Part shown: positions 1 to 64,000 of the stretch, piece by piece
Numbering within the stretch: position 1 is the first letter of the stretch
Layout of the letters: every line of letters begins with the position of its first letter
Assembly: GCF_001753245.1 (NCBI RefSeq)
Contig: NZ_CP017415.1
Coordinates: 1,144,501-1,208,500, forward strand
Origin: Acidihalobacter yilgarnensis
Lineage (GTDB): Bacteria > Pseudomonadota > Gammaproteobacteria > DSM-5130 > Acidihalobacteraceae
Direction of reading: 5' to 3'
Length of the DNA: 64,000 nucleotides
Notes under the pieces: generated by a model
The model's input: the letters and a program-made list of their open reading frames with translations, nothing else
Databases searched by the model: none
What the model was told of the DNA's origin: nothing
Program-made: the position numbers and the translations under genes

Positions 1-560
1 GCGGTGACGCCGGCTACGGGATTGGGTGCCGATACGTCTTCCTTGATGTCAAAGCGCCGGGTGGCCAGGGTGTGGTCGTTGCGCGTGTCGTTCAATGTCG
101 TGTCGACGATCAGGTGAATACGGCTGTGGTCACCGTGGAAGACCTGCAGCAATGTGACCAGGTGCGTTGCGATCGACAGCGGAGTGACCGACGGCGTGGT
201 GCCGCCGATCACGTGCTTGAAGTTACCGCTCGCGCGCAACGCTTCGCTCAGGGGCATTGCCAACATGGCGGCGGGTGGGGCGATCCAGCGGTGGTAGGCG
301 AAATCGGCGATCTGGTAGGGCGCGGTGCTGTAGCGCATGCCGGTGCCCTCGAAGCCGGGTGCCGCGGTGGGCGTGGCTACGCGCAGGTCGGGGCAGCGGG
401 CTTCGTCGTGCCAAGCGACGGGACCGGGCAGTGGGGGTGCTATACGGTATTCCGTCACTTGCTGGGTGGCTTGGCGGTCGGGTAGCAGAGAGCAGCCGCC
501 GAGCACGGTGGCAAGGCAAGTGAGGATCACGGGCGCGAGTTGGCGTATAGAGGGCGACAT
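1..560 (-). CDS. ABC-type transport auxiliary lipoprotein, PqiC/LinN-like (3' end outside window)
   Basis: The reading frame opens at an ATG at 558-560 and is still open at the left edge, giving 186 codons. Residues 1-23 form a lipoprotein signal peptide with lipobox VLGGC, so the product should be an outer-membrane or periplasmic lipoprotein. It follows the MCE gene by 2 bases and is the last visible gene of the Mla-like operon. In this class of system (linKLMN-type) the fourth gene is an auxiliary lipoprotein thought to link the MCE protein to the outer membrane. The family call rests on lipobox plus position; the C-terminal half is not visible. Confidence 0.8.
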   Translation of the reverse strand, partial: MSPSIRQLAPVILTCLATVLGGCSLLPDRQATQQVTEYRIAPPLPGPVAWHDEARCPDLRVATPTAAPGFEGTGMRYSTAPYQIADFAYHRWIAPPAAMLAMPLSEALRASGNFKHVIGGTTPSVTPLSIATHLVTLLQVFHGDHSRIHLIVDTTLNDTRNDHTLATRRFDIKEDVSAPNPVAGVT

Positions 561-562
561 AT

Positions 563-1423
563 TCATTCTCCCGGACCCGGCGTGGGCGGTGTCGGGCCAT
601 ACAGCAGGGCGCTGGGGTCCTGTTGCAATTGGTTGCTGAGCTGGCGATAGCTGCGCACCGTTGCGGTGAACTGGCGCAGCGCCTGATCGGTCTGTGGCAG
701 CGTGCGCTGGATTGCGCGCGCGCTGTGGCTCACTTCGGCGGTGAGCTGGTCGAGGTGGTGCATCAGCGCGGGGAGTTGGGCGGTGCTGGCGCGTGTTTGG
801 CGCATCAGCGCGTCGAATTGCGCGATGGCATCGTCCATGCGTCCTGCGTGCCCGGCCAGATTGGCCGACAGCGCATCCAGATTGGCAAGAGCGTGCGAAA
901 CGTGCGCGATATTACGGTCGCTAAGCAATTGCGCGAGGCGTTCACTGGATTGCGTGACGCTCTTGCCAACCTGATTGACGATCACGTCCAGGCGTTGCAT
1001 CAACGAAGGCGAGGTCTTGATCACGGGGTAGGGGGCTTGCCCCTTGCGCTGCAGCGGTGGCGAGGACGTGGCGCCGCCGGTCAGGCTGACGAAGGCAGAA
1101 CCGGTGATGCCTTGCAGTTGCAGCGTCGCCCGGGTGTCGGCCTTGATCGGCGTGCCGTGCTCGATGTCGAGCAGCAGGCGCACACGTGAGGGATTGGTCG
1201 GGTCGAGCCCGATTTGGCTGACGTGCCCTACGCGAACACCGTGATAACGGACCGCGGCGTCCTGTGGCAGGGCCCAGACGGATTCGGTGGTGTAGACAAG
1301 ATAGTGTTCGTAGTCGTGCCGTCCGGGGCCGCCGGCGGCGAACCAGAGCAGCGCGGCGATTAGGCCGGTGCCTAGCATGAGTACGAAGGCGCCGACGAGG
1401 GCGTAATTCGTGCGGGATTCCAT
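563..1423 (-). CDS. MCE (MlaD-like) family lipid-transport protein
   Basis: This 286-residue protein has one N-terminal membrane segment (about residues 7-28), then an MCE domain (about 38-115), then a long helical, Gln/Ala-rich tail (about 140-265) that probably forms a coiled coil. That layout is a periplasmic substrate-binding MCE protein anchored in the inner membrane, which handles phospholipid or another lipid in the ABC system encoded beside it. Its ATG shares one base with the TGA of the ATPase gene upstream, so the two are translationally coupled. It is longer than E. coli MlaD (about 183 residues) because of the helical tail. Substrate is unknown. Confidence 0.92.
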   Translation of the reverse strand: MESRTNYALVGAFVLMLGTGLIAALLWFAAGGPGRHDYEHYLVYTTESVWALPQDAAVRYHGVRVGHVSQIGLDPTNPSRVRLLLDIEHGTPIKADTRATLQLQGITGSAFVSLTGGATSSPPLQRKGQAPYPVIKTSPSLMQRLDVIVNQVGKSVTQSSERLAQLLSDRNIAHVSHALANLDALSANLAGHAGRMDDAIAQFDALMRQTRASTAQLPALMHHLDQLTAEVSHSARAIQRTLPQTDQALRQFTATVRSYRQLSNQLQQDPSALLYGPTPPTPGPGE

Positions 1424-2184
1424 CAGGCGGGCATCTCCTTGGGATTGAAGAAGGTGCGTACTTCCGGGTTCTGATGCGAGCGTAGTGCCGCCGGACTGCC
1501 GGTGGCGAGCAGACGACCGCCGCCAAGCAGCGCGACACGGTCGGCGATGCCATCGACCGAGGCGAGGTCGTGCGTGACCATGACCACTGTCAGCGCCAGC
1601 GCCTTGCGCAGGCCAAGGACGAGGTGGTCGATGGCGCGCGCGCTGACTGGGTCCAGTCCGGAGCCTGGCTCGTCAAGGAACAGTAATTCGGGGTCGAGGG
1701 CAATGGCGCGCGCCAGTGCGGCTCGCTTGCGCATGCCGCCGCTCAGTTCGCTGGGGTAGAGGCTTGCGCTCTCTGGCGGCAGTCCGGTGAGATCGATCTT
1801 GAGCATGGCCAGTTGACGGATGAGCGAGGTCGGCAGCCGCGTGTGTTCGGTGAGCGGGAGGGCGACGTTTTCAAGTACGGTGAGCCCGCCGAACAAGGCG
1901 CTGGACTGGAATAGTACGCCCATCCGGCGTCGTAGGCTGATTTCGGCCTCCATGCCGATCCGGTCGCGTGCGCCGTGACGCTGACCGAACAGCTCGATTT
2001 CACCGGCTTCTGGTTGTCGCAAGAGGATCATTTCGCGCAACAGCGTGGTCTTGCCGGAGCCGGAGCCGCCAACCAAGGCGAGTATTTCGCCGCGATGGAC
2101 TTCCAGGTCGATGCCCGCGTGGATCACGCGTTCGCCGTAACGCGATTCGATGCCCGTCAGGCGCAGAATGGGCGTCTCGCTCAT
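1423..2184 (-). CDS. ABC transporter ATP-binding protein, MlaF-like
   Basis: The 253-residue ATPase starts at the ATG at 2182-2184, which overlaps the permease stop as ATGA; a longer upstream extension in frame is not needed. It has Walker A GGSGSGKT (about residues 39-46), the signature LSGGMRKRA, and Walker B LLFLDEP followed by GSGLDP. The motif LSGGMRKRAALARA is typical of the MlaF/Ttg2A group that powers lipid traffic between the membranes. It sits between the permease and the MCE gene, all overlapping, so it energises this MlaE/MlaD-type complex. Confidence 0.93.
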   Translation of the reverse strand: MSETPILRLTGIESRYGERVIHAGIDLEVHRGEILALVGGSGSGKTTLLREMILLRQPEAGEIELFGQRHGARDRIGMEAEISLRRRMGVLFQSSALFGGLTVLENVALPLTEHTRLPTSLIRQLAMLKIDLTGLPPESASLYPSELSGGMRKRAALARAIALDPELLFLDEPGSGLDPVSARAIDHLVLGLRKALALTVVMVTHDLASVDGIADRVALLGGGRLLATGSPAALRSHQNPEVRTFFNPKEMPA

Positions 2185-3296
2185 AGCGATAGCCGGTTGA
2201 AGACGACCGAAAAGAGGGCATCCAGCACGATCACCAGAAAGATCGATTGAACGACGCTTTGGGTGGTCCGCCGTCCCACACTTTCGGCGCTTCCTTCCAC
2301 CTTGAAGCCCTGATAACAACCGACGCCCGCGATCACCAGGGCGAAGATCGGTGCCTTGCCGATGCCGATCAGGAAGCTGGTCAGGCTTACGCTTTGATGC
2401 AGGCGCTCCATGAAGCTCTCCGGGCTGACGTTGAGCACGAATTCGCCAACCAGCATGCCGCCGAGTATGCCGACCACATCGGCAAACAGGGTCAGTAGCG
2501 GCAAGGCGATGACGAGGCCGATCACCTTGGGCACGACCAGCATTTCGAGCGGGCGTATGCCCATGGCGCGTAGGGCGTCGATCTCCTCAGTCACGCGCAT
2601 GGTGCCAATTTGCGCAGTGAAGGCCGAGCCAGTGCGCCCTGCGATGATGATGGCGGTCATCAGCGGCGCGAGCTCGCGCACCACACTGATACCGACGAGA
2701 TCTGCAATGTAGAGGTTGGCGCCGTATTGTGCGAGGAAGGCAGCACTCTGATATCCGATCACCACGCCGATCAGCAGCGATAGCAGTCCTACGATGGGCA
2801 GCGCCTGGGCGCCGGCCTGTTCCAGGGTGAGCAAGATCTGGCGTGGACGCAGACGCCAAGGATTGCGTAGCGCGCTGAGCGCGCTCAGCGTGCCGGCGCC
2901 GACGAAGCTCAGGAATTCGTAGCCCGTGCGCAGCGTTTCGAGGGTGGCGCGGCCGGTGTGTGCGAGCGCGCCTTCGCCGCGCGGGGGAATACGCTGCTTG
3001 CGCGGGTCCGGGTGCGCCTCAATCAGCTCGATCAGTGCGGCCGCCTCAGGCGAGGCGCCTTGCAGGCGAATCGCTTGACCCTGCGTCTGGTGGTCGAGTA
3101 CGGCCCGGCGGATCAGCCAAGCACCGGTGGTGTCCAGAGCCTGGAGTCCGGAGAGGTCGAAGACTGGCGGTGCACCGGGGGGTAGGCGAACGAGGTCGAC
3201 TCGCGCAACCGTGCGGGACAGGCCCGCGGTGGTCCAGCAGCCGGTGAGCCGGACAGTTTCGGGATCGACGTGTAGCCGCGCGATGGAGGAGGTCAT
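2181..3296 (-). CDS. MlaE-like ABC permease with N-terminal STAS domain
   Basis: This 371-residue protein combines a STAS-like domain (about residues 15-95) with an MlaE permease domain (about 110-370) containing several hydrophobic segments. The permease part has the MlaE-family run RELAPLMTAIIIAGRTGSAF. In E. coli the STAS protein MlaB is a separate subunit; here it is fused to the permease, as in several other proteobacterial MCE systems. The start codon overlaps the LysR stop by four bases and its own stop overlaps the ATPase start. Role: the membrane channel of the lipid transporter. Confidence 0.92.
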   Translation of the reverse strand: MTSSIARLHVDPETVRLTGCWTTAGLSRTVARVDLVRLPPGAPPVFDLSGLQALDTTGAWLIRRAVLDHQTQGQAIRLQGASPEAAALIELIEAHPDPRKQRIPPRGEGALAHTGRATLETLRTGYEFLSFVGAGTLSALSALRNPWRLRPRQILLTLEQAGAQALPIVGLLSLLIGVVIGYQSAAFLAQYGANLYIADLVGISVVRELAPLMTAIIIAGRTGSAFTAQIGTMRVTEEIDALRAMGIRPLEMLVVPKVIGLVIALPLLTLFADVVGILGGMLVGEFVLNVSPESFMERLHQSVSLTSFLIGIGKAPIFALVIAGVGCYQGFKVEGSAESVGRRTTQSVVQSIFLVIVLDALFSVVFNRLSL

Positions 3297-4207
3297 CCGC
3301 GGACTTTGGCGGATTTCGCATCCGGCGGCAATGCCTCTGGTTTTCCCGTGGCGGCGACCATCAAGGCCTGTGCGGCGTTGGACAATGTGCGTTCGCGGTG
3401 GCGCACGAAGCCGAGCGTACGGCGCAGGGAAAGGCCTTCGACCTCGACCGCGCGGATGCTGTCGTCTACCAGGATTTCAGGTAATGCGCTCCAGCCGAGA
3501 CCAATCGAGACCATGCTGCGGATGGTCTCCAGATAATTGGTGTCTAGACGCACCTTGGGGCTCAGCCCGTGCGTGGCTAGTGCGCGCTCGATCACGCCGC
3601 GAGTATAGGTGCCCACCGCTGGCAGAATCGCCGGATATCGGGCCAGTGCGACGAGTTCGATTGGAGCGGGCAGTGTCGTCAGCGGGTGGTCGGGAGCGGC
3701 GACCAGCGTCAGCGGATCGTCCCAGACCGGGGTGCATCGCAGGCGCGGTAGCGTCTCGGGCGGCAGGGTGACCAGCGCCAGCTCGAGGTCGCCGTGCTCG
3801 ACCGCCGCGCAGCCGGCCTCGGAGTCCATGAAGTGGAGATCAAGGTCGACCTCTGGGTACCGGCGAGTGTAGCTGCGTAGCAGTCCAGGTAGGCGGTGCA
3901 GGCCAATGTGGTGCGAAGTCCCGATGCTCAGCACGCCGGCGACGCGGCCGTCCAGATTGGACAGCCGGCGACGGCTTTCAGCGACTTCAAGCAGGATGCG
4001 GCGGGCGCCAGGCAGCAGGGCTTGGCCGGCTTCGGTGAGCTGGACGCGGCGGGCGAGGCGGTCGAACAGCCGGCTCCCTAATTCCTCTTCTAGTAGCTTG
4101 ATGCGCTTGCTGACCGCCGGTTGAGTCAGATGCAGTGCGTCGGCCGCGAGCGAGAATGAGTTTTGCTCGGCGACCGCGATGAAGGCCTGCAAGGCGCTGA
4201 TGTCCAT
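3293..4207 (-). CDS. LysR-family transcriptional regulator divergent from leuC
   Basis: The 304-residue protein has the LysR winged helix-turn-helix at residues 1-60 (SLAADALHLTQPAVSKRIKLLEEELG) and a type-2 periplasmic-binding-fold effector domain from about residue 90. It is transcribed away from leuC, with 148 bases between the two starts, and overlaps the STAS-permease gene by four bases, so it leads that operon. A LysR gene also lies divergent to leuC in Pseudomonas. LysR regulators usually act on the divergent promoter, so leuC is the likeliest target (inference), with a T-N11-A palindrome in between. The effector is unknown. Confidence 0.93.
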   Translation of the reverse strand: MDISALQAFIAVAEQNSFSLAADALHLTQPAVSKRIKLLEEELGSRLFDRLARRVQLTEAGQALLPGARRILLEVAESRRRLSNLDGRVAGVLSIGTSHHIGLHRLPGLLRSYTRRYPEVDLDLHFMDSEAGCAAVEHGDLELALVTLPPETLPRLRCTPVWDDPLTLVAAPDHPLTTLPAPIELVALARYPAILPAVGTYTRGVIERALATHGLSPKVRLDTNYLETIRSMVSIGLGWSALPEILVDDSIRAVEVEGLSLRRTLGFVRHRERTLSNAAQALMVAATGKPEALPPDAKSAKVRG

Positions 4208-4219
4208 GTGGTATCCCGT

Positions 4220-4240
4220 GCCGTTGCCGTTGCCGTTGCC
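4220..4240. repeat. short tandem hexamer GCCGTT (3.5 copies) in the LysR leader
   Basis: Three full GCCGTT units and a half unit lie 13 bases ahead of the LysR start codon, in its 5' leader. The repeat is too short to call a phase-variable element with confidence, but copy-number change would alter the leader. Confidence 0.6.
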
Positions 4241-4262
4241 TGTGCCGGTGGTTGGTAAATGT

Positions 4263-4277
4263 ATTCCAATTTGGAAT
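4263..4277. promoter_or_regulatory. putative LysR-type operator (T-N11-A palindrome)
   Basis: ATTCCAATTTGGAAT is a perfect 7+1+7 inverted repeat with the T-N11-A spacing known for LysR-family binding sites. It lies between the divergent LysR gene (start 4207) and leuC (start 4356), next to a TATAAC hexamer at 4279-4284. Binding here could control both directions. No other strong palindrome is visible in the gap. Confidence 0.6.
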
Positions 4278-4355
4278 TTATAACATGAAAAATATGCATT
4301 TGAGTTATGTGTTGCGCGGTCGTAGGCTGTGCCGCTCGATCAGGAGGAACCGGCG

Positions 4356-5759
4356 ATGACAGCAAAGACGCTCTACGACAAGCTCTGGGATGCCCACGTG
4401 ATACGCAGCGAGGATGACGGCACCGCGCTGCTTTATATCGATCGCCATCTTGTGCACGAGGTAACCAGCCCGCAAGCTTTCGAGGGCCTGCGCTTGGCGG
4501 ATCGTCAGCCTTGGCGCATCGACAGCATTCTGGCCGTGCCGGATCACAACGTCCCGACTACCGACCGCAGCCAAGGCATCGTCGACGCAGTCTCGCGCCA
4601 GCAGGTCGACACCCTGGACGAGAATTGCCGGGTCTATCGCATCACCGAATTTCGCATGGACGATCCGCGCCAGGGCATCGTGCACGTGATTGGCCCGGAG
4701 CAGGGCGCGACCCTGCCTGGCATGACCGTGGTCTGCGGTGATTCGCATACCTCGACCCACGGCGCCTTCGGTGCGCTGGCTCACGGCATTGGCACCTCCG
4801 AGGTCGAGCATGTGCTGGCCACGCAATGTCTGATCCAGAACAAGTCGCGCAACATGCGCGTGCGCGTCGAGGGCAAGGTCGGCCCCGGCGTGACCGCCAA
4901 GGACATCGCGCTCGCCATCATCGGCGAGATCGGAACCGCCGGTGGCACCGGTTGTGCCATCGAATTCGCTGGTTCCGCGGTACGCGCACTGTCTATGGAG
5001 GGGCGTATGACGCTGTGCAACATGACCATCGAGGCCGGCGCGCGCGCCGGCATGGTGGCAGTCGACCAGACCACTATCGACTACCTCAAGGGTCGCCCCT
5101 ATGCGCCCAAGGGCGCGCATTGGGATGCTGCGGTCGTCGCCTGGCAGGATTTGCATAGCGACGACGATGCGGTGTTCGAGCGCGAAGTGCTCATCGACGC
5201 GGCTGGCATTCGGCCTCAGGTGACCTGGGGAACTTCGCCGGAGATGGTTGTGCCGGTCGATGCGAAGGTGCCGGATCCGGCCGCTGAGGCCGATGCGGGG
5301 AAGGCCGAAGGCATGCGCCGCGCATTGGATTATATGGGCCTCGATGCAAACACACCGATCTCCGAAATTCTGGTGGACAAGGTGTTCATCGGCTCTTGTA
5401 CCAACTCGCGTATCGAGGACCTGCGTGCCGCTGCCGCCGTGGCCCGTGGTCGTAAGGTGGCAGGAAACGTCAAATTGGCAATGGTGGTGCCAGGTTCCGG
5501 CCTGGTGAAGCGCCAAGCCGAGGCCGAGGGCTTGGACAAGGTGTTCCGCGAGGCTGGTTTCGAGTGGCGTGAACCGGGTTGCTCGATGTGCCTGGCGATG
5601 AACGCCGATCGCCTGGAGCCGGGCGAGCGTTGCGCTTCGACCTCGAACCGCAACTTCGAAGGGCGTCAGGGGCAGGGTGGTCGCACCCATCTGGTCAGCC
5701 CGGCGATGGCTGCCGCTGCGGCCGTGGCCGGCCATTTCGTCGATGTGCGTTCGCTGTAA
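4356..5759 (+). CDS. leuC: 3-isopropylmalate dehydratase large subunit
   Basis: LeuC converts 2-isopropylmalate to 3-isopropylmalate with LeuD in leucine synthesis, using a [4Fe-4S] cluster. The ATG at 4356 has an AGGAGG eight bases upstream; an in-frame GTG at 4329 has no such site, so the protein is 467 residues. Cluster ligands are visible at about Cys348 (GSCTNSR) and Cys409/Cys412 (GCSMC). Further family motifs are [19 protein letters not shown] and [10 protein letters not shown]. It starts the leuC-leuD-transporter-leuB run. Confidence 0.98.
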
Positions 5760-5773
5760 GGAGGACTTCAGTT

Positions 5774-6421
5774 ATGCAGGCATTCACGCAACACACCGGC
5801 AAGGTGATCCCGCTTGACCGGGCCAACGTTGATACCGACGCGATCATCCCCAAGCAATACCTCAAGTCGATCAAACGCTCCGGTTTCGGCCCCAATCTGT
5901 TTGACGATTGGCGTTATCTCGATCCGGGCGAACCGGGCGTGGACAACACCGGGCGCCGGCCGAATCCCGAGTTTGTACTCAACGCCCAGCGTTACGCCGG
6001 CGGCTCGATTCTGCTGGCGCGCAAAAACTTCGGTTGCGGCTCCTCTCGCGAGCACGCCGTCTGGGCGTTGGATGATTACGGTATCCGCGCGGTGATTGCG
6101 CCGAGCTTTGCCGACATCTTCTACAACAACAGCTTCAAGAGCGGCTTACTGCCCATCGTGCTGGACGAGGCGGCGGTCGACACCCTGTTTGCTGCCGTGG
6201 CGGCGATGCCTGGCTATGCCTTGACCGTCGATCTTGCGGCGCAAACGGTGGGTACACCCGACGGCATGGTTCATCGCTTCGAAGTGGATGCGTTCCGCAA
6301 ACATTGCCTGCTCAACGGTTTGGACGACATCGGTCTGACCCTGCAGCACGCCGATAGCATCCGCGCTTACGAGGTACGCCGCCGGCAGGAGGCGCCGTGG
6401 CTGTTCGATGCGGCGCCGTAA
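5774..6421 (+). CDS. leuD: 3-isopropylmalate dehydratase small subunit
   Basis: The 215-residue LeuD carries the aconitase swivel domain, with motifs [13 protein letters not shown] and [11 protein letters not shown]. It pairs with LeuC. The true start is the ATG at 5774, preceded by a GGAGG at 5760-5764 that begins right after the leuC stop; a longer in-frame reading from 5579 overlaps leuC and is rejected. The gap to leuC is 14 bases, so the two are co-transcribed. Confidence 0.98.
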
Positions 6422-6491
6422 ATTTGCTTCGCAGTGCCCTGGAACGGCAGGTGTGGCGAAGCGCGCCTGATGTGCGGGAGTTTCCCGACGC

Positions 6492-7415
6492 GTGACGACG
6501 ATACCTGCGTGGATACCGATCACGCTCGCGGCGGCGGTTTTCCAGGTCTGGCGGACGGCGTTGCAGGTCAAACTGCGTGGCGCGCTTTCCGCCAGTGGTG
6601 CTGGCTTTGTGCGTTACCTGTACGCATTGCCGCTGGATGCACTGATGCTGGGGCTGGCGCTGTGGTGGCTGCAGGCGGCACTGCCGGAGATGTCATGGCG
6701 CTTTTTATTGCTCTGTCTCGTGGGTGGGGTGGCGCAGATCTTCGGCACGATCCTGTTGATCACGGCCTTCGGATTACGCAACTTCGTGGTTGGCACGGCC
6801 TATGCCAAGACCGAGGCGGCGCAGTTGGTGATTCTGTCGATCGTCGTGCTGGGCGTGCAACTGCCTACGATAGCGGTGGCGGGCATATTTCTGGCGGTGG
6901 CAGGCGTATTGCTGCTCTCATTCGCAGGTCAGAAAATGGGGCTTCGCGAACTGTTGCGGGCGTCGGCCCAGCCGGCTGCATTGTGCGGCCTGGGCGCCGG
7001 ATTTGCTTTCGCGATGACCGCTCTGGCACTGCGTGCCGCGAGTCTGGACCTGGGCGTGGACACGGCGGTGGCGGTCAAGGCTACGCTGATACTGTTGGTC
7101 ACCAACCTGTGCCAAACCCTGGTGCAAGGGGGATACATGGCGCTGCGGACGCCGACAGAGCTGCGTGCGTGTCTGGGGTTATGGCGCCGCGCCGCGCCGG
7201 TCGGCATCTTGTCGGCCTTAGGTTCTGGTTGCTGGTTTGCGGGCTTCGCGCTCACCCATGTCGCGTTGGTGCGCGGCCTCGGGCAAGTGGAGATTTTATT
7301 TACCCTGTTGATCGGGCATTTTTACCTCAAGGAGCGGGTGCGAACCGGCGAAATCGCCGGACTGGTGTTGGTGACCCTGGGCGTGCTGGGCATTGCCTTT
7401 GCGGATATGCACTGA
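6492..7415 (+). CDS. DMT-superfamily (EamA-like) transporter between leuD and leuB
   Basis: The 307-residue product is nearly all hydrophobic, with about ten membrane segments in two halves, as in the drug/metabolite (EamA) superfamily. It starts at GTG 6492 with GGGAG about ten bases upstream. It sits inside the leucine operon, 70 bases after leuD and 56 before leuB. Many EamA proteins export amino acids or metabolites, so export of a branched-chain amino acid or pathway intermediate is possible, but the substrate cannot be read from sequence. Confidence 0.8.
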   Translation: MTTIPAWIPITLAAAVFQVWRTALQVKLRGALSASGAGFVRYLYALPLDALMLGLALWWLQAALPEMSWRFLLLCLVGGVAQIFGTILLITAFGLRNFVVGTAYAKTEAAQLVILSIVVLGVQLPTIAVAGIFLAVAGVLLLSFAGQKMGLRELLRASAQPAALCGLGAGFAFAMTALALRAASLDLGVDTAVAVKATLILLVTNLCQTLVQGGYMALRTPTELRACLGLWRRAAPVGILSALGSGCWFAGFALTHVALVRGLGQVEILFTLLIGHFYLKERVRTGEIAGLVLVTLGVLGIAFADMH

Positions 7416-7471
7416 ACCCGCAATGATTTCGATGAATTTTAATTAAATGCACGAAGTGGAGGATTAAGATC

Positions 7472-8544
<1,073 letters not shown>

Positions 8545-8596
8545 GACGCGTGGTTGCCCCTGAGAGGGGATAATGAATAGCAGGAGTCGGTAGATC

Positions 8597-9712
8597 ATGA
8601 TGCAGGTAGGTTTGATCGGGTGGCGCGGCATGGTCGGTTCCGTGCTCATGCAGCGTATGCAGGCGGAGGGCGATTTCGAGCATATCGCGCCGCAGTTCTT
8701 CACCACTTCGGCCCCAGGCGCCGCCGCACCGCCGCAAGCCGGTCCTGGCGCGCGGCTCGCGGATGCATACGACCTCGCCCGGCTGGGCGAAATGGATGCC
8801 ATCCTGACCTGCCAGGGAGGGGATTACACTTCGGAGGTTTATCCTCGTCTGCGCCAGGCCGGCTGGAACGGGCATTGGATCGATGCAGCGTCCACGTTGC
8901 GCATGCGCGATGACGCGGTGATCGTGCTCGATCCGGTGAATCGGGAGGTCATCGACGCGCGCCTCGCCGCTGGTGGCCGCACCTGGGTTGGGGGTAATTG
9001 TACGGTCAGTCTGATGTTGATGGCGCTCGGCGGATTGTTCCGCGCAGGCCTCGTGGAATGGGCGACCGCCATGACCTATCAGGCGGCAAGTGGTGCGGGT
9101 GCACAGAATATGCGCGAATTGATTACGCAGATGGGCGTCCTGCACGCCAGTGTGGCCGATGCGCTGGCCGACCCGGCCTCGGCGATACTCGATATCGACG
9201 CCCAGGTGACGCAGGCATTACGCGATCCTTCACTACCCACCGCCCAATTTGGTGCGCCGTTGGCAGGTAGCCTGATTCCTTGGATAGACAAGGAAATGGA
9301 AAATGGACAGAGCCGTGAGGAATGGAAGGGACAGGCCGAAACGAACAAAATTCTTGCCGGCGAGCAGGTGATCCCGATCGATGGCATCTGCGTGCGTGTT
9401 GGCAGCATGCGTTGTCATTCGCAGGCACTGACCATGAAGCTCAGCGATGATCTGGCACTCGACGAGATCGAAGCGATCATCGCGGGCGCCAACGATTGGG
9501 TGCGGGTCGTGCCGAATCGCCGCGACGATTCGATGCAAGGCCTGACGCCGGCGGCGGTGAGCGGCACGCTGGACGTGGTCGTCGGTCGCCTGCGAAAGCT
9601 CAATATGGGCTCGCGTTACCTTGGCGCCTTTACCTGCGGAGATCAGCTATTGTGGGGGGCAGCCGAGCCATTACGCAGGATTCTGCGTATCCTCGTCGAG
9701 ACAGGGCGCTAA
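8597..9712 (+). CDS. asd: aspartate-semialdehyde dehydrogenase
   Basis: Asd reduces aspartyl phosphate to aspartate semialdehyde for lysine/diaminopimelate, threonine and methionine. The 371-residue length and the start [20 protein letters not shown] fit the gammaproteobacterial Asd subfamily. The catalytic cysteine is residue 135 in [15 protein letters not shown], the same number as in E. coli. AGGAG at 8582-8586 precedes the ATG. It follows leuB by 52 bases, as in Pseudomonas. Confidence 0.97.
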
Positions 9713-9731
9713 AACGACAAGGATGAAAATA

Positions 9732-10753
9732 ATGACGACGAAACCCCCGGGCGCCATGAGGTCGCAGTGGTCGGTGCTACAGGAATGGTGGGAGAGGCCG
9801 TGCTGGCGATATTGGCCGAGCGCAATTTCCCCGCGCGTAAGGTGCATGCGCTGGCTAGCGCGCGCTCATTTGGCGAGGATATGTCATACGGCAAGCGTTC
9901 CCTGGCGGTAGAAGATCTTGCAACATTTGATTTTGCCGGGGTCGATCTGGCCATTTTCGCAGTGCCTGCCGAGGTTGCGGCTCTGCATGTGCCGCGTGCG
10001 GTGAGCGCGGGTTGCGTGGTAATCGATCATTCCGATTGCTATGTCGATGACGTAGATGTGCCCTTGGTTGTGCCCGAAATCAATGCCTCGGCGCTCTCGG
10101 ACTACAAGCAGCGCGGCATCATTGCCAGTCCCTGCGGTAGCGCCGCGCTGATGCCCGTACTCAAACCCCTGCACGATTTGGTCGGTATCACGCGGGTGCG
10201 ATTGACTACGTGTCAGGCGGTTTCAGGAGGCGGCCGGTTGGGTGTCGAGGCGCTTGCGCGACAGACGGCCGCGCTACTCAACGCGCAGCCCGCCGAGGCC
10301 GGCACGGATAATGTCCAGACGGCCTTCAACGTACGCCCGATGGTGGGTGGTGCGGATGCGGATGGCTATACCCGCAATGAGTCGAGGATGATGCGTGAAA
10401 TTCGTCGCCTCTTGGCGGATGAAGGCATCGGCGTCGATGTGGCCTTGGTCGATGTCCCGGTGTTTTTCGGCCATTCCAGCGTGGTGCGGCTGGAAACACG
10501 CGAGGCGCTAGGGGTCGAAGCGGCTTGTGATTTGTTGCGGGCGGCGCCTGGCGTCTTGCTGGTCGAGCTACCGGAACAGCCGACAGCGGTGAGTCATGCT
10601 TCCGGTCGCGATGAGGTGCTCGTGGGCCGGATACGGCGCGATCAGTCGCATCCGCATGGGCTGCAGTTGTGGGTGGTTGCGGATAACTTGCGTAAAGGTG
10701 CCGCGCTCAATAGTGTTCAAATCGCCGAGATTTTGATAAAAGACTACATATAA
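9732..10753 (+). CDS. Asd-like paralogue (PA3116/Usg type), frame broken near its start
   Basis: This second semialdehyde-dehydrogenase-like gene directly follows asd, as in Pseudomonas. The body begins VAVVGATGMVGE (Rossmann dinucleotide motif), but that frame has no ATG. An ATG at 9732 in another frame (MTTKPPG) joins it if one C is added to the C5 run at 9744-9748, giving MTTKPPGRHEVAVVG and about 340 residues. Otherwise translation would need the GTG at 9767, losing the first beta strand. Where true Asd has NPNC(S/T), this protein reads SPCGSA, so the cysteine is one place early and a Gly replaces it. Asd activity is therefore doubtful; the function is unproven. Confidence 0.85.
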
Positions 10754-10754
10754 T
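10749..10754 (+). promoter_or_regulatory. possible -10 element (TATAAT) upstream of fimV
   Basis: A consensus TATAAT overlaps the asd-paralogue stop codon, 135 bases before the fimV start. No good -35 hexamer is found at 16-18 bases upstream, so this is only a candidate. Confidence 0.35.
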
Positions 10755-10888
10755 CTAAAGTTACGGCGGGAAGTTCGAGCATGTACACACGCATCGAACT
10801 CGTCCGGTAGAAATAACCCCGTATGGGCACGCTGCGCGTAAGCGGCCCGTGCATGAATCGATAAGCATATAACCGAGGGGATTTTAAC

Positions 10889-13873
<2,985 letters not shown>

Positions 13874-13879
13874 CGCTTC

Positions 13880-13901
13880 GGCCCCGTTGCGTAACGGGGC
13901 C
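13880..13901 (+). terminator. hairpin after fimV
   Basis: A nine-base stem, GGCCCCGTT (13880-13888) with AACGGGGCC (13893-13901), closes a four-base loop seven bases after the fimV stop. No U-tract follows directly; it stands next to a second hairpin with a T-run. Confidence 0.6.
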
Positions 13902-13907
13902 TTGAGG

Positions 13908-13936
13908 AGGCCGGGTCCCCGTTGACCCGGCCTTTT
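13908..13936 (+). terminator. Rho-independent terminator between fimV and truA
   Basis: AGGCCGGGT (13908-13916) pairs with ACCCGGCCT (13925-13933) and is followed by a short T-run (13933-13936). With the preceding hairpin it separates fimV from truA, or allows only partial read-through, since truA starts 34 bases later. Confidence 0.75.
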
Positions 13937-13970
13937 GTATTTACGGGATGCGAAATCGAACAGGCGGGTG

Positions 13971-14747
13971 ATGCGCATAGCACTGGGGATCGAATACGAC
14001 GGCCGGGGTTTTTCCGGCTGGCAGCGCCAGACGGGTACGCGTACGGTTCAGGAATGCCTCGAAAAGGCACTGTCGAAGGTGGCCGATGCCCCCGTGAACC
14101 TGGTGTGTGCGGGGCGGACGGATGCTGGTGTGCATGCGGTGGGACAGGTAGCGCATTTCGATGCACAAGTGTTGCGCTCGTTGCGTTCTTGGGTGCTCGG
14201 AGCTAATGCGAATCTGCCAGGTGAGATCAGCGTACAGTGGGCAAGCGAGGTCGACGAGACCTTTCACGCGCGATTTTCAGCGCTTTCGCGACGCTATCGC
14301 TATGTGATTTTGAACCGATGGGTTCGTCCGGGCCTGCTGCGTGGCAAGGTGACTTGGCAACATGCGCCACTCGATCTGACCCCAATGCGCGAGGCGGCCA
14401 GCCACTTGGTTGGCAGGCATGATTTTTCGAGTTACCGGGCGCTGGCATGCCAGGCCAAGAGTCCGATACGTACGGTTCACAGCATTGTGCTGACGCGTGA
14501 AGATGACTGTCTTTACCTGGATATACACGCCAATGCTTTCCTGCATCATATGGTCCGTAATATTGCCGGTGTTCTGATTGCCATTGGCAAGGGGGAGCAG
14601 ACGGCCGATTGGAGTCGCGAAATACTCGAATATCGGGATAGGACTCGGGGCGGCGTGACGGCACCGGGCGATGGACTCTATTTTGTCCATGCCGAGTATC
14701 CAGATGTTTATAGCCTGCCGCAGCCATCGCGGCCGCCGCGCTTCTGA
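13971..14747 (+). CDS. truA: tRNA pseudouridine(38-40) synthase
   Basis: TruA makes pseudouridine at positions 38-40 of tRNA anticodon arms. The 258-residue protein starts at ATG 13971 (MRIALGIEYDGRGFSGWQ); a longer in-frame reading from 13935 would begin inside the terminator. The catalytic aspartate is in AGRTDAGVHA, and HHMVRNIAG is a further family motif. It lies between fimV and trpF as in Pseudomonas. Confidence 0.97.
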   Translation: MRIALGIEYDGRGFSGWQRQTGTRTVQECLEKALSKVADAPVNLVCAGRTDAGVHAVGQVAHFDAQVLRSLRSWVLGANANLPGEISVQWASEVDETFHARFSALSRRYRYVILNRWVRPGLLRGKVTWQHAPLDLTPMREAASHLVGRHDFSSYRALACQAKSPIRTVHSIVLTREDDCLYLDIHANAFLHHMVRNIAGVLIAIGKGEQTADWSREILEYRDRTRGGVTAPGDGLYFVHAEYPDVYSLPQPSRPPRF

Positions 14748-14785
14748 GCGTGGGTCAATTCTGCTAACCTGTCGGGCTTGCAGCA

Positions 14786-15430
14786 ATGATCGACGCGGCG
14801 AACGTGCGGACACGAATTAAAATTTGCGGCATTACACGGCAGGCCGATGCGCTGGCTGCGACTGAGGCGGGGGCCGATGCGCTCGGATTTGTCTTCTACC
14901 CGCGTAGCCCGCGCTATATAGACCCAGCGATTGCACGTGACATTGTGCGAAGGCTACCGCCCTTCGTGAACACCGTCGGGCTGTTTCTCGATGCGGATGA
15001 AAATTGGGTCCGTGAGGTGGCATCGCTCGTCGGACTGGACCTACTACAGTTTCACGGCGATGAAGCACCTGAGGTCTGTCGGGCATCGGGTTATCCCTAT
15101 CTCAAGGCAGTTGGTATGCTCGGTCAGGGGGATCCCGTAAGCTACGCGGCGCGTTACGAGGATGCGCGCGGCTTTCTGCTGGATAGCCATGGCCAAGGTG
15201 AGGCAGGGGGGACAGGGCGAACCTTCGACTGGGGTCTTGCACCGCCGGTGCTACCCAGACCCATCATCCTGGCGGGCGGATTGAACCCCGGAAACGTGGG
15301 GGAAGCCATAGGCCGGATGCGCCCATATGCTGTGGACGTGAGTAGCGGTGTCGAGACAGCGCCCGGCATCAAGGATTCCGACCTGATAATGCGTTTTGTA
15401 AACGAGGTGAGGCGTGGCGACGCTCAATAA
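14786..15430 (+). CDS. trpF: phosphoribosylanthranilate isomerase
   Basis: TrpF catalyses the Amadori rearrangement of phosphoribosylanthranilate in tryptophan synthesis. The 214-residue TIM-barrel protein has the family motifs KICGIT (general base Cys) near residue 13, LQFHGDE, and [11 protein letters not shown] with DVSSGVE (phosphate binding). It overlaps trpB by 17 bases, so translation is coupled. Confidence 0.97.
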
Positions 15431-16646
15431 GCTCCAATCTGAATCGACGAACTGGGCCGACTATCCGGACGCGCACGGGCATTTTGGTCCCTATGGCGGA
15501 TGTTTTGTGGCGGAAACGCTGATGGAATCGCTGCTCAACCTGCAACAGGCATATGAGCGGCTGCGGGTGGATCCTGCGTTCTTGGCGGAACTCGATGCCG
15601 ATCTGGCTCACTATGTCGGTCGTCCGAGTCCGCTCTATCACGCGGTGCGCTGGAGTCGTGAGTTGGGCGGTGCGCAGATCCATCTCAAGCGCGAAGACCT
15701 CAACCATACCGGTGCCCACAAGATCAACAACACCGTCGGGCAGGCGCTGCTGGCCAAGAGCATGGGCAAGACGCGAATCATCGCGGAAACGGGCGCAGGT
15801 CAACATGGGGTTGCATCGGCAACCGTCGCGGCGCGTCTTGGCCTGGAATGCGTGGTTTATATGGGCGCAGAGGACATCCAGCGTCAGGCACCGAATGTCT
15901 TTCGCATGAAACTGCTTGGCGCCGAGGTGGTACCGGTGACTTCGGGTTCGCGAACACTCAAGGACGCGATGAACGAGGCCATGCGCGACTGGGTCACGAA
16001 CATCGATTCGACCTTCTACATCATTGGTACGGCGGCGGGGCCGCACCCATATCCACAACTCGTGCGTGATTTCCAGGCCGTGATCGGCCGTGAAGCCCGC
16101 ACGCAGTGTCTCGCGCAGTTCGGCGCCCTGCCGGATGCCTTGGTTGCCTGTGTCGGGGGCGGTTCCAATGCCATCGGCCTGTTTCATCCATTTCTCGGCG
16201 ACAGCAATGTCGCAATGTACGGTGTCGAAGCAGGTGGGCACGGCATTGCCAGCGGCGAGCACGCGGCGCCACTTTCGGCCGGTCGCCCTGGCGTCTTGCA
16301 CGGGAACCGGACGTATCTGATGGAGGACGACGACGGCCAGATCATGGCGACGCACTCCGTGTCCGCGGGTCTCGATTACCCCGGGGTTGGCCCGGAGCAC
16401 GCGTGGCTCAAGGATATCGGCCGTGCCCAATACGTGAGCATTGACGATGACGAAGCGATGGCTGCATTTCATGCGCTGACCCGTACCGAGGGCATCATAC
16501 CGGCACTGGAATCGAGTCACGCACTGGCCTATGTGACCAAGCTTGCTGCCGACATGCGGCCAGACCAGCACGTTGTGGTCAATTTGTCCGGGCGTGGCGA
16601 TAAGGACATCAATACCGTTGCTCGTATCGAGGGGATCGAGCTGTGA
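15414..16646 (+). CDS. trpB: tryptophan synthase beta chain
   Basis: TrpB joins indole and serine using pyridoxal phosphate. The 410-residue protein starts at GTG 15414 inside the trpF end. The PLP lysine is about Lys103 in HKINN, and the phosphate-binding loop is GGGSNAIG. The product works in an alpha2-beta2 complex with TrpA, encoded next with a GTGA overlap. In Pseudomonas trpBA sits elsewhere, so the trpF-trpB-trpA order differs from the otherwise shared gene order. Confidence 0.98.
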
Positions 16647-17494
16647 GCCTGATCAAGGAACGTTTCGATCGCTTGCAACGTCAGGGGCGCAAGGCGCTGG
16701 TGACCTATATCACGGCTGGCGACCCGAGTCCGGAGGTGACGTTGCAACTCATGCATGCCCTCGTACGCAGCGGCGCCGATTTGCTTGAACTGGGCGTGCC
16801 GTTTTCCGATCCGATGGCCGATGGCCCGGTGATCCAGGCCGCGTGTGAGCGTGCACTGGTACACCATGTTGGTCTTCGAAGGGTAATCGAACTGGTACGT
16901 GAATTCCGCCGCGAGGATATGACCACGCCGGTGGTGCTGATGGGATATCTCAATCCCATTGAGGTCATGGGATACGAGGTCTTTGCGCAGGCAGCCGCAG
17001 CAGCCGGTGTCGATGGCTTGCTGACCGTCGATCTGCCGCCGGAAGAGGCAATCAGCGTTCTGGGGCCGATACGTGCACAGGGTCTGGATCCGATCTTTCT
17101 GATTGCGCCGACCAGTGTGGATGCACGTATCGAATCGATCTGCAAACAGGCACAGGGATTCGTTTACTACGTTTCACTCAAAGGCGTCACGGGTGCGACG
17201 ACGCTGGACGTCGAGTCCGTGGCAGAACGCGTCGAGGCGATTCGCAGGCACACCGATCTGCCAGTGGGCGTAGGTTTCGGTATCAATGATGCCGAAACCG
17301 CTGGGCGTGTTGCAGCCGTGGCCGATGCCGTGGTGGTTGGTAGTGCGGTCGTGCGGTTGATCGAGGCTCACGGCAGTGAACCGGAGCGCTTGATCGAGGC
17401 CGTCGCGCACCTCATCGGGGGCATGCGCGAGGCAATAGACGCATCATCGTCCGAGCGGGCGACAGCTCAACCGGGCGCAGGGGGTATTCGATGA
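16643..17494 (+). CDS. trpA: tryptophan synthase alpha chain
   Basis: TrpA releases indole from indoleglycerol phosphate and channels it to TrpB. The 283-residue protein contains the catalytic Glu and Asp in [17 protein letters not shown] and the phosphate site GVGFGI. The start GTG overlaps the trpB stop by four bases and its own TGA overlaps accD by four. The C-terminal tail is about 15 residues longer than E. coli TrpA (268), with low-complexity sequence. Confidence 0.98.
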
Positions 17495-18375
17495 CTTGGT
17501 ATCAGAAGCTGATCCCTTCGCGTATCCGTACGGAGGCGACGGCCAAGCGCGGAGTGCCTGAGGGGCTGTGGGAAAAATGTCCGGTTTGCAAAGGTGTGCT
17601 CTACCGCGCCGAGCTTGAACGCAATCTGGATGTCTGCCCCAAGTGCAGTCACCATATGCGTATCGGTGCCCGTCGGCGCCTCGAGACCTTTCTTGATCCT
17701 GGCGAGCAGGTTGAAATCGGCGCCGAGCTTGCGCCCGTCGATGCGCTGCGTTTTCGCGACAGCAAAAAATATCGGGATCGCCTGATTCAGGCGCAGAAGA
17801 AGACCGGCGAGAAGGACGCGCTGGTAGCGATACGAGGTACTCTGAAGGGACAGCCAGTCGTGGCCGCCGCCTTCGATTTCAATTTCATGGGCGGTTCGAT
17901 GGGGTCCGTCGTAGGCGAGCGTTTCGTGCGCGGCGCGACGGTCGCGCGTGAAACCGGTGCGCCCTTGATCTGCTTTTCGGCCAGCGGAGGGGCTCGCATG
18001 CAAGAAGCCTTGTTCTCACTGATGCAGATGGCGAAAACGAGCGCCGCGCTGGCGCGGCTGTCGGAGGCGGGCGTGCCCTACGTGTCGGTATTGACCGATC
18101 CCACCATGGGCGGTGTGTCGGCCAGTCTCGCCATGCTGGGCGACGTCAATGTCGCCGAGCCTGTCGCGCTGATCGGTTTTGCCGGTCCGCGTGTTATCGA
18201 GCAAACCGTACGCGAGACCCTGCCGGAGGGTTTTCAGCGCAGCGAATTCCTGCTCGACCGCGGTGCGATCGACTTGATCGTGGACCGCCGCGAACTGCGT
18301 GACCGCCTCGCCAGCTTGCTGGCAATTCTCACACATCGACCGGCGCCTGAACCGGAGTTGCTTGAGGCGCCCTGA
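17491..18375 (+). CDS. accD: acetyl-CoA carboxylase carboxyltransferase beta subunit
   Basis: AccD is the beta half of the carboxyltransferase that makes malonyl-CoA. The 294-residue protein has the N-terminal zinc ribbon with Cys30, Cys33, Cys49 and Cys52, then the carboxyltransferase fold with [11 protein letters not shown] and [10 protein letters not shown]. It overlaps trpA by four bases and is followed by folC seven bases later. Confidence 0.98.
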
Positions 18376-18382
18376 GTCCGGC

Positions 18383-19639
18383 ATGCGCTTCACGACGCTG
18401 AGTGCCTGGCTGAACTGGCAGGAGACCCTTGCGCCCAAGGCCATCGACCTGGGGCTCGAACGCGTGCGCGCCGTGGCCGAACGCCTGGGTCTGACGCATC
18501 CGAATTGCCCAGTAATCACCGTGGCGGGTACCAACGGCAAGGGGTCGGTGGTGGCCATGCTCTCCTCGATGCTATGTGTGGCCGGCTATCGTGTCGGTGC
18601 CTACACCTCACCGCACCTGCAGCGCTACAACGAGCGCGTGTGTGTGGATGAGGCGCCTGTCGACGACACCCGCCTGTGTGCCGCCTTTGCGGCTATCGAC
18701 GCGGCGCGCGGCGATCTGCGCCTGACCTATTTTGAATTCGGCACGCTGGCAGCGTTGTGGTGTTTTGCGCAGTCGAACGTCGATGTCATGGTGTTGGAGG
18801 TGGGGTTGGGCGGTCGCCTGGATGCGGTCAATATCCTCGATGCGGACGTTGCCGTAGTGACCACCATCGATCTCGATCACGCCGACTGGTTGGGCGACAC
18901 GCGCGAACAGGTAGCGCGCGAAAAGGTCGGTATACAGCGGGTCGGCAGACCGCTGGTCTGCGGTGATCGCAATCCCCCCGATACCTTGTTGCGCGCTGCC
19001 GCCGAGGTCGGCTCACACTTACTGCGTATCGGTCTCGACTTCGATGTTGAATGGCACGACGGGAGATTGCTTTGGCGCCATGATGGGTGCGAGGAAAGCC
19101 TGCCGGCTCCCGGCCTGCGCGGTGTATTCCAGGCCGATAACGCCGCTTGTGCGTGCATGGCACTGGCTTGCCTAGAGGCGCGATTGCCAATGGACGCGCG
19201 GGCCCGATCCGACGGACTGGCGCGGACACGTCTTGCCGCGCGTTTCGAATCGCTGCCGAATGCGGCTTGTCCCGTGGTTTGCGATGTGGCACATAATCCT
19301 CAGGCCGCACGCGCATTGGCAGATCAATTATCGGCAACGCCAGTGAACGGGCGCAATTTGGCGGTATTCTCGGCGCTGTCGGATAAAGACGTGCGAGGCA
19401 TTGTCGCGGCGATGGATGCGCAGATCGATCACTGGTTCGTCGGCGGCCTCGAGGCCCCACGTGGCTTGGCTACAAACGACCTGATCGGGCGTATGGGACA
19501 GCTCCGTGGCAGGATCGATGGTTGTGAGAAGATCGCCGATGCCTATGCGATGGCAAGCTGCGCAGCGGAGCCTGACGACCGCATTGTAATCTTCGGTTCG
19601 TTCTTGACCGTGGCGGTGGTACGCCAGGGCCGCGTATAA
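18383..19639 (+). CDS. folC: folylpolyglutamate/dihydrofolate synthase
   Basis: FolC adds glutamate to dihydropteroate and folates. The 418-residue Mur-ligase-fold enzyme has the P-loop GTNGKGS at about residues 49-55, the SPHL..YNER folate motif and VCDVAHNPQAA in the C-terminal domain. The ATG at 18383 is chosen over an in-frame start at 18299 inside accD. It is part of the accD-folC-SPOR-cvpA-purF string common in gammaproteobacteria. Confidence 0.97.
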   Translation: MRFTTLSAWLNWQETLAPKAIDLGLERVRAVAERLGLTHPNCPVITVAGTNGKGSVVAMLSSMLCVAGYRVGAYTSPHLQRYNERVCVDEAPVDDTRLCAAFAAIDAARGDLRLTYFEFGTLAALWCFAQSNVDVMVLEVGLGGRLDAVNILDADVAVVTTIDLDHADWLGDTREQVAREKVGIQRVGRPLVCGDRNPPDTLLRAAAEVGSHLLRIGLDFDVEWHDGRLLWRHDGCEESLPAPGLRGVFQADNAACACMALACLEARLPMDARARSDGLARTRLAARFESLPNAACPVVCDVAHNPQAARALADQLSATPVNGRNLAVFSALSDKDVRGIVAAMDAQIDHWFVGGLEAPRGLATNDLIGRMGQLRGRIDGCEKIADAYAMASCAAEPDDRIVIFGSFLTVAVVRQGRV

Positions 19640-19671
19640 TCAATCGCTACGCCCATACCTCGACGGCCTCT

Positions 19672-20334
19672 ATGGACAAGCGTCTGCAACAACGCCTGAT
19701 CGGTGCGGCGGTACTGATTGCACTGGCAGTGATATTTCTCCCCATGTTACTCAGTGGGGGAGGCTCAGATCACGTGTCGATGAAGATGAAGCTGCCACCC
19801 GAGCCGGATTACCACTTCAGCAACAGCACGCCACAGCCATTGCCGCCGGCAACCAGTCAGACGGTTCCAAGCACCGTCACGGCGCTTCCCGCGGCCAGCA
19901 CGACAGCCCCGCCGGCTACCGCGAACCCCATGGCGTCGGTCGTGCAACCGGTGACGCCTGCGCCTGCGATGCCTCAACCTGCACCGCAACCTCCGCCGGT
20001 TGCGCCCGTCGAACACGAGCGCGCTACTCCAAAACCGGTGATTAAGGCCCCAGCCCCGCCACCCAGCAGCGTGACCATGCCGGCCGGCAAGCCAGTCGTT
20101 TCCGCCTGGGTCGTGCAAGTAGCCAGCTTCGTAGACGAACACAGCGCCGTTGTCCTGCGCGACCGTCTACGCAAGGGCGGTTTTTCCAGCTATATCGATC
20201 GCTTCCCGCACGCGGGCAAAACCTACTATCGCGTTCGCGTGGGGCCGCGCCTATCGCGTGAGAAGGCAGAGGCCATGCTGGGCCGTATCGATAAGACCGT
20301 GAAGCTCAAGGGTATGTTGGTTCCCTATCCATGA
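19672..20334 (+). CDS. SPOR-domain cell-envelope protein (DedD-like)
   Basis: The 220-residue protein has a short cytoplasmic N-terminus, one membrane helix (about 9-26), a Pro/Ala-rich linker (about 40-135) and a C-terminal SPOR domain (about 143-220) that binds denuded septal peptidoglycan. This matches DedD, which helps septation in E. coli, and its position between folC and cvpA is that of dedD. It overlaps cvpA by four bases. Linker length and composition vary freely in the family. Confidence 0.93.
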   Translation: MDKRLQQRLIGAAVLIALAVIFLPMLLSGGGSDHVSMKMKLPPEPDYHFSNSTPQPLPPATSQTVPSTVTALPAASTTAPPATANPMASVVQPVTPAPAMPQPAPQPPPVAPVEHERATPKPVIKAPAPPPSSVTMPAGKPVVSAWVVQVASFVDEHSAVVLRDRLRKGGFSSYIDRFPHAGKTYYRVRVGPRLSREKAEAMLGRIDKTVKLKGMLVPYP

Positions 20335-20822
20335 ACGGCGCCGATGTTCTGATTGTGGCGATCATCCTAGTTTCAGTGATCGTCAGCCTGTTCCGGGGGT
20401 TCGTGCGCGAGTCCCTGTCCCTGGCGACCTGGGCACTGGCCTTTTGGCTGGCACTGGAGTTTTCCGACCGTCTGTCGACCTTGCTGCCTCAGGCGATTCA
20501 CTCACCCCTGTTGCGTATCTGGATAGCATTCGGCGTCCTGTTCATCGTCACCCTGGTGCTGGGTGCCCTGTTCAACAACTTGGCGGCACAATTGATCAAG
20601 CGCACGGGGTTGTCGGGTACCGATCGTGCGCTTGGCGTTCTTTTCGGCCTGGCGCGTGGTGGCTTGCTGGTGGTGCTGCTGGTGCTGCTGGCCGGGTTGA
20701 CCGCGCTGCCACAGGAGAGCTGGTGGCACCATTCCTATCTCTTGGAACACTTTCAACGCGTCGCCCTTTGGCTGCGTGGCTATCTGCCGCCGAGACTGGC
20801 GGATCAGATTAGCTACAGTTGA
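20331..20822 (+). CDS. cvpA: CvpA family membrane protein
   Basis: The 163-residue protein has four hydrophobic segments, with the family motif RGFVRE after the first, and begins with an ATGA overlap of the SPOR gene. CvpA is an inner-membrane protein needed for colicin V production and envelope fitness in E. coli; its biochemical role is not settled. It precedes purF, as usual. Confidence 0.95.
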
Positions 20823-20868
20823 GTCAAGACGCGCTCATACACGTTCAATCTTTGGAGGAACTCGCCTC

Positions 20869-22374
20869 GTGTGCGGGATCATAGGTATCGTCGGGCAAGG
20901 CCCCGTCAATCAGTCTCTGTACGACGGGCTGACCGTGTTGCAGCATCGCGGTCAGGATGCCGCGGGTATCGTGACCTACCATGACGGGCGGTTATATCTG
21001 CGCAAGGGCAATGGCCTGGTGCGGGATGTCTTTCGCGCTCGTCATATGCAGGAATTGATTGGCAATGTGGGTATCGGGCATGTTCGTTACCCCACCGCGG
21101 GCTCCTCGTCGTCGGCCGAGGCGCAGCCCTTTTACGTCAATTCGCCCTTTGGTATTACCCTCGGGCACAACGGCAACCTAATTAATACCGAATCGCTCAA
21201 GCGCGAACTTTTTCTGCAGGACCGTCGCCACATCAACACCGAATCGGATTCGGAGGTCCTGCTGAACATCTTTGCCCAGGAACTACTCCATCAGCAGCCC
21301 TTGCACCTGGAGCCTGAGCATGTGTTCAACGCGGTCAGCGCGGTACATCGCCGTTGCCGAGGCGCCTATGCAGCGGTCGCGATGATCAACGGTCACGGCA
21401 TCGTGGCTTTTCGCGACCCCTATGGTATCCGTCCGGTGGTCTATGGCATGCGCGAGACGGCGGCCGGCCTCGAATACATGGTGGCCTCCGAGAGCGTTTC
21501 GCTGGACGCGCTAGGCTTCAAATTGATTCGCGATCTGGCACCGGGCGAGGCCATTTACATCGACCTGAGTGGTCATCTGCACACACGCCAGTGCGCGCTT
21601 GAACCGATGTACTCGCCGTGCATTTTCGAATACGTATATTTCGCTCGCCCGGATTCGATCATCGATGATGTCTTTGTACATAAGGCACGTATGCGGATGG
21701 GCGATTACCTGGGGCAGAAAATTCAGCGCGAGTGGCCTGACCACGATATTGACGTCGTTATCCCAATCCCGGAAACCAGTCGCACGTCCGCCCTGGAGTT
21801 GGCGATGCAGCTGGGCGTGAAGTATCGCGAAGGCTTCATCAAAAACCGTTACATCGCGCGAACCTTCATCATGCCGGGACAGACGGAGCGCAGGAAGTCG
21901 GTACGCCAGAAGCTCAATCCCATCGGTTTGGAGTTTCAGGGCAAAAACGTACTGCTGGTGGACGACTCCATCGTGCGTGGGACCACCTCGCGCGAGATCG
22001 TGATGATGGCCAGGGACGCCGGCGCCCGGCGCGTGTACTTTGCCTCGGCCTCGCCACCGGTTCGCTATCCGAATATTTATGGCATCGATATGCCCGCCGC
22101 TCACGAGTTGATCGCGCATGGACGCACCGAGCAAGAGGTCTGCGACGCTATTTGTGCCGACCGCCTGATCTACCAGGACTTGCCCGACCTCGTACGTGCG
22201 GTTCAGAAGGGCAACCCCAAACTCAGCCGCTTCGATACAGCGGTGTTCGACGGTGATTATGTGACCGGCGTCAGCCCGGATTATCTCGCCGCGCTGGAGC
22301 AGCGCCGTGCCGAAGGCCATGTGCCCGTGCGGGTGCCGAGACAGGCGCACATCGATTTACACAACACGGTTTGA
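20869..22374 (+). CDS. purF: amidophosphoribosyltransferase
   Basis: PurF makes 5-phosphoribosylamine from PRPP and glutamine, the first step of purine synthesis. The start is GTG 20869 with GGAGG ten bases upstream, so Cys2 (GTG TGC GGG) becomes the N-terminal glutaminase nucleophile; a longer in-frame reading from 20776 would bury it. The 501-residue protein has the Ntn-hydrolase domain, RYPT, HNGNL and the PRPP motif [14 protein letters not shown]. Confidence 0.98.
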
Positions 22375-22381
22375 ATGACTC

Positions 22382-23101
22382 ATGTCACGTTCTGCCTTTT
22401 TGTTGGCCGGCGGCCTCGCATCCCTGCTTATGCTCGGTGCAAGCGCTCAGGCACAAACCATCGAACTACCTCTGCCGCCGGATGCCAAGACGGTGAGCGT
22501 CAAGCCGGAGGCGAGGGTGCCCGGCGCCGAGTTGGCGACGGTCGCGCACGAGTTGGCGCGGCGCTATCCGGGCGCACAGGACAGCCATGTCATCGTGGTC
22601 GATATACGCCAGCAGCGCTTGTATCTGCTGCGCGACGGTCAGTTGCAGGTAAGTTACCGCGTATCCACCTCGCAATGGGGCATCGGCAACCGCGAAGGCA
22701 GCAATCGCACACCGATCGGTGTATTCCGCATTGCCCAGAAATTTGGTGCCGATGCAGCGCCTGCGACCATCTTCAAATCGCGCCGGGATACCGGCAAGAT
22801 CGCCCGCATCATTACCAATCCGGATAACCGCTCCGAACAGGATCTCGTGACCAGCCGGGTGATGTGGTTGACCGGTTTGCAGCCGGGCTTCAACGAGGGT
22901 GGCGACGTGGATACCCACAGCCGTTACATCTACATCCACGGCACGCCCGAGGAGGGGCGTATCGGTTTGCCTTCGTCACATGGTTGCGTGCGCATGATGA
23001 ACGGCGACGTGATTGCCTTATTCAGTCGTGTCCCGGTCGGGACCCTGGTGTATATCGCACCAGGCGATCGCCCGCTCACGGAGATTCCGGAGCGCTTGTG
23101 A
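22382..23101 (+). CDS. L,D-transpeptidase (YkuD family), secreted
   Basis: The 239-residue protein has a signal peptide (about 1-25, ending AQA) and a YkuD catalytic domain (about 65-225). The active-site signature HGTPEEGRIGLPSSHGCVRM is present, with nucleophile Cys202. Such enzymes make 3-3 crosslinks or attach lipoprotein to peptidoglycan. It starts eight bases after purF. Its last 84 bases overlap the end of the opposite-strand GGDEF-EAL gene, an unusually long convergent overlap. Confidence 0.95.
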   Translation: MSRSAFLLAGGLASLLMLGASAQAQTIELPLPPDAKTVSVKPEARVPGAELATVAHELARRYPGAQDSHVIVVDIRQQRLYLLRDGQLQVSYRVSTSQWGIGNREGSNRTPIGVFRIAQKFGADAAPATIFKSRRDTGKIARIITNPDNRSEQDLVTSRVMWLTGLQPGFNEGGDVDTHSRYIYIHGTPEEGRIGLPSSHGCVRMMNGDVIALFSRVPVGTLVYIAPGDRPLTEIPERL

Positions 23102-26100
23102 CGGGTCTTTGGGCGCGGTGCCTCCTGCAGAGCGGGTAGTAATGCCGGTCTCCGACGAACCAACCACCGACCAGAACAGCTCGAAGAAGGCGCGTTGGGC
23201 ATCGCGGATGTCTGCCATCGCGGCCGGGGTTACCGCGTGCTCGCAGCCGTCCTCGGCCTGTTGACACGTTTCGCAGGCCAATCCCTCGGTCTTGTGGGTC
23301 AGCGCATGGGCTTCGCCCAGCCGGTCGAAATCCGGATGCTCCCCGAACAAGGCCAATCCCTCCGCCGCATACCAGTATTCGAACCGGCAGACGGACAAGC
23401 CTTGGCCTGCGATGGAAATGTCGCCAAAGGCCATGCCCTCGGCGTGTTCGCAGCTTAGGCAGGCACTGAGATGATGTTCGGTGGCAATCGCCAACAGTCG
23501 ACAGTCCCTGGGGGTGGCCGCGTGATGTGCCCATTCGGGAAGTGTCTGGTTGGGTTGCTGCTGGCGCGTCCAATCGATGACGGCCTCTGGTGGCATAGGT
23601 CTTGCCGCCGCGTAGCCCTGGGCCAACAGACATCCCATTTCGAGTAATCGGAGCGCGTGCTCGGCGGTTTCCACGCCCTCTGCGATGATCTCGATATCCA
23701 GCAATCGCGCCGCGGTAATCAGCGCGGCCACGATGGCTTGATTTTGTGGATTATCGAGCAACTGTCGTATGAAGCTTTGGTCGATCTTGATCTGATCGCA
23801 GGGCAGGCGCTGCAGATAGCTGAGCGAGGCGTAGCCGGTACCAAAGTCGTCGAGGGCGATCTTCAGCCCGCGGGCACGGCAGGCGGCCAATACCTCAGCG
23901 GTTTTCTCCAGATCCGAGAGGTAGGCCGTTTCGGTAATTTCGAGCTTGAGCGCGGTTCTCGAAACCGGATGTTTACGCAAGGCAGTATCCACATCCTCCA
24001 GGAATTCGGGGGCTAGCAGGTGCCGTGCCCCGATGTTGATCGAGACCGTGGTTTCGAAGCCTTGAGCCCGCCACGTCGTGAGCTGGCTCAGCGCCTGCTC
24101 TAGCACATAGCGGCCGAGTGATCGGATCAGGCGACCATCTGCTTCGACCAAGCCGATGAATTCGTTGGCGGGGCGATGTCCGCCATTGGCCAGCGGCCAG
24201 CGGATCAACGCTTCGAAGCCAATGACCCGGCAGGAGGCGACATCCATTTGCGGTTGATAGTGCAGGACCAGATGGCACGCGTGGATGCTTTCCAGGAACT
24301 CGCGTTGTACGCGATGTCGGTTGAGCATCTGCTCTTCCATTTTCGGGTGGAAGAAGCAATAGCCGCTATCTTCGCCGAGCTTGGCCTCATGTAGTGCCAG
24401 GTCGGCGCGGCGCAACAGCGATTCAGGGTGCCGCCCATCGCCGGGACATTGCGCGAGACCGATATGCGCCTGGATGTTGACGATCTCGCCTTCGGGCAGA
24501 GTCAGCGGTGTACCCAAATCGTTCAGCAGTCGCTTCAGGGTGTCGTGCCAATGCGGGTCGCCGGCTCGTGGGTAGAGGATTAATCCGAATTCATCCCCGC
24601 TCAGTCTGGCAACCAGATCCTCGCCTTGGCGGAAGGTTTCCAGGCGCCTCGCGGCCTCGTTGACCACGCGGTCGCCGCTGTTGTGTCCCAGACGGTCGTT
24701 GATGCTCTTGAGTCCCATCAGGTCGAGTATGCCGATGGCGAATGGTGATGATTGTCTATGTACCAGAGCCTTGGCGCGCAACTCGGTCAGGCGGCCCATA
24801 AACAGGGTGCGATTGGGCAGGTGGGTCATTGGATCGTAGAGTGCGTTGCGCTGCAGTTCCTGTTCCTTGGCATAGTCTTCGAGCGATAGCCCGATCCGCT
24901 CCGCCAGTTCGCCGAAGAGTTTGAGCTTGGCCTGTTCGCAGACTTCGTCCCTGGCGGAAAAGATGGCCACGATGGCCTCCACGCGGTTTTGCCGCATGAT
25001 CGGCGCGAGGGCCAGCGAACGAATCCCGAATTCCTTGAGCAAAAACGGCCAAGCACCCAGCGCGGGTGTCTTGAAAATATCGGGCAGGCATTGCACCTCG
25101 GCGGACAGCAGCAATCGCTGGAAGACGTTCGATTCCGAGCTGGCGTCTATGCGGATGGCGGCAATGGCCTGTTCGATGTGGGCCAGTTCTTCGGGCTGTT
25201 CCGGTTGCGGGCTGACCACCTCGCTGTGCAGCCGCAGTGCCTGCCAGTCGACGCGGGCGATCCAGAGGAAGTCGGGGCGCAGCGATTGCTGAATGATTTC
25301 GCCGGCACGCCTGAACAGGGCAGCCGGTGCGGGGCGTTCGGCGATAAAGCTGTTGAGCGAGCTCAGCGCGGCATAGGTGTCGCGCAGGCGCTCGGCTTCG
25401 GTACGGGCCTTGATCAGGCTCTGCTCGCGCCGATGGACCTTGTGGCGCATACGGTCGAAGCTGATGGCGAGTTGCCCGATTTCATCCTTCGACGCGGTGG
25501 ACAGGGCGGTGTCGTATTGCCCCTTGGCCAGGCGCTGTGTGGCCATGACCAGCAGACGTATGGGTTTGGTGACCCAGCGATCCTGCACCAGGAGGCCGCC
25601 AAGAAGGACCAGCAGCATGAGTACGGCTAGGCCGATTTGGGCTTCTAGGATCGTATAGTGTTCGACCTGCTCCAATTCATGATCGTCGACGGAAACCTGC
25701 AGATAGCCGATGCGCTTGTCGTCGGTCCCGATGATCGGCAAGGTCAGGTGTACGCTTTGCCGGTAGGCGATGCCATCGCCGACCTGATGGACGAATGCAT
25801 GATCCTTGGGATTCTGTGGTGTCCCGAATAGTGGGTAGAGGCGCACGCCATCATTATTGCGTAACGTGATTTCGATCCAGTGAGGGTATTGCCGCTGCAT
25901 CAGACGCAGGTTGTCGTCGATGAGGGCCATATTGCCCGATTCGAGTGGCGCGGCGATACTCGTCGCGATCACCTGCATCTGTTTTACGGTCTTAGCCTCG
26001 ATCTGCGCGGTCGCTGCTTCGTCGACGTTGGGCAGCCAGAAATAGTGCAGCGCGCTGACCATCACCAGCAGGCTGGCCATGATTGCGATCAGGGGGAGCT

Positions 26101-26122
26101 GAAGCTTGAGTCGTATGCTCAT
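23018..26122 (-). CDS. membrane GGDEF-EAL cyclic-di-GMP protein with C-terminal CZB-like domain
   Basis: The 1034-residue protein has a membrane helix (about 8-28), a periplasmic sensor region (30-158), a second helix (about 160-181), HAMP (about 182-235), GAF (about 262-410), GGDEF (about 430-590), EAL (about 605-850) and a Cys/His-rich tail. The EAL domain keeps EALIRW, LEITET, DDFGTGYASL, KIDQSF and EGVET, so phosphodiesterase activity is likely. The GGDEF signature reads SGDEF and the RxxD I-site is absent, so the cyclase domain may be only regulatory. The tail holds EHHLSAC, VCRFEYWY and AHALTH, the spacing of a zinc-binding CZB domain, plus extra Cys. Its ATG overlaps the phnD-like stop by four bases. 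Confidence 0.9.
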   Translation of the reverse strand: MSIRLKLQLPLIAIMASLLVMVSALHYFWLPNVDEAATAQIEAKTVKQMQVIATSIAAPLESGNMALIDDNLRLMQRQYPHWIEITLRNNDGVRLYPLFGTPQNPKDHAFVHQVGDGIAYRQSVHLTLPIIGTDDKRIGYLQVSVDDHELEQVEHYTILEAQIGLAVLMLLVLLGGLLVQDRWVTKPIRLLVMATQRLAKGQYDTALSTASKDEIGQLAISFDRMRHKVHRREQSLIKARTEAERLRDTYAALSSLNSFIAERPAPAALFRRAGEIIQQSLRPDFLWIARVDWQALRLHSEVVSPQPEQPEELAHIEQAIAAIRIDASSESNVFQRLLLSAEVQCLPDIFKTPALGAWPFLLKEFGIRSLALAPIMRQNRVEAIVAIFSARDEVCEQAKLKLFGELAERIGLSLEDYAKEQELQRNALYDPMTHLPNRTLFMGRLTELRAKALVHRQSSPFAIGILDLMGLKSINDRLGHNSGDRVVNEAARRLETFRQGEDLVARLSGDEFGLILYPRAGDPHWHDTLKRLLNDLGTPLTLPEGEIVNIQAHIGLAQCPGDGRHPESLLRRADLALHEAKLGEDSGYCFFHPKMEEQMLNRHRVQREFLESIHACHLVLHYQPQMDVASCRVIGFEALIRWPLANGGHRPANEFIGLVEADGRLIRSLGRYVLEQALSQLTTWRAQGFETTVSINIGARHLLAPEFLEDVDTALRKHPVSRTALKLEITETAYLSDLEKTAEVLAACRARGLKIALDDFGTGYASLSYLQRLPCDQIKIDQSFIRQLLDNPQNQAIVAALITAARLLDIEIIAEGVETAEHALRLLEMGCLLAQGYAAARPMPPEAVIDWTRQQQPNQTLPEWAHHAATPRDCRLLAIATEHHLSACLSCEHAEGMAFGDISIAGQGLSVCRFEYWYAAEGLALFGEHPDFDRLGEAHALTHKTEGLACETCQQAEDGCEHAVTPAAMADIRDAQRAFFELFWSVVGSSETGITTRSAGGTAPKDPSQALRNLRERAIAWCDIHQGPDRDTTE

Positions 26123-27050
26123 GGCGCTAAGTCCGGCACCACATATTGAGGCAGGTTCAGCGTCTCTAGCGGTTTGTAGCGCGAATACTCGACCCGCCCG
26201 ATATGCCCAATTGGTACAGCTCCCAGCAACCGCCGGCCTTCCACGGAGTCATCCAGGTCAAGCAGTGCCTGGGTGATGCGCCGGATCACCGCTTCGGGTA
26301 CGCGGGGATTGACGGCGATCGGGTGGGTGGGCGCGCCGGGCGTGCGGTAGATGATGCGCAAGCGCTCCTGTACGGCTTTGGGTTGTAGGCGCAGGGTCGT
26401 GATTATTCCGCCACCGGCAGGTGCAAGCCCCAGCGCCACATCCAGATAGACGGAGGTATGGTTGACGACATACCACGGGTCCACCGAGACACCGAATTGG
26501 CGATACAGCTGCGCGCGCACGAGCAGAGTTGCAGCATAGGCATTCGGCGCGGGGAAGGCCATGCGACGACCGGCCAGTGCCTCGACGGAATGGATGGGGC
26601 CACTCTTGCGCACGACCACGATCCCGTGCATTTGGCGGCTGACGTCCGCGACCAGTGGGCGATAACCTTCGCGTCGATGGGCGACGAGTAGGTGATAGGG
26701 ATTCATGTAGGCGAAGTCGTAGTGGCCCGCGTAGAGGGCGCGTTCGAAGCTCGGGATGTTCTTGGGCACCACCAGCTTGAGGCGCACGCCGGCGGTCCGT
26801 TCGACGGCTTAAAGCAAAGGCTTCCAGATATCTTCGGTGCGCATCGGCGTGAACTGAGGCACGATGGCAAAGCTGTAGATCGGCGGGGGGGGATCGCGGT
26901 TGTGGGGCCATCTTCCGCGCGGGCCACGCCAATCCAGAAACTGGTCAGCAGCGCCAAGCATACCCATAGGGGCCGCTGCCATGAGGGGCTGGGCGCGCCG
27001 GGTCTGGTGAGTCGCTGGAAATGACGGTTTTGACGTCTTTTTATAGTCAT
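26119..27050 (-). pseudogene. PhnD/phosphonate-type periplasmic binding protein, broken by frameshift and stop
   Basis: The ATG at 27048-27050 opens a signal peptide ending GVARAED. The frame then breaks at a C8 run (minus strand; 26885-26892), after which IYSFAIVPQFTP, typical of PhnD-like binding proteins, continues in another frame. That frame meets an in-frame TAA (26809-26811) after EDIWKPLL; beyond it AVERTAGVRLKLVVPKN, SFERALYAGHYDFAYMNPYH and the rest continue to 26119. One missing C explains the first break. The TAA needs a base change, e.g. Glu GAA to TAA. Its stop overlaps the GGDEF-EAL start, so it probably encoded a periplasmic sensing partner. Confidence 0.82.
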
Positions 27051-27135
27051 GTGATGAGCATAGACCGTGTCCCGCCAACCGGCATGCCGGCAACGCAATT
27101 GACACTCCGAAGGCGCGGTAGTAGCGTTGCCAGCC

Positions 27136-27187
27136 AGCGCCGATTTGAGTCTTCAGCTTGCGGGCGCTTAATAAATGCGGCTAAAGC
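27136..27187 (+). promoter_or_regulatory. SAM-II riboswitch (metZ leader)
   Basis: The stretch matches the SAM-II aptamer by eye. The P1 stem AGCGCC (27136-27141) pairs with GGCGCT (27163-27168). The loop begins GATTTGA and contains GCTTGC. The 3' part reads TAATAAATG then GGCTAAAG, the conserved A-rich segment and GCUAAA of the class. It lies 96 bases before metZ, and SAM-II typically controls methionine genes such as metA, metX and metZ. GGCTCCG (27201-27207) could pair with the metZ Shine-Dalgarno region CGGAGGCC (27271-27278) with a one-base bulge; this part is speculative. Confidence 0.8.
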
Positions 27188-27282
27188 GAGAGGCCCTGCA
27201 GGCTCCGCTTCAAGCCATTCGCGGGGTCGCCTTGTGTCCGGCCCCGTCTTGCGATCAGATCATGCCACAGCGGAGGCCGTTC

Positions 27283-28467
27283 ATGAGCATGGATTCAGAC
27301 GAGCAGTACGGTTTCGAAACACTGGCGGTACGCGCCGGCCAGGTGCGTACCAACGAGGGCGAGCATTCCGAGGCGATTTTCACGACCTCCAGCTTTGCCT
27401 TTGGCAGCGCGGCCGAGGCCGCAGCCCGTTTTTCCGGCGAGGAGCCGGGGAATATCTATTCGCGATTCACCAATCCGACGGTACGTACCTTCCAGGACCG
27501 GCTTGCGGCGCTGGAAGACGGTGAGGCTTGCGTGGCCACGTCCTCTGGCATGGCGGCCATCCTGGCGACCTGCATGGCCTTGTTGCAGCAGGGCGATCAC
27601 GTGATTTGCTCGCGTAGCGTGTTCGGGACCACCACCGTGCTTTTCGACCGATACCTGCGGCGATTCGGTATCGACGTCGACTTCGTGGCCCAGACCGATC
27701 TCGAAGCCTGGCAGGCCGCGATCAAACCGAACACCCGCTTATTGTTCGTCGAGACACCGTCGAATCCGTTGACCGAGATCGTGGATATCGCGGCGCTGGC
27801 TGAGATTGCGCATCGCGGCGGCGCTTTGCTGGTGGTAGACAATTGCTTCTGCACGCCTGCCTTGCAGCGACCGCTCGCCTTGGGTGCAGATATCGTGGTG
27901 CATTCCGCGACCAAGTATCTGGACGGACAGGGGCGGGCCGTTGGTGGCGCCGTTGTCGGCGATGCGGAACGGGTGGGCAAGGAAGTCTTCGGCGTGTTGC
28001 GCACCGCTGGCCCAACCATGAGCCCGTTCAATGCATGGATTTTCATGAAGGGTCTGGAAACGCTTAGCTTACGCATGCGGGCACACTGCGCGCACGCGCA
28101 GCGTCTCGCCGAGTGGCTGGAGGCTCAGCCGCAGGTCGCGCAGGTGCATTATCCGGGTCTGGCGTCGCACCCACAGCACGCACTGGCCGGTCGCCAACAG
28201 AGCGGTTACGGCGGCATCGTGTCCTTTGAAGTGCGTGGCGGCCAGGCGGCAGCCTGGCGTGTGGTCGATGCCACTCGCATGATCTCGATTACAGCGAATC
28301 TGGGCGACGCCAAGACCACCATTACGCACCCGGGCACCACGACCCACGGTCGGTTGAGCGCCGAGCAGCGTGCCGAAACGGGTGTTGCCGATGGTTTGTT
28401 GCGCGTGGCCGTCGGCCTGGAGTCGGTGGACGATATCATTGCGGACTTGGCGCGCGGTCTTGGCTGA
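27283..28467 (+). CDS. metZ: O-succinylhomoserine sulfhydrylase
   Basis: MetZ makes homocysteine directly from O-succinylhomoserine and sulfide, using PLP. The 394-residue protein starts at ATG 27283 with GGAGG six bases upstream; an in-frame reading from 27175 begins inside the riboswitch. The PLP lysine is about Lys211 in SATKYLDGQGR, and YSRFTNPT, SSGMAAI and ETPSNPLTEIVDI are gamma-family motifs. The run DGQGR and the position after purF (as in Pseudomonas) support MetZ over MetB or MetC. Confidence 0.93.
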   Translation: MSMDSDEQYGFETLAVRAGQVRTNEGEHSEAIFTTSSFAFGSAAEAAARFSGEEPGNIYSRFTNPTVRTFQDRLAALEDGEACVATSSGMAAILATCMALLQQGDHVICSRSVFGTTTVLFDRYLRRFGIDVDFVAQTDLEAWQAAIKPNTRLLFVETPSNPLTEIVDIAALAEIAHRGGALLVVDNCFCTPALQRPLALGADIVVHSATKYLDGQGRAVGGAVVGDAERVGKEVFGVLRTAGPTMSPFNAWIFMKGLETLSLRMRAHCAHAQRLAEWLEAQPQVAQVHYPGLASHPQHALAGRQQSGYGGIVSFEVRGGQAAAWRVVDATRMISITANLGDAKTTITHPGTTTHGRLSAEQRAETGVADGLLRVAVGLESVDDIIADLARGLG

Positions 28468-29698
28468 TACGCTCCCTCGAGACATCTTGCTGGCCATCTA
28501 TCGCGCGGCGCTGGCGCGGGTCGACGGGCGCCGGGCGGTGGCGCAGTGGCTGCGCGATCATCCGTTGGCGGCGGGTGCCTGGCGGGTGATCGCGTTGGGC
28601 AAGGCGGCCTCGGCGATGATGCTGGGCGCGCGCGATATCTTGGGCACGCGGCTTACGTCAGGCCTGGTGATCACCAAGGACGGCCATGCGGATGTCGAGG
28701 TGGAGGCGGATGCACATCTTGCCATCCATTACGCGGAGCATCCTTGGCCTGGCGAAGGCAGTCTTCGCGCTGGACGGGCGTTGACCGAATTCATCGATGT
28801 CAGCCCGGCTGACGCACGTTTACTGTTTTTGATCTCGGGTGGCGCCTCCAGTCTGGTCGAGGTGCCGGTTGAGGGTGTGGATCTCGCCTTTTTGCGTCAG
28901 GCCAATGACTGGTTGCTCGCGAGCGGTTTGGCGATCGACGAAGTCAACCGCGTGCGCCAGCGTCTGTCCCGACTCAAGGGTGGAGGGCTGCGCCATTATC
29001 TGGACGGACGACAGGCTTTGGCCCTGGTGATTTCGGATGTGCCGGGCGATGATCCGCGCGCGATCGGCTCTGGTCCGCTGGCGGAGCCTTTGCCCGGTTT
29101 ACCGGCCGGTCTGCCCGACTGGTTGACGGCTCGCGTAGGCTCTGCCCTCGGCGCGCCAGACGCGGTGCCTGCGGTGCCGCATCATCTTGTGGCATCTCTG
29201 GAGCAGGCGCTGGTCGCGGCAGAGGCAGCAGCCAGCGCATACGGCCTTCGTGTGGTGCGCATGTCCGAGCCCTTGTCCGGAGATGCGGCCCTGGCCGGCC
29301 AAACTCTGGCCGAGGTCGTATGCGCCGCACCGCCAGGGATCTCGCTTTGGGGTGGCGAAACCACCGTCGCCTTGCCTGAGGCCCCCGGCCGCGGCGGGCG
29401 CAATCAACAATTGGCGTTGGCCGCAGCGCGTGCCTTGGCCGGACGCGACGATTGCTGGTTTTTATCCGCTGGCACGGACGGTACGGATGGTCCGACCGAA
29501 GATGCGGGGGCACTGGTTGACGGCGGCACCGTAGCGCGTGGTCGCGCGCAGGGCCTCGATCCAGAGGCCGCGCTGCTCGGTGCCGATGCCGGACGGTTTC
29601 TGGAGGCCAGTGGCGATTTGATTCATACCGGGCCGACCGGAACCAACGTCACCGATTTGGTCATCGCCTTGCGCATAGGTCATGGTGAAGCAGGTTAG
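28460..29698 (+). CDS. glycerate 2-kinase / MOFRL-family (TtuD-like)
   Basis: The product (about 412 residues) has the glycerate-kinase N-terminal domain (ALGKAASAM, ISGGASSL, KGGGL, ISDVPGDDP) and the C-terminal MOFRL domain (GGETTV, GGRNQQLAL, GTDGTDGPTEDAGA). The family makes 2-phosphoglycerate from glycerate, though some members are annotated as hydroxypyruvate reductase. No ATG fits the start; TTG at 28460 is the best choice and overlaps metZ by eight bases. Confidence 0.9.
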   Translation: MADTLPRDILLAIYRAALARVDGRRAVAQWLRDHPLAAGAWRVIALGKAASAMMLGARDILGTRLTSGLVITKDGHADVEVEADAHLAIHYAEHPWPGEGSLRAGRALTEFIDVSPADARLLFLISGGASSLVEVPVEGVDLAFLRQANDWLLASGLAIDEVNRVRQRLSRLKGGGLRHYLDGRQALALVISDVPGDDPRAIGSGPLAEPLPGLPAGLPDWLTARVGSALGAPDAVPAVPHHLVASLEQALVAAEAAASAYGLRVVRMSEPLSGDAALAGQTLAEVVCAAPPGISLWGGETTVALPEAPGRGGRNQQLALAAARALAGRDDCWFLSAGTDGTDGPTEDAGALVDGGTVARGRAQGLDPEAALLGADAGRFLEASGDLIHTGPTGTNVTDLVIALRIGHGEAG

Positions 29699-29728
29699 TA
29701 TCGTGCGCAGGCGACGATTCTAGGGAGC

Positions 29729-30511
29729 ATGGACATGCAGTGGCGCAAGATGGGGCAGTGGGGTTTGGTGATCGGCGTGATGGTTTGCGGCTACACGGCG
29801 CCGGTATTGGGTGCCGAAAGTGATGCGCAGGCCGGTTCCATAGCCACGGTGCTCGAATACCGTGAATTTCCGCACGGCCGTGCGGCTTATTTGAGTCGAT
29901 TGCTCGTGACCCCGGATTACCTGCGTTTCGATGACGGTCATGCGGCGGACGATTATCTGCTGTTCGACCGACGCAACCGGACGATCTATAGCGTCGACCA
30001 TGAAGACCAGACGGTACTCGTAATCGCGCCGCGACCTGTGACCGTGACGCCGCCGATGCCACTCAAACTGGGCGAACGCCATGAAACCACGCACGGTGCG
30101 CCGCAGATTGGCGGTCATCCGCCCGTGCATTACACCTTTTATGTCAACGGCAAGCGCTGCGACGATGTGATGGCGGTACCCGGTCTGCTCGATGGCGTGC
30201 GCAAGGCTTTGATGGCATACAAGCACACGTTGGCCGGGCAGCAGGCCGCCGACATGGATAAGACCCCGCTGGCCATGCAGTCGGCCTGCTCCCTGGCCAA
30301 TCTGATTTTCGCGCCGACCCGCACGCTCGCGCATGGTTTGCCAATCATCGAGTGGCGCCCCAATGGCGACCGCAAAGAGTTGCTCAACTACAAGCGTGAT
30401 GTACCGGTGTCTGTGAATTTGTTCCGTCTGCCGCCGACGTATCGTTACTACGCCATCGGTGCCGAAGGCATGGTGCCGGCTCATGCGCCTACCCGTCCGC
30501 CGGTATCGTAG
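29729..30511 (+). CDS. secreted protein of unknown function
   Basis: I do not recognise a family. The 260-residue product has a signal peptide (about 1-28, ending VLGAES) and a soluble domain with alternating beta-like stretches (TVLEYREF, YLLFDRRNRTIYSV, TVLVIAPRP). Three cysteines are visible, at MVCGY inside the signal, GKRCDD and SACSL, so the mature form could hold one disulfide. The start ATG 29729 follows a weak GGGAG. It is a lone plus-strand gene between the glycerate kinase and the next unknown gene. A periplasmic role is inferred from the signal only. Confidence 0.8.
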   Translation: MDMQWRKMGQWGLVIGVMVCGYTAPVLGAESDAQAGSIATVLEYREFPHGRAAYLSRLLVTPDYLRFDDGHAADDYLLFDRRNRTIYSVDHEDQTVLVIAPRPVTVTPPMPLKLGERHETTHGAPQIGGHPPVHYTFYVNGKRCDDVMAVPGLLDGVRKALMAYKHTLAGQQAADMDKTPLAMQSACSLANLIFAPTRTLAHGLPIIEWRPNGDRKELLNYKRDVPVSVNLFRLPPTYRYYAIGAEGMVPAHAPTRPPVS

Positions 30512-30573
30512 TTGAGGAACTATCCTGATGCGATGAGGTCCATTGGCTACCACAGCCTGTCAGGAGATATGAC

Positions 30574-30969
30574 ATGGACTACAGCGCAGCCGAACAACAG
30601 ATTTCCCAGCTTCAGATCCAATCCCAGGACGTCATGCAGCAGATGCAGGCGGTCGCGCAGAAGCTACCCCAGGTCGTTCCAGACGCTACCAGCAGTCGGG
30701 AGCTGGCGATGGATTTGCGCGAGATCGCGATGGGTTTCAAACAACAGCAGCAGCAGGTGATGCTGGTGTTGCAGCAGATGGGGCAGCATATACAGGAACT
30801 GGAGAATGCGATGAACTCGCACCCCAATCCGCCGGTTCAGACGCGAGGCTGGGGCATGGGCGGCATGGGCGGCGGTGGTTTCCTGGGTACCCTGACCACG
30901 GGTCTTGGTCTGGGCGCTGGCATGGCCGTCGGCGAAGATCTGGTCGGCGACGTCTTCAACCTGTTCTGA
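30574..30969 (+). CDS. small Gln-rich coiled-coil protein with glycine-rich C-terminus
   Basis: I do not recognise this 131-residue protein. Residues 1-90 are Gln/Met-rich with helical heptads (two coiled stretches around 5-30 and 47-82). Residues 95-131 are Gly/Met-rich (GWGMGGMGGGGFLG) followed by a hydrophobic, glycine-zipper-like segment and a final NLF. A similar glycine-rich tail occurs in DUF2076-type envelope proteins, but the N-terminus gives no match I can name. A Shine-Dalgarno AGGAG precedes the ATG by seven bases. No signal peptide is visible. Confidence 0.75.
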   Translation: MDYSAAEQQISQLQIQSQDVMQQMQAVAQKLPQVVPDATSSRELAMDLREIAMGFKQQQQQVMLVLQQMGQHIQELENAMNSHPNPPVQTRGWGMGGMGGGGFLGTLTTGLGLGAGMAVGEDLVGDVFNLF

Positions 30970-30982
30970 TCGAATCTGTCCC

Positions 30983-31711
30983 TTAGAGCGGGAGTGCCTC
31001 CAGGCTTAGCGTGTCTGCGGAGGCACTCAACACACTGCCTTGGGTATACCAGTCCCCCAACACAAGCCGCGTACAAGTTTGTCCGTCCACGCTCAGCGTG
31101 TGTTGCCCTGGGCGGTGCGTGTGTCCGTGAATGAGCAGCGTAACGCCATGCTCGTGGAAGCAGGCCGTGACCGCTTCCGGATTGACATCCATAATGGCCT
31201 CCGCCTTCTCGCGCGTCGCGTTCTGGCTTTCGGCGCGTAGCGACTCCGCCTGGGCTCGGCGCTCGGCGAGTGGCTGCGAGAGGAATTGGTGCTGCCATTG
31301 GGGATTGCGCAACATACCACGCAACTGTTGATAGGGCCGATCGTCGGTGCAGAGGGTATCGCCATGCATCAACACGGCCATCTGCCCGTCTAGCTGAACC
31401 AGATGCGTGTCCCCGAGTAACGTGCACCCCGTGATTTGTGCGAAGCGTGTCCCGATCAGGAAATCACGGTTACCGGCCATGAAAAACACCGGAACGCCGC
31501 GGTCGGTCAGCGTGCGTAGTGCAGCAAGCACCGGCGCAAGTCCGATACGGTCATCGTCGTCTCCGACCCAGTATTCGAACAGGTCGCCGAGGATGTACAG
31601 GGCCGCGGCCTTGGCGGCCCTGTTCTGCAGAAAGTCGAGGAACAGCGCAATCGCTTCCGGTCGCGCAGGATCCAGATGCAGGTCGGAAATGAAAAGCTGT
31701 TCCGTATTCAT
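30983..31711 (-). CDS. lpxH: UDP-2,3-diacylglucosamine diphosphatase
   Basis: LpxH hydrolyses UDP-2,3-diacylglucosamine to lipid X in lipid A synthesis. The 242-residue metallophosphatase has the family metal motifs SDLHL, GDLFEYWVGDDD, GNRDF, MHGDTLCTDD and HGHTHRPG. It follows ppiB by ten bases on the same strand, as in Pseudomonas. It ends 13 bases from the converging small gene. Confidence 0.97.
   Translation of the reverse strand: MNTEQLFISDLHLDPARPEAIALFLDFLQNRAAKAAALYILGDLFEYWVGDDDDRIGLAPVLAALRTLTDRGVPVFFMAGNRDFLIGTRFAQITGCTLLGDTHLVQLDGQMAVLMHGDTLCTDDRPYQQLRGMLRNPQWQHQFLSQPLAERRAQAESLRAESQNATREKAEAIMDVNPEAVTACFHEHGVTLLIHGHTHRPGQHTLSVDGQTCTRLVLGDWYTQGSVLSASADTLSLEALPL
30992..31028. repeat. 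inverted repeat at the lpxH 3' end
   Basis: GAGTGCCTCC (30992-31001) pairs perfectly with GGAGGCACTC (31019-31028) around a 17-base loop. It lies within the last codons of lpxH, between converging genes, so it could stop transcription from both sides. No U-tract follows, so the terminator role is uncertain. Confidence 0.45.
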
Positions 31712-31721
31712 CGGGCGGGTA

Positions 31722-32240
31722 TCAGGCCGTGCGTGTAGTCGCGCGTTCGATCATTACGGTTTCACTCGGCACGTCCTGATGGCCGCCGCGATTGCCGGTT
31801 GTGACCTGTTCGATGGCGCGCACCACGTCGAGCCCGTCAATGACCTTGCCGAACACGCAGTAACCCCAGCCGGATTGGGTCTTGGACTGGAAGTTCAGGA
31901 AGTCGTTGTCCTTGACGTTAATGAAGAATTGAGCGGTGGCCGAATCAGGCACCGCGGTCCGCGCCATGGCGAGGGTGCCGACTTCGTTCTTGAGGCCATT
32001 GTCTGCTTCGTTCTTGATCTGGGCACCGGTGGACTTCTGTTGCATGTCTTCGGTCATGCCGCCGCCCTGGATCATGAAACCACGGATAACGCGATGGAAG
32101 ATTGTGCCGTCGTAGAAGCCGTCATTCACGTAGGTGAGAAAATTCTCGACCGTGACGGGCGCGGATTCCGGGTAGAGCTCGATCACGATCGTGCCGTGAT
32201 TGGTGGTGAACTCGACCTGCGGGTTTGTGTTTTCGGTCAT
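31722..32240 (-). CDS. ppiB: peptidyl-prolyl cis-trans isomerase B (cyclophilin)
   Basis: The 172-residue cyclophilin has the canonical motifs [23 protein letters not shown], and the active-site region around [12 protein letters not shown]. No signal peptide is visible, so it is cytoplasmic PpiB rather than periplasmic PpiA. It is divergent from gltX with about 145 bases between starts and leads ppiB-lpxH. Confidence 0.97.
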
Positions 32241-32386
32241 GGGTAAGGCCTCGTCCGGCTGATTGTCTGGCGGCCTCTGGAGGGCCGGGTCAAGTGCGGG
32301 ATGATACGGGCTTGCGGCGCATGGGGAAACCCGGGACGACGGGTTTCCTATTTGTTTGGCGTCTGGATTCCGTTACCATCCGCGCC

Positions 32387-33805
32387 ATGCTCAAGACCTC
32401 GATCAAGACCCGCTTCGCCCCTAGCCCGACCGGACTGCTGCACCTCGGGAACCTACGTACCGCACTGTTTTCGGCCCTGTACGCAAGGCGACAGCGGGGC
32501 CGATTCCTCCTGCGGATTGAGGATACCGACGCATCGCGCAGCCGCTCCGAATATGAGGCGCGGCTGGAAGCAGACATGCGTTGGCTAGGTCTGGACTGGG
32601 ACGAGGGGCCGGGTATGGGTGGCGATGCAGGGCCCTATCGACAGTCGCAACGTGACGCCATTTATGGCGGGCTGTTCGATCGCCTCTTGGCGGAAGGGGC
32701 TGCCTATCGATGCTTTTGCAGCCAGGAGACCCTGGCGGCCTCACGCAAGGCTCAGTTGGCGACCGGACGCCCACCGCGATACCCCGGCACCTGTGCCGGA
32801 CTCGATCCCGCCGAAGCGACCGCGCGCGCGGTCGCTGGCGAGTCGTGCAGTCTGCGCTTTCGCGTGACGCCTGGCATACGACTGCCGATCGGCGATCTGG
32901 TGATGGGGGAGCAAGTCTTCGCCAGCGACGATATCGGCGATTTTGTGATTCGCCGTAGCGACGGTAGTCCAGCATTCTTTTTCAGCAATGCCGTAGACGA
33001 TGCCTTGATGGGCGTGACCCATGTTCTGCGGGGCGCGGACCATATCAGCAATTCGCCCCGCCAGGTATTGTTGTTGCGCGCGCTGGCTCTGCCGGAGCCG
33101 CACTATGCGCACTTGTCGTTGATCGTGGGCGCGGACGGCGCGCCTTTGTCCAAACGACACGGCGCAGGCAGCGTGGAGGATCTGCGCGTACAAGGTTATT
33201 TGCCACTTGCCTTGCTCAACCACCTTGCACGCTTGGGCCATAGCTATCCGGACGAGCAGTTGCTTGATCTGGCGGGCCTTGCGGAGGGATTCGAGCTGAC
33301 GCGTCTTGGCCGCTCGCCGGCTAGGCACGATACGGTGCAACTCGATCACTGGCAGAGACTGGCCGTCGCTTTGCTCGACGAGAGGGCGTTGAAGACATGG
33401 GCGGAAGACGCCTGCACAACCGTGCCCGAATCACTTCGCCGAGATTTCCTCCTGGCCGTACGCGATAACAGTTTGTTCCCCGCTGATGTCGCGACCTGGG
33501 CGGACAATCTGTTCGGTAATGAGCCCCGGCCTTCGCCTGACGCATGCGAGGCAATGAACGGAGCCCCCCGGAATTTGTTCGAGATCAGCGCGGCGATGGT
33601 TGATGAACACCCTGACGATTTTCGCGCGTTTTCCAGTGCCGTGGGGCAGGCCGCTGGTCTGCGCGGCAAGGCGTTGTTCATGCCTCTTCGCGCGGCCTTG
33701 ACCGGCCAGACGCATGGCCCTGAGATGGCGCGCCTTTACCCCCTGTTGGGACCCGCGCGTGCACGCGAGCGACTGCTCGTGGCGGCTAAATCGGCTCGGG
33801 ATTGA
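32387..33805 (+). CDS. gltX: glutamyl-tRNA synthetase (class I)
   Basis: The 472-residue class I synthetase starts at ATG 32387 (MLKTSIKTRFAPSPTG); an in-frame extension from 32225 runs over the divergent promoter and is rejected. The HIGH-type motif reads HLGN and the KMSKS-type motif is PLSKRHG at about residues 250-256. FLLRIEDTDASRS is the GluRS motif. The C-terminal part is the all-alpha anticodon-binding domain of bacterial GluRS. It lies upstream of cysS where Pseudomonas has glnS, so it may charge tRNA-Gln as well (inference; see findings). Confidence 0.93.
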   Translation: MLKTSIKTRFAPSPTGLLHLGNLRTALFSALYARRQRGRFLLRIEDTDASRSRSEYEARLEADMRWLGLDWDEGPGMGGDAGPYRQSQRDAIYGGLFDRLLAEGAAYRCFCSQETLAASRKAQLATGRPPRYPGTCAGLDPAEATARAVAGESCSLRFRVTPGIRLPIGDLVMGEQVFASDDIGDFVIRRSDGSPAFFFSNAVDDALMGVTHVLRGADHISNSPRQVLLLRALALPEPHYAHLSLIVGADGAPLSKRHGAGSVEDLRVQGYLPLALLNHLARLGHSYPDEQLLDLAGLAEGFELTRLGRSPARHDTVQLDHWQRLAVALLDERALKTWAEDACTTVPESLRRDFLLAVRDNSLFPADVATWADNLFGNEPRPSPDACEAMNGAPRNLFEISAAMVDEHPDDFRAFSSAVGQAAGLRGKALFMPLRAALTGQTHGPEMARLYPLLGPARARERLLVAAKSARD

Positions 33806-33817
33806 CAGGGAGATCGA

Positions 33818-35217
33818 ATGCTGCAGATCCATAACACACTGACGCGACGCAAGGAGACCTTCAAGCCGATCGAGGCTGGCAAGGTGCGTATATACGTGTG
33901 TGGGATGACGGTCTATGACTACTGTCACGTTGGTCACGGCCGTATGCTGGTGGTGTTCGACATGGTGGTGCGCTATCTGCGCGCACGGGGATATGACGTC
34001 ACATACGTGCGCAATATCACGGATATCGACGACAAAATCATCCGCCGCGCGCATGAAAATGGCGAAAGCATCGAAGCGCTCACCGAGCGCTTCATTCATG
34101 CGATGCATGAGGATCTGGAGGCGCTTGGCGTACTGCCCCCGATATGGAGCCTCGCGCCACCCAATCGATCGTCGAAATACTGGCCCTTATCGGTACCCTG
34201 ATCGACAAGCAGATTGCTTATTGCGCTGAAAATGGAGACGTCTATTACGACGTCTCACGCTTTACTGCCTATGGGCAACTGTCCGGCAAGAATCCCTCTG
34301 ACTTGCGTGCCGGCGCGCGGATCGAGGTGGTTGAGGCCAAAGACGACCCACTGGATTTCGTGCTATGGAAGGCCGCCAAGCCCGGCGAGCCGTCATGGCC
34401 ATCACCGTGGGGCGAGGGCCGGCCTGGTTGGCATATCGAGTGTTCGGCAATGTCGATCAAGGCGCTGGGGCCGCAGTTCGATATTCATGGTGGCGGCTTG
34501 GATTTGCAGTTTCCGCATCATGAAAACGAAATCGCACAGAGTGAGGCGTGTACCGGGCTGCACTTCGTCAACTACTGGATGCACAACGGTTTCGTGCGCG
34601 TGAACGAAGAAAAAATGTCCAAGTCGCTGGGCAATTTTTTCACCTTGCGAGAGGTTTTCGCGCGTTACCGGCCCGAGGCCATTCGATATTTCATCCTGGC
34701 CAGCCACTATCGCAGCCCACTCAATTATGCAGATGAACAGCTTGATGCCGCGCATGCAGCGCTGAGTCGACTGTATACCGCGCTGCGCGGTATCGAGCCC
34801 GTTCGGGAGGTGGTGTCGGATGCCGGCTTGGACTATGAGCATCGATTCTTAGCCGCGATGGATGACGATTTTAATACGCCAGTGGCGATGGCCGTGCTCT
34901 TCGACCTCGCCCACGCTATCAATAAGGCGCGTTTCGTGGATGCGGAGCTGGCCACAGGATTGGCCGCTCTCATGAGGCGGCTGGGCGGGTTGTTGGGATT
35001 GTTGCAATCGTCCCCGGATGCCTACTTGCAGGGAGGCGGTGAAGCTGGTTTGTCGGATGAAGCCATCGTTGCGCTGATCGAGGCACGCAAGGCCGCACGC
35101 GTCGCGCGAGACTTCGGTCGGGCCGATGCGATACGTGATGAGCTGACGGCAGCGGGCGTGTTACTAGAGGATGGCCCCGGTGGGACAAGTTGGCGCCGGG
35201 TGGCGAATGGCGCCTGA
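33818..35217 (+). CDS. cysS: cysteinyl-tRNA synthetase, frame broken by one base
   Basis: CysRS is essential. The N-terminal part (33818 onward) has the zinc/HIGH region [17 protein letters not shown] and [14 protein letters not shown]. After LEALGVLPP the frame shifts: the continuing family sequence [16 protein letters not shown] begins one frame over at 34144. Adding one C to the C5 run at 34136-34140 gives [12 protein letters not shown] and about 466 residues. Downstream motifs [23 protein letters not shown] and [10 protein letters not shown] are intact. A real loss is unlikely. Confidence 0.94.
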
Positions 35218-35237
35218 GCCCTGCGTTCGTGCAGGGC
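35218..35237. terminator. hairpin between cysS and folD
   Basis: GCCCTGC (35218-35224) pairs with GCAGGGC (35231-35237) around a six-base loop directly after the cysS stop, between converging genes. No T-run follows, so it is at most a weak terminator. Confidence 0.45.
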
Positions 35238-35255
35238 AGGTGCGTAATTGTGTGA

Positions 35256-36122
35256 TCACTCAATCCCGTCCCGGTTGCGTGCTTGGTAAGCACTCAGGGT
35301 ATTGTGCAGGAGCATGGCACGCGTCATGGGCCCGACTCCGCCAGGGACCGGCGTGATGTAACCCGCTTTGCTGGCAGCATCATCGAAGTCGACATCGCCG
35401 ATGAGGCGACCATTCGGCAAGCGGTTCATCCCAACGTCGATTACCGTCGAGCCTGGTTTAACCCAATCTCCGGGGATTAGTCCGGGTTTGCCTACGGCAA
35501 CCACCAAAATATCGGCTGCGCCCACGTGTTCGGCCAGATTTTGCGTGAATCGATGGCAGACGGTGACGGTCGCCCCGGCTAGCAGTAATTCCAGTGCCAT
35601 GGGCCGCCCAACGATATTGGATGCCCCGACCACGGTTGCATGTCTACCTTTGTAGGTTTCGCCGATGCTGTCGAGCAGCTTGATGATCCCAAAGGGCGTG
35701 CATGGCCGCAGGACGGGGACGCGTAGCGCGAGACGACCCACATTGCAGGGATGGAAGCCATCGACATCTTTATCGGGATGTATGCGCTCGATAACGGTTT
35801 CAGAGTCGATGTGGTGAGGCAATGGCAACTGCACGAGAATGCCGTCAATCACGGGGTCATCGTTCAGTCGGTCGATCAGGGCCAGTAACTCGTCCTGCCG
35901 CGTCTCGGTGGGCAGGGTGAAGGCTTGGGATGCAAAACCGACGCGTTCGCAATCCTCACGTTTTTTGCGGACATAAATCTGTGAAGCGGGATCTCCGCCT
36001 ACCAGAATGACGGCGAGCCCCGGCACCCGGAGTGTCTTCGAGCTAAGTTCTGCGGTCTTCGATTTCAGTGCGTCGAGCACCCGGTCGGCAACGGCTTTAC
36101 CGTCAATCAGTTTTGCTGCCAT
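35256..36122 (-). CDS. folD: methylenetetrahydrofolate dehydrogenase/cyclohydrolase
   Basis: FolD interconverts 5,10-methylene-, methenyl- and 10-formyl-THF. The 288-residue protein starts at ATG 36120-36122 ([11 protein letters not shown]). It has [13 protein letters not shown] (catalytic Lys in the YxxxK motif), [21 protein letters not shown] (NADP site) and [13 protein letters not shown]. It converges on cysS and is divergent from the tRNA cluster, with about 175 bases between. Confidence 0.97.
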
Positions 36123-36208
36123 GGATGCTGTTCTCGCGCGGCGTTTAAAAATGAGCCGTATTTTCGCACGCCCTCTCATGGCGCGACAAGGCGCCGTGGC
36201 CGTGGGTG

Positions 36209-36237
36209 TTGACGGGTTCTGTGTGTGCCTGTAGCAT
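36209..36237 (+). promoter_or_regulatory. putative sigma70 promoter of the tRNA cluster
   Basis: TTGACG (36209-36214), a 17-base spacer and TAGCAT (36232-36237) lie about 60 bases before tRNA-Pro. A GC-rich stretch follows the -10, as seen in stringently controlled stable-RNA promoters. This is a pattern match only. Confidence 0.5.
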
Positions 36238-36297
36238 TCCCGGCCTGCGCAGCGCCAGAGGCTTTACTTCATCTGCGCGGCTACGTGGCGGAGACTC

Positions 36298-36374
36298 CGG
36301 GGTATAGCGCAGTCTGGTAGCGCGCCTGCTTTGGGAGCAGGATGTCGGGGGTTCGAATCCCTCTACCCCGACCA
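36298..36374 (+). tRNA. tRNA-Pro (anticodon TGG)
   Basis: The seven-pair acceptor stem CGGGGTA/TACCCCG, the anticodon stem CCTGC/GCAGG around TTTGGGA and the T-loop GTTCGAATCC form a full cloverleaf of 77 bases with encoded CCA. Confidence 0.97.
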
Positions 36375-36411
36375 TCCGCAGGTGTGCATTTAGGAAGGAA
36401 GGATTACGTTT

Positions 36412-36488
36412 GCGCCCGTAGCTCAGTCGGATAGAGCATTCGCCTTCTAAGCGAACGGTCGCAGGTTCGAGTCCTGCCGGGCGCGCCA
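36412..36488 (+). tRNA. tRNA-Arg (anticodon TCT)
   Basis: Acceptor stem GCGCCCG/CGGGCGC, anticodon stem TTCGC/GCGAA around CTTCTAA, and T-loop GTTCGAGTC form a 77-base cloverleaf with encoded CCA. Confidence 0.97.
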
Positions 36489-36529
36489 ATTCGTAGTGTT
36501 CTGGTGTGTGGCGGGCTCAAGATTTTATG

Positions 36530-36605
36530 GTGGGCGTAGCTCAGTTGGTAGAGCCCTGGATTGTGATTCCAGTCGTCGTGGGTTCGAGTCCCATCGTCCA
36601 CCCCA
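36530..36605 (+). tRNA. tRNA-His (anticodon GTG)
   Basis: Acceptor stem GTGGGCG/CGTCCAC, anticodon stem CTGGA/TCCAG around TTGTGAT and an encoded CCA are visible. A G at 36529 can serve as the G-1 needed by HisRS opposite discriminator C. Confidence 0.97.
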
Positions 36606-36646
36606 GTTTTTGCCGCGCAGCTGTTGTTTGGCGGCAAGCCGGTCAT

Positions 36647-36722
<76 letters not shown>

Positions 36723-36728
36723 ATATGA

Positions 36729-36763
36729 ACGACAAAGCCCGCTGTAGCGGGCTTTGTCGTTTT
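36729..36763 (+). terminator. Rho-independent terminator after tRNA-Lys
   Basis: A perfect 14-base stem, 36729-36742 with 36747-36760 (ACGACAAAGCCCGC and its complement), closes a TGTA loop and runs into TTTT. It ends the Pro-Arg-His-Lys tRNA transcript. Confidence 0.95.
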
Positions 36764-36775
36764 GCGCGCGCATTC

Positions 36776-36803
36776 TTGGAATGTGGTGTTCGCATGGTAG
36801 TAT
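36776..36803 (+). promoter_or_regulatory. putative sigma70 promoter for tRNA-Leu and tig
   Basis: TTGGAA (36776-36781), a 16-base spacer and TAGTAT (36798-36803) lie after the terminator and 19 bases before tRNA-Leu, where a new promoter is needed. Pattern match only. Confidence 0.5.
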
Positions 36804-36820
36804 GGAAAGTTTAGATGGGT

Positions 36821-36907
<87 letters not shown>

Positions 36908-36980
36908 ATTGCGCTGTCGCCGGCTGGGTTGGCAGCGGCTGTGGCTGGATATACATTTTATGAGTCGAGAGGATTTTTCC

Positions 36981-38288
36981 ATGCACGTTTCGGTTGAGTC
37001 GGCCGGTAGTCTAGAGCGGAAAATGACGGTGCAGTTGCCCGCAGAGCGTATCGGCGAGGAGGTCGAAAAGCGTCTGCGCGCGTTGGGTCGGCGGGTCAAA
37101 GTGCATGGCTTCCGGCCCGGCAAGGTGCCATTCAAGGTCGTCAAGCAACGCTTTGGCGGCGAGGTTTATCAGGAGGTCGTTGGTGAGCTGCTGCAGAGTA
37201 GTTTTCGCGAGGCGGCCATGCAGGAAAAACTTCAGCCAGCCGGCAGTCCTCAGATCGAGTTGACCAGTGGAGAAATGGGCGGCGTACTGGAGTATGTGGC
37301 GACCTTCGAGATCTATCCAGAGCTGTCCCTTGCTCCGGTAGATGGATTGCAGATCACCTGTCCTACGGCTGAAGTGCAGGAATCCGACGTCGACGCAATG
37401 ATCGAAACGTTGCGTAAGCAGAGAACCGATTGGCTGGCGATCGATCGGCCAGCGGCTGAAGGTGACCGCGTGGTTATCGACTTCAAGGGCTTCCTGGGCG
37501 ATGAGCCCTTCGAGGGCGGCGAAGCGAAGGATCACGCCGTGGTGCTGGGACAGGGGCGCATGATTGCGGATTTCGAGCGTCAGCTCGTAGGCGCTTCCGT
37601 AGGCGAAGAAAAATCGCTTGATGTCGGTTTTCCCGAGGATTATCACGCCAAGGATCTGGCCGGTAAGGCCGCCCGATTCGATATCGTGGTCAAATCTGTC
37701 AGTGAGCCGCGTCTACCTGAAATCGACGAGGCGTTCGTTTCGGCGTTTGGGGTCGCTTCAGGGGGTGAGGAGGCACTTCGAAAGGAGGTGCGCGCCAACA
37801 TGGAGCGCGAATTGCAGCAGGCGATCAAGGAGCGCGCGAAGACGCGTGTGATGGATGCCTTGCATGCAGCCAATGAGGTGCCGGTTCCTGGGGTTTTAGT
37901 GCAGGCAGAGATCCGTCGCATGCGCGATCAGGTCGGTGAAGCGATGAGCTCGGAGGCTCGACAAGGGTTGCCGGACAATTTGTTTGAAGAGCAGGCTCGG
38001 CGCCGAGTTGCATTGGGATTGTTGATTGGTGAACTGGTCCGGTCGCACGAGATCAGTCTGGATGTCGGGCGCGTCGATGTGACCCTTGAGGGACTGGCTG
38101 CTGGTTACGAGGAGCCGGAGCAGGTTGTGCGCTATTATCGGTCGAACCGTGAAGCGATGGCCGGTATCGAGGCGCTCGTGCTCGAGGATCAGGTGGTCGA
38201 TTGGGTTATCGAGCATGCGTCGGTTGAGCAGGTGGCCATGACTTTCGATCAGGTCATGCACCCCGAAAAGAATCAGGAGGCGATATGA
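36981..38288 (+). CDS. tig: trigger factor
   Basis: Trigger factor is the ribosome-bound chaperone and peptidyl-prolyl isomerase. The 435-residue protein starts at ATG 36981, not the in-frame upstream reading that begins near the tRNA end. It has the ribosome-docking signature GFRPGKVP (about residues 43-50), an FKBP-type PPIase domain (about 160-240) and a long helical C-terminal domain. It overlaps clpP by four bases, the usual tig-clpP-clpX order. Confidence 0.98.
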
Positions 38289-38926
38289 GTGGTCATTGGG
38301 AATATGAGGGTGGCACGGGTGCGCTAGGGGCCCAGGCCCTGAATCTTGTGCCTATGGTGGTCGAGCAAACCTCAAGGGGTGAGCGTGCCTATGATATCTA
38401 TTCCCGCCTGCTGAAAGACCGGGTGGTGTTCTGCGTGGGGCCGGTTGAGGATTATATGGCCAACGTGATCGTCGCCCAGCTGCTGTTTCTCGAATCCGAA
38501 AATCCAGATAAGGAAATCAGCCTGTATATCAATTCTCCTGGCGGTTCTGTGACTTCCGGAATGGCGATATACGATACGATGCAGTTCATCAAGCCGGCCG
38601 TCAGCACCCTGTGTATAGGGCAGGCGGCAAGCATGGGTGCGGTTCTGCTTGCCGGCGGTGCTGCAGGCAAGCGTTATTGCCTTCCGCACTCAAGGGTGAT
38701 GATTCATCAACCCTCAGGCGGTTTTCAGGGGCAAGCTACAGACATCGATATTCATGCTCGTGAGATTCTTAAGATTCGCGAGCAACTGAACCAGATCCTT
38801 GCGCATCATAGCGGGAAGCCCGCCGAACAAATCGGGGAGGATGCTGAGCGTGATCGGTTCTATGGGCCTGAAGAGGCCAAGGCATACGGTCTGATTGATG
38901 AGGTTCTCTCGTCACGACCAGCCTGA
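38285..38926 (+). CDS. clpP: ATP-dependent Clp protease proteolytic subunit
   Basis: The 213-residue peptidase has the nucleophile Ser in GQAASMGA, the His in MIHQPSGG and the Asp in ERDRFY, plus the adaptor-binding surface typical of ClpP. It forms the two-ring barrel fed by ClpX, encoded next. The start overlaps tig by four bases. The gap to clpX is 120 bases. Confidence 0.99.
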
Positions 38927-39046
38927 GCAGGCGGAAATGGGGATTGAAGCAAATATCACGCCAATTCATTCCCCTGTAACTTTCCGGCTTGCATCTTTCC
39001 CTTAAACCGGGCAATGTGCGATTGACACATTCCCTGAGAGGTGCCG

Positions 39047-40324
39047 ATGAGCGACGATAAACACCTCACGTCCGACAGCGGTAAATTGCTGTATTGTTCG
39101 TTCTGTGGCAAAAGCCAAAACGAAGTGCGCAAGCTGATTGCGGGCCCCTCCGTTTTTATCTGTGATGAGTGTGTGGAGCTTTGCAACGACATCATCCGCG
39201 AGGAGATGGGCGAGCAGGCGCAACTTGGCAACGGTAAGCTGCCGAAGCCGCATGAAATCAAGCAGATATTGGACGAGTACGTCATTGGGCAGGATCGCGC
39301 CAAGAAAGTGTTGGCGGTAGCGGTTTATAACCACTACAAGCGCCTGGAAGTTCGCGATCGCAAGGACGAAGTCGAGCTGTCCAAGAGCAATATCCTTTTG
39401 ATCGGGCCTACGGGTTCGGGCAAGACGCTGTTGGCCGAAACACTGGCCCGCTTACTCAACGTTCCCTTCACCATCGCAGACGCGACCACTTTGACTGAAG
39501 CCGGTTATGTGGGTGAGGACGTCGAGAATATTATCCAGAAATTGTTGCAAAAGTGCGATTACGATGTGGAGAAGGCCCAGACGGGCATCGTTTACATTGA
39601 TGAGATCGACAAAATCTCGCGTAAGTCGGATAACCCATCGATCACTCGCGATGTGTCGGGTGAGGGTGTGCAGCAGGCATTGCTCAAGCTGATCGAAGGC
39701 ACGGTGGCTTCAGTGCCCCCACAAGGTGGCCGTAAGCATCCTCAGCAGGAGTTTTTGCAGGTCGATACCCGCAATATCCTCTTCATTGTGGGTGGTGCAT
39801 TTTCCGGGTTGGAAAAGATCATTCAAAACAGATCCCGTAAGACAGGCATCGGGTTCTCGGCTGAGATTCATGGGAAGGATGATGGTAAACCGGCGGGTGA
39901 ATGGCTGTTTGATGTCGAACCGGAAGACTTGATCCGGTTTGGTTTGATTCCCGAATTCGTCGGTCGACTGCCCGTGGTTGCAACGCTGGAAGAGCTGGAT
40001 GAGGCTGCCCTCGTCGAGATTCTGGTTACTCCGAAGAATTCTTTGACCAAGCAGTATGGCAAGCTGTTCGAAATGGAAGGCGCCGAGCTGGAATTCAGAG
40101 ATGAGGCTCTGCGTGCCGTCGCTAGAAAGGCAATGGAAAGAAAGACGGGTGCGCGTGGTTTGCGGACCATCATCGAGCAGGTGTTGCTGGATACGATGTA
40201 TGAGTTGCCCTCGCTGGAAGACGTAACCAAGGTGGTGGTGGATGATGCTGTTATCCGTGGCGAAGCCAAACCCTATCTGATCTATGAAGGCGGCGAGCTG
40301 CAACAGCGGGCCGCCGCAGAGTAG
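39047..40324 (+). CDS. clpX: ATP-dependent Clp protease ATP-binding subunit ClpX
   Basis: The 425-residue unfoldase starts at ATG 39047 ([13 protein letters not shown]) with GAGAG upstream. It has the N-terminal four-cysteine zinc domain ([16 protein letters not shown]), Walker A GPTGSGKT, Walker B VYIDEIDK, and the RKH loop GGRKHP region. It feeds substrates to ClpP. A sigma32-type promoter for lon follows in the 221-base gap. Confidence 0.99.
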
Positions 40325-40362
40325 GGGGGGCGGCCCGCCCAGAGGCGCATCCGGACAACAAG

Positions 40363-40391
40363 CTTGAAATGTCCGGGTGCCGCCCCCATTT
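40363..40391 (+). promoter_or_regulatory. sigma32 (heat-shock) promoter for lon
   Basis: CTTGAAA (40363-40369), a 14-base spacer and CCCCATTT (40384-40391) match the known RpoH consensus closely. It lies 154 bases before the lon ATG, within the clpX-lon gap. Its -35 falls in the loop of an imperfect inverted repeat, GCATCCGGACA (40348-40358) with TGTCCGGGTGC (40370-40380). Confidence 0.85.
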
Positions 40392-40545
40392 CTTATTCCA
40401 ATAGGCGAGTTTTCCTGACCGGCCGGCTGACTGCCCAGATGGGTAAGCACATCTGGTCAAAACCGAACGTATTCCATGGAGTTGATCGCTTGCCGAGATG
40501 AGTGTGTGAGCATCGCTCCCATATCTAGATACCCCGAGGACCTTT

Positions 40546-42999
40546 ATGGATAAGGGCTCAAATCCCCCGCAAAGTCTAATTGCCGAGGAGCAAATGCTAC
40601 TCGTGCCCGTATTGCCATTGCGTGATGTGGTCGTTTATCCGCATATGGTAATCCCCTTGTTTGTTGGGCGTGACAAGTCGATCAAAGCGCTCGACCGAGC
40701 CATGGTGGACAACAAAAAAATCCTCCTGGTTGCCCAGCGCAGCGCAGAGGTTGATGATCCAGGCCCGAAGGATATCCACCGTATCGGCACGCTTTCATCG
40801 ATATTGCAGCTGCTCAAGCTTCCTGACGGCACGATCAAAGTCCTGGTAGAGGGGTCTGAGCGTGCCCAGGTAGTTGATTTCATTGAGACCGATGATACCT
40901 TTTCCGCGCAGATCAAAGTAATGAAGTCCGCGGAACCGGCTGATGAGCGTGAAATAGAGGTGTTGACGCGCTCAGTGCTCAACCTTTTCGACCAATACGT
41001 GAAGCTGAATAAGAAGATACCACCTGAAATTTTGACGTCGTTGGCGGGTATCGATGATGCGGCGCGGCTGGCCGATACGGTTGCAGCACATATGTCATTG
41101 AAGCTGGAAGAAAAACAGCGTGTGCTCGAAATACAAGATGTGCGTGAACGTCTTGAGCACATCATGGGCCTGATTGAGGGTGAAATCGATTTATTGCAGA
41201 TTGAGAAGCGTATCCGCGGCCGCGTCAAGCAGCAGATGGAAAAAAGCCAGCGGGAGTACTACCTGAATGAGCAGATGAAGGCCATTCAGAAAGAACTCGG
41301 TGAACTGGAGGATGCGCCTAACGAAATTGAGGACTTGGCTCAGCGTATAGAAAAATCGGGCATGCCCAAGGAAGCGCGCCAGAAGGCCGATGCGGAGTTG
41401 AACAAGCTGAAAATGATGTCTCCGATGTCAGCGGAGGCGACGGTGGTACGTAATTACATCGACTGGTTGGTTAGCGTGCCTTGGAAAAAACGCTCCAAGG
41501 TTAGCCACGATCTGGCGGCTGCTCAGCGTGTCCTCGATGAAGATCATTATGGTTTGGAGAAGGTCAAGGAACGTATCCTCGAATATCTTGCAGTCCAGCA
41601 GCGGGTGAAGAAACTCAAAGGGCCGATATTATGTCTTGTGGGCCCTCCGGGTGTCGGCAAAACCTCACTGGGGCGCTCGATCGCGCGCGCGACTAATCGA
41701 AAGTTTACCCGCATGGCATTGGGTGGAGTGCGCGACGAGGCAGAAATACGCGGTCATCGGCGAACCTATATTGGATCGCTGCCTGGTAAAATCATACAAA
41801 ATCTTTCACGTGTTGAGACGCGCAACCCTTTGTTTCTGCTCGATGAAATCGACAAAATGGCGATGGATTTCAGGGGTGATCCGGCTTCCGCTTTGTTGGA
41901 GGTGCTCGATCCTGAGCAAAATCATGCCTTTGCAGATCACTATCTGGAGGTCGATTTTGATCTGTCGGATGTGCTCTTCGTCGCTACCGCGAATAGTATG
42001 AATATCCCAGGCCCATTGCTCGATCGCATGGAGGTGATTCGCTTACCGGGTTATACCGAAGAGGAAAAAGCGAATATTGCCACCCGTTATTTGGTACCCA
42101 AGCAGCTCAAGCATAATGGTCTGAAAGACAATGAGTTGCAGATTACCGAGGCGGCTATTCGCGATATAATCCAACATTACACACGGGAAGCCGGGGTGCG
42201 TAATCTTGAGCGAGAAATATCCAAGATCTGCCGTAAGGTCGTGATGGGTCATGCGCTCAAGCCTACCGAGAAGCGAACGATCATTAATCCCAAAAATATT
42301 GATAAGTATCTTGGGGTTCAAAGATTCCGTTATGGGCGTGCTGAAGAAGAGGATCAGGTCGGACAAGTAACTGGATTGGCGTGGACCGAGGTAGGTGGTG
42401 AACTGTTGACGATCGAAGTAACGACGATGCCTGGCAAAGGTAACATCATTCGTACCGGTCAGCTGGGCGACGTCATGAAGGAATCGATTGAGGCCGCGCG
42501 TACTGTGGTTCGTTCCAGGGCACGCGTACTCGGTATCGCGGATGATTATTTTGAAAAGCATGATATCCACGTGCATGTACCTGAGGGCGCTACTCCAAAA
42601 GATGGGCCGAGCGCTGGCATCGCGATGTGCACCTCGCTCGTGTCCGCAATTACAGGGATTCCCGTTCGCGCAGATGTTGCTATGACGGGAGAGATCACCC
42701 TGCGAGGCGAGGTTTTGCCAATTGGTGGCTTGAAGGAAAAATTGCTTGCTGCACATCGCGGCGGGATCGCTACAGTTCTGATCCCCCATGAAAACGAGCG
42801 AGATCTTGTCGAAATTCCCAAAAACATTAAAAATCAGCTGGCTGTTCGTCCAGTTAGATGGATCGATGAAGTGCTTGAGCTGGCACTTCAGTGTCGCCCA
42901 GAACCGCTTGAGGATGCTGGGGAGAAATTGCCGACGCCGACGACTGCAGCTAAAAAGACGGAGCGTGAAACCAAGAAACGCACGCCCCGTCCGCACTGA
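40546..42999 (+). CDS. lon: ATP-dependent protease La
   Basis: Lon degrades misfolded and regulatory proteins. The 817-residue protein has the N-terminal substrate domain ([21 protein letters not shown]), a coiled helical region, AAA+ Walker A GPPGVGKT (about residues 366-373), LFLLDEIDK, and the Ser-Lys protease domain with [11 protein letters not shown] and [18 protein letters not shown]. The C-terminal tail is Lys/Thr-rich. It is regulated by heat shock, judging from the upstream promoter. Confidence 0.99.
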
Positions 43000-43015
43000 T
43001 GCCGCCAAATCCAGG

Positions 43016-43045
43016 TTGACAGTCTCAGAGGCCACTTGCTATAAA
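43016..43045 (+). promoter_or_regulatory. putative sigma70 promoter for hupB
   Basis: A consensus TTGACA (43016-43021), an 18-base spacer and TATAAA (43040-43045) lie just after lon, leaving about 140 bases of leader before hupB. Confidence 0.7.
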
Positions 43046-43192
43046 ACGTCACTCGCGCAGTCAAACACACAATGCTGCTAAGGCGTAGGCTGCGAGACCC
43101 AGTGCTCCCCGCGATTTTGCCCCCGGGTGTGCTACCCGCCTGACGATGGGGTGGGTAGCCGTTATGCCTCTCAACGAATAGGGAAGACCTGC

Positions 43193-43465
43193 ATGAACAA
43201 ATCAGAACTGATTGATGCTATTGCCGCCAAGGCGGATCTGTCCAAGGCCTCTGCTGGCAAGGCACTGGATGCTTTTGTAGAAGTGGTTTCCGATACCATG
43301 AAGCAAGGTGACCAAGTCGTCATCGTCGGCTTTGGCAGTTTTACTGTGCGCCAACGTGAAGCGCGTACCGGTCGCAATCCCCGTACGGGCGAAGCAATTA
43401 ATATTGCGGCCTCGAATCTTCCAGCATTCAAGCCTGGCAAAGCCCTTAAGGATGCTGTAAACTAA
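43193..43465 (+). CDS. hupB: DNA-binding protein HU-beta
   Basis: The 90-residue protein starts at ATG 43193 ([19 protein letters not shown]) and has the HU arm signature [18 protein letters not shown] followed by [12 protein letters not shown]. It is a nucleoid-associated architectural protein. The order lon-hupB-tRNA-ppiD is conserved in gammaproteobacteria. tRNA-Val begins only 11 bases after its stop, so the transcript likely needs tRNA processing. Confidence 0.98.
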
Positions 43466-43476
43466 CCGGCTTTCCA

Positions 43477-43552
43477 GGGTGCTTAGCTCAGCTGGTAGAG
43501 CGTCGCCCTTACAAGGCGAATGTCGGGGGTTCGACTCCCTCAGCACCCACCA
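43477..43552 (+). tRNA. tRNA-Val (anticodon TAC)
   Basis: Acceptor stem GGGTGCT/AGCACCC, anticodon stem TCGCC/GGCGA around CTTACAA, and encoded CCA give a 76-base tRNA. Confidence 0.97.
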
Positions 43553-43568
43553 GGGTCGAGAATTTTTT

Positions 43569-43645
43569 GGAGTGGTAGTTCAGTTGGTTAGAATACCGGC
43601 CTGTCACGCCGGGGGTCGCGGGTTCGAGTCCCGTCCACTCCGCCA
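43569..43645 (+). tRNA. tRNA-Asp (anticodon GTC)
   Basis: Acceptor stem GGAGTGG/CCACTCC, anticodon stem CCGGC/GCCGG around CTGTCAC and encoded CCA give a 77-base tRNA, 16 bases after tRNA-Val. Confidence 0.97.
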
Positions 43646-43657
43646 TATTTAACCGTT

Positions 43658-43695
43658 ACAAACAAAAGGGCGCCTTAGGGCGCCCTTTTGTTTGT
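43658..43695 (+). terminator. Rho-independent terminator after tRNA-Asp
   Basis: A perfect 17-base stem, 43658-43674 with 43679-43695 (ACAAACAAAAGGGCGCC and its complement), closes a TTAG loop. The descending arm ends T-rich. ppiD starts 30 bases later, so some read-through or a promoter overlapping here is needed. Confidence 0.92.
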
Positions 43696-43724
43696 TGGAA
43701 GCCGTTGCACTGGGACGACATAAC

Positions 43725-45623
43725 ATGCTGCAGACCATACGAGATCGCGCTTCTGGCTGGTTCGCCTATGCCATCGTTTTTCTCATCAGCGTCCCTTTCG
43801 CGCTGTGGGGGATCAATCATTATCTTGAAGGTGGCGGCAAGCAAGTGGCAGCGCAGGTCGGTGATACCACGATCTCTCTGGCGGCCTTCGGACAAGCCTA
43901 TCGGGAAGAGCAGGCTAGAGCCGCGCAGATGTTTGGAGGACAGTTGCCTCCTAGTGTCAGCGATAAGATGCTAAAACAGGCTGCTCTGCAGCGGCTGATT
44001 CAAGAAACGTTGCTGACCCAGATCGTGGATGATGCGGGTTACAAAGTGAGCAATCAGGAATTATTGAAACAGATTGTTTCCTTCCCTGTTTTTCAGCAGG
44101 ACGGACATTTCTCGAAAACACGTTACACACAAATTTTGGCGGAGCAAGGTATGGTCCCGGCCGCTTTTGAAGGACGGCTGCGGCGCCAGTTGGCGATTGA
44201 GCAATTTCAGTCCGGTGTGATCAATACGGGCTTCGTTACACAGCCAGAGGCTAACGACGCACTGAAACTGGATGGAGAAAAGCGCCAATTGGAAATGACT
44301 GTTATTCCAATTTCCAGGTTTTTGACGGGGATGAAGATAACTCCTGAAGCTATTAAAACTTATTACAAGATGCATCAGTCGGATTATATGACCGAGGAAA
44401 AAATTCGTGTCTCATATTTGAGATTGAGTAAAAATGAGCTGGCGAAAGGTATTACACCGAATGCCGAATCCCTAAAACAGTATTATCATGACCATCTTGC
44501 CAAGTATATGCTGCCCGAACGGGCTAAGGCGGCGGAGATTGTGTTGCGGCTCCCTGCCGACAAGATAGGTCGTGACAAGGCGAGGGCGCTGGCCTCGCAT
44601 ATTCTTAATGTGTCGAAGAATGGCGATGATTTCGGCATTCTTGCGCGTCGATATTCACTGGATGCAGATAATGCGAAGAAAGGGGGTGCCATGGGCGTGG
44701 TGACGCGTGCCGGTCTGCCTCCACCAGTGGCTGATGCCTTATTTTCTCTCAAGCCTGGCGATATATCGAAGCCCGTTGAGGTGAATGGAAAACTGTATCT
44801 GCTTAGACTTGAATCCTTGATGCCTGTACAGCAGAAATCCTATGCCGAGGCTGCAGCAGAGGTCAGGCGTGACTATGTTGCAAAGCAGGCCTCGACGTTA
44901 TTCGAAAAGCAGATTCAGCGTATGTCTGAGTTGACATATGAGCACCCCGGAACATTGGAAACTGCAGCGAAGAGTCTTGGCTTACAGGTTATGCACAGCA
45001 ATTGGTTTAGTCGCTCCGGTGGTGCTGGTGTTGCGTCAAGCCCCAAGGTGGTAAATGCTGCGTTTTCAAAGCAAGTTCTCAAGGACGGGACCAACAGTGC
45101 GGTCGTTGAGATTTCTCGTGGCGATGCAGTCGTACTGAGGGTATCCGACAAGCAAGCGCCGCAAGTGAAGCCAATCAAGGCCGTCGAGGCTGGAATCAAA
45201 GGGGAATTGGAGCGCGTCTCAGCTGAAGGTGCTGCCAAGCAGTTGGCTATTAAGGTTCGCACGGCGGTAGCTTCTGGCAAAAATTTGAAGAATATTGCTG
45301 TGATGGAGCGTTTGAGCTACCGAGCATTGGGTTGGCTGGGGCGTACGGACGCTGCAGTGCCCGCTGAGATCATGAAGGCCGCTTTTCAGGTGCCCCCGCC
45401 CGCGGATGGAAAGCCGAGTGTAGGCTTCGTAAGCTTGAACAGCGGCGGTTATGCAGTCTTTGCGGTTAAGAAAATCAAATGGACTGACGTGGAGCCTACA
45501 AAGGTTGAGGCCCTGATGGATCGGAAAGCGCCTGAGGCTGGGCGCACCGAGATGTCAGTGCTTTTCCAGGCCTTGGAAAAAAAGGTCAAAATTCGGATTT
45601 ACCCGAACAATCTCAATTTGTAG
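43725..45623 (+). CDS. ppiD: membrane-anchored periplasmic chaperone PpiD
   Basis: The 632-residue protein has a short cytoplasmic tail, one membrane helix (about 13-33), a SurA-like N-terminal chaperone region (about 35-250), a parvulin-type PPIase domain (about 265-370: AAEIVLRLP, DFGILARRYSLD, GGAMGVVTR) and a C-terminal helical region. The start ATG 43725 is taken over TTG 43692, which sits in the terminator arm. PpiD assists folding of exported proteins near the Sec translocon. Confidence 0.95.
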   Translation: MLQTIRDRASGWFAYAIVFLISVPFALWGINHYLEGGGKQVAAQVGDTTISLAAFGQAYREEQARAAQMFGGQLPPSVSDKMLKQAALQRLIQETLLTQIVDDAGYKVSNQELLKQIVSFPVFQQDGHFSKTRYTQILAEQGMVPAAFEGRLRRQLAIEQFQSGVINTGFVTQPEANDALKLDGEKRQLEMTVIPISRFLTGMKITPEAIKTYYKMHQSDYMTEEKIRVSYLRLSKNELAKGITPNAESLKQYYHDHLAKYMLPERAKAAEIVLRLPADKIGRDKARALASHILNVSKNGDDFGILARRYSLDADNAKKGGAMGVVTRAGLPPPVADALFSLKPGDISKPVEVNGKLYLLRLESLMPVQQKSYAEAAAEVRRDYVAKQASTLFEKQIQRMSELTYEHPGTLETAAKSLGLQVMHSNWFSRSGGAGVASSPKVVNAAFSKQVLKDGTNSAVVEISRGDAVVLRVSDKQAPQVKPIKAVEAGIKGELERVSAEGAAKQLAIKVRTAVASGKNLKNIAVMERLSYRALGWLGRTDAAVPAEIMKAAFQVPPPADGKPSVGFVSLNSGGYAVFAVKKIKWTDVEPTKVEALMDRKAPEAGRTEMSVLFQALEKKVKIRIYPNNLNL

Positions 45624-45641
45624 CACTTGCTCGCCGTCTAG

Positions 45642-45675
45642 GCCGCGGATCGACCCAAAGGGACTGATCCGCGGC
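45642..45675. terminator. hairpin between converging ppiD and fabI
   Basis: GCCGCGGATC (45642-45651) pairs perfectly with GATCCGCGGC (45666-45675) around a 14-base loop. It lies 19 bases after the ppiD stop and 13 before the fabI stop, so it may serve both strands, though no T-run is present. Confidence 0.5.
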
Positions 45676-45688
45676 TCACTGGGAATTC

Positions 45689-46468
45689 TCAGGCCCCAAG
45701 TCCAACTATGTTATAGCCGGCATCCACATAAAGGATCTCGCCTGTGATGCCTGATGCGAGGTCAGAGCATAGAAAAGCTGCGGCATTGCCCACTTCCTCT
45801 GTGCTGACATTCTTTCTCAATGGGGCGCTCTGTTCGACTTTTTCCAGCATTCGGCGAAAATCGCTAATGCCTGCAGCCGCGAGGGTTCGTATTGGGCCAG
45901 CCGATACAGCGTTCACCCGTGTCCCCTCTTCCCCGAGCGTATAAGCGAGATATTTCACATTCGCTTCCAAGCTGGCCTTGGCAAGACCCATAATGTTGTA
46001 GTTAGGCATGGCGCGCTCAGCACCGAGATAGCTCAGCGTTACTATGGCGCCGTTGCGTCCACTCATCAATTGACGTGCGCCCTTGGCGAGAGCTGTCAGG
46101 CTGTATGAACTGATATCGTGAGCAATCCTAAAGCCATCCCGCGTGATATTTTCGAGGAAATCGCCTTCGAGTTGTTCCTTGGGCGCATATGCAATCGAAT
46201 GAACCAGTATGTCGAAATAGTCCCAGTGCTTTCCCAACTGAACGAAGAGCTCGTCAATCGACTCATCGGTCGATACATCACAAGGCAGTACGACCTGAGC
46301 GCCACAGGCGCCCGCGAATTTTTCGACCCTTTCCTTAAGGCGTTCATTGGGGTAGGTGAGGGCAAGTTCGGCGCCTTCTCTTTGCATCGCTTGCGCGATA
46401 CCCCATGCGATGGATCGGTCACTGGCAATGCCTGTCACCAATGCGCGCTTGCCGGCTAGAAATCCCAT
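45689..46468 (-). CDS. fabI: enoyl-[acyl-carrier-protein] reductase (NADH)
   Basis: FabI completes each fatty-acid elongation cycle and is the triclosan target. The 259-residue SDR-fold protein starts at ATG 46466-46468 ([13 protein letters not shown]) with GGAG about eight bases upstream; an ATG four codons earlier lacks spacing. The catalytic Tyr and Lys are in [10 protein letters not shown] (Tyr-x6-Lys), with [13 protein letters not shown] and [13 protein letters not shown] as further family motifs. Confidence 0.97.
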
Positions 46469-46605
46469 ATCTGTCTCCATGCTGCTGTTAAGCCCTGAGT
46501 CAGGGGCAGATTCGGTGCCGGCGTATGATAGGTCAGGAGGATCGAGGGCACAATGCGGCCTCCGCGATCCCCATCGGATTGTGGAGAGTATCTTCGATGT
46601 CCTTG

Positions 46606-47526
46606 TCAGGCGGTACGAAAACGCCGCCGCAATTTATCGACGAAGCCTGTGATGAGCCCAGTGTCGTCTTGGTTGGGCATGGCTTCGACCGTATGCCGTT
46701 CTTTCAGTCCGGGATTTTGTTTGAGATGCCGATGATGTGTCAGGCAATGATTGAGTCCGCGCTCTAGCAAGGTGCGGCTAAGCGGTTTTGGGAGTAGTCG
46801 ATGGATCTGCGCTTGGTTGATTAATTCGATCAGAGATGAGCTGTCTTTGAACGCAGTGACAACCAAGGCCAAGGTGGCGGGGTTGAAGCGTTTGAGCGCT
46901 TTGAGCGCAGGAGAAAGGTCTTTGTCGTTGAGTTTGAGTTCGCTGACTAGAATGGCGATATCTTCATTGGCAAGAATCTTGAGTGCCTCTGAAAGTGATC
47001 GGCTATCTTGTACTTCGGCTTGGCTACCCGTGAGCGCCCGCACCAGCACTGCGGTATCGGGGTCGGTATCTAGGACCAGTATTCTAGGGCGCGCTTGTGT
47101 AGGAGACACATCCTTGATATTTACTGGTTTGGGGGCGCTTCTATCCGATGCAGTGGAGCGCGCAATTCGGGCAGCCTTTGCGATGGTGTGCCTAAGATGT
47201 TCTGGGTCCCATGGTTTGTTGATAAATCTGTAAATTTCGCCTTCGTTTATGGAGCTGATAATGGCGTTTAGATCGGAGTAGCCGGTTAAGAGGATACGCA
47301 TCGTGTCTGGATATAGCTTATGTGCTTCACGCAATAGCTCGACACCGCTCAATTCAGGCATGCGTTGATCGGTCACGAGTACGTCGATTGGATGGGTCTG
47401 CAATATCTGAAGTGCTTGTTGCCCGGATTCCGCGGTATGAATCTGATATTGATTCTTGAGCAACATCTTTAGTGAGCGAAGCACGCGTGTTTCATCATCC
47501 ACTAACAGAAGATTCGCTTCACCCAT
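46606..47526 (-). CDS. response regulator with two receiver domains
   Basis: The 306-residue protein has a first receiver (about 5-120) with acidic pair D10/D11, phosphoacceptor D53 ([11 protein letters not shown]), the TG...D switch and K104 (INKPW). A second receiver-like region (about 147-265) starts [10 protein letters not shown] but has Ser-Glu at the acceptor position (LVSELKLND), so it is probably not phosphorylated. No DNA-binding, GGDEF, EAL or HD-GYP domain follows; the tail (270-306) is short and basic. It overlaps the histidine kinase gene by eight bases. It probably acts by protein-protein contact. Confidence 0.88.
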
Positions 47527-48820
47527 GTGAAGTTCCCTGGTGTCTGACAGCGGTGGGCGAGGTATTGGCTGCTGCGGCAGGGATGGGGAGGCCGATTGCG
47601 AAACGCGTACCCTTCCCGGGTTTGGATGCTACGCGTATATAACCGCCATGTTGCTTGATGATCTGGTAACTGATGGAAAGCCCCAGTCCCGTCCCTTGTC
47701 CTACGTCCTTGGTGGTGAAAAATGGGTCGAATATGCGCTTGATCAATTCTGGCCCCATGCCGACACCGGTATCTTGTAGGCTGGCGACGACATATGCGTT
47801 CTCGACATAGGTGCGCACAGCAATGCGGCCGTTGCCGGGGATCGCTTGGGCCGCATTGGTGAGCAGGTTGAGGAATACCTGATTAATCTGGGAGGGAGAG
47901 CATTCGACCAGTGGGGTTTCGCCGTATTCCTTGATGATTTCAATGCGACTCTTGAGTAAATGGCGAGCAATCATCAGCGCGCTATCCAGTGAGTCTGCAA
48001 TCGATATGGCCGCGAGTTTCGCTTGGTCCAAGCGACTGAATGTCTTTAGATTCGCAACCAGCTCGGATATTTGCTGGACGCCGTACAGGGTATCCTCAAG
48101 CAGGCCAGTTGTATCTTCCAGGCCATAGTCCTGTTCGAAGGTTAATGCGTGCCGGCAAGCTTCGGCGAGTGGCTCAGGCGTCTCAGTGGTGGATGCGACG
48201 CGGTTGAGTATGTCGAGTGCGTATCCTGCTGATCGGAGTGCGGCGCCCACGAGTTCAACGTTATTGCGAACATATCCTAGCGGTGTGTTGATCTCATGTG
48301 CGAGGCCAGCAACCATTTGCCCTAGCGAAGCCATTTTTTCGGATTGAATCAATTGCCCTTGTGATGCCTTGAGTCGACTATATGCTTGCGATAATTCCTG
48401 CGAGTGGCGACGCACGCGTGATTCCATCGCTTGCAATAAATCGATCACACGACCAATACCGTGGTATCGACCGTGTTCGCAGACGATAAAATCCTCCGTT
48501 ACGGGAGCTGTAATGTGCTGGGTAACGTGTTGCGCCGCTTGTTCGATTGATTGTTCGAGGTCAACCACCAATGGCACTGAGTTCATGAAGCTCTGAACCG
48601 GGCGTTTGCCGAATAGTTCTCGGCCGTAGGGCCTGAAGAATATCCGCATGAGCTGATACCGGCTGATGCTGCCGATGATCTGCCCATTTTTCGAGACGAT
48701 CGGTAATGACAGAACATCGTTCAGCGGATCGCTAAGAAAGAGATTGCTGACTTCGATGATTGCCATCTCAGGCGTAATCGCCTCTACGGAGGCTGACAGA
48801 CCGGCTATGGTTCCTTCCAC
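47519..48820 (-). CDS. sensor histidine kinase with CBS-like N-terminus
   Basis: The 433-residue protein has no membrane segment. Residues 1-135 resemble a CBS pair (LPIVSKNGQIIGSISRYQLM and FIVCEHGRYHGIGRVIDLL), which usually sense adenine nucleotides. A coiled linker leads to HisKA with His175 (AGLAHEINTPLGY) and a HATPase domain (NQVFLNLLTNAAQA, DTGVGM, FTTKDVGQGTGLGL). Its partner is the overlapping double-receiver protein. CBS pairs of this type are more often joined to GGDEF-EAL proteins. The signal is unknown; a cytoplasmic cue is likely. Confidence 0.88.
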   Translation of the reverse strand: MEGTIAGLSASVEAITPEMAIIEVSNLFLSDPLNDVLSLPIVSKNGQIIGSISRYQLMRIFFRPYGRELFGKRPVQSFMNSVPLVVDLEQSIEQAAQHVTQHITAPVTEDFIVCEHGRYHGIGRVIDLLQAMESRVRRHSQELSQAYSRLKASQGQLIQSEKMASLGQMVAGLAHEINTPLGYVRNNVELVGAALRSAGYALDILNRVASTTETPEPLAEACRHALTFEQDYGLEDTTGLLEDTLYGVQQISELVANLKTFSRLDQAKLAAISIADSLDSALMIARHLLKSRIEIIKEYGETPLVECSPSQINQVFLNLLTNAAQAIPGNGRIAVRTYVENAYVVASLQDTGVGMGPELIKRIFDPFFTTKDVGQGTGLGLSISYQIIKQHGGYIRVASKPGKGTRFAIGLPIPAAAANTSPTAVRHQGTSHG

Positions 48821-48948
48821 TCGCGGCTCCCGGGCGTTTTGCTCGCCCCCGCGTTTGCGGGAGGATGCTTAGTATAGGTAGTGTTGTGCCCTCGATAGGT
48901 GAATCAGATTAGCTTGTGCGTATGACAATACGTTGACAGATTTTCCGG

Positions 48949-49653
48949 TTACGTGAGGTGGAAGATCATGCGAATACCGCCTATCTCGATCTGATCTTCA
49001 TCTGACAGGGACATTGAGCGGACACTGACAGGTTCTCCATTGAGGCTTGGATATTGGCCCGCGGTATCAGCTTCCACCCCGATGATGACGAAATTGCGCC
49101 CGCGCCGTGTAATCACGGCGACCTGGCTGCCGGGTTTTCCGAGAGTGGTCATCGCACGCGTCACTTCGTATCGCTTTCCTTTGTTGGAGCCGTTGAGTAT
49201 CTCCAACGATGCATGCGTTTTCTGCACTTGTGCGGTTAAAGGCGAGATGGGTGGCGTTATGCCCAAACTAGGCTTCTGTACTTGCTCTATGAGGTTCTGT
49301 TTGGGCGGATCAGTTTGCAGAATCATCGTTTTGTCATATTCGGTATTGCCAGACTCTGCACCGGCGAATTCGTTGGCGTATTGAAGCTGGTGTGTACCCA
49401 GATTGATGAGATCTCCATCGCGGAGGGCATATTTGGTGATTCTGCGCGTATTGACGAAGGTGCCGTTGGTGCTCTGAAGGTCTTCAAGAAAAGAATCGTT
49501 GAGCACGGTGATGATCTGGCAGTGATAGCCGCTGATGGCGCGGTCGTTGACCTGAATATCGTTGTCCGGCTTGCGACCGATGGTCATGCATTCTTTTTCG
49601 AGAGGGAATTCCTCGAGTACATGCATGTCGCGTGAAAGGATGAGTTTCGCCAT
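48949..49653 (-). CDS. FHA-domain protein (one canonical, one degenerate FHA)
   Basis: The 234-residue protein starts at the second of two adjacent ATGs (49651-49653), where GGAG is properly spaced. The first FHA domain (about 20-95) has GRKPDND, the S-x2-H motif SGYHCQ and STNGTFVN, so it can bind phosphothreonine. A linker leads to a second FHA-like fold (about 145-234) without those binding residues. It lies after the PP2C and kinase genes, so phosphopeptides made by that kinase are the likely ligand (inference). Confidence 0.9.
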   Translation of the reverse strand: MAKLILSRDMHVLEEFPLEKECMTIGRKPDNDIQVNDRAISGYHCQIITVLNDSFLEDLQSTNGTFVNTRRITKYALRDGDLINLGTHQLQYANEFAGAESGNTEYDKTMILQTDPPKQNLIEQVQKPSLGITPPISPLTAQVQKTHASLEILNGSNKGKRYEVTRAMTTLGKPGSQVAVITRRGRNFVIIGVEADTAGQYPSLNGEPVSVRSMSLSDEDQIEIGGIRMIFHLT

Positions 49654-49837
49654 CATGATCTCCAATTGCGCGAAGAAGTGTCGTGTACCCACTTGGCTCG
49701 CGTACGCTGTGTATCTGATTGTCCGCAACCAATGCCATGATCGTGCGCTATGCCTTGACTCTGCACGGAGGACAGCATCAGCGATAGATGTTGACGCAGA
49801 TTTGGCGAATCGACGCGAAGTACATGGCCGGCGGTCA

Positions 49838-50659
49838 CTAACGGAACCAGCTACTTAGCCGGTTGTACCATCGTCGTTGACCAGGAAAATCGCCGATTGG
49901 TCGGGCTAAGATGAGTGAGATATTGTCCTTGCCACCCTTGGTATTTGCATCATCGACCAGTGTTTGCGCACAGTCCGTTAAATCCTCGCAAGCCGAGAGT
50001 CGCTCTGCAAGATGGGCGTCGTCCACAAGGTCGTGCAATCCATCCGAACACAGAAGATAGAGATCTCCTGGCAATACCAGTTCTTCTTGGATGTCGACGG
50101 CAACACTGGCCTCAACGCCCAGTGCACGGGTCACCAGATTACGGTGCATGGATCGTTGCGCTTCTTCTTCTGTGTAAAAGCCGCGATCGATCAGTTCTTG
50201 TAGCATGGTGTGGTCGCTGGTGATCTGCTCCAATTGATCGTTACGCAAGCGATAAATCCTTGAGTCGCCGACATGGGCAATACTCAGGCGGTTATCGTAG
50301 AAGACAGCGACTACCAGAGTTGTGCCCATGCCTTCATATTGGGGTTGTTCCTGGGCTGCTTCGTGGATCGCCTTGTTGGCATGGATGACGGCCTCGCGGA
50401 TTGCGATACTTTCGCGGGTATAGCCAAGTTCTTCGTCGAGTTGACCCGGTTTCAGGGGAGGGAGTGTCAGCTTGAGCCGGTTGAGCAAACTCGCGACCGC
50501 AAGGCTGCTGGCGACTTCGCCTCCTTTGTGCCCACCCATACCATCCGCCAGAATAAAGACGCCTAAGTTGGCATCAACGGCTAGTGCGTCCTCGTTGTTA
50601 CTGCGTACACGGCCAGTATCGGTGGCGAAGCCCCATTCGAACAATCCATCTAGATTCAT
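49838..50659 (-). CDS. PP2C-type Ser/Thr protein phosphatase
   Basis: The 273-residue PPM phosphatase starts at the ATG at 50657-50659, which overlaps the kinase stop as ATGA. Metal-binding residues are in SNNEDA, ADGMGGHKGGE, CSDGLHD and GGKDNIS. It matches the Stp1/PrpC group that reverses Hanks-type kinase signalling. Coupled translation with the kinase gene strongly suggests they form an on/off pair. Confidence 0.95.
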   Translation of the reverse strand: MNLDGLFEWGFATDTGRVRSNNEDALAVDANLGVFILADGMGGHKGGEVASSLAVASLLNRLKLTLPPLKPGQLDEELGYTRESIAIREAVIHANKAIHEAAQEQPQYEGMGTTLVVAVFYDNRLSIAHVGDSRIYRLRNDQLEQITSDHTMLQELIDRGFYTEEEAQRSMHRNLVTRALGVEASVAVDIQEELVLPGDLYLLCSDGLHDLVDDAHLAERLSACEDLTDCAQTLVDDANTKGGKDNISLILARPIGDFPGQRRWYNRLSSWFR

Positions 50660-53256
50660 GCCATCTGCTCCCTGATATCGCGGGCACAACGCAGCAGTTG
50701 ATTGGCCAATTCCCGCCCAGTTTGAAATCGTTTATCCGGATTTTTCTGCAATACCTTGTTGATGATGGGGCTGACGCAAGGGGCTAAATCGTCACGCAGC
50801 GCATTCAATCCAGGATGGGCTTCATTGGTGATTTTGTACATCAATGTGGCCATGGTGTCAGCATGGAACGGCGGTGCGCCGGTGAGTAGCTGGAAACAGG
50901 TGATGCCCAGCGAAAACAGGTCCGATCTGCCATCGAGTTTTCGGCCGGCAAGTTGCTCTGGCGACATATAAGAAGGTGTGCCCATGATGACACCTGTACG
51001 CGTTTTGCTGGCATCCGTGATGCGGGCGATACCAAAATCGGTCAGTTTGACGTCGCCAGTATCGATGTTGTAGACGATGTTGGCGGGCTTTACGTCACGA
51101 TGTATGACCTGATGACGGTGCGCATAATCCAGCGCTAATGCACATTTGGCGACGATTTCGAGGACGCTTGAGACGGGCAGCAGGCCTGCTTTGCCCACGA
51201 AGTGCGTTAGGTTTCGGCCATGGAGATATTCCATTGCGATATAGGCAACGTCGTCCTCTTCCCCGGCGTCAAATATAGTCACGATGTTCGGATGGCTGAG
51301 TTGGCCTGCAGTCTCGGCCTCGCGGTAAAAACGCGCCTTGACTTGCTCTAGCTCTTCGCCCTGGAATTCGGTCGAAAGCGGTAGGGTCTTAATCGCGACC
51401 CTACGCCCAATTTTGGGGTCTTTGCCCTCGTAGACGGTACTCATGGCACCTCGCCCGATTTCTTGCTCGACTTCGTACCGGCCAAGCATCGGCTTCTGCA
51501 CGCCGCTGTGATGCAGGATGAGCGTGCCTCCGTTACCTGGGGTGTCACCATTGCTGGGGTGCGGCGCTAGACTGATTTCACTTAGCGTTTGTGTGCGCTT
51601 CATGCGCTCGCGAATGTCGCGGTAGTGACGGCGATGCCGCGCGATGTATTCGTAGACGGTTTTGGCCTTGTCGAAGCGGCGTTTGCGCTCGAAATCCAAG
51701 GCTAGACTGTATAACAGTTCGAGCGATTGTTCATTGATAGGCAGATGGCGGAATCGGTCGAATGCGAGGTCGAGCTGGCCTTGACTCTGGAACGCGAGGC
51801 CGAGAACCCTCAAATTCTCAAGATTGGCGTTCGAACCTGGTAGCAATCCCTGTCCGTTGAACAGGCGACGTTTGAGCATGATCAGCCAGTAGCCGGAGAA
51901 AAGGAGAAGAGCCGGCCCGGTCGGCGAGTACCAGATGCCGCGTGTATAAAGAGGGTAGAAACTGGCTGCACCCAGGGCGATTATGAGGGATGCGGTCAGC
52001 GCGCCGGCAAGTCGATTACCCAGCAGCGGCAATAGCCAGGTGAGGTAGAGTGCGGAGAATCCCCAGGCAGCCAAAAGCACGTATTTCACCCAAGGGGGGG
52101 TGTAATAGGGATCCTGATTGAGGATGCTTGAAATCGCATCGGCCAGTAAACCGAGACGTGTTTCAGCTGGGACCCCTCCCTGCGCCATCCCAACCGGGCC
52201 TATTAGCAGGATTTTGTCGCGAAATACGTTGGGATCGACGTTTCCGTTGAGCACATCGGCGAAACTATAAGTATTGAAGGCCGCTCTGCCGTGGGCGCCT
52301 CGGTATACGCGTGGGTGGATACGTAGCGTGTCATCCGTACGGATCAAGAGCGACCCTAATCTGAGGCCCTTTCCTGGCAGGTAATGAACATCCGTAGCGC
52401 CAAGATTGAGGCTTTGCATTGCAACGAGTAGGGCGAGACTCGGTAGAGTTTGCCCATAGTAACTGACGGCAAGAGGCATGCCCGTGAATCGGTTCCATCC
52501 GAGAGTCTGCCCGCCAATGGCGCCGATGCCCAATGCATGTTGGAGGAATTGCGGTAGCGGCAGATTGAGCGTGTAGGCGGTAGGCGGTGAGATTAGATTC
52601 ATCCGCGACGCGTTTGGGGGGAATCTATTCTTCGCCAGTAGCGCTGGAAGCGGCGTATCGGGGTTGCCCTGAGTGACGCCGGGCGCGTATGTGAAAATTA
52701 GATCCACGTTATGGATCGCCGCCAGGCTTTGGGTCAGGCTCAGATCCTGATTCAGTTTGTCTTTGTCTGCGCGGAGCTGTCTTGCAAAGCGACTCAATGT
52801 GGTGCCGAGGTGGACGAGGCTGTTCGCTTCGGCAGCTGGTAGCTGGTGTCCGATACGTGAAATGGTTGCCGTCCAGCCGTCTAGACCTTCTGTTTTGAAG
52901 AGCTGATTGAGCCGGTCCAGTGCCTCTAGCCCTGGCGTCACCTGGGGTGTGTTCAGCGGTAAGGTGATTGCGATGACCTTGGGTTTTCCGGCATCTGCGA
53001 TATTTAAGAGACGGGCAATGCTGCTACGTGGCCACGGCCACTGGCCAAGTGATTTCAGGCTGCGTTTGTCGATTGCAATGATATCGATGCGTGGTGTGGG
53101 CGTCGCGGGTGTCAGACGGGTGAAGGTGGTAAACAGTATTTCGTCCAAGCCACGAAATTGACCCAAACCGGAGAGCAGGGTAATGACCAGAATGATGGCC
53201 AATGCCCAGAGCCAATCCTTGTTCCAAAGGGATTCGCCTGTCGCGTTTCGGCCCAT
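50656..53256 (-). CDS. CHASE2-domain transmembrane Ser/Thr protein kinase
   Basis: With the ATG at 53254-53256 the protein has 866 residues: a membrane helix (about 15-34), an extracytoplasmic CHASE2 sensor (about 40-380), three membrane helices (about 391-460), a helical TPR-like stretch (about 495-555) and a C-terminal Hanks kinase domain (about 593-860). The kinase has GRGAMSTV, VAIK, HRDVKPAN (about 719-726), DFG (about 740-742) and GTPSYMSPEQ, all intact, so it should be active. A TTG at 53332-53334 would add 26 residues; neither start has a strong ribosome site. It overlaps the phosphatase gene. CHASE2 ligands are unknown. Confidence 0.93.
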   Translation of the reverse strand: MGRNATGESLWNKDWLWALAIILVITLLSGLGQFRGLDEILFTTFTRLTPATPTPRIDIIAIDKRSLKSLGQWPWPRSSIARLLNIADAGKPKVIAITLPLNTPQVTPGLEALDRLNQLFKTEGLDGWTATISRIGHQLPAAEANSLVHLGTTLSRFARQLRADKDKLNQDLSLTQSLAAIHNVDLIFTYAPGVTQGNPDTPLPALLAKNRFPPNASRMNLISPPTAYTLNLPLPQFLQHALGIGAIGGQTLGWNRFTGMPLAVSYYGQTLPSLALLVAMQSLNLGATDVHYLPGKGLRLGSLLIRTDDTLRIHPRVYRGAHGRAAFNTYSFADVLNGNVDPNVFRDKILLIGPVGMAQGGVPAETRLGLLADAISSILNQDPYYTPPWVKYVLLAAWGFSALYLTWLLPLLGNRLAGALTASLIIALGAASFYPLYTRGIWYSPTGPALLLFSGYWLIMLKRRLFNGQGLLPGSNANLENLRVLGLAFQSQGQLDLAFDRFRHLPINEQSLELLYSLALDFERKRRFDKAKTVYEYIARHRRHYRDIRERMKRTQTLSEISLAPHPSNGDTPGNGGTLILHHSGVQKPMLGRYEVEQEIGRGAMSTVYEGKDPKIGRRVAIKTLPLSTEFQGEELEQVKARFYREAETAGQLSHPNIVTIFDAGEEDDVAYIAMEYLHGRNLTHFVGKAGLLPVSSVLEIVAKCALALDYAHRHQVIHRDVKPANIVYNIDTGDVKLTDFGIARITDASKTRTGVIMGTPSYMSPEQLAGRKLDGRSDLFSLGITCFQLLTGAPPFHADTMATLMYKITNEAHPGLNALRDDLAPCVSPIINKVLQKNPDKRFQTGRELANQLLRCARDIREQMA

Positions 53257-53378
53257 GTGTCTGTGGTCTTTGATTGGTTGGGTACGGGGAGAGGCGCCGT
53301 TATTGCTGTGGTTTATATTGTGGGCGCCTTGCAAGCGGCTCGTAATACGCGACTACGGACCGCTGCTGTTCGTTGCCA

Positions 53379-55382
53379 TCAGCTCTCGTTGTGCATTTGT
53401 GTGACATCCACACGCAGCTTCAGCGGTTCGCCTGGATGCAGGATGTCGGTGTTGCCCAGGCTATTCCAGCGTCGGATGGCGGGAATGTTGACGCCGAATC
53501 GCTGCGCGATGCTGTAAAGCGAGTCCCCGTTGCGCACGGTATATGAAACCGTACGGACTCGCTGAGCGGGTTGGGCGTTGCTCGCGATGGCCAAGCCCGC
53601 AGTTCCCGTTGCGCCGTTGCCTGGGCGAATAACGAGCCGTTGGCCGGGGCGCAGAGCGCTATGGCTTGTGAGATGATTCCAGTGTTGCAGATCCGAGACG
53701 CTGACTTTGTAGTTACGCGCAATATCCCAGAGCGTATCGCCTGACTTGACGGTGTGATAGACGGCGCCTGGGTTTGATGGAGGTGAATTCGAGGCGAGCT
53801 GTGTCTGGGCCGGGCGTACAATGGTGCTGCCATGGCTCCAGATCACAAGGTGCTGACCGAGTCGTAAGGGGGCGTGGGTGGTCATATTGTTCCACCGCGC
53901 CAGATTCGTAACGCTGACATTGTAGGCCTTTGCGATATCCCACAGCGTGTCGCCTGGTTTGACGACATGATAGTGCTTGTTACTCCCGCCATGCGCTGGT
54001 TGTGCCATGCGATGCCGCAAACCTTGGGCCATGGCATAGGCCTGATAGGGCTTCGACGAACGCGGTACGATGAGATATTGGCCTATGCGAATCAGGTTGC
54101 CATGCAAGTGGTTGGTTTGGCGGACGACGGCGATAGACGTGTGATATTCGTCGGCGATGAGGCCTAGCGTTTCACCAGAGGCCACGCGGTGGCGTATCCA
54201 GGTGACGCGTTCGCTGGCTGGGATGCTGGCCAGTTTTTCCTCGAATTGCTGCGCGCTATCCGCGGGCAATAAGAGGCGATGAGGCCCGTTGGGATCGGTG
54301 GCCCAACGGTTGTATCCGGGGTTGAGCAAATAAAGTTCGTTGAGTTTGATGCCCGCCAGCTTTGCGGCAAGGGCGAGATCGATCTGGGACTTCAGGTGTA
54401 CGACGGCTAGATAGGGTTTGTCGGGGATGGGCCAGAGGCTAACGTTGTATTGCTTTGGGTGTTCGACAATGGCTTTAACAGCGAGTAGCTTGGGTACGTA
54501 GGTTTTGGTCTGCTCTGGCAGATCCAGCGCCCAGAAATCGGTGGGTAGATGTCGTTCTTGATTTCGGCGAATAGCCCACTGTACGGTGCCAGCCCCGGAA
54601 TTGTAGGCGGCCAGCGCAAGCAGCCAGCTGCCGAACTGGTTATGTAGCGCCTGGAGATAGTCCAAGGCCGCCTTGGTGGAGGCATAGATGTCACGCCTGC
54701 CGTCGTACCACCAGTTCTGTTTCAGACCGAAGTGGCGACCGGTCGATGGCGTGAACTGCCAGATGCCCGCAGCCTGGCAGCTTGAGTAGGCGTAGGGTAT
54801 GTACGCACTTTCGACTACCGGTAGGAGTGCGAGTTCGGTCGGCATATGCCGTTCGTGAATCTGCTGCAGAATATAGTAAAGATACGGTTCAGCTCTGGCC
54901 GTCACCCGCTCAAGATAGGCGGGATGCTGTCGGTAAAAAGCAATGGCGTTCTGCACCAGCGGTTGATTGAGGCTGTCCGGCATCTGGAAACCGGACCGAA
55001 TGCCGGTCCAGATGGTTTCGTTCTGCTGTGACACCACCGCGGGCGTCGTACCATCCACCGCTTCGCTGTCCGGGGGCGGCGTGGCGGGCGCTCCGGCGTC
55101 CGTACTGGCCAAATTGGCAGTTGCCGCGCCGGTATCCGGTGCGTCGGCGATCGCGGCCGGCACGCTGTTGCTTGAGGTGGATGATGTTTGACAACTGGCT
55201 TGCCCACCGTTGGGCGGAGATGCGCAAGGTGTCGTGTTTGTCGTGCTGCTGCTTGCTGTCGTCGTGGGTGCAGCGACACGCGCGTCTCCAAGATGTTCCA
55301 GTGTGGCGCATCCTGAGAGAGAAAGCAGAGCAGCTACCGTTGGCAAGCCCTTAATCAGCTGAGTTTTTCTGAGGTTTCTCAT
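53379..55382 (-). CDS. mltD: membrane-bound lytic murein transglycosylase D with four LysM repeats
   Basis: The 667-residue lipoprotein has lipobox LSGC (Cys25), a Ser/Thr/Ala-rich linker (about 30-120), an SLT catalytic domain (about 165-290: ELALLPVVESAY, AAGIWQFTPSTGR, ALAAYNSGAG) and four LysM domains in the C-terminal half (starting HRVASGETL, YHVVKPGDTL, YHTVKSGDTL, YTVRNGDSL). It cleaves peptidoglycan to form anhydromuropeptides. In many gammaproteobacteria mltD lies by gloB, rnhA and dnaQ; here gloB is missing. Confidence 0.96.
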   Translation of the reverse strand: MRNLRKTQLIKGLPTVAALLSLSGCATLEHLGDARVAAPTTTASSSTTNTTPCASPPNGGQASCQTSSTSSNSVPAAIADAPDTGAATANLASTDAGAPATPPPDSEAVDGTTPAVVSQQNETIWTGIRSGFQMPDSLNQPLVQNAIAFYRQHPAYLERVTARAEPYLYYILQQIHERHMPTELALLPVVESAYIPYAYSSCQAAGIWQFTPSTGRHFGLKQNWWYDGRRDIYASTKAALDYLQALHNQFGSWLLALAAYNSGAGTVQWAIRRNQERHLPTDFWALDLPEQTKTYVPKLLAVKAIVEHPKQYNVSLWPIPDKPYLAVVHLKSQIDLALAAKLAGIKLNELYLLNPGYNRWATDPNGPHRLLLPADSAQQFEEKLASIPASERVTWIRHRVASGETLGLIADEYHTSIAVVRQTNHLHGNLIRIGQYLIVPRSSKPYQAYAMAQGLRHRMAQPAHGGSNKHYHVVKPGDTLWDIAKAYNVSVTNLARWNNMTTHAPLRLGQHLVIWSHGSTIVRPAQTQLASNSPPSNPGAVYHTVKSGDTLWDIARNYKVSVSDLQHWNHLTSHSALRPGQRLVIRPGNGATGTAGLAIASNAQPAQRVRTVSYTVRNGDSLYSIAQRFGVNIPAIRRWNSLGNTDILHPGEPLKLRVDVTQMHNES

Positions 55383-55505
55383 GCGTGCATAGCTTATCCT
55401 CTGATATGGTCATCGAACAAGTAGAATGTCGGATGACCCAGACGGTTGGCGTGGGCGGCATGCCAAACGGTATGCTCAGACGCAACATGTCGCGCGTTGA
55501 TTACT

Positions 55506-56270
55506 ATGAGGACGGCAGGTTTGGAGCCCGAACAGGCGTTAATCGATTGGTATCAGGGGGATATGGGGCGTCAAGTGTGGTCCCGGCTGCACGAAGAGAT
55601 GCCGGGTCTGCTGGGAGAAATGTTCGGTTATGTCGGAGTCCAGATTGGACTCGGCGCACTGTCACCGTCGTTGTTGGTGAGCAGTCGCGTCAAGCAGCAG
55701 GCCGGACTTGCTACCGCCTTGTCGGGTGCGGACATCCTCGGACGCCCTGAAGCGCTGCCTTTCGGGGCGGAAGCGCTGGATCTCGTAGTACTGCCACATG
55801 TACTGGAATTTTCATCAGACCCCCATCAGGTCCTGCGTGAGGTGGATCGCGTTCTGGTACCGGACGGGCATGCGATTTTCATCGGGTTCAATCCCGTCAG
55901 CCTATGGGGCTTGTGGACGCTGGCCGGCGGCGGCCCTTGGAGCACATCTGGAAGTTCCGGGCGCGCGCACTTGTATACGCAAACCCGGTTGAAGGACTGG
56001 CTTGCCTTGTTGGGATTCGATATTACCGAAACGCGTTATCTGTTGTATCGTCCCCCGTCACGCCGTGCTTTGGTCGCGGACCGCTGCGGCTGGTTGGAAT
56101 CGGCCGGGCGTCGCCGTTTTCCAATGTTCGGTGGGATCCGTATCATTGCCGCCAGAAAGCGGGAGTCGACTCTGACATTTATCAAACCAAGCCGACGTAG
56201 GCTGCGTGTACTGTCTGGCGCAACCATCAAAACGGCACCTAAGGCAATTTCCAGTGAACGACACGATTGA
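55506..56270 (+). CDS. SAM-dependent methyltransferase (YafS-like)
   Basis: The roughly 254-residue protein has the class I methyltransferase pattern, with [19 protein letters not shown] (motif around the acidic loop), then [20 protein letters not shown]. It lies between mltD and rnhA, where YafS-type methyltransferases are found. The substrate is not known. The start is uncertain: ATG 55506 is chosen, but TTG 55446 is in frame. The end overlaps rnhA by 17 bases. The C-terminal tail is basic. Confidence 0.85.
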
Positions 56271-56703
56271 AATTTATACAGACGGCGCCTGTCGCGGTAA
56301 CCCCGGGCCCGGTGGCTGGGGGGCTTTGTTGCGCATGGCTGAGCGTGAAAGGCATTTGTCCGGGGCCGAACCATTGTCGACAAACAACCGGATGGAATTG
56401 ACTGCTGCAATCAAGGCGCTTGAGGCCCTACACCGACCTTGCACCGTGCGTCTGGTGACGGATTCGATCTATGTGCGAGACGGAATCACTCGCTGGTTAC
56501 CTGGGTGGAAGCGCAAAGGTTGGAAGACCGCTTCTGGGCAACCGGTAAAGAACCAGGATCTTTGGGTGAATCTTGATGCGGCTTGTCAGCGCCATCAGAT
56601 TACCTGGGAGTGGGTCAAGGGTCACTCGGGTCATCCGGAAAACGAGCTGGCGGATCGTCTGGCCAATGAGGCGATTGACCGTATGCAAGGCAACATAAGG
56701 TGA
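56254..56703 (+). CDS. rnhA: ribonuclease HI
   Basis: RNase HI cuts RNA in RNA:DNA hybrids. The 149-residue protein starts at GTG 56254 inside the methyltransferase end; an in-frame reading from 56206 is too long. The catalytic residues are visible in [14 protein letters not shown] (Asp), NRMELTAAI (Glu), VTDSIYV (Asp) and NELADRLAN (Asp). It precedes dnaQ in the usual order. Confidence 0.97.
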
Positions 56704-56807
56704 GATGCAAGCTGAGGGGGGCGTGACGATGAGCGAACGCTCGCGGCGCGCGATTCGGATTCAAACGCTTGGACGCAGGCATGACTAGCCAGGTGGGAGG
56801 TGATTGA

Positions 56808-57530
56808 ATGCAACAGATCGTCTTGGATACGGAAACCACGGGTCTAGAGCCGCAGCAGGGCCATCGCATCATCGAAATCGGTTGTGTGGAATTGCAGAAC
56901 CGCAGGCCGACGGGACGTCACTTCCATTATTATCTGCAGCCTGATCGGGAGATCGATGAAGGCGCAGCCGCAGTTCATGGCATCACGGCAGCGTTTCTGG
57001 CGGACAAGCCTCGCTTCAGCGATGTGGCGGAGGAGTTTTTGGCGTTCGTCCGTGGCGCGGAGCTGGTGATCCACAACGCGCCATTCGACCTTGGTTTTCT
57101 TGATGCCGAGCTTGCGCGACTGGATCGTGAGCACGTATCGATGCGTGAGCTCTGTCCGATCGTCGACTCGCTGGCATTGGCGCGGCAGATGCATCCGGGA
57201 CAGCGGAACAGCCTAGATGCCCTGTGTAAGCGTTACGCGGTGAACAATGAACACCGCGAGTTGCACGGAGCATTACTCGACGCGCAGATCCTCGCCGAGG
57301 TTTACTTGGCCATGACCGGGGGGCAAACCAGTCTCCTACCGGATAGTCAGAGTGATACGGTCAGGCGTGCGGCGGCAAAACGGACTGACGCCGTGGTGCG
57401 TCATCTGGACCGCGACCGGTCGCCTTTGCGCGTGATTCGCGCGGATGACGATGAATGTGAGCGTCATACGGCGGTACTCGACGCGATTGCCAAGGCCAGT
57501 GACCAAGGTTGTCGTTGGCGTCAGTCCTAG
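56808..57530 (+). CDS. dnaQ: DNA polymerase III epsilon subunit (proofreading exonuclease)
   Basis: DnaQ is the 3'-5' proofreading exonuclease of the replicase. The 240-residue DEDDh exonuclease has LDTETTGLEPQQGHRIIEIG (Asp, Glu), HNAPFDLGFLD, and HRELHGALLDAQ with the final Asp and general-base His. The C-terminal tail normally binds the alpha subunit. It is 105 bases after rnhA and converges on smpB. Confidence 0.97.
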   Translation: MQQIVLDTETTGLEPQQGHRIIEIGCVELQNRRPTGRHFHYYLQPDREIDEGAAAVHGITAAFLADKPRFSDVAEEFLAFVRGAELVIHNAPFDLGFLDAELARLDREHVSMRELCPIVDSLALARQMHPGQRNSLDALCKRYAVNNEHRELHGALLDAQILAEVYLAMTGGQTSLLPDSQSDTVRRAAAKRTDAVVRHLDRDRSPLRVIRADDDECERHTAVLDAIAKASDQGCRWRQS

Positions 57531-57547
57531 GTGCGTCTTCCGGGGGA

Positions 57548-58024
57548 TCAGCGGGCTGATTTGAGGATGCGCGATTTGTCTCTATCCCATTCGCGATCAC
57601 GCTCGGTGGCGCGTTTATCATGCTCCTTTTTGCCCTTTGCTAGGCCGATCTCCAGTTTTGCACGTCCCCGCTTCCAGTAGAGCGCCAGTGGAATCAAGGT
57701 AAAGCCTTTGCGTTCCACCGCGCCGATGAGGCGATTGAGTTCGGCGCGGTGCAATAGCATGCGTCGACTCCGTGTGGCGTCGGGATGGACGTGCGTAGAC
57801 GCACTGAGTAGAGGGGAGATGTGGGCACCGAATAGCCAAGCCTCCCCGTCCTTGATCAGGGCGTAGCTCTCGTTGAGTTGAGCGCGGCCGGCCCGAAGAC
57901 TCTTGACTTCCCAGCCCTCAAGAGAGAGTCCGGCCTCGTAGGTGTCCTCGATGAAAAAATCGTGTCGAGCACGACGATTCAAGGCGATGGTGGAGCGGCT
58001 GCTGGTTTCAGGTTTTTTACTCAT
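57548..58024 (-). CDS. smpB: SsrA-binding protein
   Basis: SmpB brings tmRNA to stalled ribosomes. The 158-residue protein starts at ATG 58022-58024 ([11 protein letters not shown]); a longer in-frame reading to 58390 covers the divergent gene. It has [29 protein letters not shown] (in part) and the basic helical tail KGKKEHDKR. The tmRNA gene itself is not in this window. Confidence 0.97.
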
Positions 58025-58147
58025 GGCGACATTATAAATGGAATACAGCCGGCTGCGTTCGCCAAGTGATCCCCCGATGGGTGTCTTGACGACTTGTTCA
58101 TGGGTTCCCTTAGGGTTGACAATGCAACGTTTTGCGATGGTGCTTGC

Positions 58148-59539
58148 GTGAGAAGACTCAAGTCGATACATGGCGAGTGGTCGTCGCGGGGAGCGTTCTT
58201 CCTTGCGGCGACGGGCGCGGTCGTCGGTCTTGGCAATATCTGGAAATATCCTTATATCGCGGGCCAGAACGGCGGCGGTGCCTTCCTGCTCCTGTATCTG
58301 TTGTGTCTGTTGTTGGTGGGTATGCCCCTGCGCATGGCCGAGTTGCTGCTCGGACGTCGCGGGCGCGGCAGTCCCCCAACGGCCTTTCACGAATTGGCCG
58401 TCGACGAAGGTCGATGGCGTGCATGGGCTGCGGTCGGCGTCTTCGCCGTAGTTGCCAGCTTGCTAATACTCTCGTTTTACAGCGTGATTGCGGGCTGGGG
58501 CCTGGATTACATGTGGATGAGCGCCGTCGGGAGCTATCGCGGGCAGAGTGAAAGCGCGATTCAGGGCGTGTTTTCGGCACTCAATGATGAGCCCTGGCGA
58601 TTGTTGATGTGGCATACGCTGTTTATGGGTATGACGACCGCAGTGGTGTCGAGAGGGGTGCAGCGGGGGCTCGAGCGCGTGGCGCGGGTGTTCGTGCCGG
58701 TCTTGTTTATTCTGCTTGCCGTGTTGGGATTGTATGCGGCGGTGGAAGGCAACATCGTCAAGGCGGTGCATTATCTTTTTACCCCGGATTTCGCTGCGCT
58801 GAATGGAAAGGTGGTGCTGATTGCGTTGGGGCACGCCTTTTTTACCCTGAGTCTGGGCATGGGCACGATGATGGCTTATGGTGCCTATCTGCCAGAGGAC
58901 GTCTCCATCCTGCGCGTTAGCGTCTGGATCGTCCTCGCCGATACGCTGGCCGCCTTGTTGTCTGGGATTGCGATCTACCCCCTTGTTTTCGCAGGAAATT
59001 TGCCCGCGATGCAGGGTCCAGGGTTGATTTTCACCGTATTGCCGACGGCCTATGGGCACGCAAAGTATGGTGATGCGTTTGGGGCCTTGTTCTATATGGC
59101 CTTGGTGTTGGCTGCGTGGACTTCTGCGATCGCCCTGCTCGAACCGGGCGTCGCTTGGTTGGTCGAGCGAGGGATGGCACGTGCGAAGGCCGCCATGGTC
59201 TTGGGAAGCGTTGTCTGGTTCCTGGGGCTGATGACTATTCTTTCATTCAATATCTGGTCCGGCGTCCTGATTCTCGGGCACAGCTGGTTTGGCTTGCTGG
59301 ACATGCTGACAGGCAATTTGATGCTGCCTGTGATCGGCCTGTTGATCGTGGTTTTTGTCGGCTGGATGGTTGCCGAGCGCTCGTTGCGGCAGGAATTGCA
59401 GTTTCGGCGTGGGGTGTTTCGTATCTGGTTGTCGGTATTGCGATATGTAACGCCGGTGGCAATGCTACTGGTTTTGTTGAACGCCTTGGGTCTGATTCGG
59501 GGGGCATATGACGGCAGTAAGCCGATCAGCGCTGGTTAG
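58148..59539 (+). CDS. sodium-dependent transporter, NSS family
   Basis: The 463-residue membrane protein has the NSS signature near its start ([23 protein letters not shown], positions about 21-43), where the family binds sodium and substrate, and about 11 membrane segments. Such proteins use the sodium gradient to take up amino acids or related solutes; the substrate is unknown. GTG 58148 ([14 protein letters not shown]) fits the usual N-terminus; in-frame ATG 58100 and TTG 58094 are upstream options. It is divergent from smpB. Confidence 0.92.
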
Positions 59540-59945
59540 CTATACGCCACAGGAGATGTTCTCGCTGGTGGACGACATCGAACATTACGCCGATTTCCTG
59601 CCTTGGTGTCGCCAGACGACCATTCTGACGCGCGAGGCGCGTGAGGTGAAGGCGAGCATTGAACTGGCACGCGGCGGCGTGCGCAAAACCTTCACCACGC
59701 ATAACCGGATGCAGCCAGGCAAGATGATCGAGATCCGCTTGGTCGAGGGACCGTTCAGTCACTTGCATGGGTTCTGGCGTTTCGACGCGCTGGGTGAGGG
59801 GGCGTGCAAAGTATCGCTGGATATGGAATTCGATTTTGCCAATCGCTTGCTTGGCATGGCTGTAGGGCCGGTATTCAGTCAAATCGTCAATAACCTTGTC
59901 GATGCCTTCGTCAAACGTGCCCGTGAAGTCTATGGTGCCCGTTGA
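59508..59945 (+). CDS. ratA: RatA/COQ10-like START-domain protein
   Basis: The 145-residue protein has the START/polyketide-cyclase fold of the RatA/COQ10 family, with [24 protein letters not shown]. In E. coli RatA was described as inhibiting ribosome subunit joining, and relatives bind coenzyme Q. It overlaps the transporter gene by 32 bases and ratB by 14, and lies beside smpB and ratB as usual. Confidence 0.93.
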   Translation: MTAVSRSALVSYTPQEMFSLVDDIEHYADFLPWCRQTTILTREAREVKASIELARGGVRKTFTTHNRMQPGKMIEIRLVEGPFSHLHGFWRFDALGEGACKVSLDMEFDFANRLLGMAVGPVFSQIVNNLVDAFVKRAREVYGAR

Positions 59946-60225
59946 CCAACTGACGGTCGAGGTGGTCTATGCCTTGCCCCAGCAACAGGCGCTGCTGACG
60001 GTAGTCATGCCCGCTGGCGCGACCGTCGAGCAGGCCATACGAAGTTCTGGGCTGCTCGCGATGTTCCCCGGCATTGACCTCGCGACCTGCCGGGTCGGTG
60101 TGTTTGGCAAGCTGTGCCGGTTGCTGAAACCGGTTTGCGAAGGCGACCGCATTGAGATTTACCGCCCCTTGGTCATCGATCCCAAGGAGAGTCGCCGGCG
60201 TAGGGCAGGCGGCGACTCGCGTTAG
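59932..60225 (+). CDS. ratB: RnfH/RatB-like ubiquitin-fold protein
   Basis: The 97-residue protein starts at ATG 59932 inside ratA. It has a beta-grasp fold pattern with LTVEVVYALPQQQ, VGVFGKL and GDRIEIYRPLVIDPKESRRRRA, the RnfH family signature. Its function is not established. The end overlaps bamE on the opposite strand by four bases. Confidence 0.93.
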   Translation: MVPVDQLTVEVVYALPQQQALLTVVMPAGATVEQAIRSSGLLAMFPGIDLATCRVGVFGKLCRLLKPVCEGDRIEIYRPLVIDPKESRRRRAGGDSR

Positions 60226-60575
60226 TTCGGCGATTTCTGATGCTCCGGCATGGCGGTAGGCCCGCCAACGATACGCGCGAGCTTGCCGTCCTGAAAATAG
60301 AGTGTCAGGTGCTTGACCATCTGGCGCCCATAGGTCGGGGTCAGCGCATAGGCATAGTCCCAGCGATTGGGATTGAAGGCATCGGTCAACAAGGGCTCTC
60401 CGAGGATGAAACGTACCTGGGCCTCGGACATACCGGTCTTCAACTGTTCGAATTGCGCGGGCTTTACCTCGTTGCCTTGCTGTATTGGCGGGCGGTAGCC
60501 GGATAGCCAGCTGGTGCTGCATCCGCTCAGTGCTAGAATGGTCAGGCCGAACAGGGAAATGCGTATTTTTTTCAT
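60222..60575 (-). CDS. bamE: outer-membrane assembly lipoprotein BamE
   Basis: BamE (SmpA/OmlA) is a lipoprotein of the beta-barrel assembly machine. The 117-residue product has lipobox LSGC (about residue 19) and the BamE fold with QFEQLKTGMSEAQVRFILGEP, FNPNRWDYAY and LTLYFQDGKLARI. The ATG at 60575 (MKKIRIS) is taken; an ATG three codons upstream is also possible. It is divergent from fur. Confidence 0.95.
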   Translation of the reverse strand: MKKIRISLFGLTILALSGCSTSWLSGYRPPIQQGNEVKPAQFEQLKTGMSEAQVRFILGEPLLTDAFNPNRWDYAYALTPTYGRQMVKHLTLYFQDGKLARIVGGPTAMPEHQKSPN

Positions 60576-60644
60576 TTGCGTCATCGCTTCAAATGGGCGC
60601 CGCACATCTTAAAGCAAACGGATGTGCATTGCTGGAAGGGACTA

Positions 60645-61076
60645 ATGGAAAACCAAGACCTCAAACGCGCGGGCCTCAAGGTCACGCTGCCGCGCATGAA
60701 GATACTGGAAATACTGGAAACTGCGAAGCCACGGCACCTAACTGCCGAGGCTATTTATCGCCTGTTGTTGGATTCTGGCGAGGAAATTGGACTGGCCACG
60801 GTCTATCGTGTGCTCACGCAGTTCGAGGCCGCAACGCTGGTGCAAAGACTTCACTTCGAAGGTGGGCAAGCCGTTTTCGAGCTGGCGCGTGGGCATCATC
60901 ACGATCATATCGTTTGTGGTGAATGCGGGCATGTGGAAGAGTTCTATGACGAGGTGATCGAAACCCGGCAGAAGGCGGTTGCGAACAGCCGCGGCTTCGA
61001 AATTCGGGACCACTCACTGATTCTATATGGTAATTGCCAACGCAAAGATTGCTCGTATCGCAATGTCGAGGATTAA
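60645..61076 (+). CDS. fur: ferric uptake regulator
   Basis: Fur represses iron-uptake genes when loaded with Fe2+. The 143-residue protein starts at ATG 60645 (MENQDLKRAGLKVTLPRMKIL). It has the winged helix (about 10-80, LATVYRVLTQFEAATLV), HHHDHIVCGECGHVEEF with the metal ligands, and a C-terminal Cys pair (NCQRKDC). It is divergent from bamE with about 60 bases between. No clear Fur box is visible there. Confidence 0.97.
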   Translation: MENQDLKRAGLKVTLPRMKILEILETAKPRHLTAEAIYRLLLDSGEEIGLATVYRVLTQFEAATLVQRLHFEGGQAVFELARGHHHDHIVCGECGHVEEFYDEVIETRQKAVANSRGFEIRDHSLILYGNCQRKDCSYRNVED

Positions 61077-61094
61077 GCTGGTTCCTTTACCATC

Positions 61095-62773
61095 TTAGCC
61101 CTGTTGGGCGCCGCGTAGCATTTCCTCCGCGTGCGCCTGCGACTGTGGGGTGATCTGCACTCCGCCGAGCATGCGTGCAAGTTCTTCGATACGAGCAGGA
61201 TCGGTGAGCAGAGGGTCTATGCGCGTCTCGGTCGAATTCTGCCCCTTGATCTTACGAACAGCGAGCTGACGGTGCGCCTGTGCTGCGACCTGTGGTAAAT
61301 GGGTGACGCAGAGAATCTGGCGGTCGGCTCCCAGCCGGCGCAGCATCTGTCCGACCACCTCGGCGATCCCCCGCCGATCCCGCTATCGACTTCGTCGAAA
61401 ATGAGCGTGGGGAGGCGACGGTCGCGCGTGGCCGCCAACTGTAACGCGAGGCTGATACGCGACAACTCGCCGCCAGAGGCCACTTTGGCGAGCGCTCTGG
61501 CGGGTTGCCCAGGATTCGCGCTGACCAGGAACTCGACTTGATCGAGTCCGTGTTGGCCGGGTTTTTCGCTGGCGTTCTCGCGTACCGAAATAGCGAAATG
61601 CCCTCCAGACATGCCTAGTGTCTGCATTGCTTCGGTGATGGCGTGAGCTAGCGCAGTGGCCGCTTCGCGACGTCCTGTGGTGACGCGCTTGGCCAATGCG
61701 CGGTAATGCGTTTCGGCCACCTCTAGTTCGGTGTGAAGCTGGGTGCGGTGGCCATCGTGATCGAGCAATGACTCCCGCTCGTTCTGCAACACCTGGAGTC
61801 GTTCCTGTAATGCTTCCGGTTCGCAGCGATGTTTGCGCGCCAGTGTTTGGAGTAGCGCCAAGCGTGCGCCGATCTCATCCAGGCGTAGGGGGTCCAGTTG
61901 TACATCGTCCAGGTATCGGCGGAGTTCCGCGGCGGCTTCCTGGATTTCGATCTGGGCATTACGCATGAGTTCGAGCGGAGGCGTGAGGCGAGTATCGAGC
62001 CCTGTTGCGTTTTCGAGCGCGTCAACCGCGTGTGACAACATGCCGTTGACGTCCGGCTCGCCCTCGTAAATCAATCCATAGGCGGACTGAGCGGCATCGA
62101 GCAACTGACTTGCATGCGCCAGTCGCAAATGCTCATCCTCAAGTTCGCCGATTTCTCCCATCCGTGGCGCCGCAGCTTCGAGCTCGCGGCATTGAAAATC
62201 GACGAGGTCAAGGCGGGCCTGCCGATGTTGGTTGTCCTCTTCGAGCGTGCCTAGCTCGGTTTGTATGGAGGCCCATCGGCGGTAGGCGGTGGCCGTTTCG
62301 TCCAGCAGTGCGCCATGACCGGCTTGCAGGTCCAGCAAATCGCGCTGGTTTTCGCGGTGAAGAAGGGACTGGTGCGCATGTTGGCCATGAATGTCGACCA
62401 ATTGTTCGCCCAGCGCCTTGAGTGTCTGAAGGGCAACGGGTGCACCGCCGATGTAGGCTCTGGTGCGTCCCTCGCGTGTGATGATGCGGCGTACCGTGCA
62501 CGTGGTGTCGTCGGTGTCCAGGTCGTGGTCGAGGAGCCACTTGAGGGTTGTCGGGTGGGCGGTCAGATCGAAGCTGGCGCTGATCTCGGCTTTGTCTGCA
62601 CCCGGTCGCACGACCGTGCTGTCGGCGCGATCTCCGAGCACGAGCCCGATGGCATCGATCAGGATGGATTTACCAGCACCGGTTTCGCCCGTGAGCGCAG
62701 TCATCCCTCGGCCCAACTCAAGCTCCAGATGCTCAATGATGGCGAAATCGCGGATCAGAATGTGTGACAGCAT
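61095..62773 (-). CDS. recN: DNA repair protein RecN, frame broken by one base
   Basis: RecN is an SMC-like ATPase for double-strand break repair. The start ATG 62771-62773 leads to Walker A GETGAGKSILIDAIG, a coiled-coil middle and LPTLIFDEVDSGIGGG (Walker B region). There the frame breaks; VVGQMLRRLGADRQILCVTHLPQVAA continues one frame over to 61095. Adding one G to the G5 run (minus strand; 61367-61371 on plus, as C5) gives GIGGGIAEVVGQ and about 559 residues, the usual RecN length. Confidence 0.94.
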
Positions 62774-62832
62774 GGGTGCCTGGACTCGATGTGCGATGCG
62801 CTCGGGGGCTTAAGGACTCATGTTTGATGAAT

Positions 62833-63702
62833 TTAAGGCTGCTCGCCCCAGTGCAGCTTGGCCCGCAGTATATGGAAGTGATCGTAGGTGCTTGGGTGCA
62901 GCAGGCGCAAGGGTTTGTCCTTCTGGCGTATACGGATGACATCGTCGGCGGTGATCGGACTGCAGGATTGGCCGTCGAAGGCCACCTGTGCCGGCGTCGT
63001 GTTGTGGGGGGATAGCGAAATTTCTATGCAGGCGGAGGAGCCGACGACCAGTGGTCGGCTGGTGAGTGTGTGAGGGCAGATGGGTACTAGTCCGATGGCC
63101 GGTAGCGAAGGCGATAGGATTGGCCCGCCACCGGATAGCGCATAGGCGGTCGAACCCGTCGGTGTGGCAATCACGAGGCCATCGGCGCGTTGGCTGCTGA
63201 CAAAGTGGCCGTCGATCCGAATATCGAACTCGATCATACGTACGTCACCGCAAATATGCAGTACGACGTCGTTGAGGGCGTCGTGCCGCGCGATCGTCTC
63301 GCCAGCGCGCAGGATCTCGGTTTCCAACAGCGCACGTGGTTCTTCGATGTAATTGCCGCCGAGGATTTCATCCAGCCTCAGGGTCATCTCTTCAGGGGAA
63401 ATGTCGGCGAGAAACCCGAGTCGTCCAAGATTGATGCCGATCAGGGGAACCTCGTGGCAGGCCAGCGAGCGCGCGGCATTGAGCAATGTGCCATCTCCGC
63501 CGACCACGATGGCGAGATCGCAGCGTTGTACCAGTTCTTCGCGGGTATGTAGCGCTTCTCCCGGCGCGAGACCGTCTGCACTCTCATCGAGGAGCGGTTG
63601 CAGGCCGCGGCTTCTCAGGAAGGCCATGAGCGACGCAAGTGTCGGCGTGAGCCGGGCGTCACCTTGCTTGGCAATAATTCCGGCACTCTTGAAATTTCGC
63701 AT
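62833..63702 (-). CDS. nadK: NAD kinase
   Basis: NadK makes NADP from NAD. The 289-residue protein starts at ATG 63700-63702 and has the GGDGT signature ([15 protein letters not shown]), [12 protein letters not shown], and [13 protein letters not shown]. It lies between recN and the divergent hrcA start, a common gammaproteobacterial order. Confidence 0.97.
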
Positions 63703-63817
63703 TGTTTACAGATACTTGGTTGATGGGGGCGGTGATGGCCCAAGTGGGGCTGCGCTTGACAGTCAGAACCCGTATTGTAATCATCGTCGCAGCCATATTG
63801 CATGCCCCTGTCGGTTG

Positions 63818-64000
63818 ATGGCACATACCCGTATCCGTAACTATCCCTCCGATGACTCCGGGCTGGATGAGCGTTCCAGGCACCTGTTGAAGGTGTTGGT
63901 GGAGAGCTATATTCGGGAAGGACAACCAGTCGGTTCGCGCATTCTGAGCCAGAAAGCTGGATTGGATATCAGTGCGGCTACGGTGCGCAATGTCGTCGCC
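63818..64000 (+). CDS. hrcA: heat-inducible transcription repressor HrcA (5' part)
   Basis: The ATG at 63818 opens a frame of exactly 61 codons to the window end. The product begins [14 protein letters not shown] and continues [30 protein letters not shown] and [11 protein letters not shown], the N-terminal winged helix of HrcA. HrcA represses groE and dnaK operons via CIRCE sites. It is divergent from nadK. The 3' part is outside the window. Confidence 0.93.

Follow-up and report, generated by a model that had tools for sequence, protein, structure and literature searches.

The window (the whole stretch of DNA analysed here, 64,000 nucleotides at positions 1144501-1208500 of the Acidihalobacter yilgarnensis genome, itself a single contig of 3,566,941 bases) probably holds a transmembrane c-di-GMP receptor of a widespread, periplasmic binding-protein-dependent type, whose binding protein has been lost in this genome. 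The domains, the lesions, the conserved pairing of the two genes and the ligands of a C-terminal CZB-like domain are all evident from sequence: the pair is of a widespread kind, its CZB-bearing version is a genus-level variant, and the pair appears broken in the window genome. The relevant features are as follows.

26119..27050, minus strand: remnant of a PhnD-like periplasmic binding-protein gene, broken (ATG at 27050, TGA at 26121-26119)
26885..26892, no strand assigned: G8 run, the window's longest homopolymer and the frameshift site (alignment with the intact congener gene)
26809..26811, minus strand: in-frame TAA inside the binding-protein gene (reading frames and alignment)
26119..26122, minus strand: ATGA overlap of 4 nt between binding-protein stop and receptor start (ORF ends)
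23018..26122, minus strand: intact receptor gene, 1034 aa, with TM1, PAS-like periplasmic domain, TM2, HAMP, (GAF), SGDEF, EAL and CZB-like tail (ORF and Pfam; orthologues in congeners G001 and G002)
25577..26104, minus strand: two TM helices around a periplasmic domain with conserved W82 and Y96-P97 (hydropathy, alignment, AlphaFold, Foldseek)
25433..25579, minus strand: HAMP domain, residues 182-230 (Pfam, 47.1 bits)
24878..25318, minus strand: GAF-like domain, weak, residues 269-415 (PF01590)
24377..24844, minus strand: GGDEF domain with an SGDEF motif and without the RxxD inhibitory site, residues 427-582 (Pfam, 112 bits; motif read from sequence)
23597..24304, minus strand: EAL domain, residues 607-842 (Pfam, 231 bits)
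23273..23500, minus strand: CZB-like putative zinc domain, about residues 875-950 (orthologue Pfam matches and alignments)

The binding-protein gene, for which Phosphonate-bd (PF12974) is the best Pfam family (155 bits on the distal part), carries two lesions within a span of about 80 bases. From the ATG at 27050, its 5' part encodes a signal peptide (MTIKRRQ...VARAEDGPTTAIPP), after which the frame is lost; the next frame reads IYSFAIVPQFTPMRTEDIWKPLL and ends at the TAA at 26811-26809, beyond which the reading resumes (AVERTAGVRLKLVVPKN...) and stays open to 26119. The intact congener gene can be aligned across both lesions, and a single-base gap falls at the first of them. The first-pass annotation described a PhnD-type binding protein here but missed both the frameshift at the G8 run and the TAA; that the protein is intact is not confirmed. 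The open remainder (26119..26787, a 222-aa ORF with a GTG start) has neither a signal peptide nor the first part of the N-lobe, and on these grounds we rejected the idea that it encodes a small protein with a function of its own. The two genes do overlap by 4 nt (ATGA), and no obvious Shine-Dalgarno sequence could be read before 26122; this arrangement suggests translational coupling, such that the upstream stop may lower receptor synthesis.

Pfam, hydropathy and the sequence itself bear out the earlier description of the downstream gene product (1034 aa by its ORF) as a two-helix membrane protein with HAMP, GAF, SGDEF and intact EAL domains, the GAF being weak. HAMP, GGDEF and EAL lie far over their Pfam cut-offs, whereas GAF is just above by one family (PF01590, residues 269-414, 27.0 bits vs a cut-off of 22.4) and below by another (GAF_2, 27.8 vs 28.6), and no GAF was detected in the G002 orthologue in our Pfam scan of partners. 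The SGDEF motif occupies residues 508-512, with the first Gly of the GG[DE]EF-type A-site replaced, and the catalytic set of the EAL domain, as read from the sequence, is complete (E637, N696, E728, D758, D759, K779, E815 and Q835), for which reason a LapD-like, non-catalytic receptor was rejected. Because the genome contains 56 matches to the GGDEF/EAL protein, one further such enzyme is ordinary in itself. By hydropathy, the two membrane segments span roughly residues 7-31 and 156-182, and AlphaFold modelling of the N-terminal 245 residues, carried out along with 19 receptors of related loci, showed a pair of long TM helices enclosing a PAS-like domain (mean pLDDT 86), with weak Foldseek matches to LapD- and CitA-type periplasmic domains. 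The top Foldseek match of the periplasmic part, an integrative model of WalK, was not taken as family evidence because it matched mainly through the long helices.

Searches with a profile built from three binding proteins, run against GTDB genomes and 369 sampled genomes of the class, led to 80 retained loci from the former and to matches in 63 of the latter. An ORF of at least 300 aa lay within 60 nt of the PhnD-like gene in 103 of the 119 loci with a downstream ORF (median gap, 4 nt), and the same pairing held for 67 of 77 loci once dereplicated at 65% identity. A binding-protein gene is thus conserved directly upstream of the receptor gene, as would be seen for a binding-protein-dependent membrane receptor. 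HAMP is the most frequent domain among the dereplicated partners (59 of 68), and the outputs are mixed (HATPase_c in 45, HisKA in 44, GGDEF in 21, EAL in 15). Co-occurrence of the pair in other genomes was one of two refuting checks set for the initial interpretation, and it came out divided: a PhnD-like gene directly upstream of a HAMP receptor recurs in most relatives, but a CZB domain was present in just one of the 68 partners, the G002 orthologue, and the CZB version was found only in the genus Acidihalobacter. Kinase- and cyclase-type partners have the periplasmic domain in common, and all 20 of the aligned receptors keep W82, Y96 and P97. When the whole 1034-aa receptor was used to search for related loci, with near relatives excluded, nothing was confirmed, as follows from that exclusion and from the restriction of the combination to the genus. 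The papers searched, mainly open-access ones, yielded no description of PhnD-like proteins paired with GGDEF proteins, which is weak evidence of absence. Adjoining genes for binding proteins and kinases or receptors are not always functionally linked (PMC11113362).

The ligand pocket is uniform across this family. Across 119 sequences there is little or no variation in a PQ pair, in an NP(Y) motif, in two His or in a GGG, and the S-x-S of AioX, ArrX and PtxB is replaced by A-x-(G/A) in nearly all members; the subfamily has thereby lost the serines with which AioX, ArrX and PhnD bind oxyanions. The pocket residues of AioX are Cys106, Ser161 and Ser163 (PMC5908839), and none of the pocket motifs inspected in the 119 members contained the Cys. 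Of the proteins with solved structures, ArrX is closest in sequence (E=1.4e-12), and the intact G002 binding protein scores 38.3 bits against the PhnD transporter family TIGR03431, far under its cut-off of 261.1. Phosphonate or arsenic sensing was rejected because the pocket residues are not kept; the PhnD-like relatives look like a sensory subfamily for which the phosphonate name is not supported.

At its C terminus the receptor carries the CZB-like tail. Pfam returned no CZB match at E<=1 for the full-length window protein, and the isolated tail scored 14.7 bits (E=0.042), under the cut-off of 29.4; the orthologous tails reach 27.3 bits (G001 distal part, E=4.6e-6) and 26.6 bits (G002, E=8.1e-6) against that same cut-off, and a DgcZ-like CZB-GGDEF protein of the window genome likewise scores just 26.9 bits. 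The original assignment of a CZB domain, to be refuted if residues 880-960 gave no CZB profile match, therefore stands in part: it survives by the orthologue matches and the retention of the ligands, but the window protein taken alone falls below the Pfam cut-off. The predicted zinc ligands H883, C912, H939 and H943 are invariant when the tail is aligned with CZB domains encoded elsewhere in the genome, such that it has the three His and one Cys of the CZB domain (PF13682), with which it may bind zinc. C912 and H939 are 27 residues apart, the same spacing as from C52 to H79 in DgcZ. When aligned, all three orthologues share two additional C-x2-C pairs (C888/C891 and C952/C955) and C960, with C952, C955 and C960 lying C-terminal of the CZB-like domain; the pairs and C960 are absent from the sequences of two EAL-CZB tails of other genera (L186 and L192). 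Sub-threshold CZB-like tails occur on two other EAL proteins of the window genome as well, and EAL-containing CZB proteins are subgroups that have already been described (PMC8262984). AlphaFold applied to the tail as a single sequence gave a model too poor to use (pLDDT 43), and no claim about its fold is built on it.

Congeneric genomes bear on how and when the pair was broken. Both genes are intact in G002. In G001 the binding protein is intact and the receptor gene is cut near codon 741; contig C1 holds the N-terminal part and C6 the remainder. The two junctions carry inverted copies of one 91-bp sequence (98% identical), and the same 8 bases (GAAAAAAC) stand on both sides of the insertion, a clean target duplication. 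As read from its sequence, the inserted DNA encodes an ArsR-like regulator next to one junction, together with a CDF-like efflux gene; next to the second junction it has a MerR-like regulator, a copper-type P-ATPase and a transposase-like ORF. On the evidence of these junctions and genes, the G001 receptor is split by a metal-resistance transposon, a loss independent of that in the window. The genus is a natural series, with both genes intact, the receptor broken or the binding protein broken; at the thresholds used, both genes are absent from two genomes of the same family (G003 and G004). Between the window genome and G001, dN/dS by Nei-Gojobori counting is about 0.15, in the distal binding protein as in each of the two receptor parts. 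Set against G002 as outgroup, 15 changes are unique to the broken binding protein and 14 to its intact G001 counterpart; the receptor's unique changes are likewise as few in the window genome as in the congener. These rates indicate selection until recently, and we would say that the losses of the pair are recent or, for the window, possibly an error of assembly.

In its intact form, such a system would start with a secreted PhnD-fold protein that binds a small ligand and docks onto the receptor at its PAS-like periplasmic domain. From there, the signal would pass through TM2 and HAMP to the SGDEF-EAL module, shifting c-di-GMP synthesis against breakdown in a direction that we infer, and the CZB-like tail, which within the family is confined to the genus, may tune this output by zinc or thiol oxidation. 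With a frameshift and a stop in the binding-protein gene, the receptor of the window is expected to be locked in its binding-protein-free state, in which it would probably act as a constitutive phosphodiesterase by analogy with MbaA deprived of NspS, an analogue whose binding protein belongs to another Pfam family. The tail would then be the modulator that is left to it. Translation of the receptor may be reduced as well, the overlapping upstream gene no longer being read through. The three-input c-di-GMP switch first proposed for this locus thus finds no support in the window genome, where the binding-protein gene is broken and the GAF domain weak.

It is somewhat unlikely, yet deserving of real weight, that both lesions are assembly or sequencing errors and that the strain possesses a functional pair, with inputs from the periplasm and from the cytoplasm (CZB), in line with the initial interpretation. 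The one-base frameshift sits at the window's longest homopolymer, and purifying selection acts on the distal binding-protein sequence, which shows no acceleration of rate; however, there are two distinct lesions in a span of about 80 bases, and one is a stop codon rather than an indel, which makes error alone less likely, and the independent breakage of the pair in G001 renders loss plausible in this genus. If the loss is real, the receptor might have been put to new use in the absence of the binding protein: it would now be an orphan c-di-GMP enzyme under the control of the CZB tail (zinc or redox) and possibly the GAF domain alone. Its fully open reading frame, the retention of all EAL residues and zinc ligands, and unique changes as few as those of the congener would fit such re-use, which we nevertheless regard as unlikely: the lesions look too recent to tell retained selection on the receptor from none, and in the other broken case, G001, it is the receptor itself that has been lost. 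Very improbable is replacement of the lost partner in trans by the genome's second PhnD-like protein (L178:4944-5840), an intact 298-aa paralogue that stands far from the family (E=3.6e-26 against the profile) and that has its own histidine kinase directly downstream, followed by a response-regulator-like gene. Loss of the binding protein from a receptor that depended on it is the reading we prefer, and a widespread kind of receptor seems to have been caught during loss rather than as a working three-input switch.

NspS-MbaA aside, few c-di-GMP receptors under the control of a binding protein are understood, and according to a 2022 review, only one of the 27 families of the binding-protein clan has been studied in c-di-GMP networks (PMC8846402). 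A broader proposal, which we hold tentatively and at somewhat short of even confidence, is that these genes belong to a large, apparently undescribed PhnD-fold sensory subfamily with a ligand of its own (two invariant His, no oxyanion serines) and one periplasmic receptor domain whose outputs have been swapped among kinase, cyclase and cyclase-phosphodiesterase, and that the genus added a cysteine-rich CZB tail, bringing a periplasmic ligand and cytoplasmic zinc or redox inputs to bear on one enzyme. Because the family is widespread, its pocket uniform and its outputs swappable, a single ligand, once identified, would inform many receptors. The window also counsels caution, in that the three-input system as first described appears broken in this strain.

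The closest working analogue is NspS-MbaA, the polyamine receptor of Vibrio cholerae, in which, as in the window, a binding-protein gene lies directly upstream of that for a GGDEF-EAL membrane protein, with SGDEF in both and a periplasmic domain between two TM helices. MbaA carries SGDEF and EVL domains; its SGDEF is reported to be needed for the response and is probably capable of synthesis, and once NspS is lost, MbaA acts constitutively as a phosphodiesterase (PMC8079147). In both systems, the binding protein is expected to set the balance between cyclase and phosphodiesterase. However, the binding protein of the window falls into Phosphonate-bd, with no polyamine-type (PotD-like) family among its Pfam matches, its pair adds GAF-like and CZB-like domains, and its binding-protein gene is broken. 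AioX-AioS and ArrX (PMC5908839) resemble the window family in that a PhnD-fold sensory binding protein adjoins a receptor gene, but the pocket Cys and two Ser of AioX are not kept, and the output in the window is c-di-GMP and not a kinase, although most members of the window family do have kinase partners. In LapD the enzyme domains are degenerate and the signal runs outwards. LapD-type receptors share with the window a membrane-bound GGDEF-EAL arrangement with HAMP, and the periplasmic domain has a weak structural match to a LapD orthologue (4u64), but the window receptor has a complete EAL catalytic set and a binding-protein gene next door. EAL-containing CZB proteins and DgcZ (PMC8262984) likewise place a C-terminal CZB after EAL or share the 3His/1Cys ligands, as in the window; unlike known CZB domains, the window tail is sub-threshold, has no Trp three residues after its first His and bears the extra conserved C-x2-C pairs, and unlike the tails of known EAL-CZB proteins, it is coupled to a binding-protein-dependent receptor.

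The 3' end of the receptor gene shares 84 nt with that of a convergent L,D-transpeptidase gene (window 23018-23101):

22382..23101, plus strand: YkuD-type L,D-transpeptidase gene, convergent with the receptor gene

The receptor gene of the congener G001 is interrupted by a metal-resistance element, which is bounded by inverted copies of a 91-bp sequence and flanked by a target duplication of 8 bp. Its junctions lie at loci L182 (G001:C6) and L183 (G001:C1). Because its ends are situated ~12 kb from the termini of these two contigs, the element would span at least ~25 kb, provided that the contigs join.

CZB-like domains below the Pfam cut-off are also present in further c-di-GMP proteins of G000, the A. 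yilgarnensis genome (two GGDEF-EAL proteins with C-terminal CZB-like tails and one DgcZ-like CZB-GGDEF protein):

G000:C1 3334134: L002
G000:C1 1116831: L003
G000:C1 846151: L015

Besides the window copy, G000 encodes another, intact PhnD-like protein:

G000:C1 about 1370509-1372839 (L178:3510-5840): second PhnD-like locus

Immediately downstream of this gene is that of a 477-aa sensor histidine kinase, followed by a response-regulator-like gene, an arrangement identical to that at locus L179 of G001. At loci L020-L033, from Pseudoalteromonas, Shewanella and other genera, the PhnD-like gene overlaps a HAMP receptor gene by 14 nt, a constancy between genera that is unusual; these receptors, which contain neither GGDEF nor EAL domains, are probably histidine kinases.

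Follow-up and report, generated by a model that had tools for sequence, protein, structure and literature searches.

How a SAM-II aptamer could control metZ from a position well upstream of the ribosome-binding site is the question raised by this locus in the window (the whole 64,000-nucleotide stretch of DNA analysed here). The element in front of metZ is almost certainly a SAM-II riboswitch for this gene: its aptamer is conserved in relatives, and on this sequence evidence it would be expected to bind SAM. As a SAM-II riboswitch it is unremarkable and firmly supported, and the missing terminator in its family is the notable point. Our main reading, to which we give a probability of roughly 0.6, is that the element is a SAM-II OFF switch for metZ that would act in the window's family through a translational relay. 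The features of the locus are collected in Table 1.

Table 1 Features of the metZ leader in the window
Feature	Coordinates	Strand	Remarks
Probable sigma-70 promoter	27099..27127	+	TTGACA-N17-TAGCGT; predicted start site a few bases 5' of P1
SAM-II aptamer	27136..27193	+	RF00521 30.1 bits; R1 76.5 bits, E 8.6e-20; pairing of P1, P2 and P2a
P1 stem	27136-27141 with 27163-27168	+	AGCGCC with GGCGCT
Conserved aptamer blocks	27142-27148; 27156-27161; 27173-27176; 27179-27186	+	GATTTGA; GCTTGC; AAAT; GGCTAAAG
P2	27155-27157 with 27180-27182; 27160 with 27178	+	includes AGC with GCU, plus G27160-C27178
P2a		+	CUUC / GCGAGAG segments
Anti-P2 hairpin	27179..27216	+	about -17.6 kcal/mol; uses the aptamer 3' P2 strand; alternative to the SAM-bound pseudoknot
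Hairpin T1'	27192..27228	+	-17.2 kcal/mol; stands where relatives have the terminator stem; followed by GCCUUGU, no U tract
CTCCGCT	27203..27209	+	exact complement of AGCGGAG 27269-27275; minor alternative
Hairpin T2	27221..27247	+	-15.0 kcal/mol; proposed to lock the anti-ribosome-site strand without SAM
Proposed ribosome-site sequestering helix	27239..27279	+	-16.1 kcal/mol; CGGCCCCGT 27239-27247 with GCGGaGGCCG 27270-27279; prediction only
metZ ribosome-binding site	27272..27276	+	GGAGG, six bases 5' of ATG 27283
metZ, O-succinylhomoserine sulfhydrylase	27283..28467	+	394 aa; NF006003 710.6 bits (cut-off 522); TIGR01325 592.9 bits (cut-off 510)

The SAM-II aptamer in front of metZ

An Rfam scan of the whole window at gathering thresholds returned only tRNAs and no SAM-II, and the assignment therefore depended on sub-threshold evidence. 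The first-pass annotation had placed a SAM-II aptamer before metZ and named a search with RF00521 as a check. This search, run permissively over 27000-27320 (321 bases), aligned the model over its full length (positions 1-79) to 27127-27209 of the plus strand with 30.1 bits (E 3.7e-5), below the gathering score of 36 bits. Across the 3.57-Mb single-contig genome the same element was the best place for RF00521 (30.1 bits, E 1e-4), with the runner-up at 18.7 bits. All 14 control genomes also matched at the permissive E of 10, so that only the top place of a genome is meaningful.

We collected 80 metZ loci from named genomes by protein search, many of which showed SAM-II-like blocks ahead of metZ in a pattern scan. 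The covariance model R1 was built from alignment A2, which holds 30 metZ-leader aptamers, none of them from the window's family; L046, L058 and L066, where the loose pattern had matched purF, and L045, which has the same aptamer as L034, were left out beforehand. R1 matched the window at 27135-27193, and the runner-up in the 64 kb scored 13 bits. Among 84 sources (the window and L009-L091), scores above 60 bits were obtained in 35. Four of these were the window and three family genomes; the other 31 came from the 80 metZ loci and included the 30 used to build R1. All of these matches lay upstream of metZ, and the next match scored 16 bits. No R1 aptamer match was found in L014, L015 and L017, which are among the closest metZ loci and whose leaders were inspected by eye.

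The pairing pattern was consistent with this assignment. When P1, P2 and P2a of 29 distinct leaders were read as a pseudoknot, 93.1% of the pairs were standard, compared to at most 49.1% when the pairing was slid by 1-3 columns, and two-sided changes occurred in P1 and P2a among relatives. The window has the P1 stem and the P2 pseudoknot pairs, and the elements named in the first-pass annotation (P1, GATTTGA, GCTTGC, AAAT and GGCTAAAG) were all found where it had put them. The ligand-contacting bases of SAM-II are given as U10, U11, A20, U21, U22, U46, A47 and A49 in the numbering of PMC11508383 (available text). Compared block by block, the GATTTG, TTGC and GCTAAA blocks, which are present in the window and invariant in A2, should hold most of them. 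Two covariance models thus bear out the earlier placement of the aptamer, as do the conserved pairing of the pseudoknot and the synteny seen in relatives. The SAM-II aptamer, its metZ target and even the terminator platform are already known, and the window adds a new member to the class.

By eye, the promoter hexamers recur with the same spacing in all three same-genus genomes (G000, G001 and G002) and are not evident in G003. A consensus scan gave no promoter site because TAGCGT fits TATAAT at only three of six positions. On the minus strand, a gene divergent from metZ (26119-27105) reads by eye like a phosphonate/phosphate-type binding protein and is apparently broken into frames. A run of eight G near this broken gene (26885-26892) may reflect a pseudogene, a phase-variable tract or a sequencing error.

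Terminators in related leaders and their absence in the window's family

The first-pass annotation counted 96 bases between the aptamer and the start codon, where its own end at 27187 leaves 95 bases before ATG 27283, and considered the platform atypical on account of this distance. Aptamer-to-metZ distances of 46-275 bases are usual for such leaders, since most of them hold a terminator; what remains atypical is the absence of a terminator.

In relatives, the last aptamer strand GCTAAAGC can pair with the 5' arm of a hairpin ending in a U tract, an arrangement that is a classic antiterminator/terminator pair. Under our tighter criteria, an intrinsic terminator stood beside the aptamer in 44 of 51 distinct non-family metZ linkers and in 108 of 510 shuffles, counts in which the leaders are not phylogenetically independent. 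The shuffles retain the T-rich composition and are therefore a hard control. The tighter criteria were used because a looser scan (46/55 linkers, 60/275 shuffles) accepted some implausible hairpins, for example in L012, L095 and L105. Before the count of 55 we removed L109 and L113, which duplicate the loci of L001 and L010, as well as identical linkers and any leader lacking a metZ match at 20-400 bases downstream. The duplex between the aptamer strand and the terminator arm had a mean of -9.9 kcal/mol, compared to -5.4 kcal/mol for shuffled arms, and was better than these in 38 of the 44.

By the same tighter criteria none of the four leaders of the window's family had an intrinsic terminator, and no terminator-like site was found in 26950-27320 of the window. 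Since the four leaders are related, this absence may be a single event. Among the three same-genus genomes the aptamers were identical at 56-57 of 58 positions and the linkers at 34/83, 38/73 and 57/83, which implies selection on the aptamer alongside a changing output part. G004, a fifth genome of the family, has metZ (76% identity) and gave no aptamer match. In the family's other genus, the leader L011 of G003 has a wholly different linker of 66 bases; here CCCGCAAGCTG can pair with the aptamer's own CAGCTTGCGGG and is a different anti-aptamer strand.

Output of the leader

The proposed mechanism is an OFF switch for metZ. Abundant SAM would close the aptamer into the pseudoknot, which would take the GGCTAAAG strand from the anti-P2 hairpin. 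In most related bacteria, loss of anti-P2 would let the intrinsic terminator form just downstream. In the window's family the U tract of the terminator is gone, and the leader most likely acts on translation. With SAM bound, T1' would form and T2 would be excluded, and the freed CGGCCCCGT strand would cover the ribosome site; without SAM, anti-P2 and T2 would form first during transcription and leave the site open. We regard repression through ribosome-site sequestration by such a chain of hairpins as an even bet. T1' is probably homologous to the terminator of relatives, judging from its position and its GCGGG 3' arm.

Folding predictions showed that anti-P2, T1', T2 and the sequestering helix overlap in series, each excluding the next, with similar strength. 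For transcripts ending at 27248-27260, which do not yet contain the ribosome site, T2 was predicted. In equilibrium folding, the accessibility of the ribosome site from the free to the SAM-bound state fell from 0.67 to 0.01 in G001, where none of 200 linker shuffles was as good, and from 0.69 to 0.30 in G003, where about 1% of 200 shuffles were. G002 had no ligand-dependent switch beyond that of shuffles (0.23, 0.20), its site being predicted closed in both states, and the window's site was likewise predicted to be closed in both (0.20, 0.20), the same as with shuffled linkers. Switching at equilibrium is thus not supported for the window, whose model depends on the kinetics of folding. The barrier estimated with findpath was 13-18 kcal/mol, a rough value. 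When P1, anti-P2 and T2 were all forced to form, the CGG with which the ribosome site begins was still paired once 15 coding bases were included, and the anti-ribosome-site strand was not the same across family members. A change of the family from termination to ribosome-site sequestration is our reading, which equilibrium folding supports for two of the four family leaders (G001 and G003) and not for the window's own. If correct, a single riboswitch aptamer would have been connected to a different output among closely related bacteria, giving an example of platform evolution that can be tested.

The first-pass annotation had also proposed that CTCCG could pair with CGGAG at the ribosome site. 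The complementarity is real and the mechanism of the right kind, but folding prefers CGGCCCCGT as the pairing strand. Mononucleotide shuffling of the linker gave the exact 7-mer match of CTCCGCT and AGCGGAG in 83 of 5000 trials.

Known SAM-II leaders offer two models for comparison. The Sinorhizobium meliloti metZ leader, for which Scheuer 2022 (PMC9373788, available text) describes a predicted terminator platform, is a SAM-II (SAM_alpha, RF00521) system that shares with the window the aptamer, the target gene, the OFF logic and a leader between aptamer and gene; in the window's leader, unlike in this one, no intrinsic terminator can be recognised. A rather unlikely alternative is that the window's leader still terminates transcription, either at T1' or T2, as a hairpin whose U tract is poor, or by way of Rho when translation is shut off. 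Termination is the common mode among the non-family metZ leaders counted above, T1' occupies the terminator position and forms in the SAM-bound fold, CCCCGUUUUGCG is kept after the T2 hairpin of G002, and terminators lacking a canonical U tail are mentioned by Barrick and Breaker (PMC2258182, available text). However, besides the lack of a terminator-like site, T1' and T2 are followed by GCCUUGU and CUUGCG, the hairpin of G001 has no U run after it, and the logic would invert if T2 were the terminator.

The second model is the compact SAM-II of the Sargasso Sea metX leader (PDB 2QWY; PMC10907184 and PMC9373788, available text), which shares with the window the aptamer core and a predicted block of translation. 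Its ribosome site lies in the pseudoknot, whereas that of the window is about 80 bases downstream; the window's aptamer ends by 27193, and its GGAGG is neither inside nor adjoining the pseudoknot. Direct occlusion as in this compact marine form, in which SAM binding would mask a ribosome site within the aptamer and translation would start at the in-frame ATG 27175 or via an upstream purine-rich stretch, appears very improbable. ATG 27175 does open the same frame (430 aa), and S. meliloti metA, translated at a distance according to Scheuer 2022, uses a distant Shine-Dalgarno sequence (PMC9373788, available text). This ATG, however, depends on the base after AAAT, which is not conserved (many relatives have AAATA or AAATC), and was rejected as a start, and metZ has its own GGAGG directly before ATG 27283. 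Decay of the output behind an intact aptamer, with metZ no longer appreciably regulated or regulated only via RNA stability, also seems improbable, if less so. The flat equilibrium accessibilities of the window and G002 and the aptamer-free metZ of G004 would fit it, but the near identity of the aptamers between species with diverged linkers argues against it. Sequestration of the ribosome site remains our preferred reading.

SAM-II, metXZ and RF02424 in gamma- and beta-proteobacteria

The first-pass annotation described the aptamer as best known from alphaproteobacteria, which holds for the literature and not for the element itself, which is widespread in gamma- and beta-proteobacteria. In the available text of the earlier surveys, SAM-II is sporadic in gamma-proteobacteria and mostly terminator-linked in alpha- and beta-proteobacteria (Barrick and Breaker 2007, PMC2258182), and many SAM-II RNAs have putative terminators, with a few found outside alpha-proteobacteria (Corbino 2005, PMC1273637). 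R1 matched 136 of 274 Gammaproteobacteria genomes at E <=1e-3. In the same 274 genomes RF00521 matched 89 at E <=1e-3, and only 24 above its own cut-off. R1 also matched 109 of 150 genomes from the order that includes the Thiobacillus genome G276, in which L084 lies. These counts suggest that SAM-II is a common methionine regulator in gamma- and beta-proteobacteria that is mostly missed at the curated Rfam cut-off, and the Rfam model seems to need gamma and beta seed sequences (24/274 vs 136/274).

For 38 of the loci fetched, among others from the 274-genome and 150-genome R1 surveys, a script grouped the largest downstream frames. Nineteen were metZ-like, and the others formed groups of five, four, four and two with four loners. 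Checked against NCBIfam, members of the non-metZ groups were MetX (three of the five), MetH (one of four), MetK (one of four) and MetF (both of two).

In Leyn 2014 (PMC4239095, available text), SAM_alpha was reported from Rhizobiales and Rhodobacterales alone, and a metXZ RNA element was presented as new in 35 beta-proteobacterial genomes, upstream of metX or metZ, including Thiobacillus denitrificans metZ. As published there, this element is a pseudoknot of six conserved regions with a terminator and has no known ligand. It shares with the SAM-II leaders the metX/metZ targets, the pseudoknot and the downstream terminator. We found SAM-II with a terminator at such genes, in the Burkholderiales metX leaders L140, L143, L151-L153, L171, L174 and L177 and in the Thiobacillus metZ leaders L084 and L123. 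The metXZ element is probably SAM-II, as judged from genes and architecture. A search of the available literature for metXZ together with SAM-II returned nothing beyond Leyn 2014.

A second family occupies the same loci. Matches of RF02424 (Bp2_287, 'Burkholderia sRNA') lie upstream of metZ and metX, and by eye 25 of the 29 listed overlapped R1 places on the opposite strand, with one more shown separately. In L162, where the order is purF, element, metZ, the RF02424 match is at L162:1501-1703. Reverse-complemented, the A-run and hairpin at the 5' end of the Rfam model correspond to the terminator of the leader. Since RF02424 coincides with SAM-II leaders on the other strand, the family looks misoriented, and it looks like SAM-II leaders read on the wrong strand. 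The minus-strand Bp2_287 match in the window (18.7 bits) was rejected as a feature of its own, being a shadow of the SAM-II element. The discoverers of RF02424 suggested a cis-acting element of methionine metabolism, and SAM-II is not named in the available text (PMC3521395); the partly available literature on RF02424/Bp2_287 likewise gave no link to SAM-II. If these assignments are true, SAM-II should absorb both metXZ and RF02424, and the orphan metXZ would gain a ligand.

We offer the joint reading more tentatively, at somewhat less than even odds: the family would have kept the SAM-II aptamer, lost the terminator and made its old arms a ribosome-site relay, moving from transcriptional to translational control; metXZ and the wrong-strand RF02424 would both be SAM-II leaders; and SAM-II would be common in gamma- and beta-proteobacteria and mostly missed by the curated Rfam cut-off.

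The surveyed loci also varied in architecture. A tandem-riboswitch survey counted 44 tandem SAM-II (PMC9481103, available text), and we observed tandem SAM-II-like pairs in L186, L187 and L188 (genome G250, which has ten SAM-II matches), L170 and L178, in which the first aptamer is followed by a terminator and the second adjoins the gene start. The genes behind these pairs had no match to metZ, metX, metH, metK or metF. The SAM-II-like leader of L179, L180, L181, L182 and L185 is shortened and lacks the AAAT block, and the starts of the genes behind it read by eye like a MetN-like ABC transporter ATPase. In the Burkholderiales aptamers of L171-L174, L176 and L177, an additional insert separates P1 from the AAAT block and reduces the scores they reach with the model. 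In L129 and L096, a SAM-II leader stands before metK, and a SAH riboswitch lies further downstream in the same locus.
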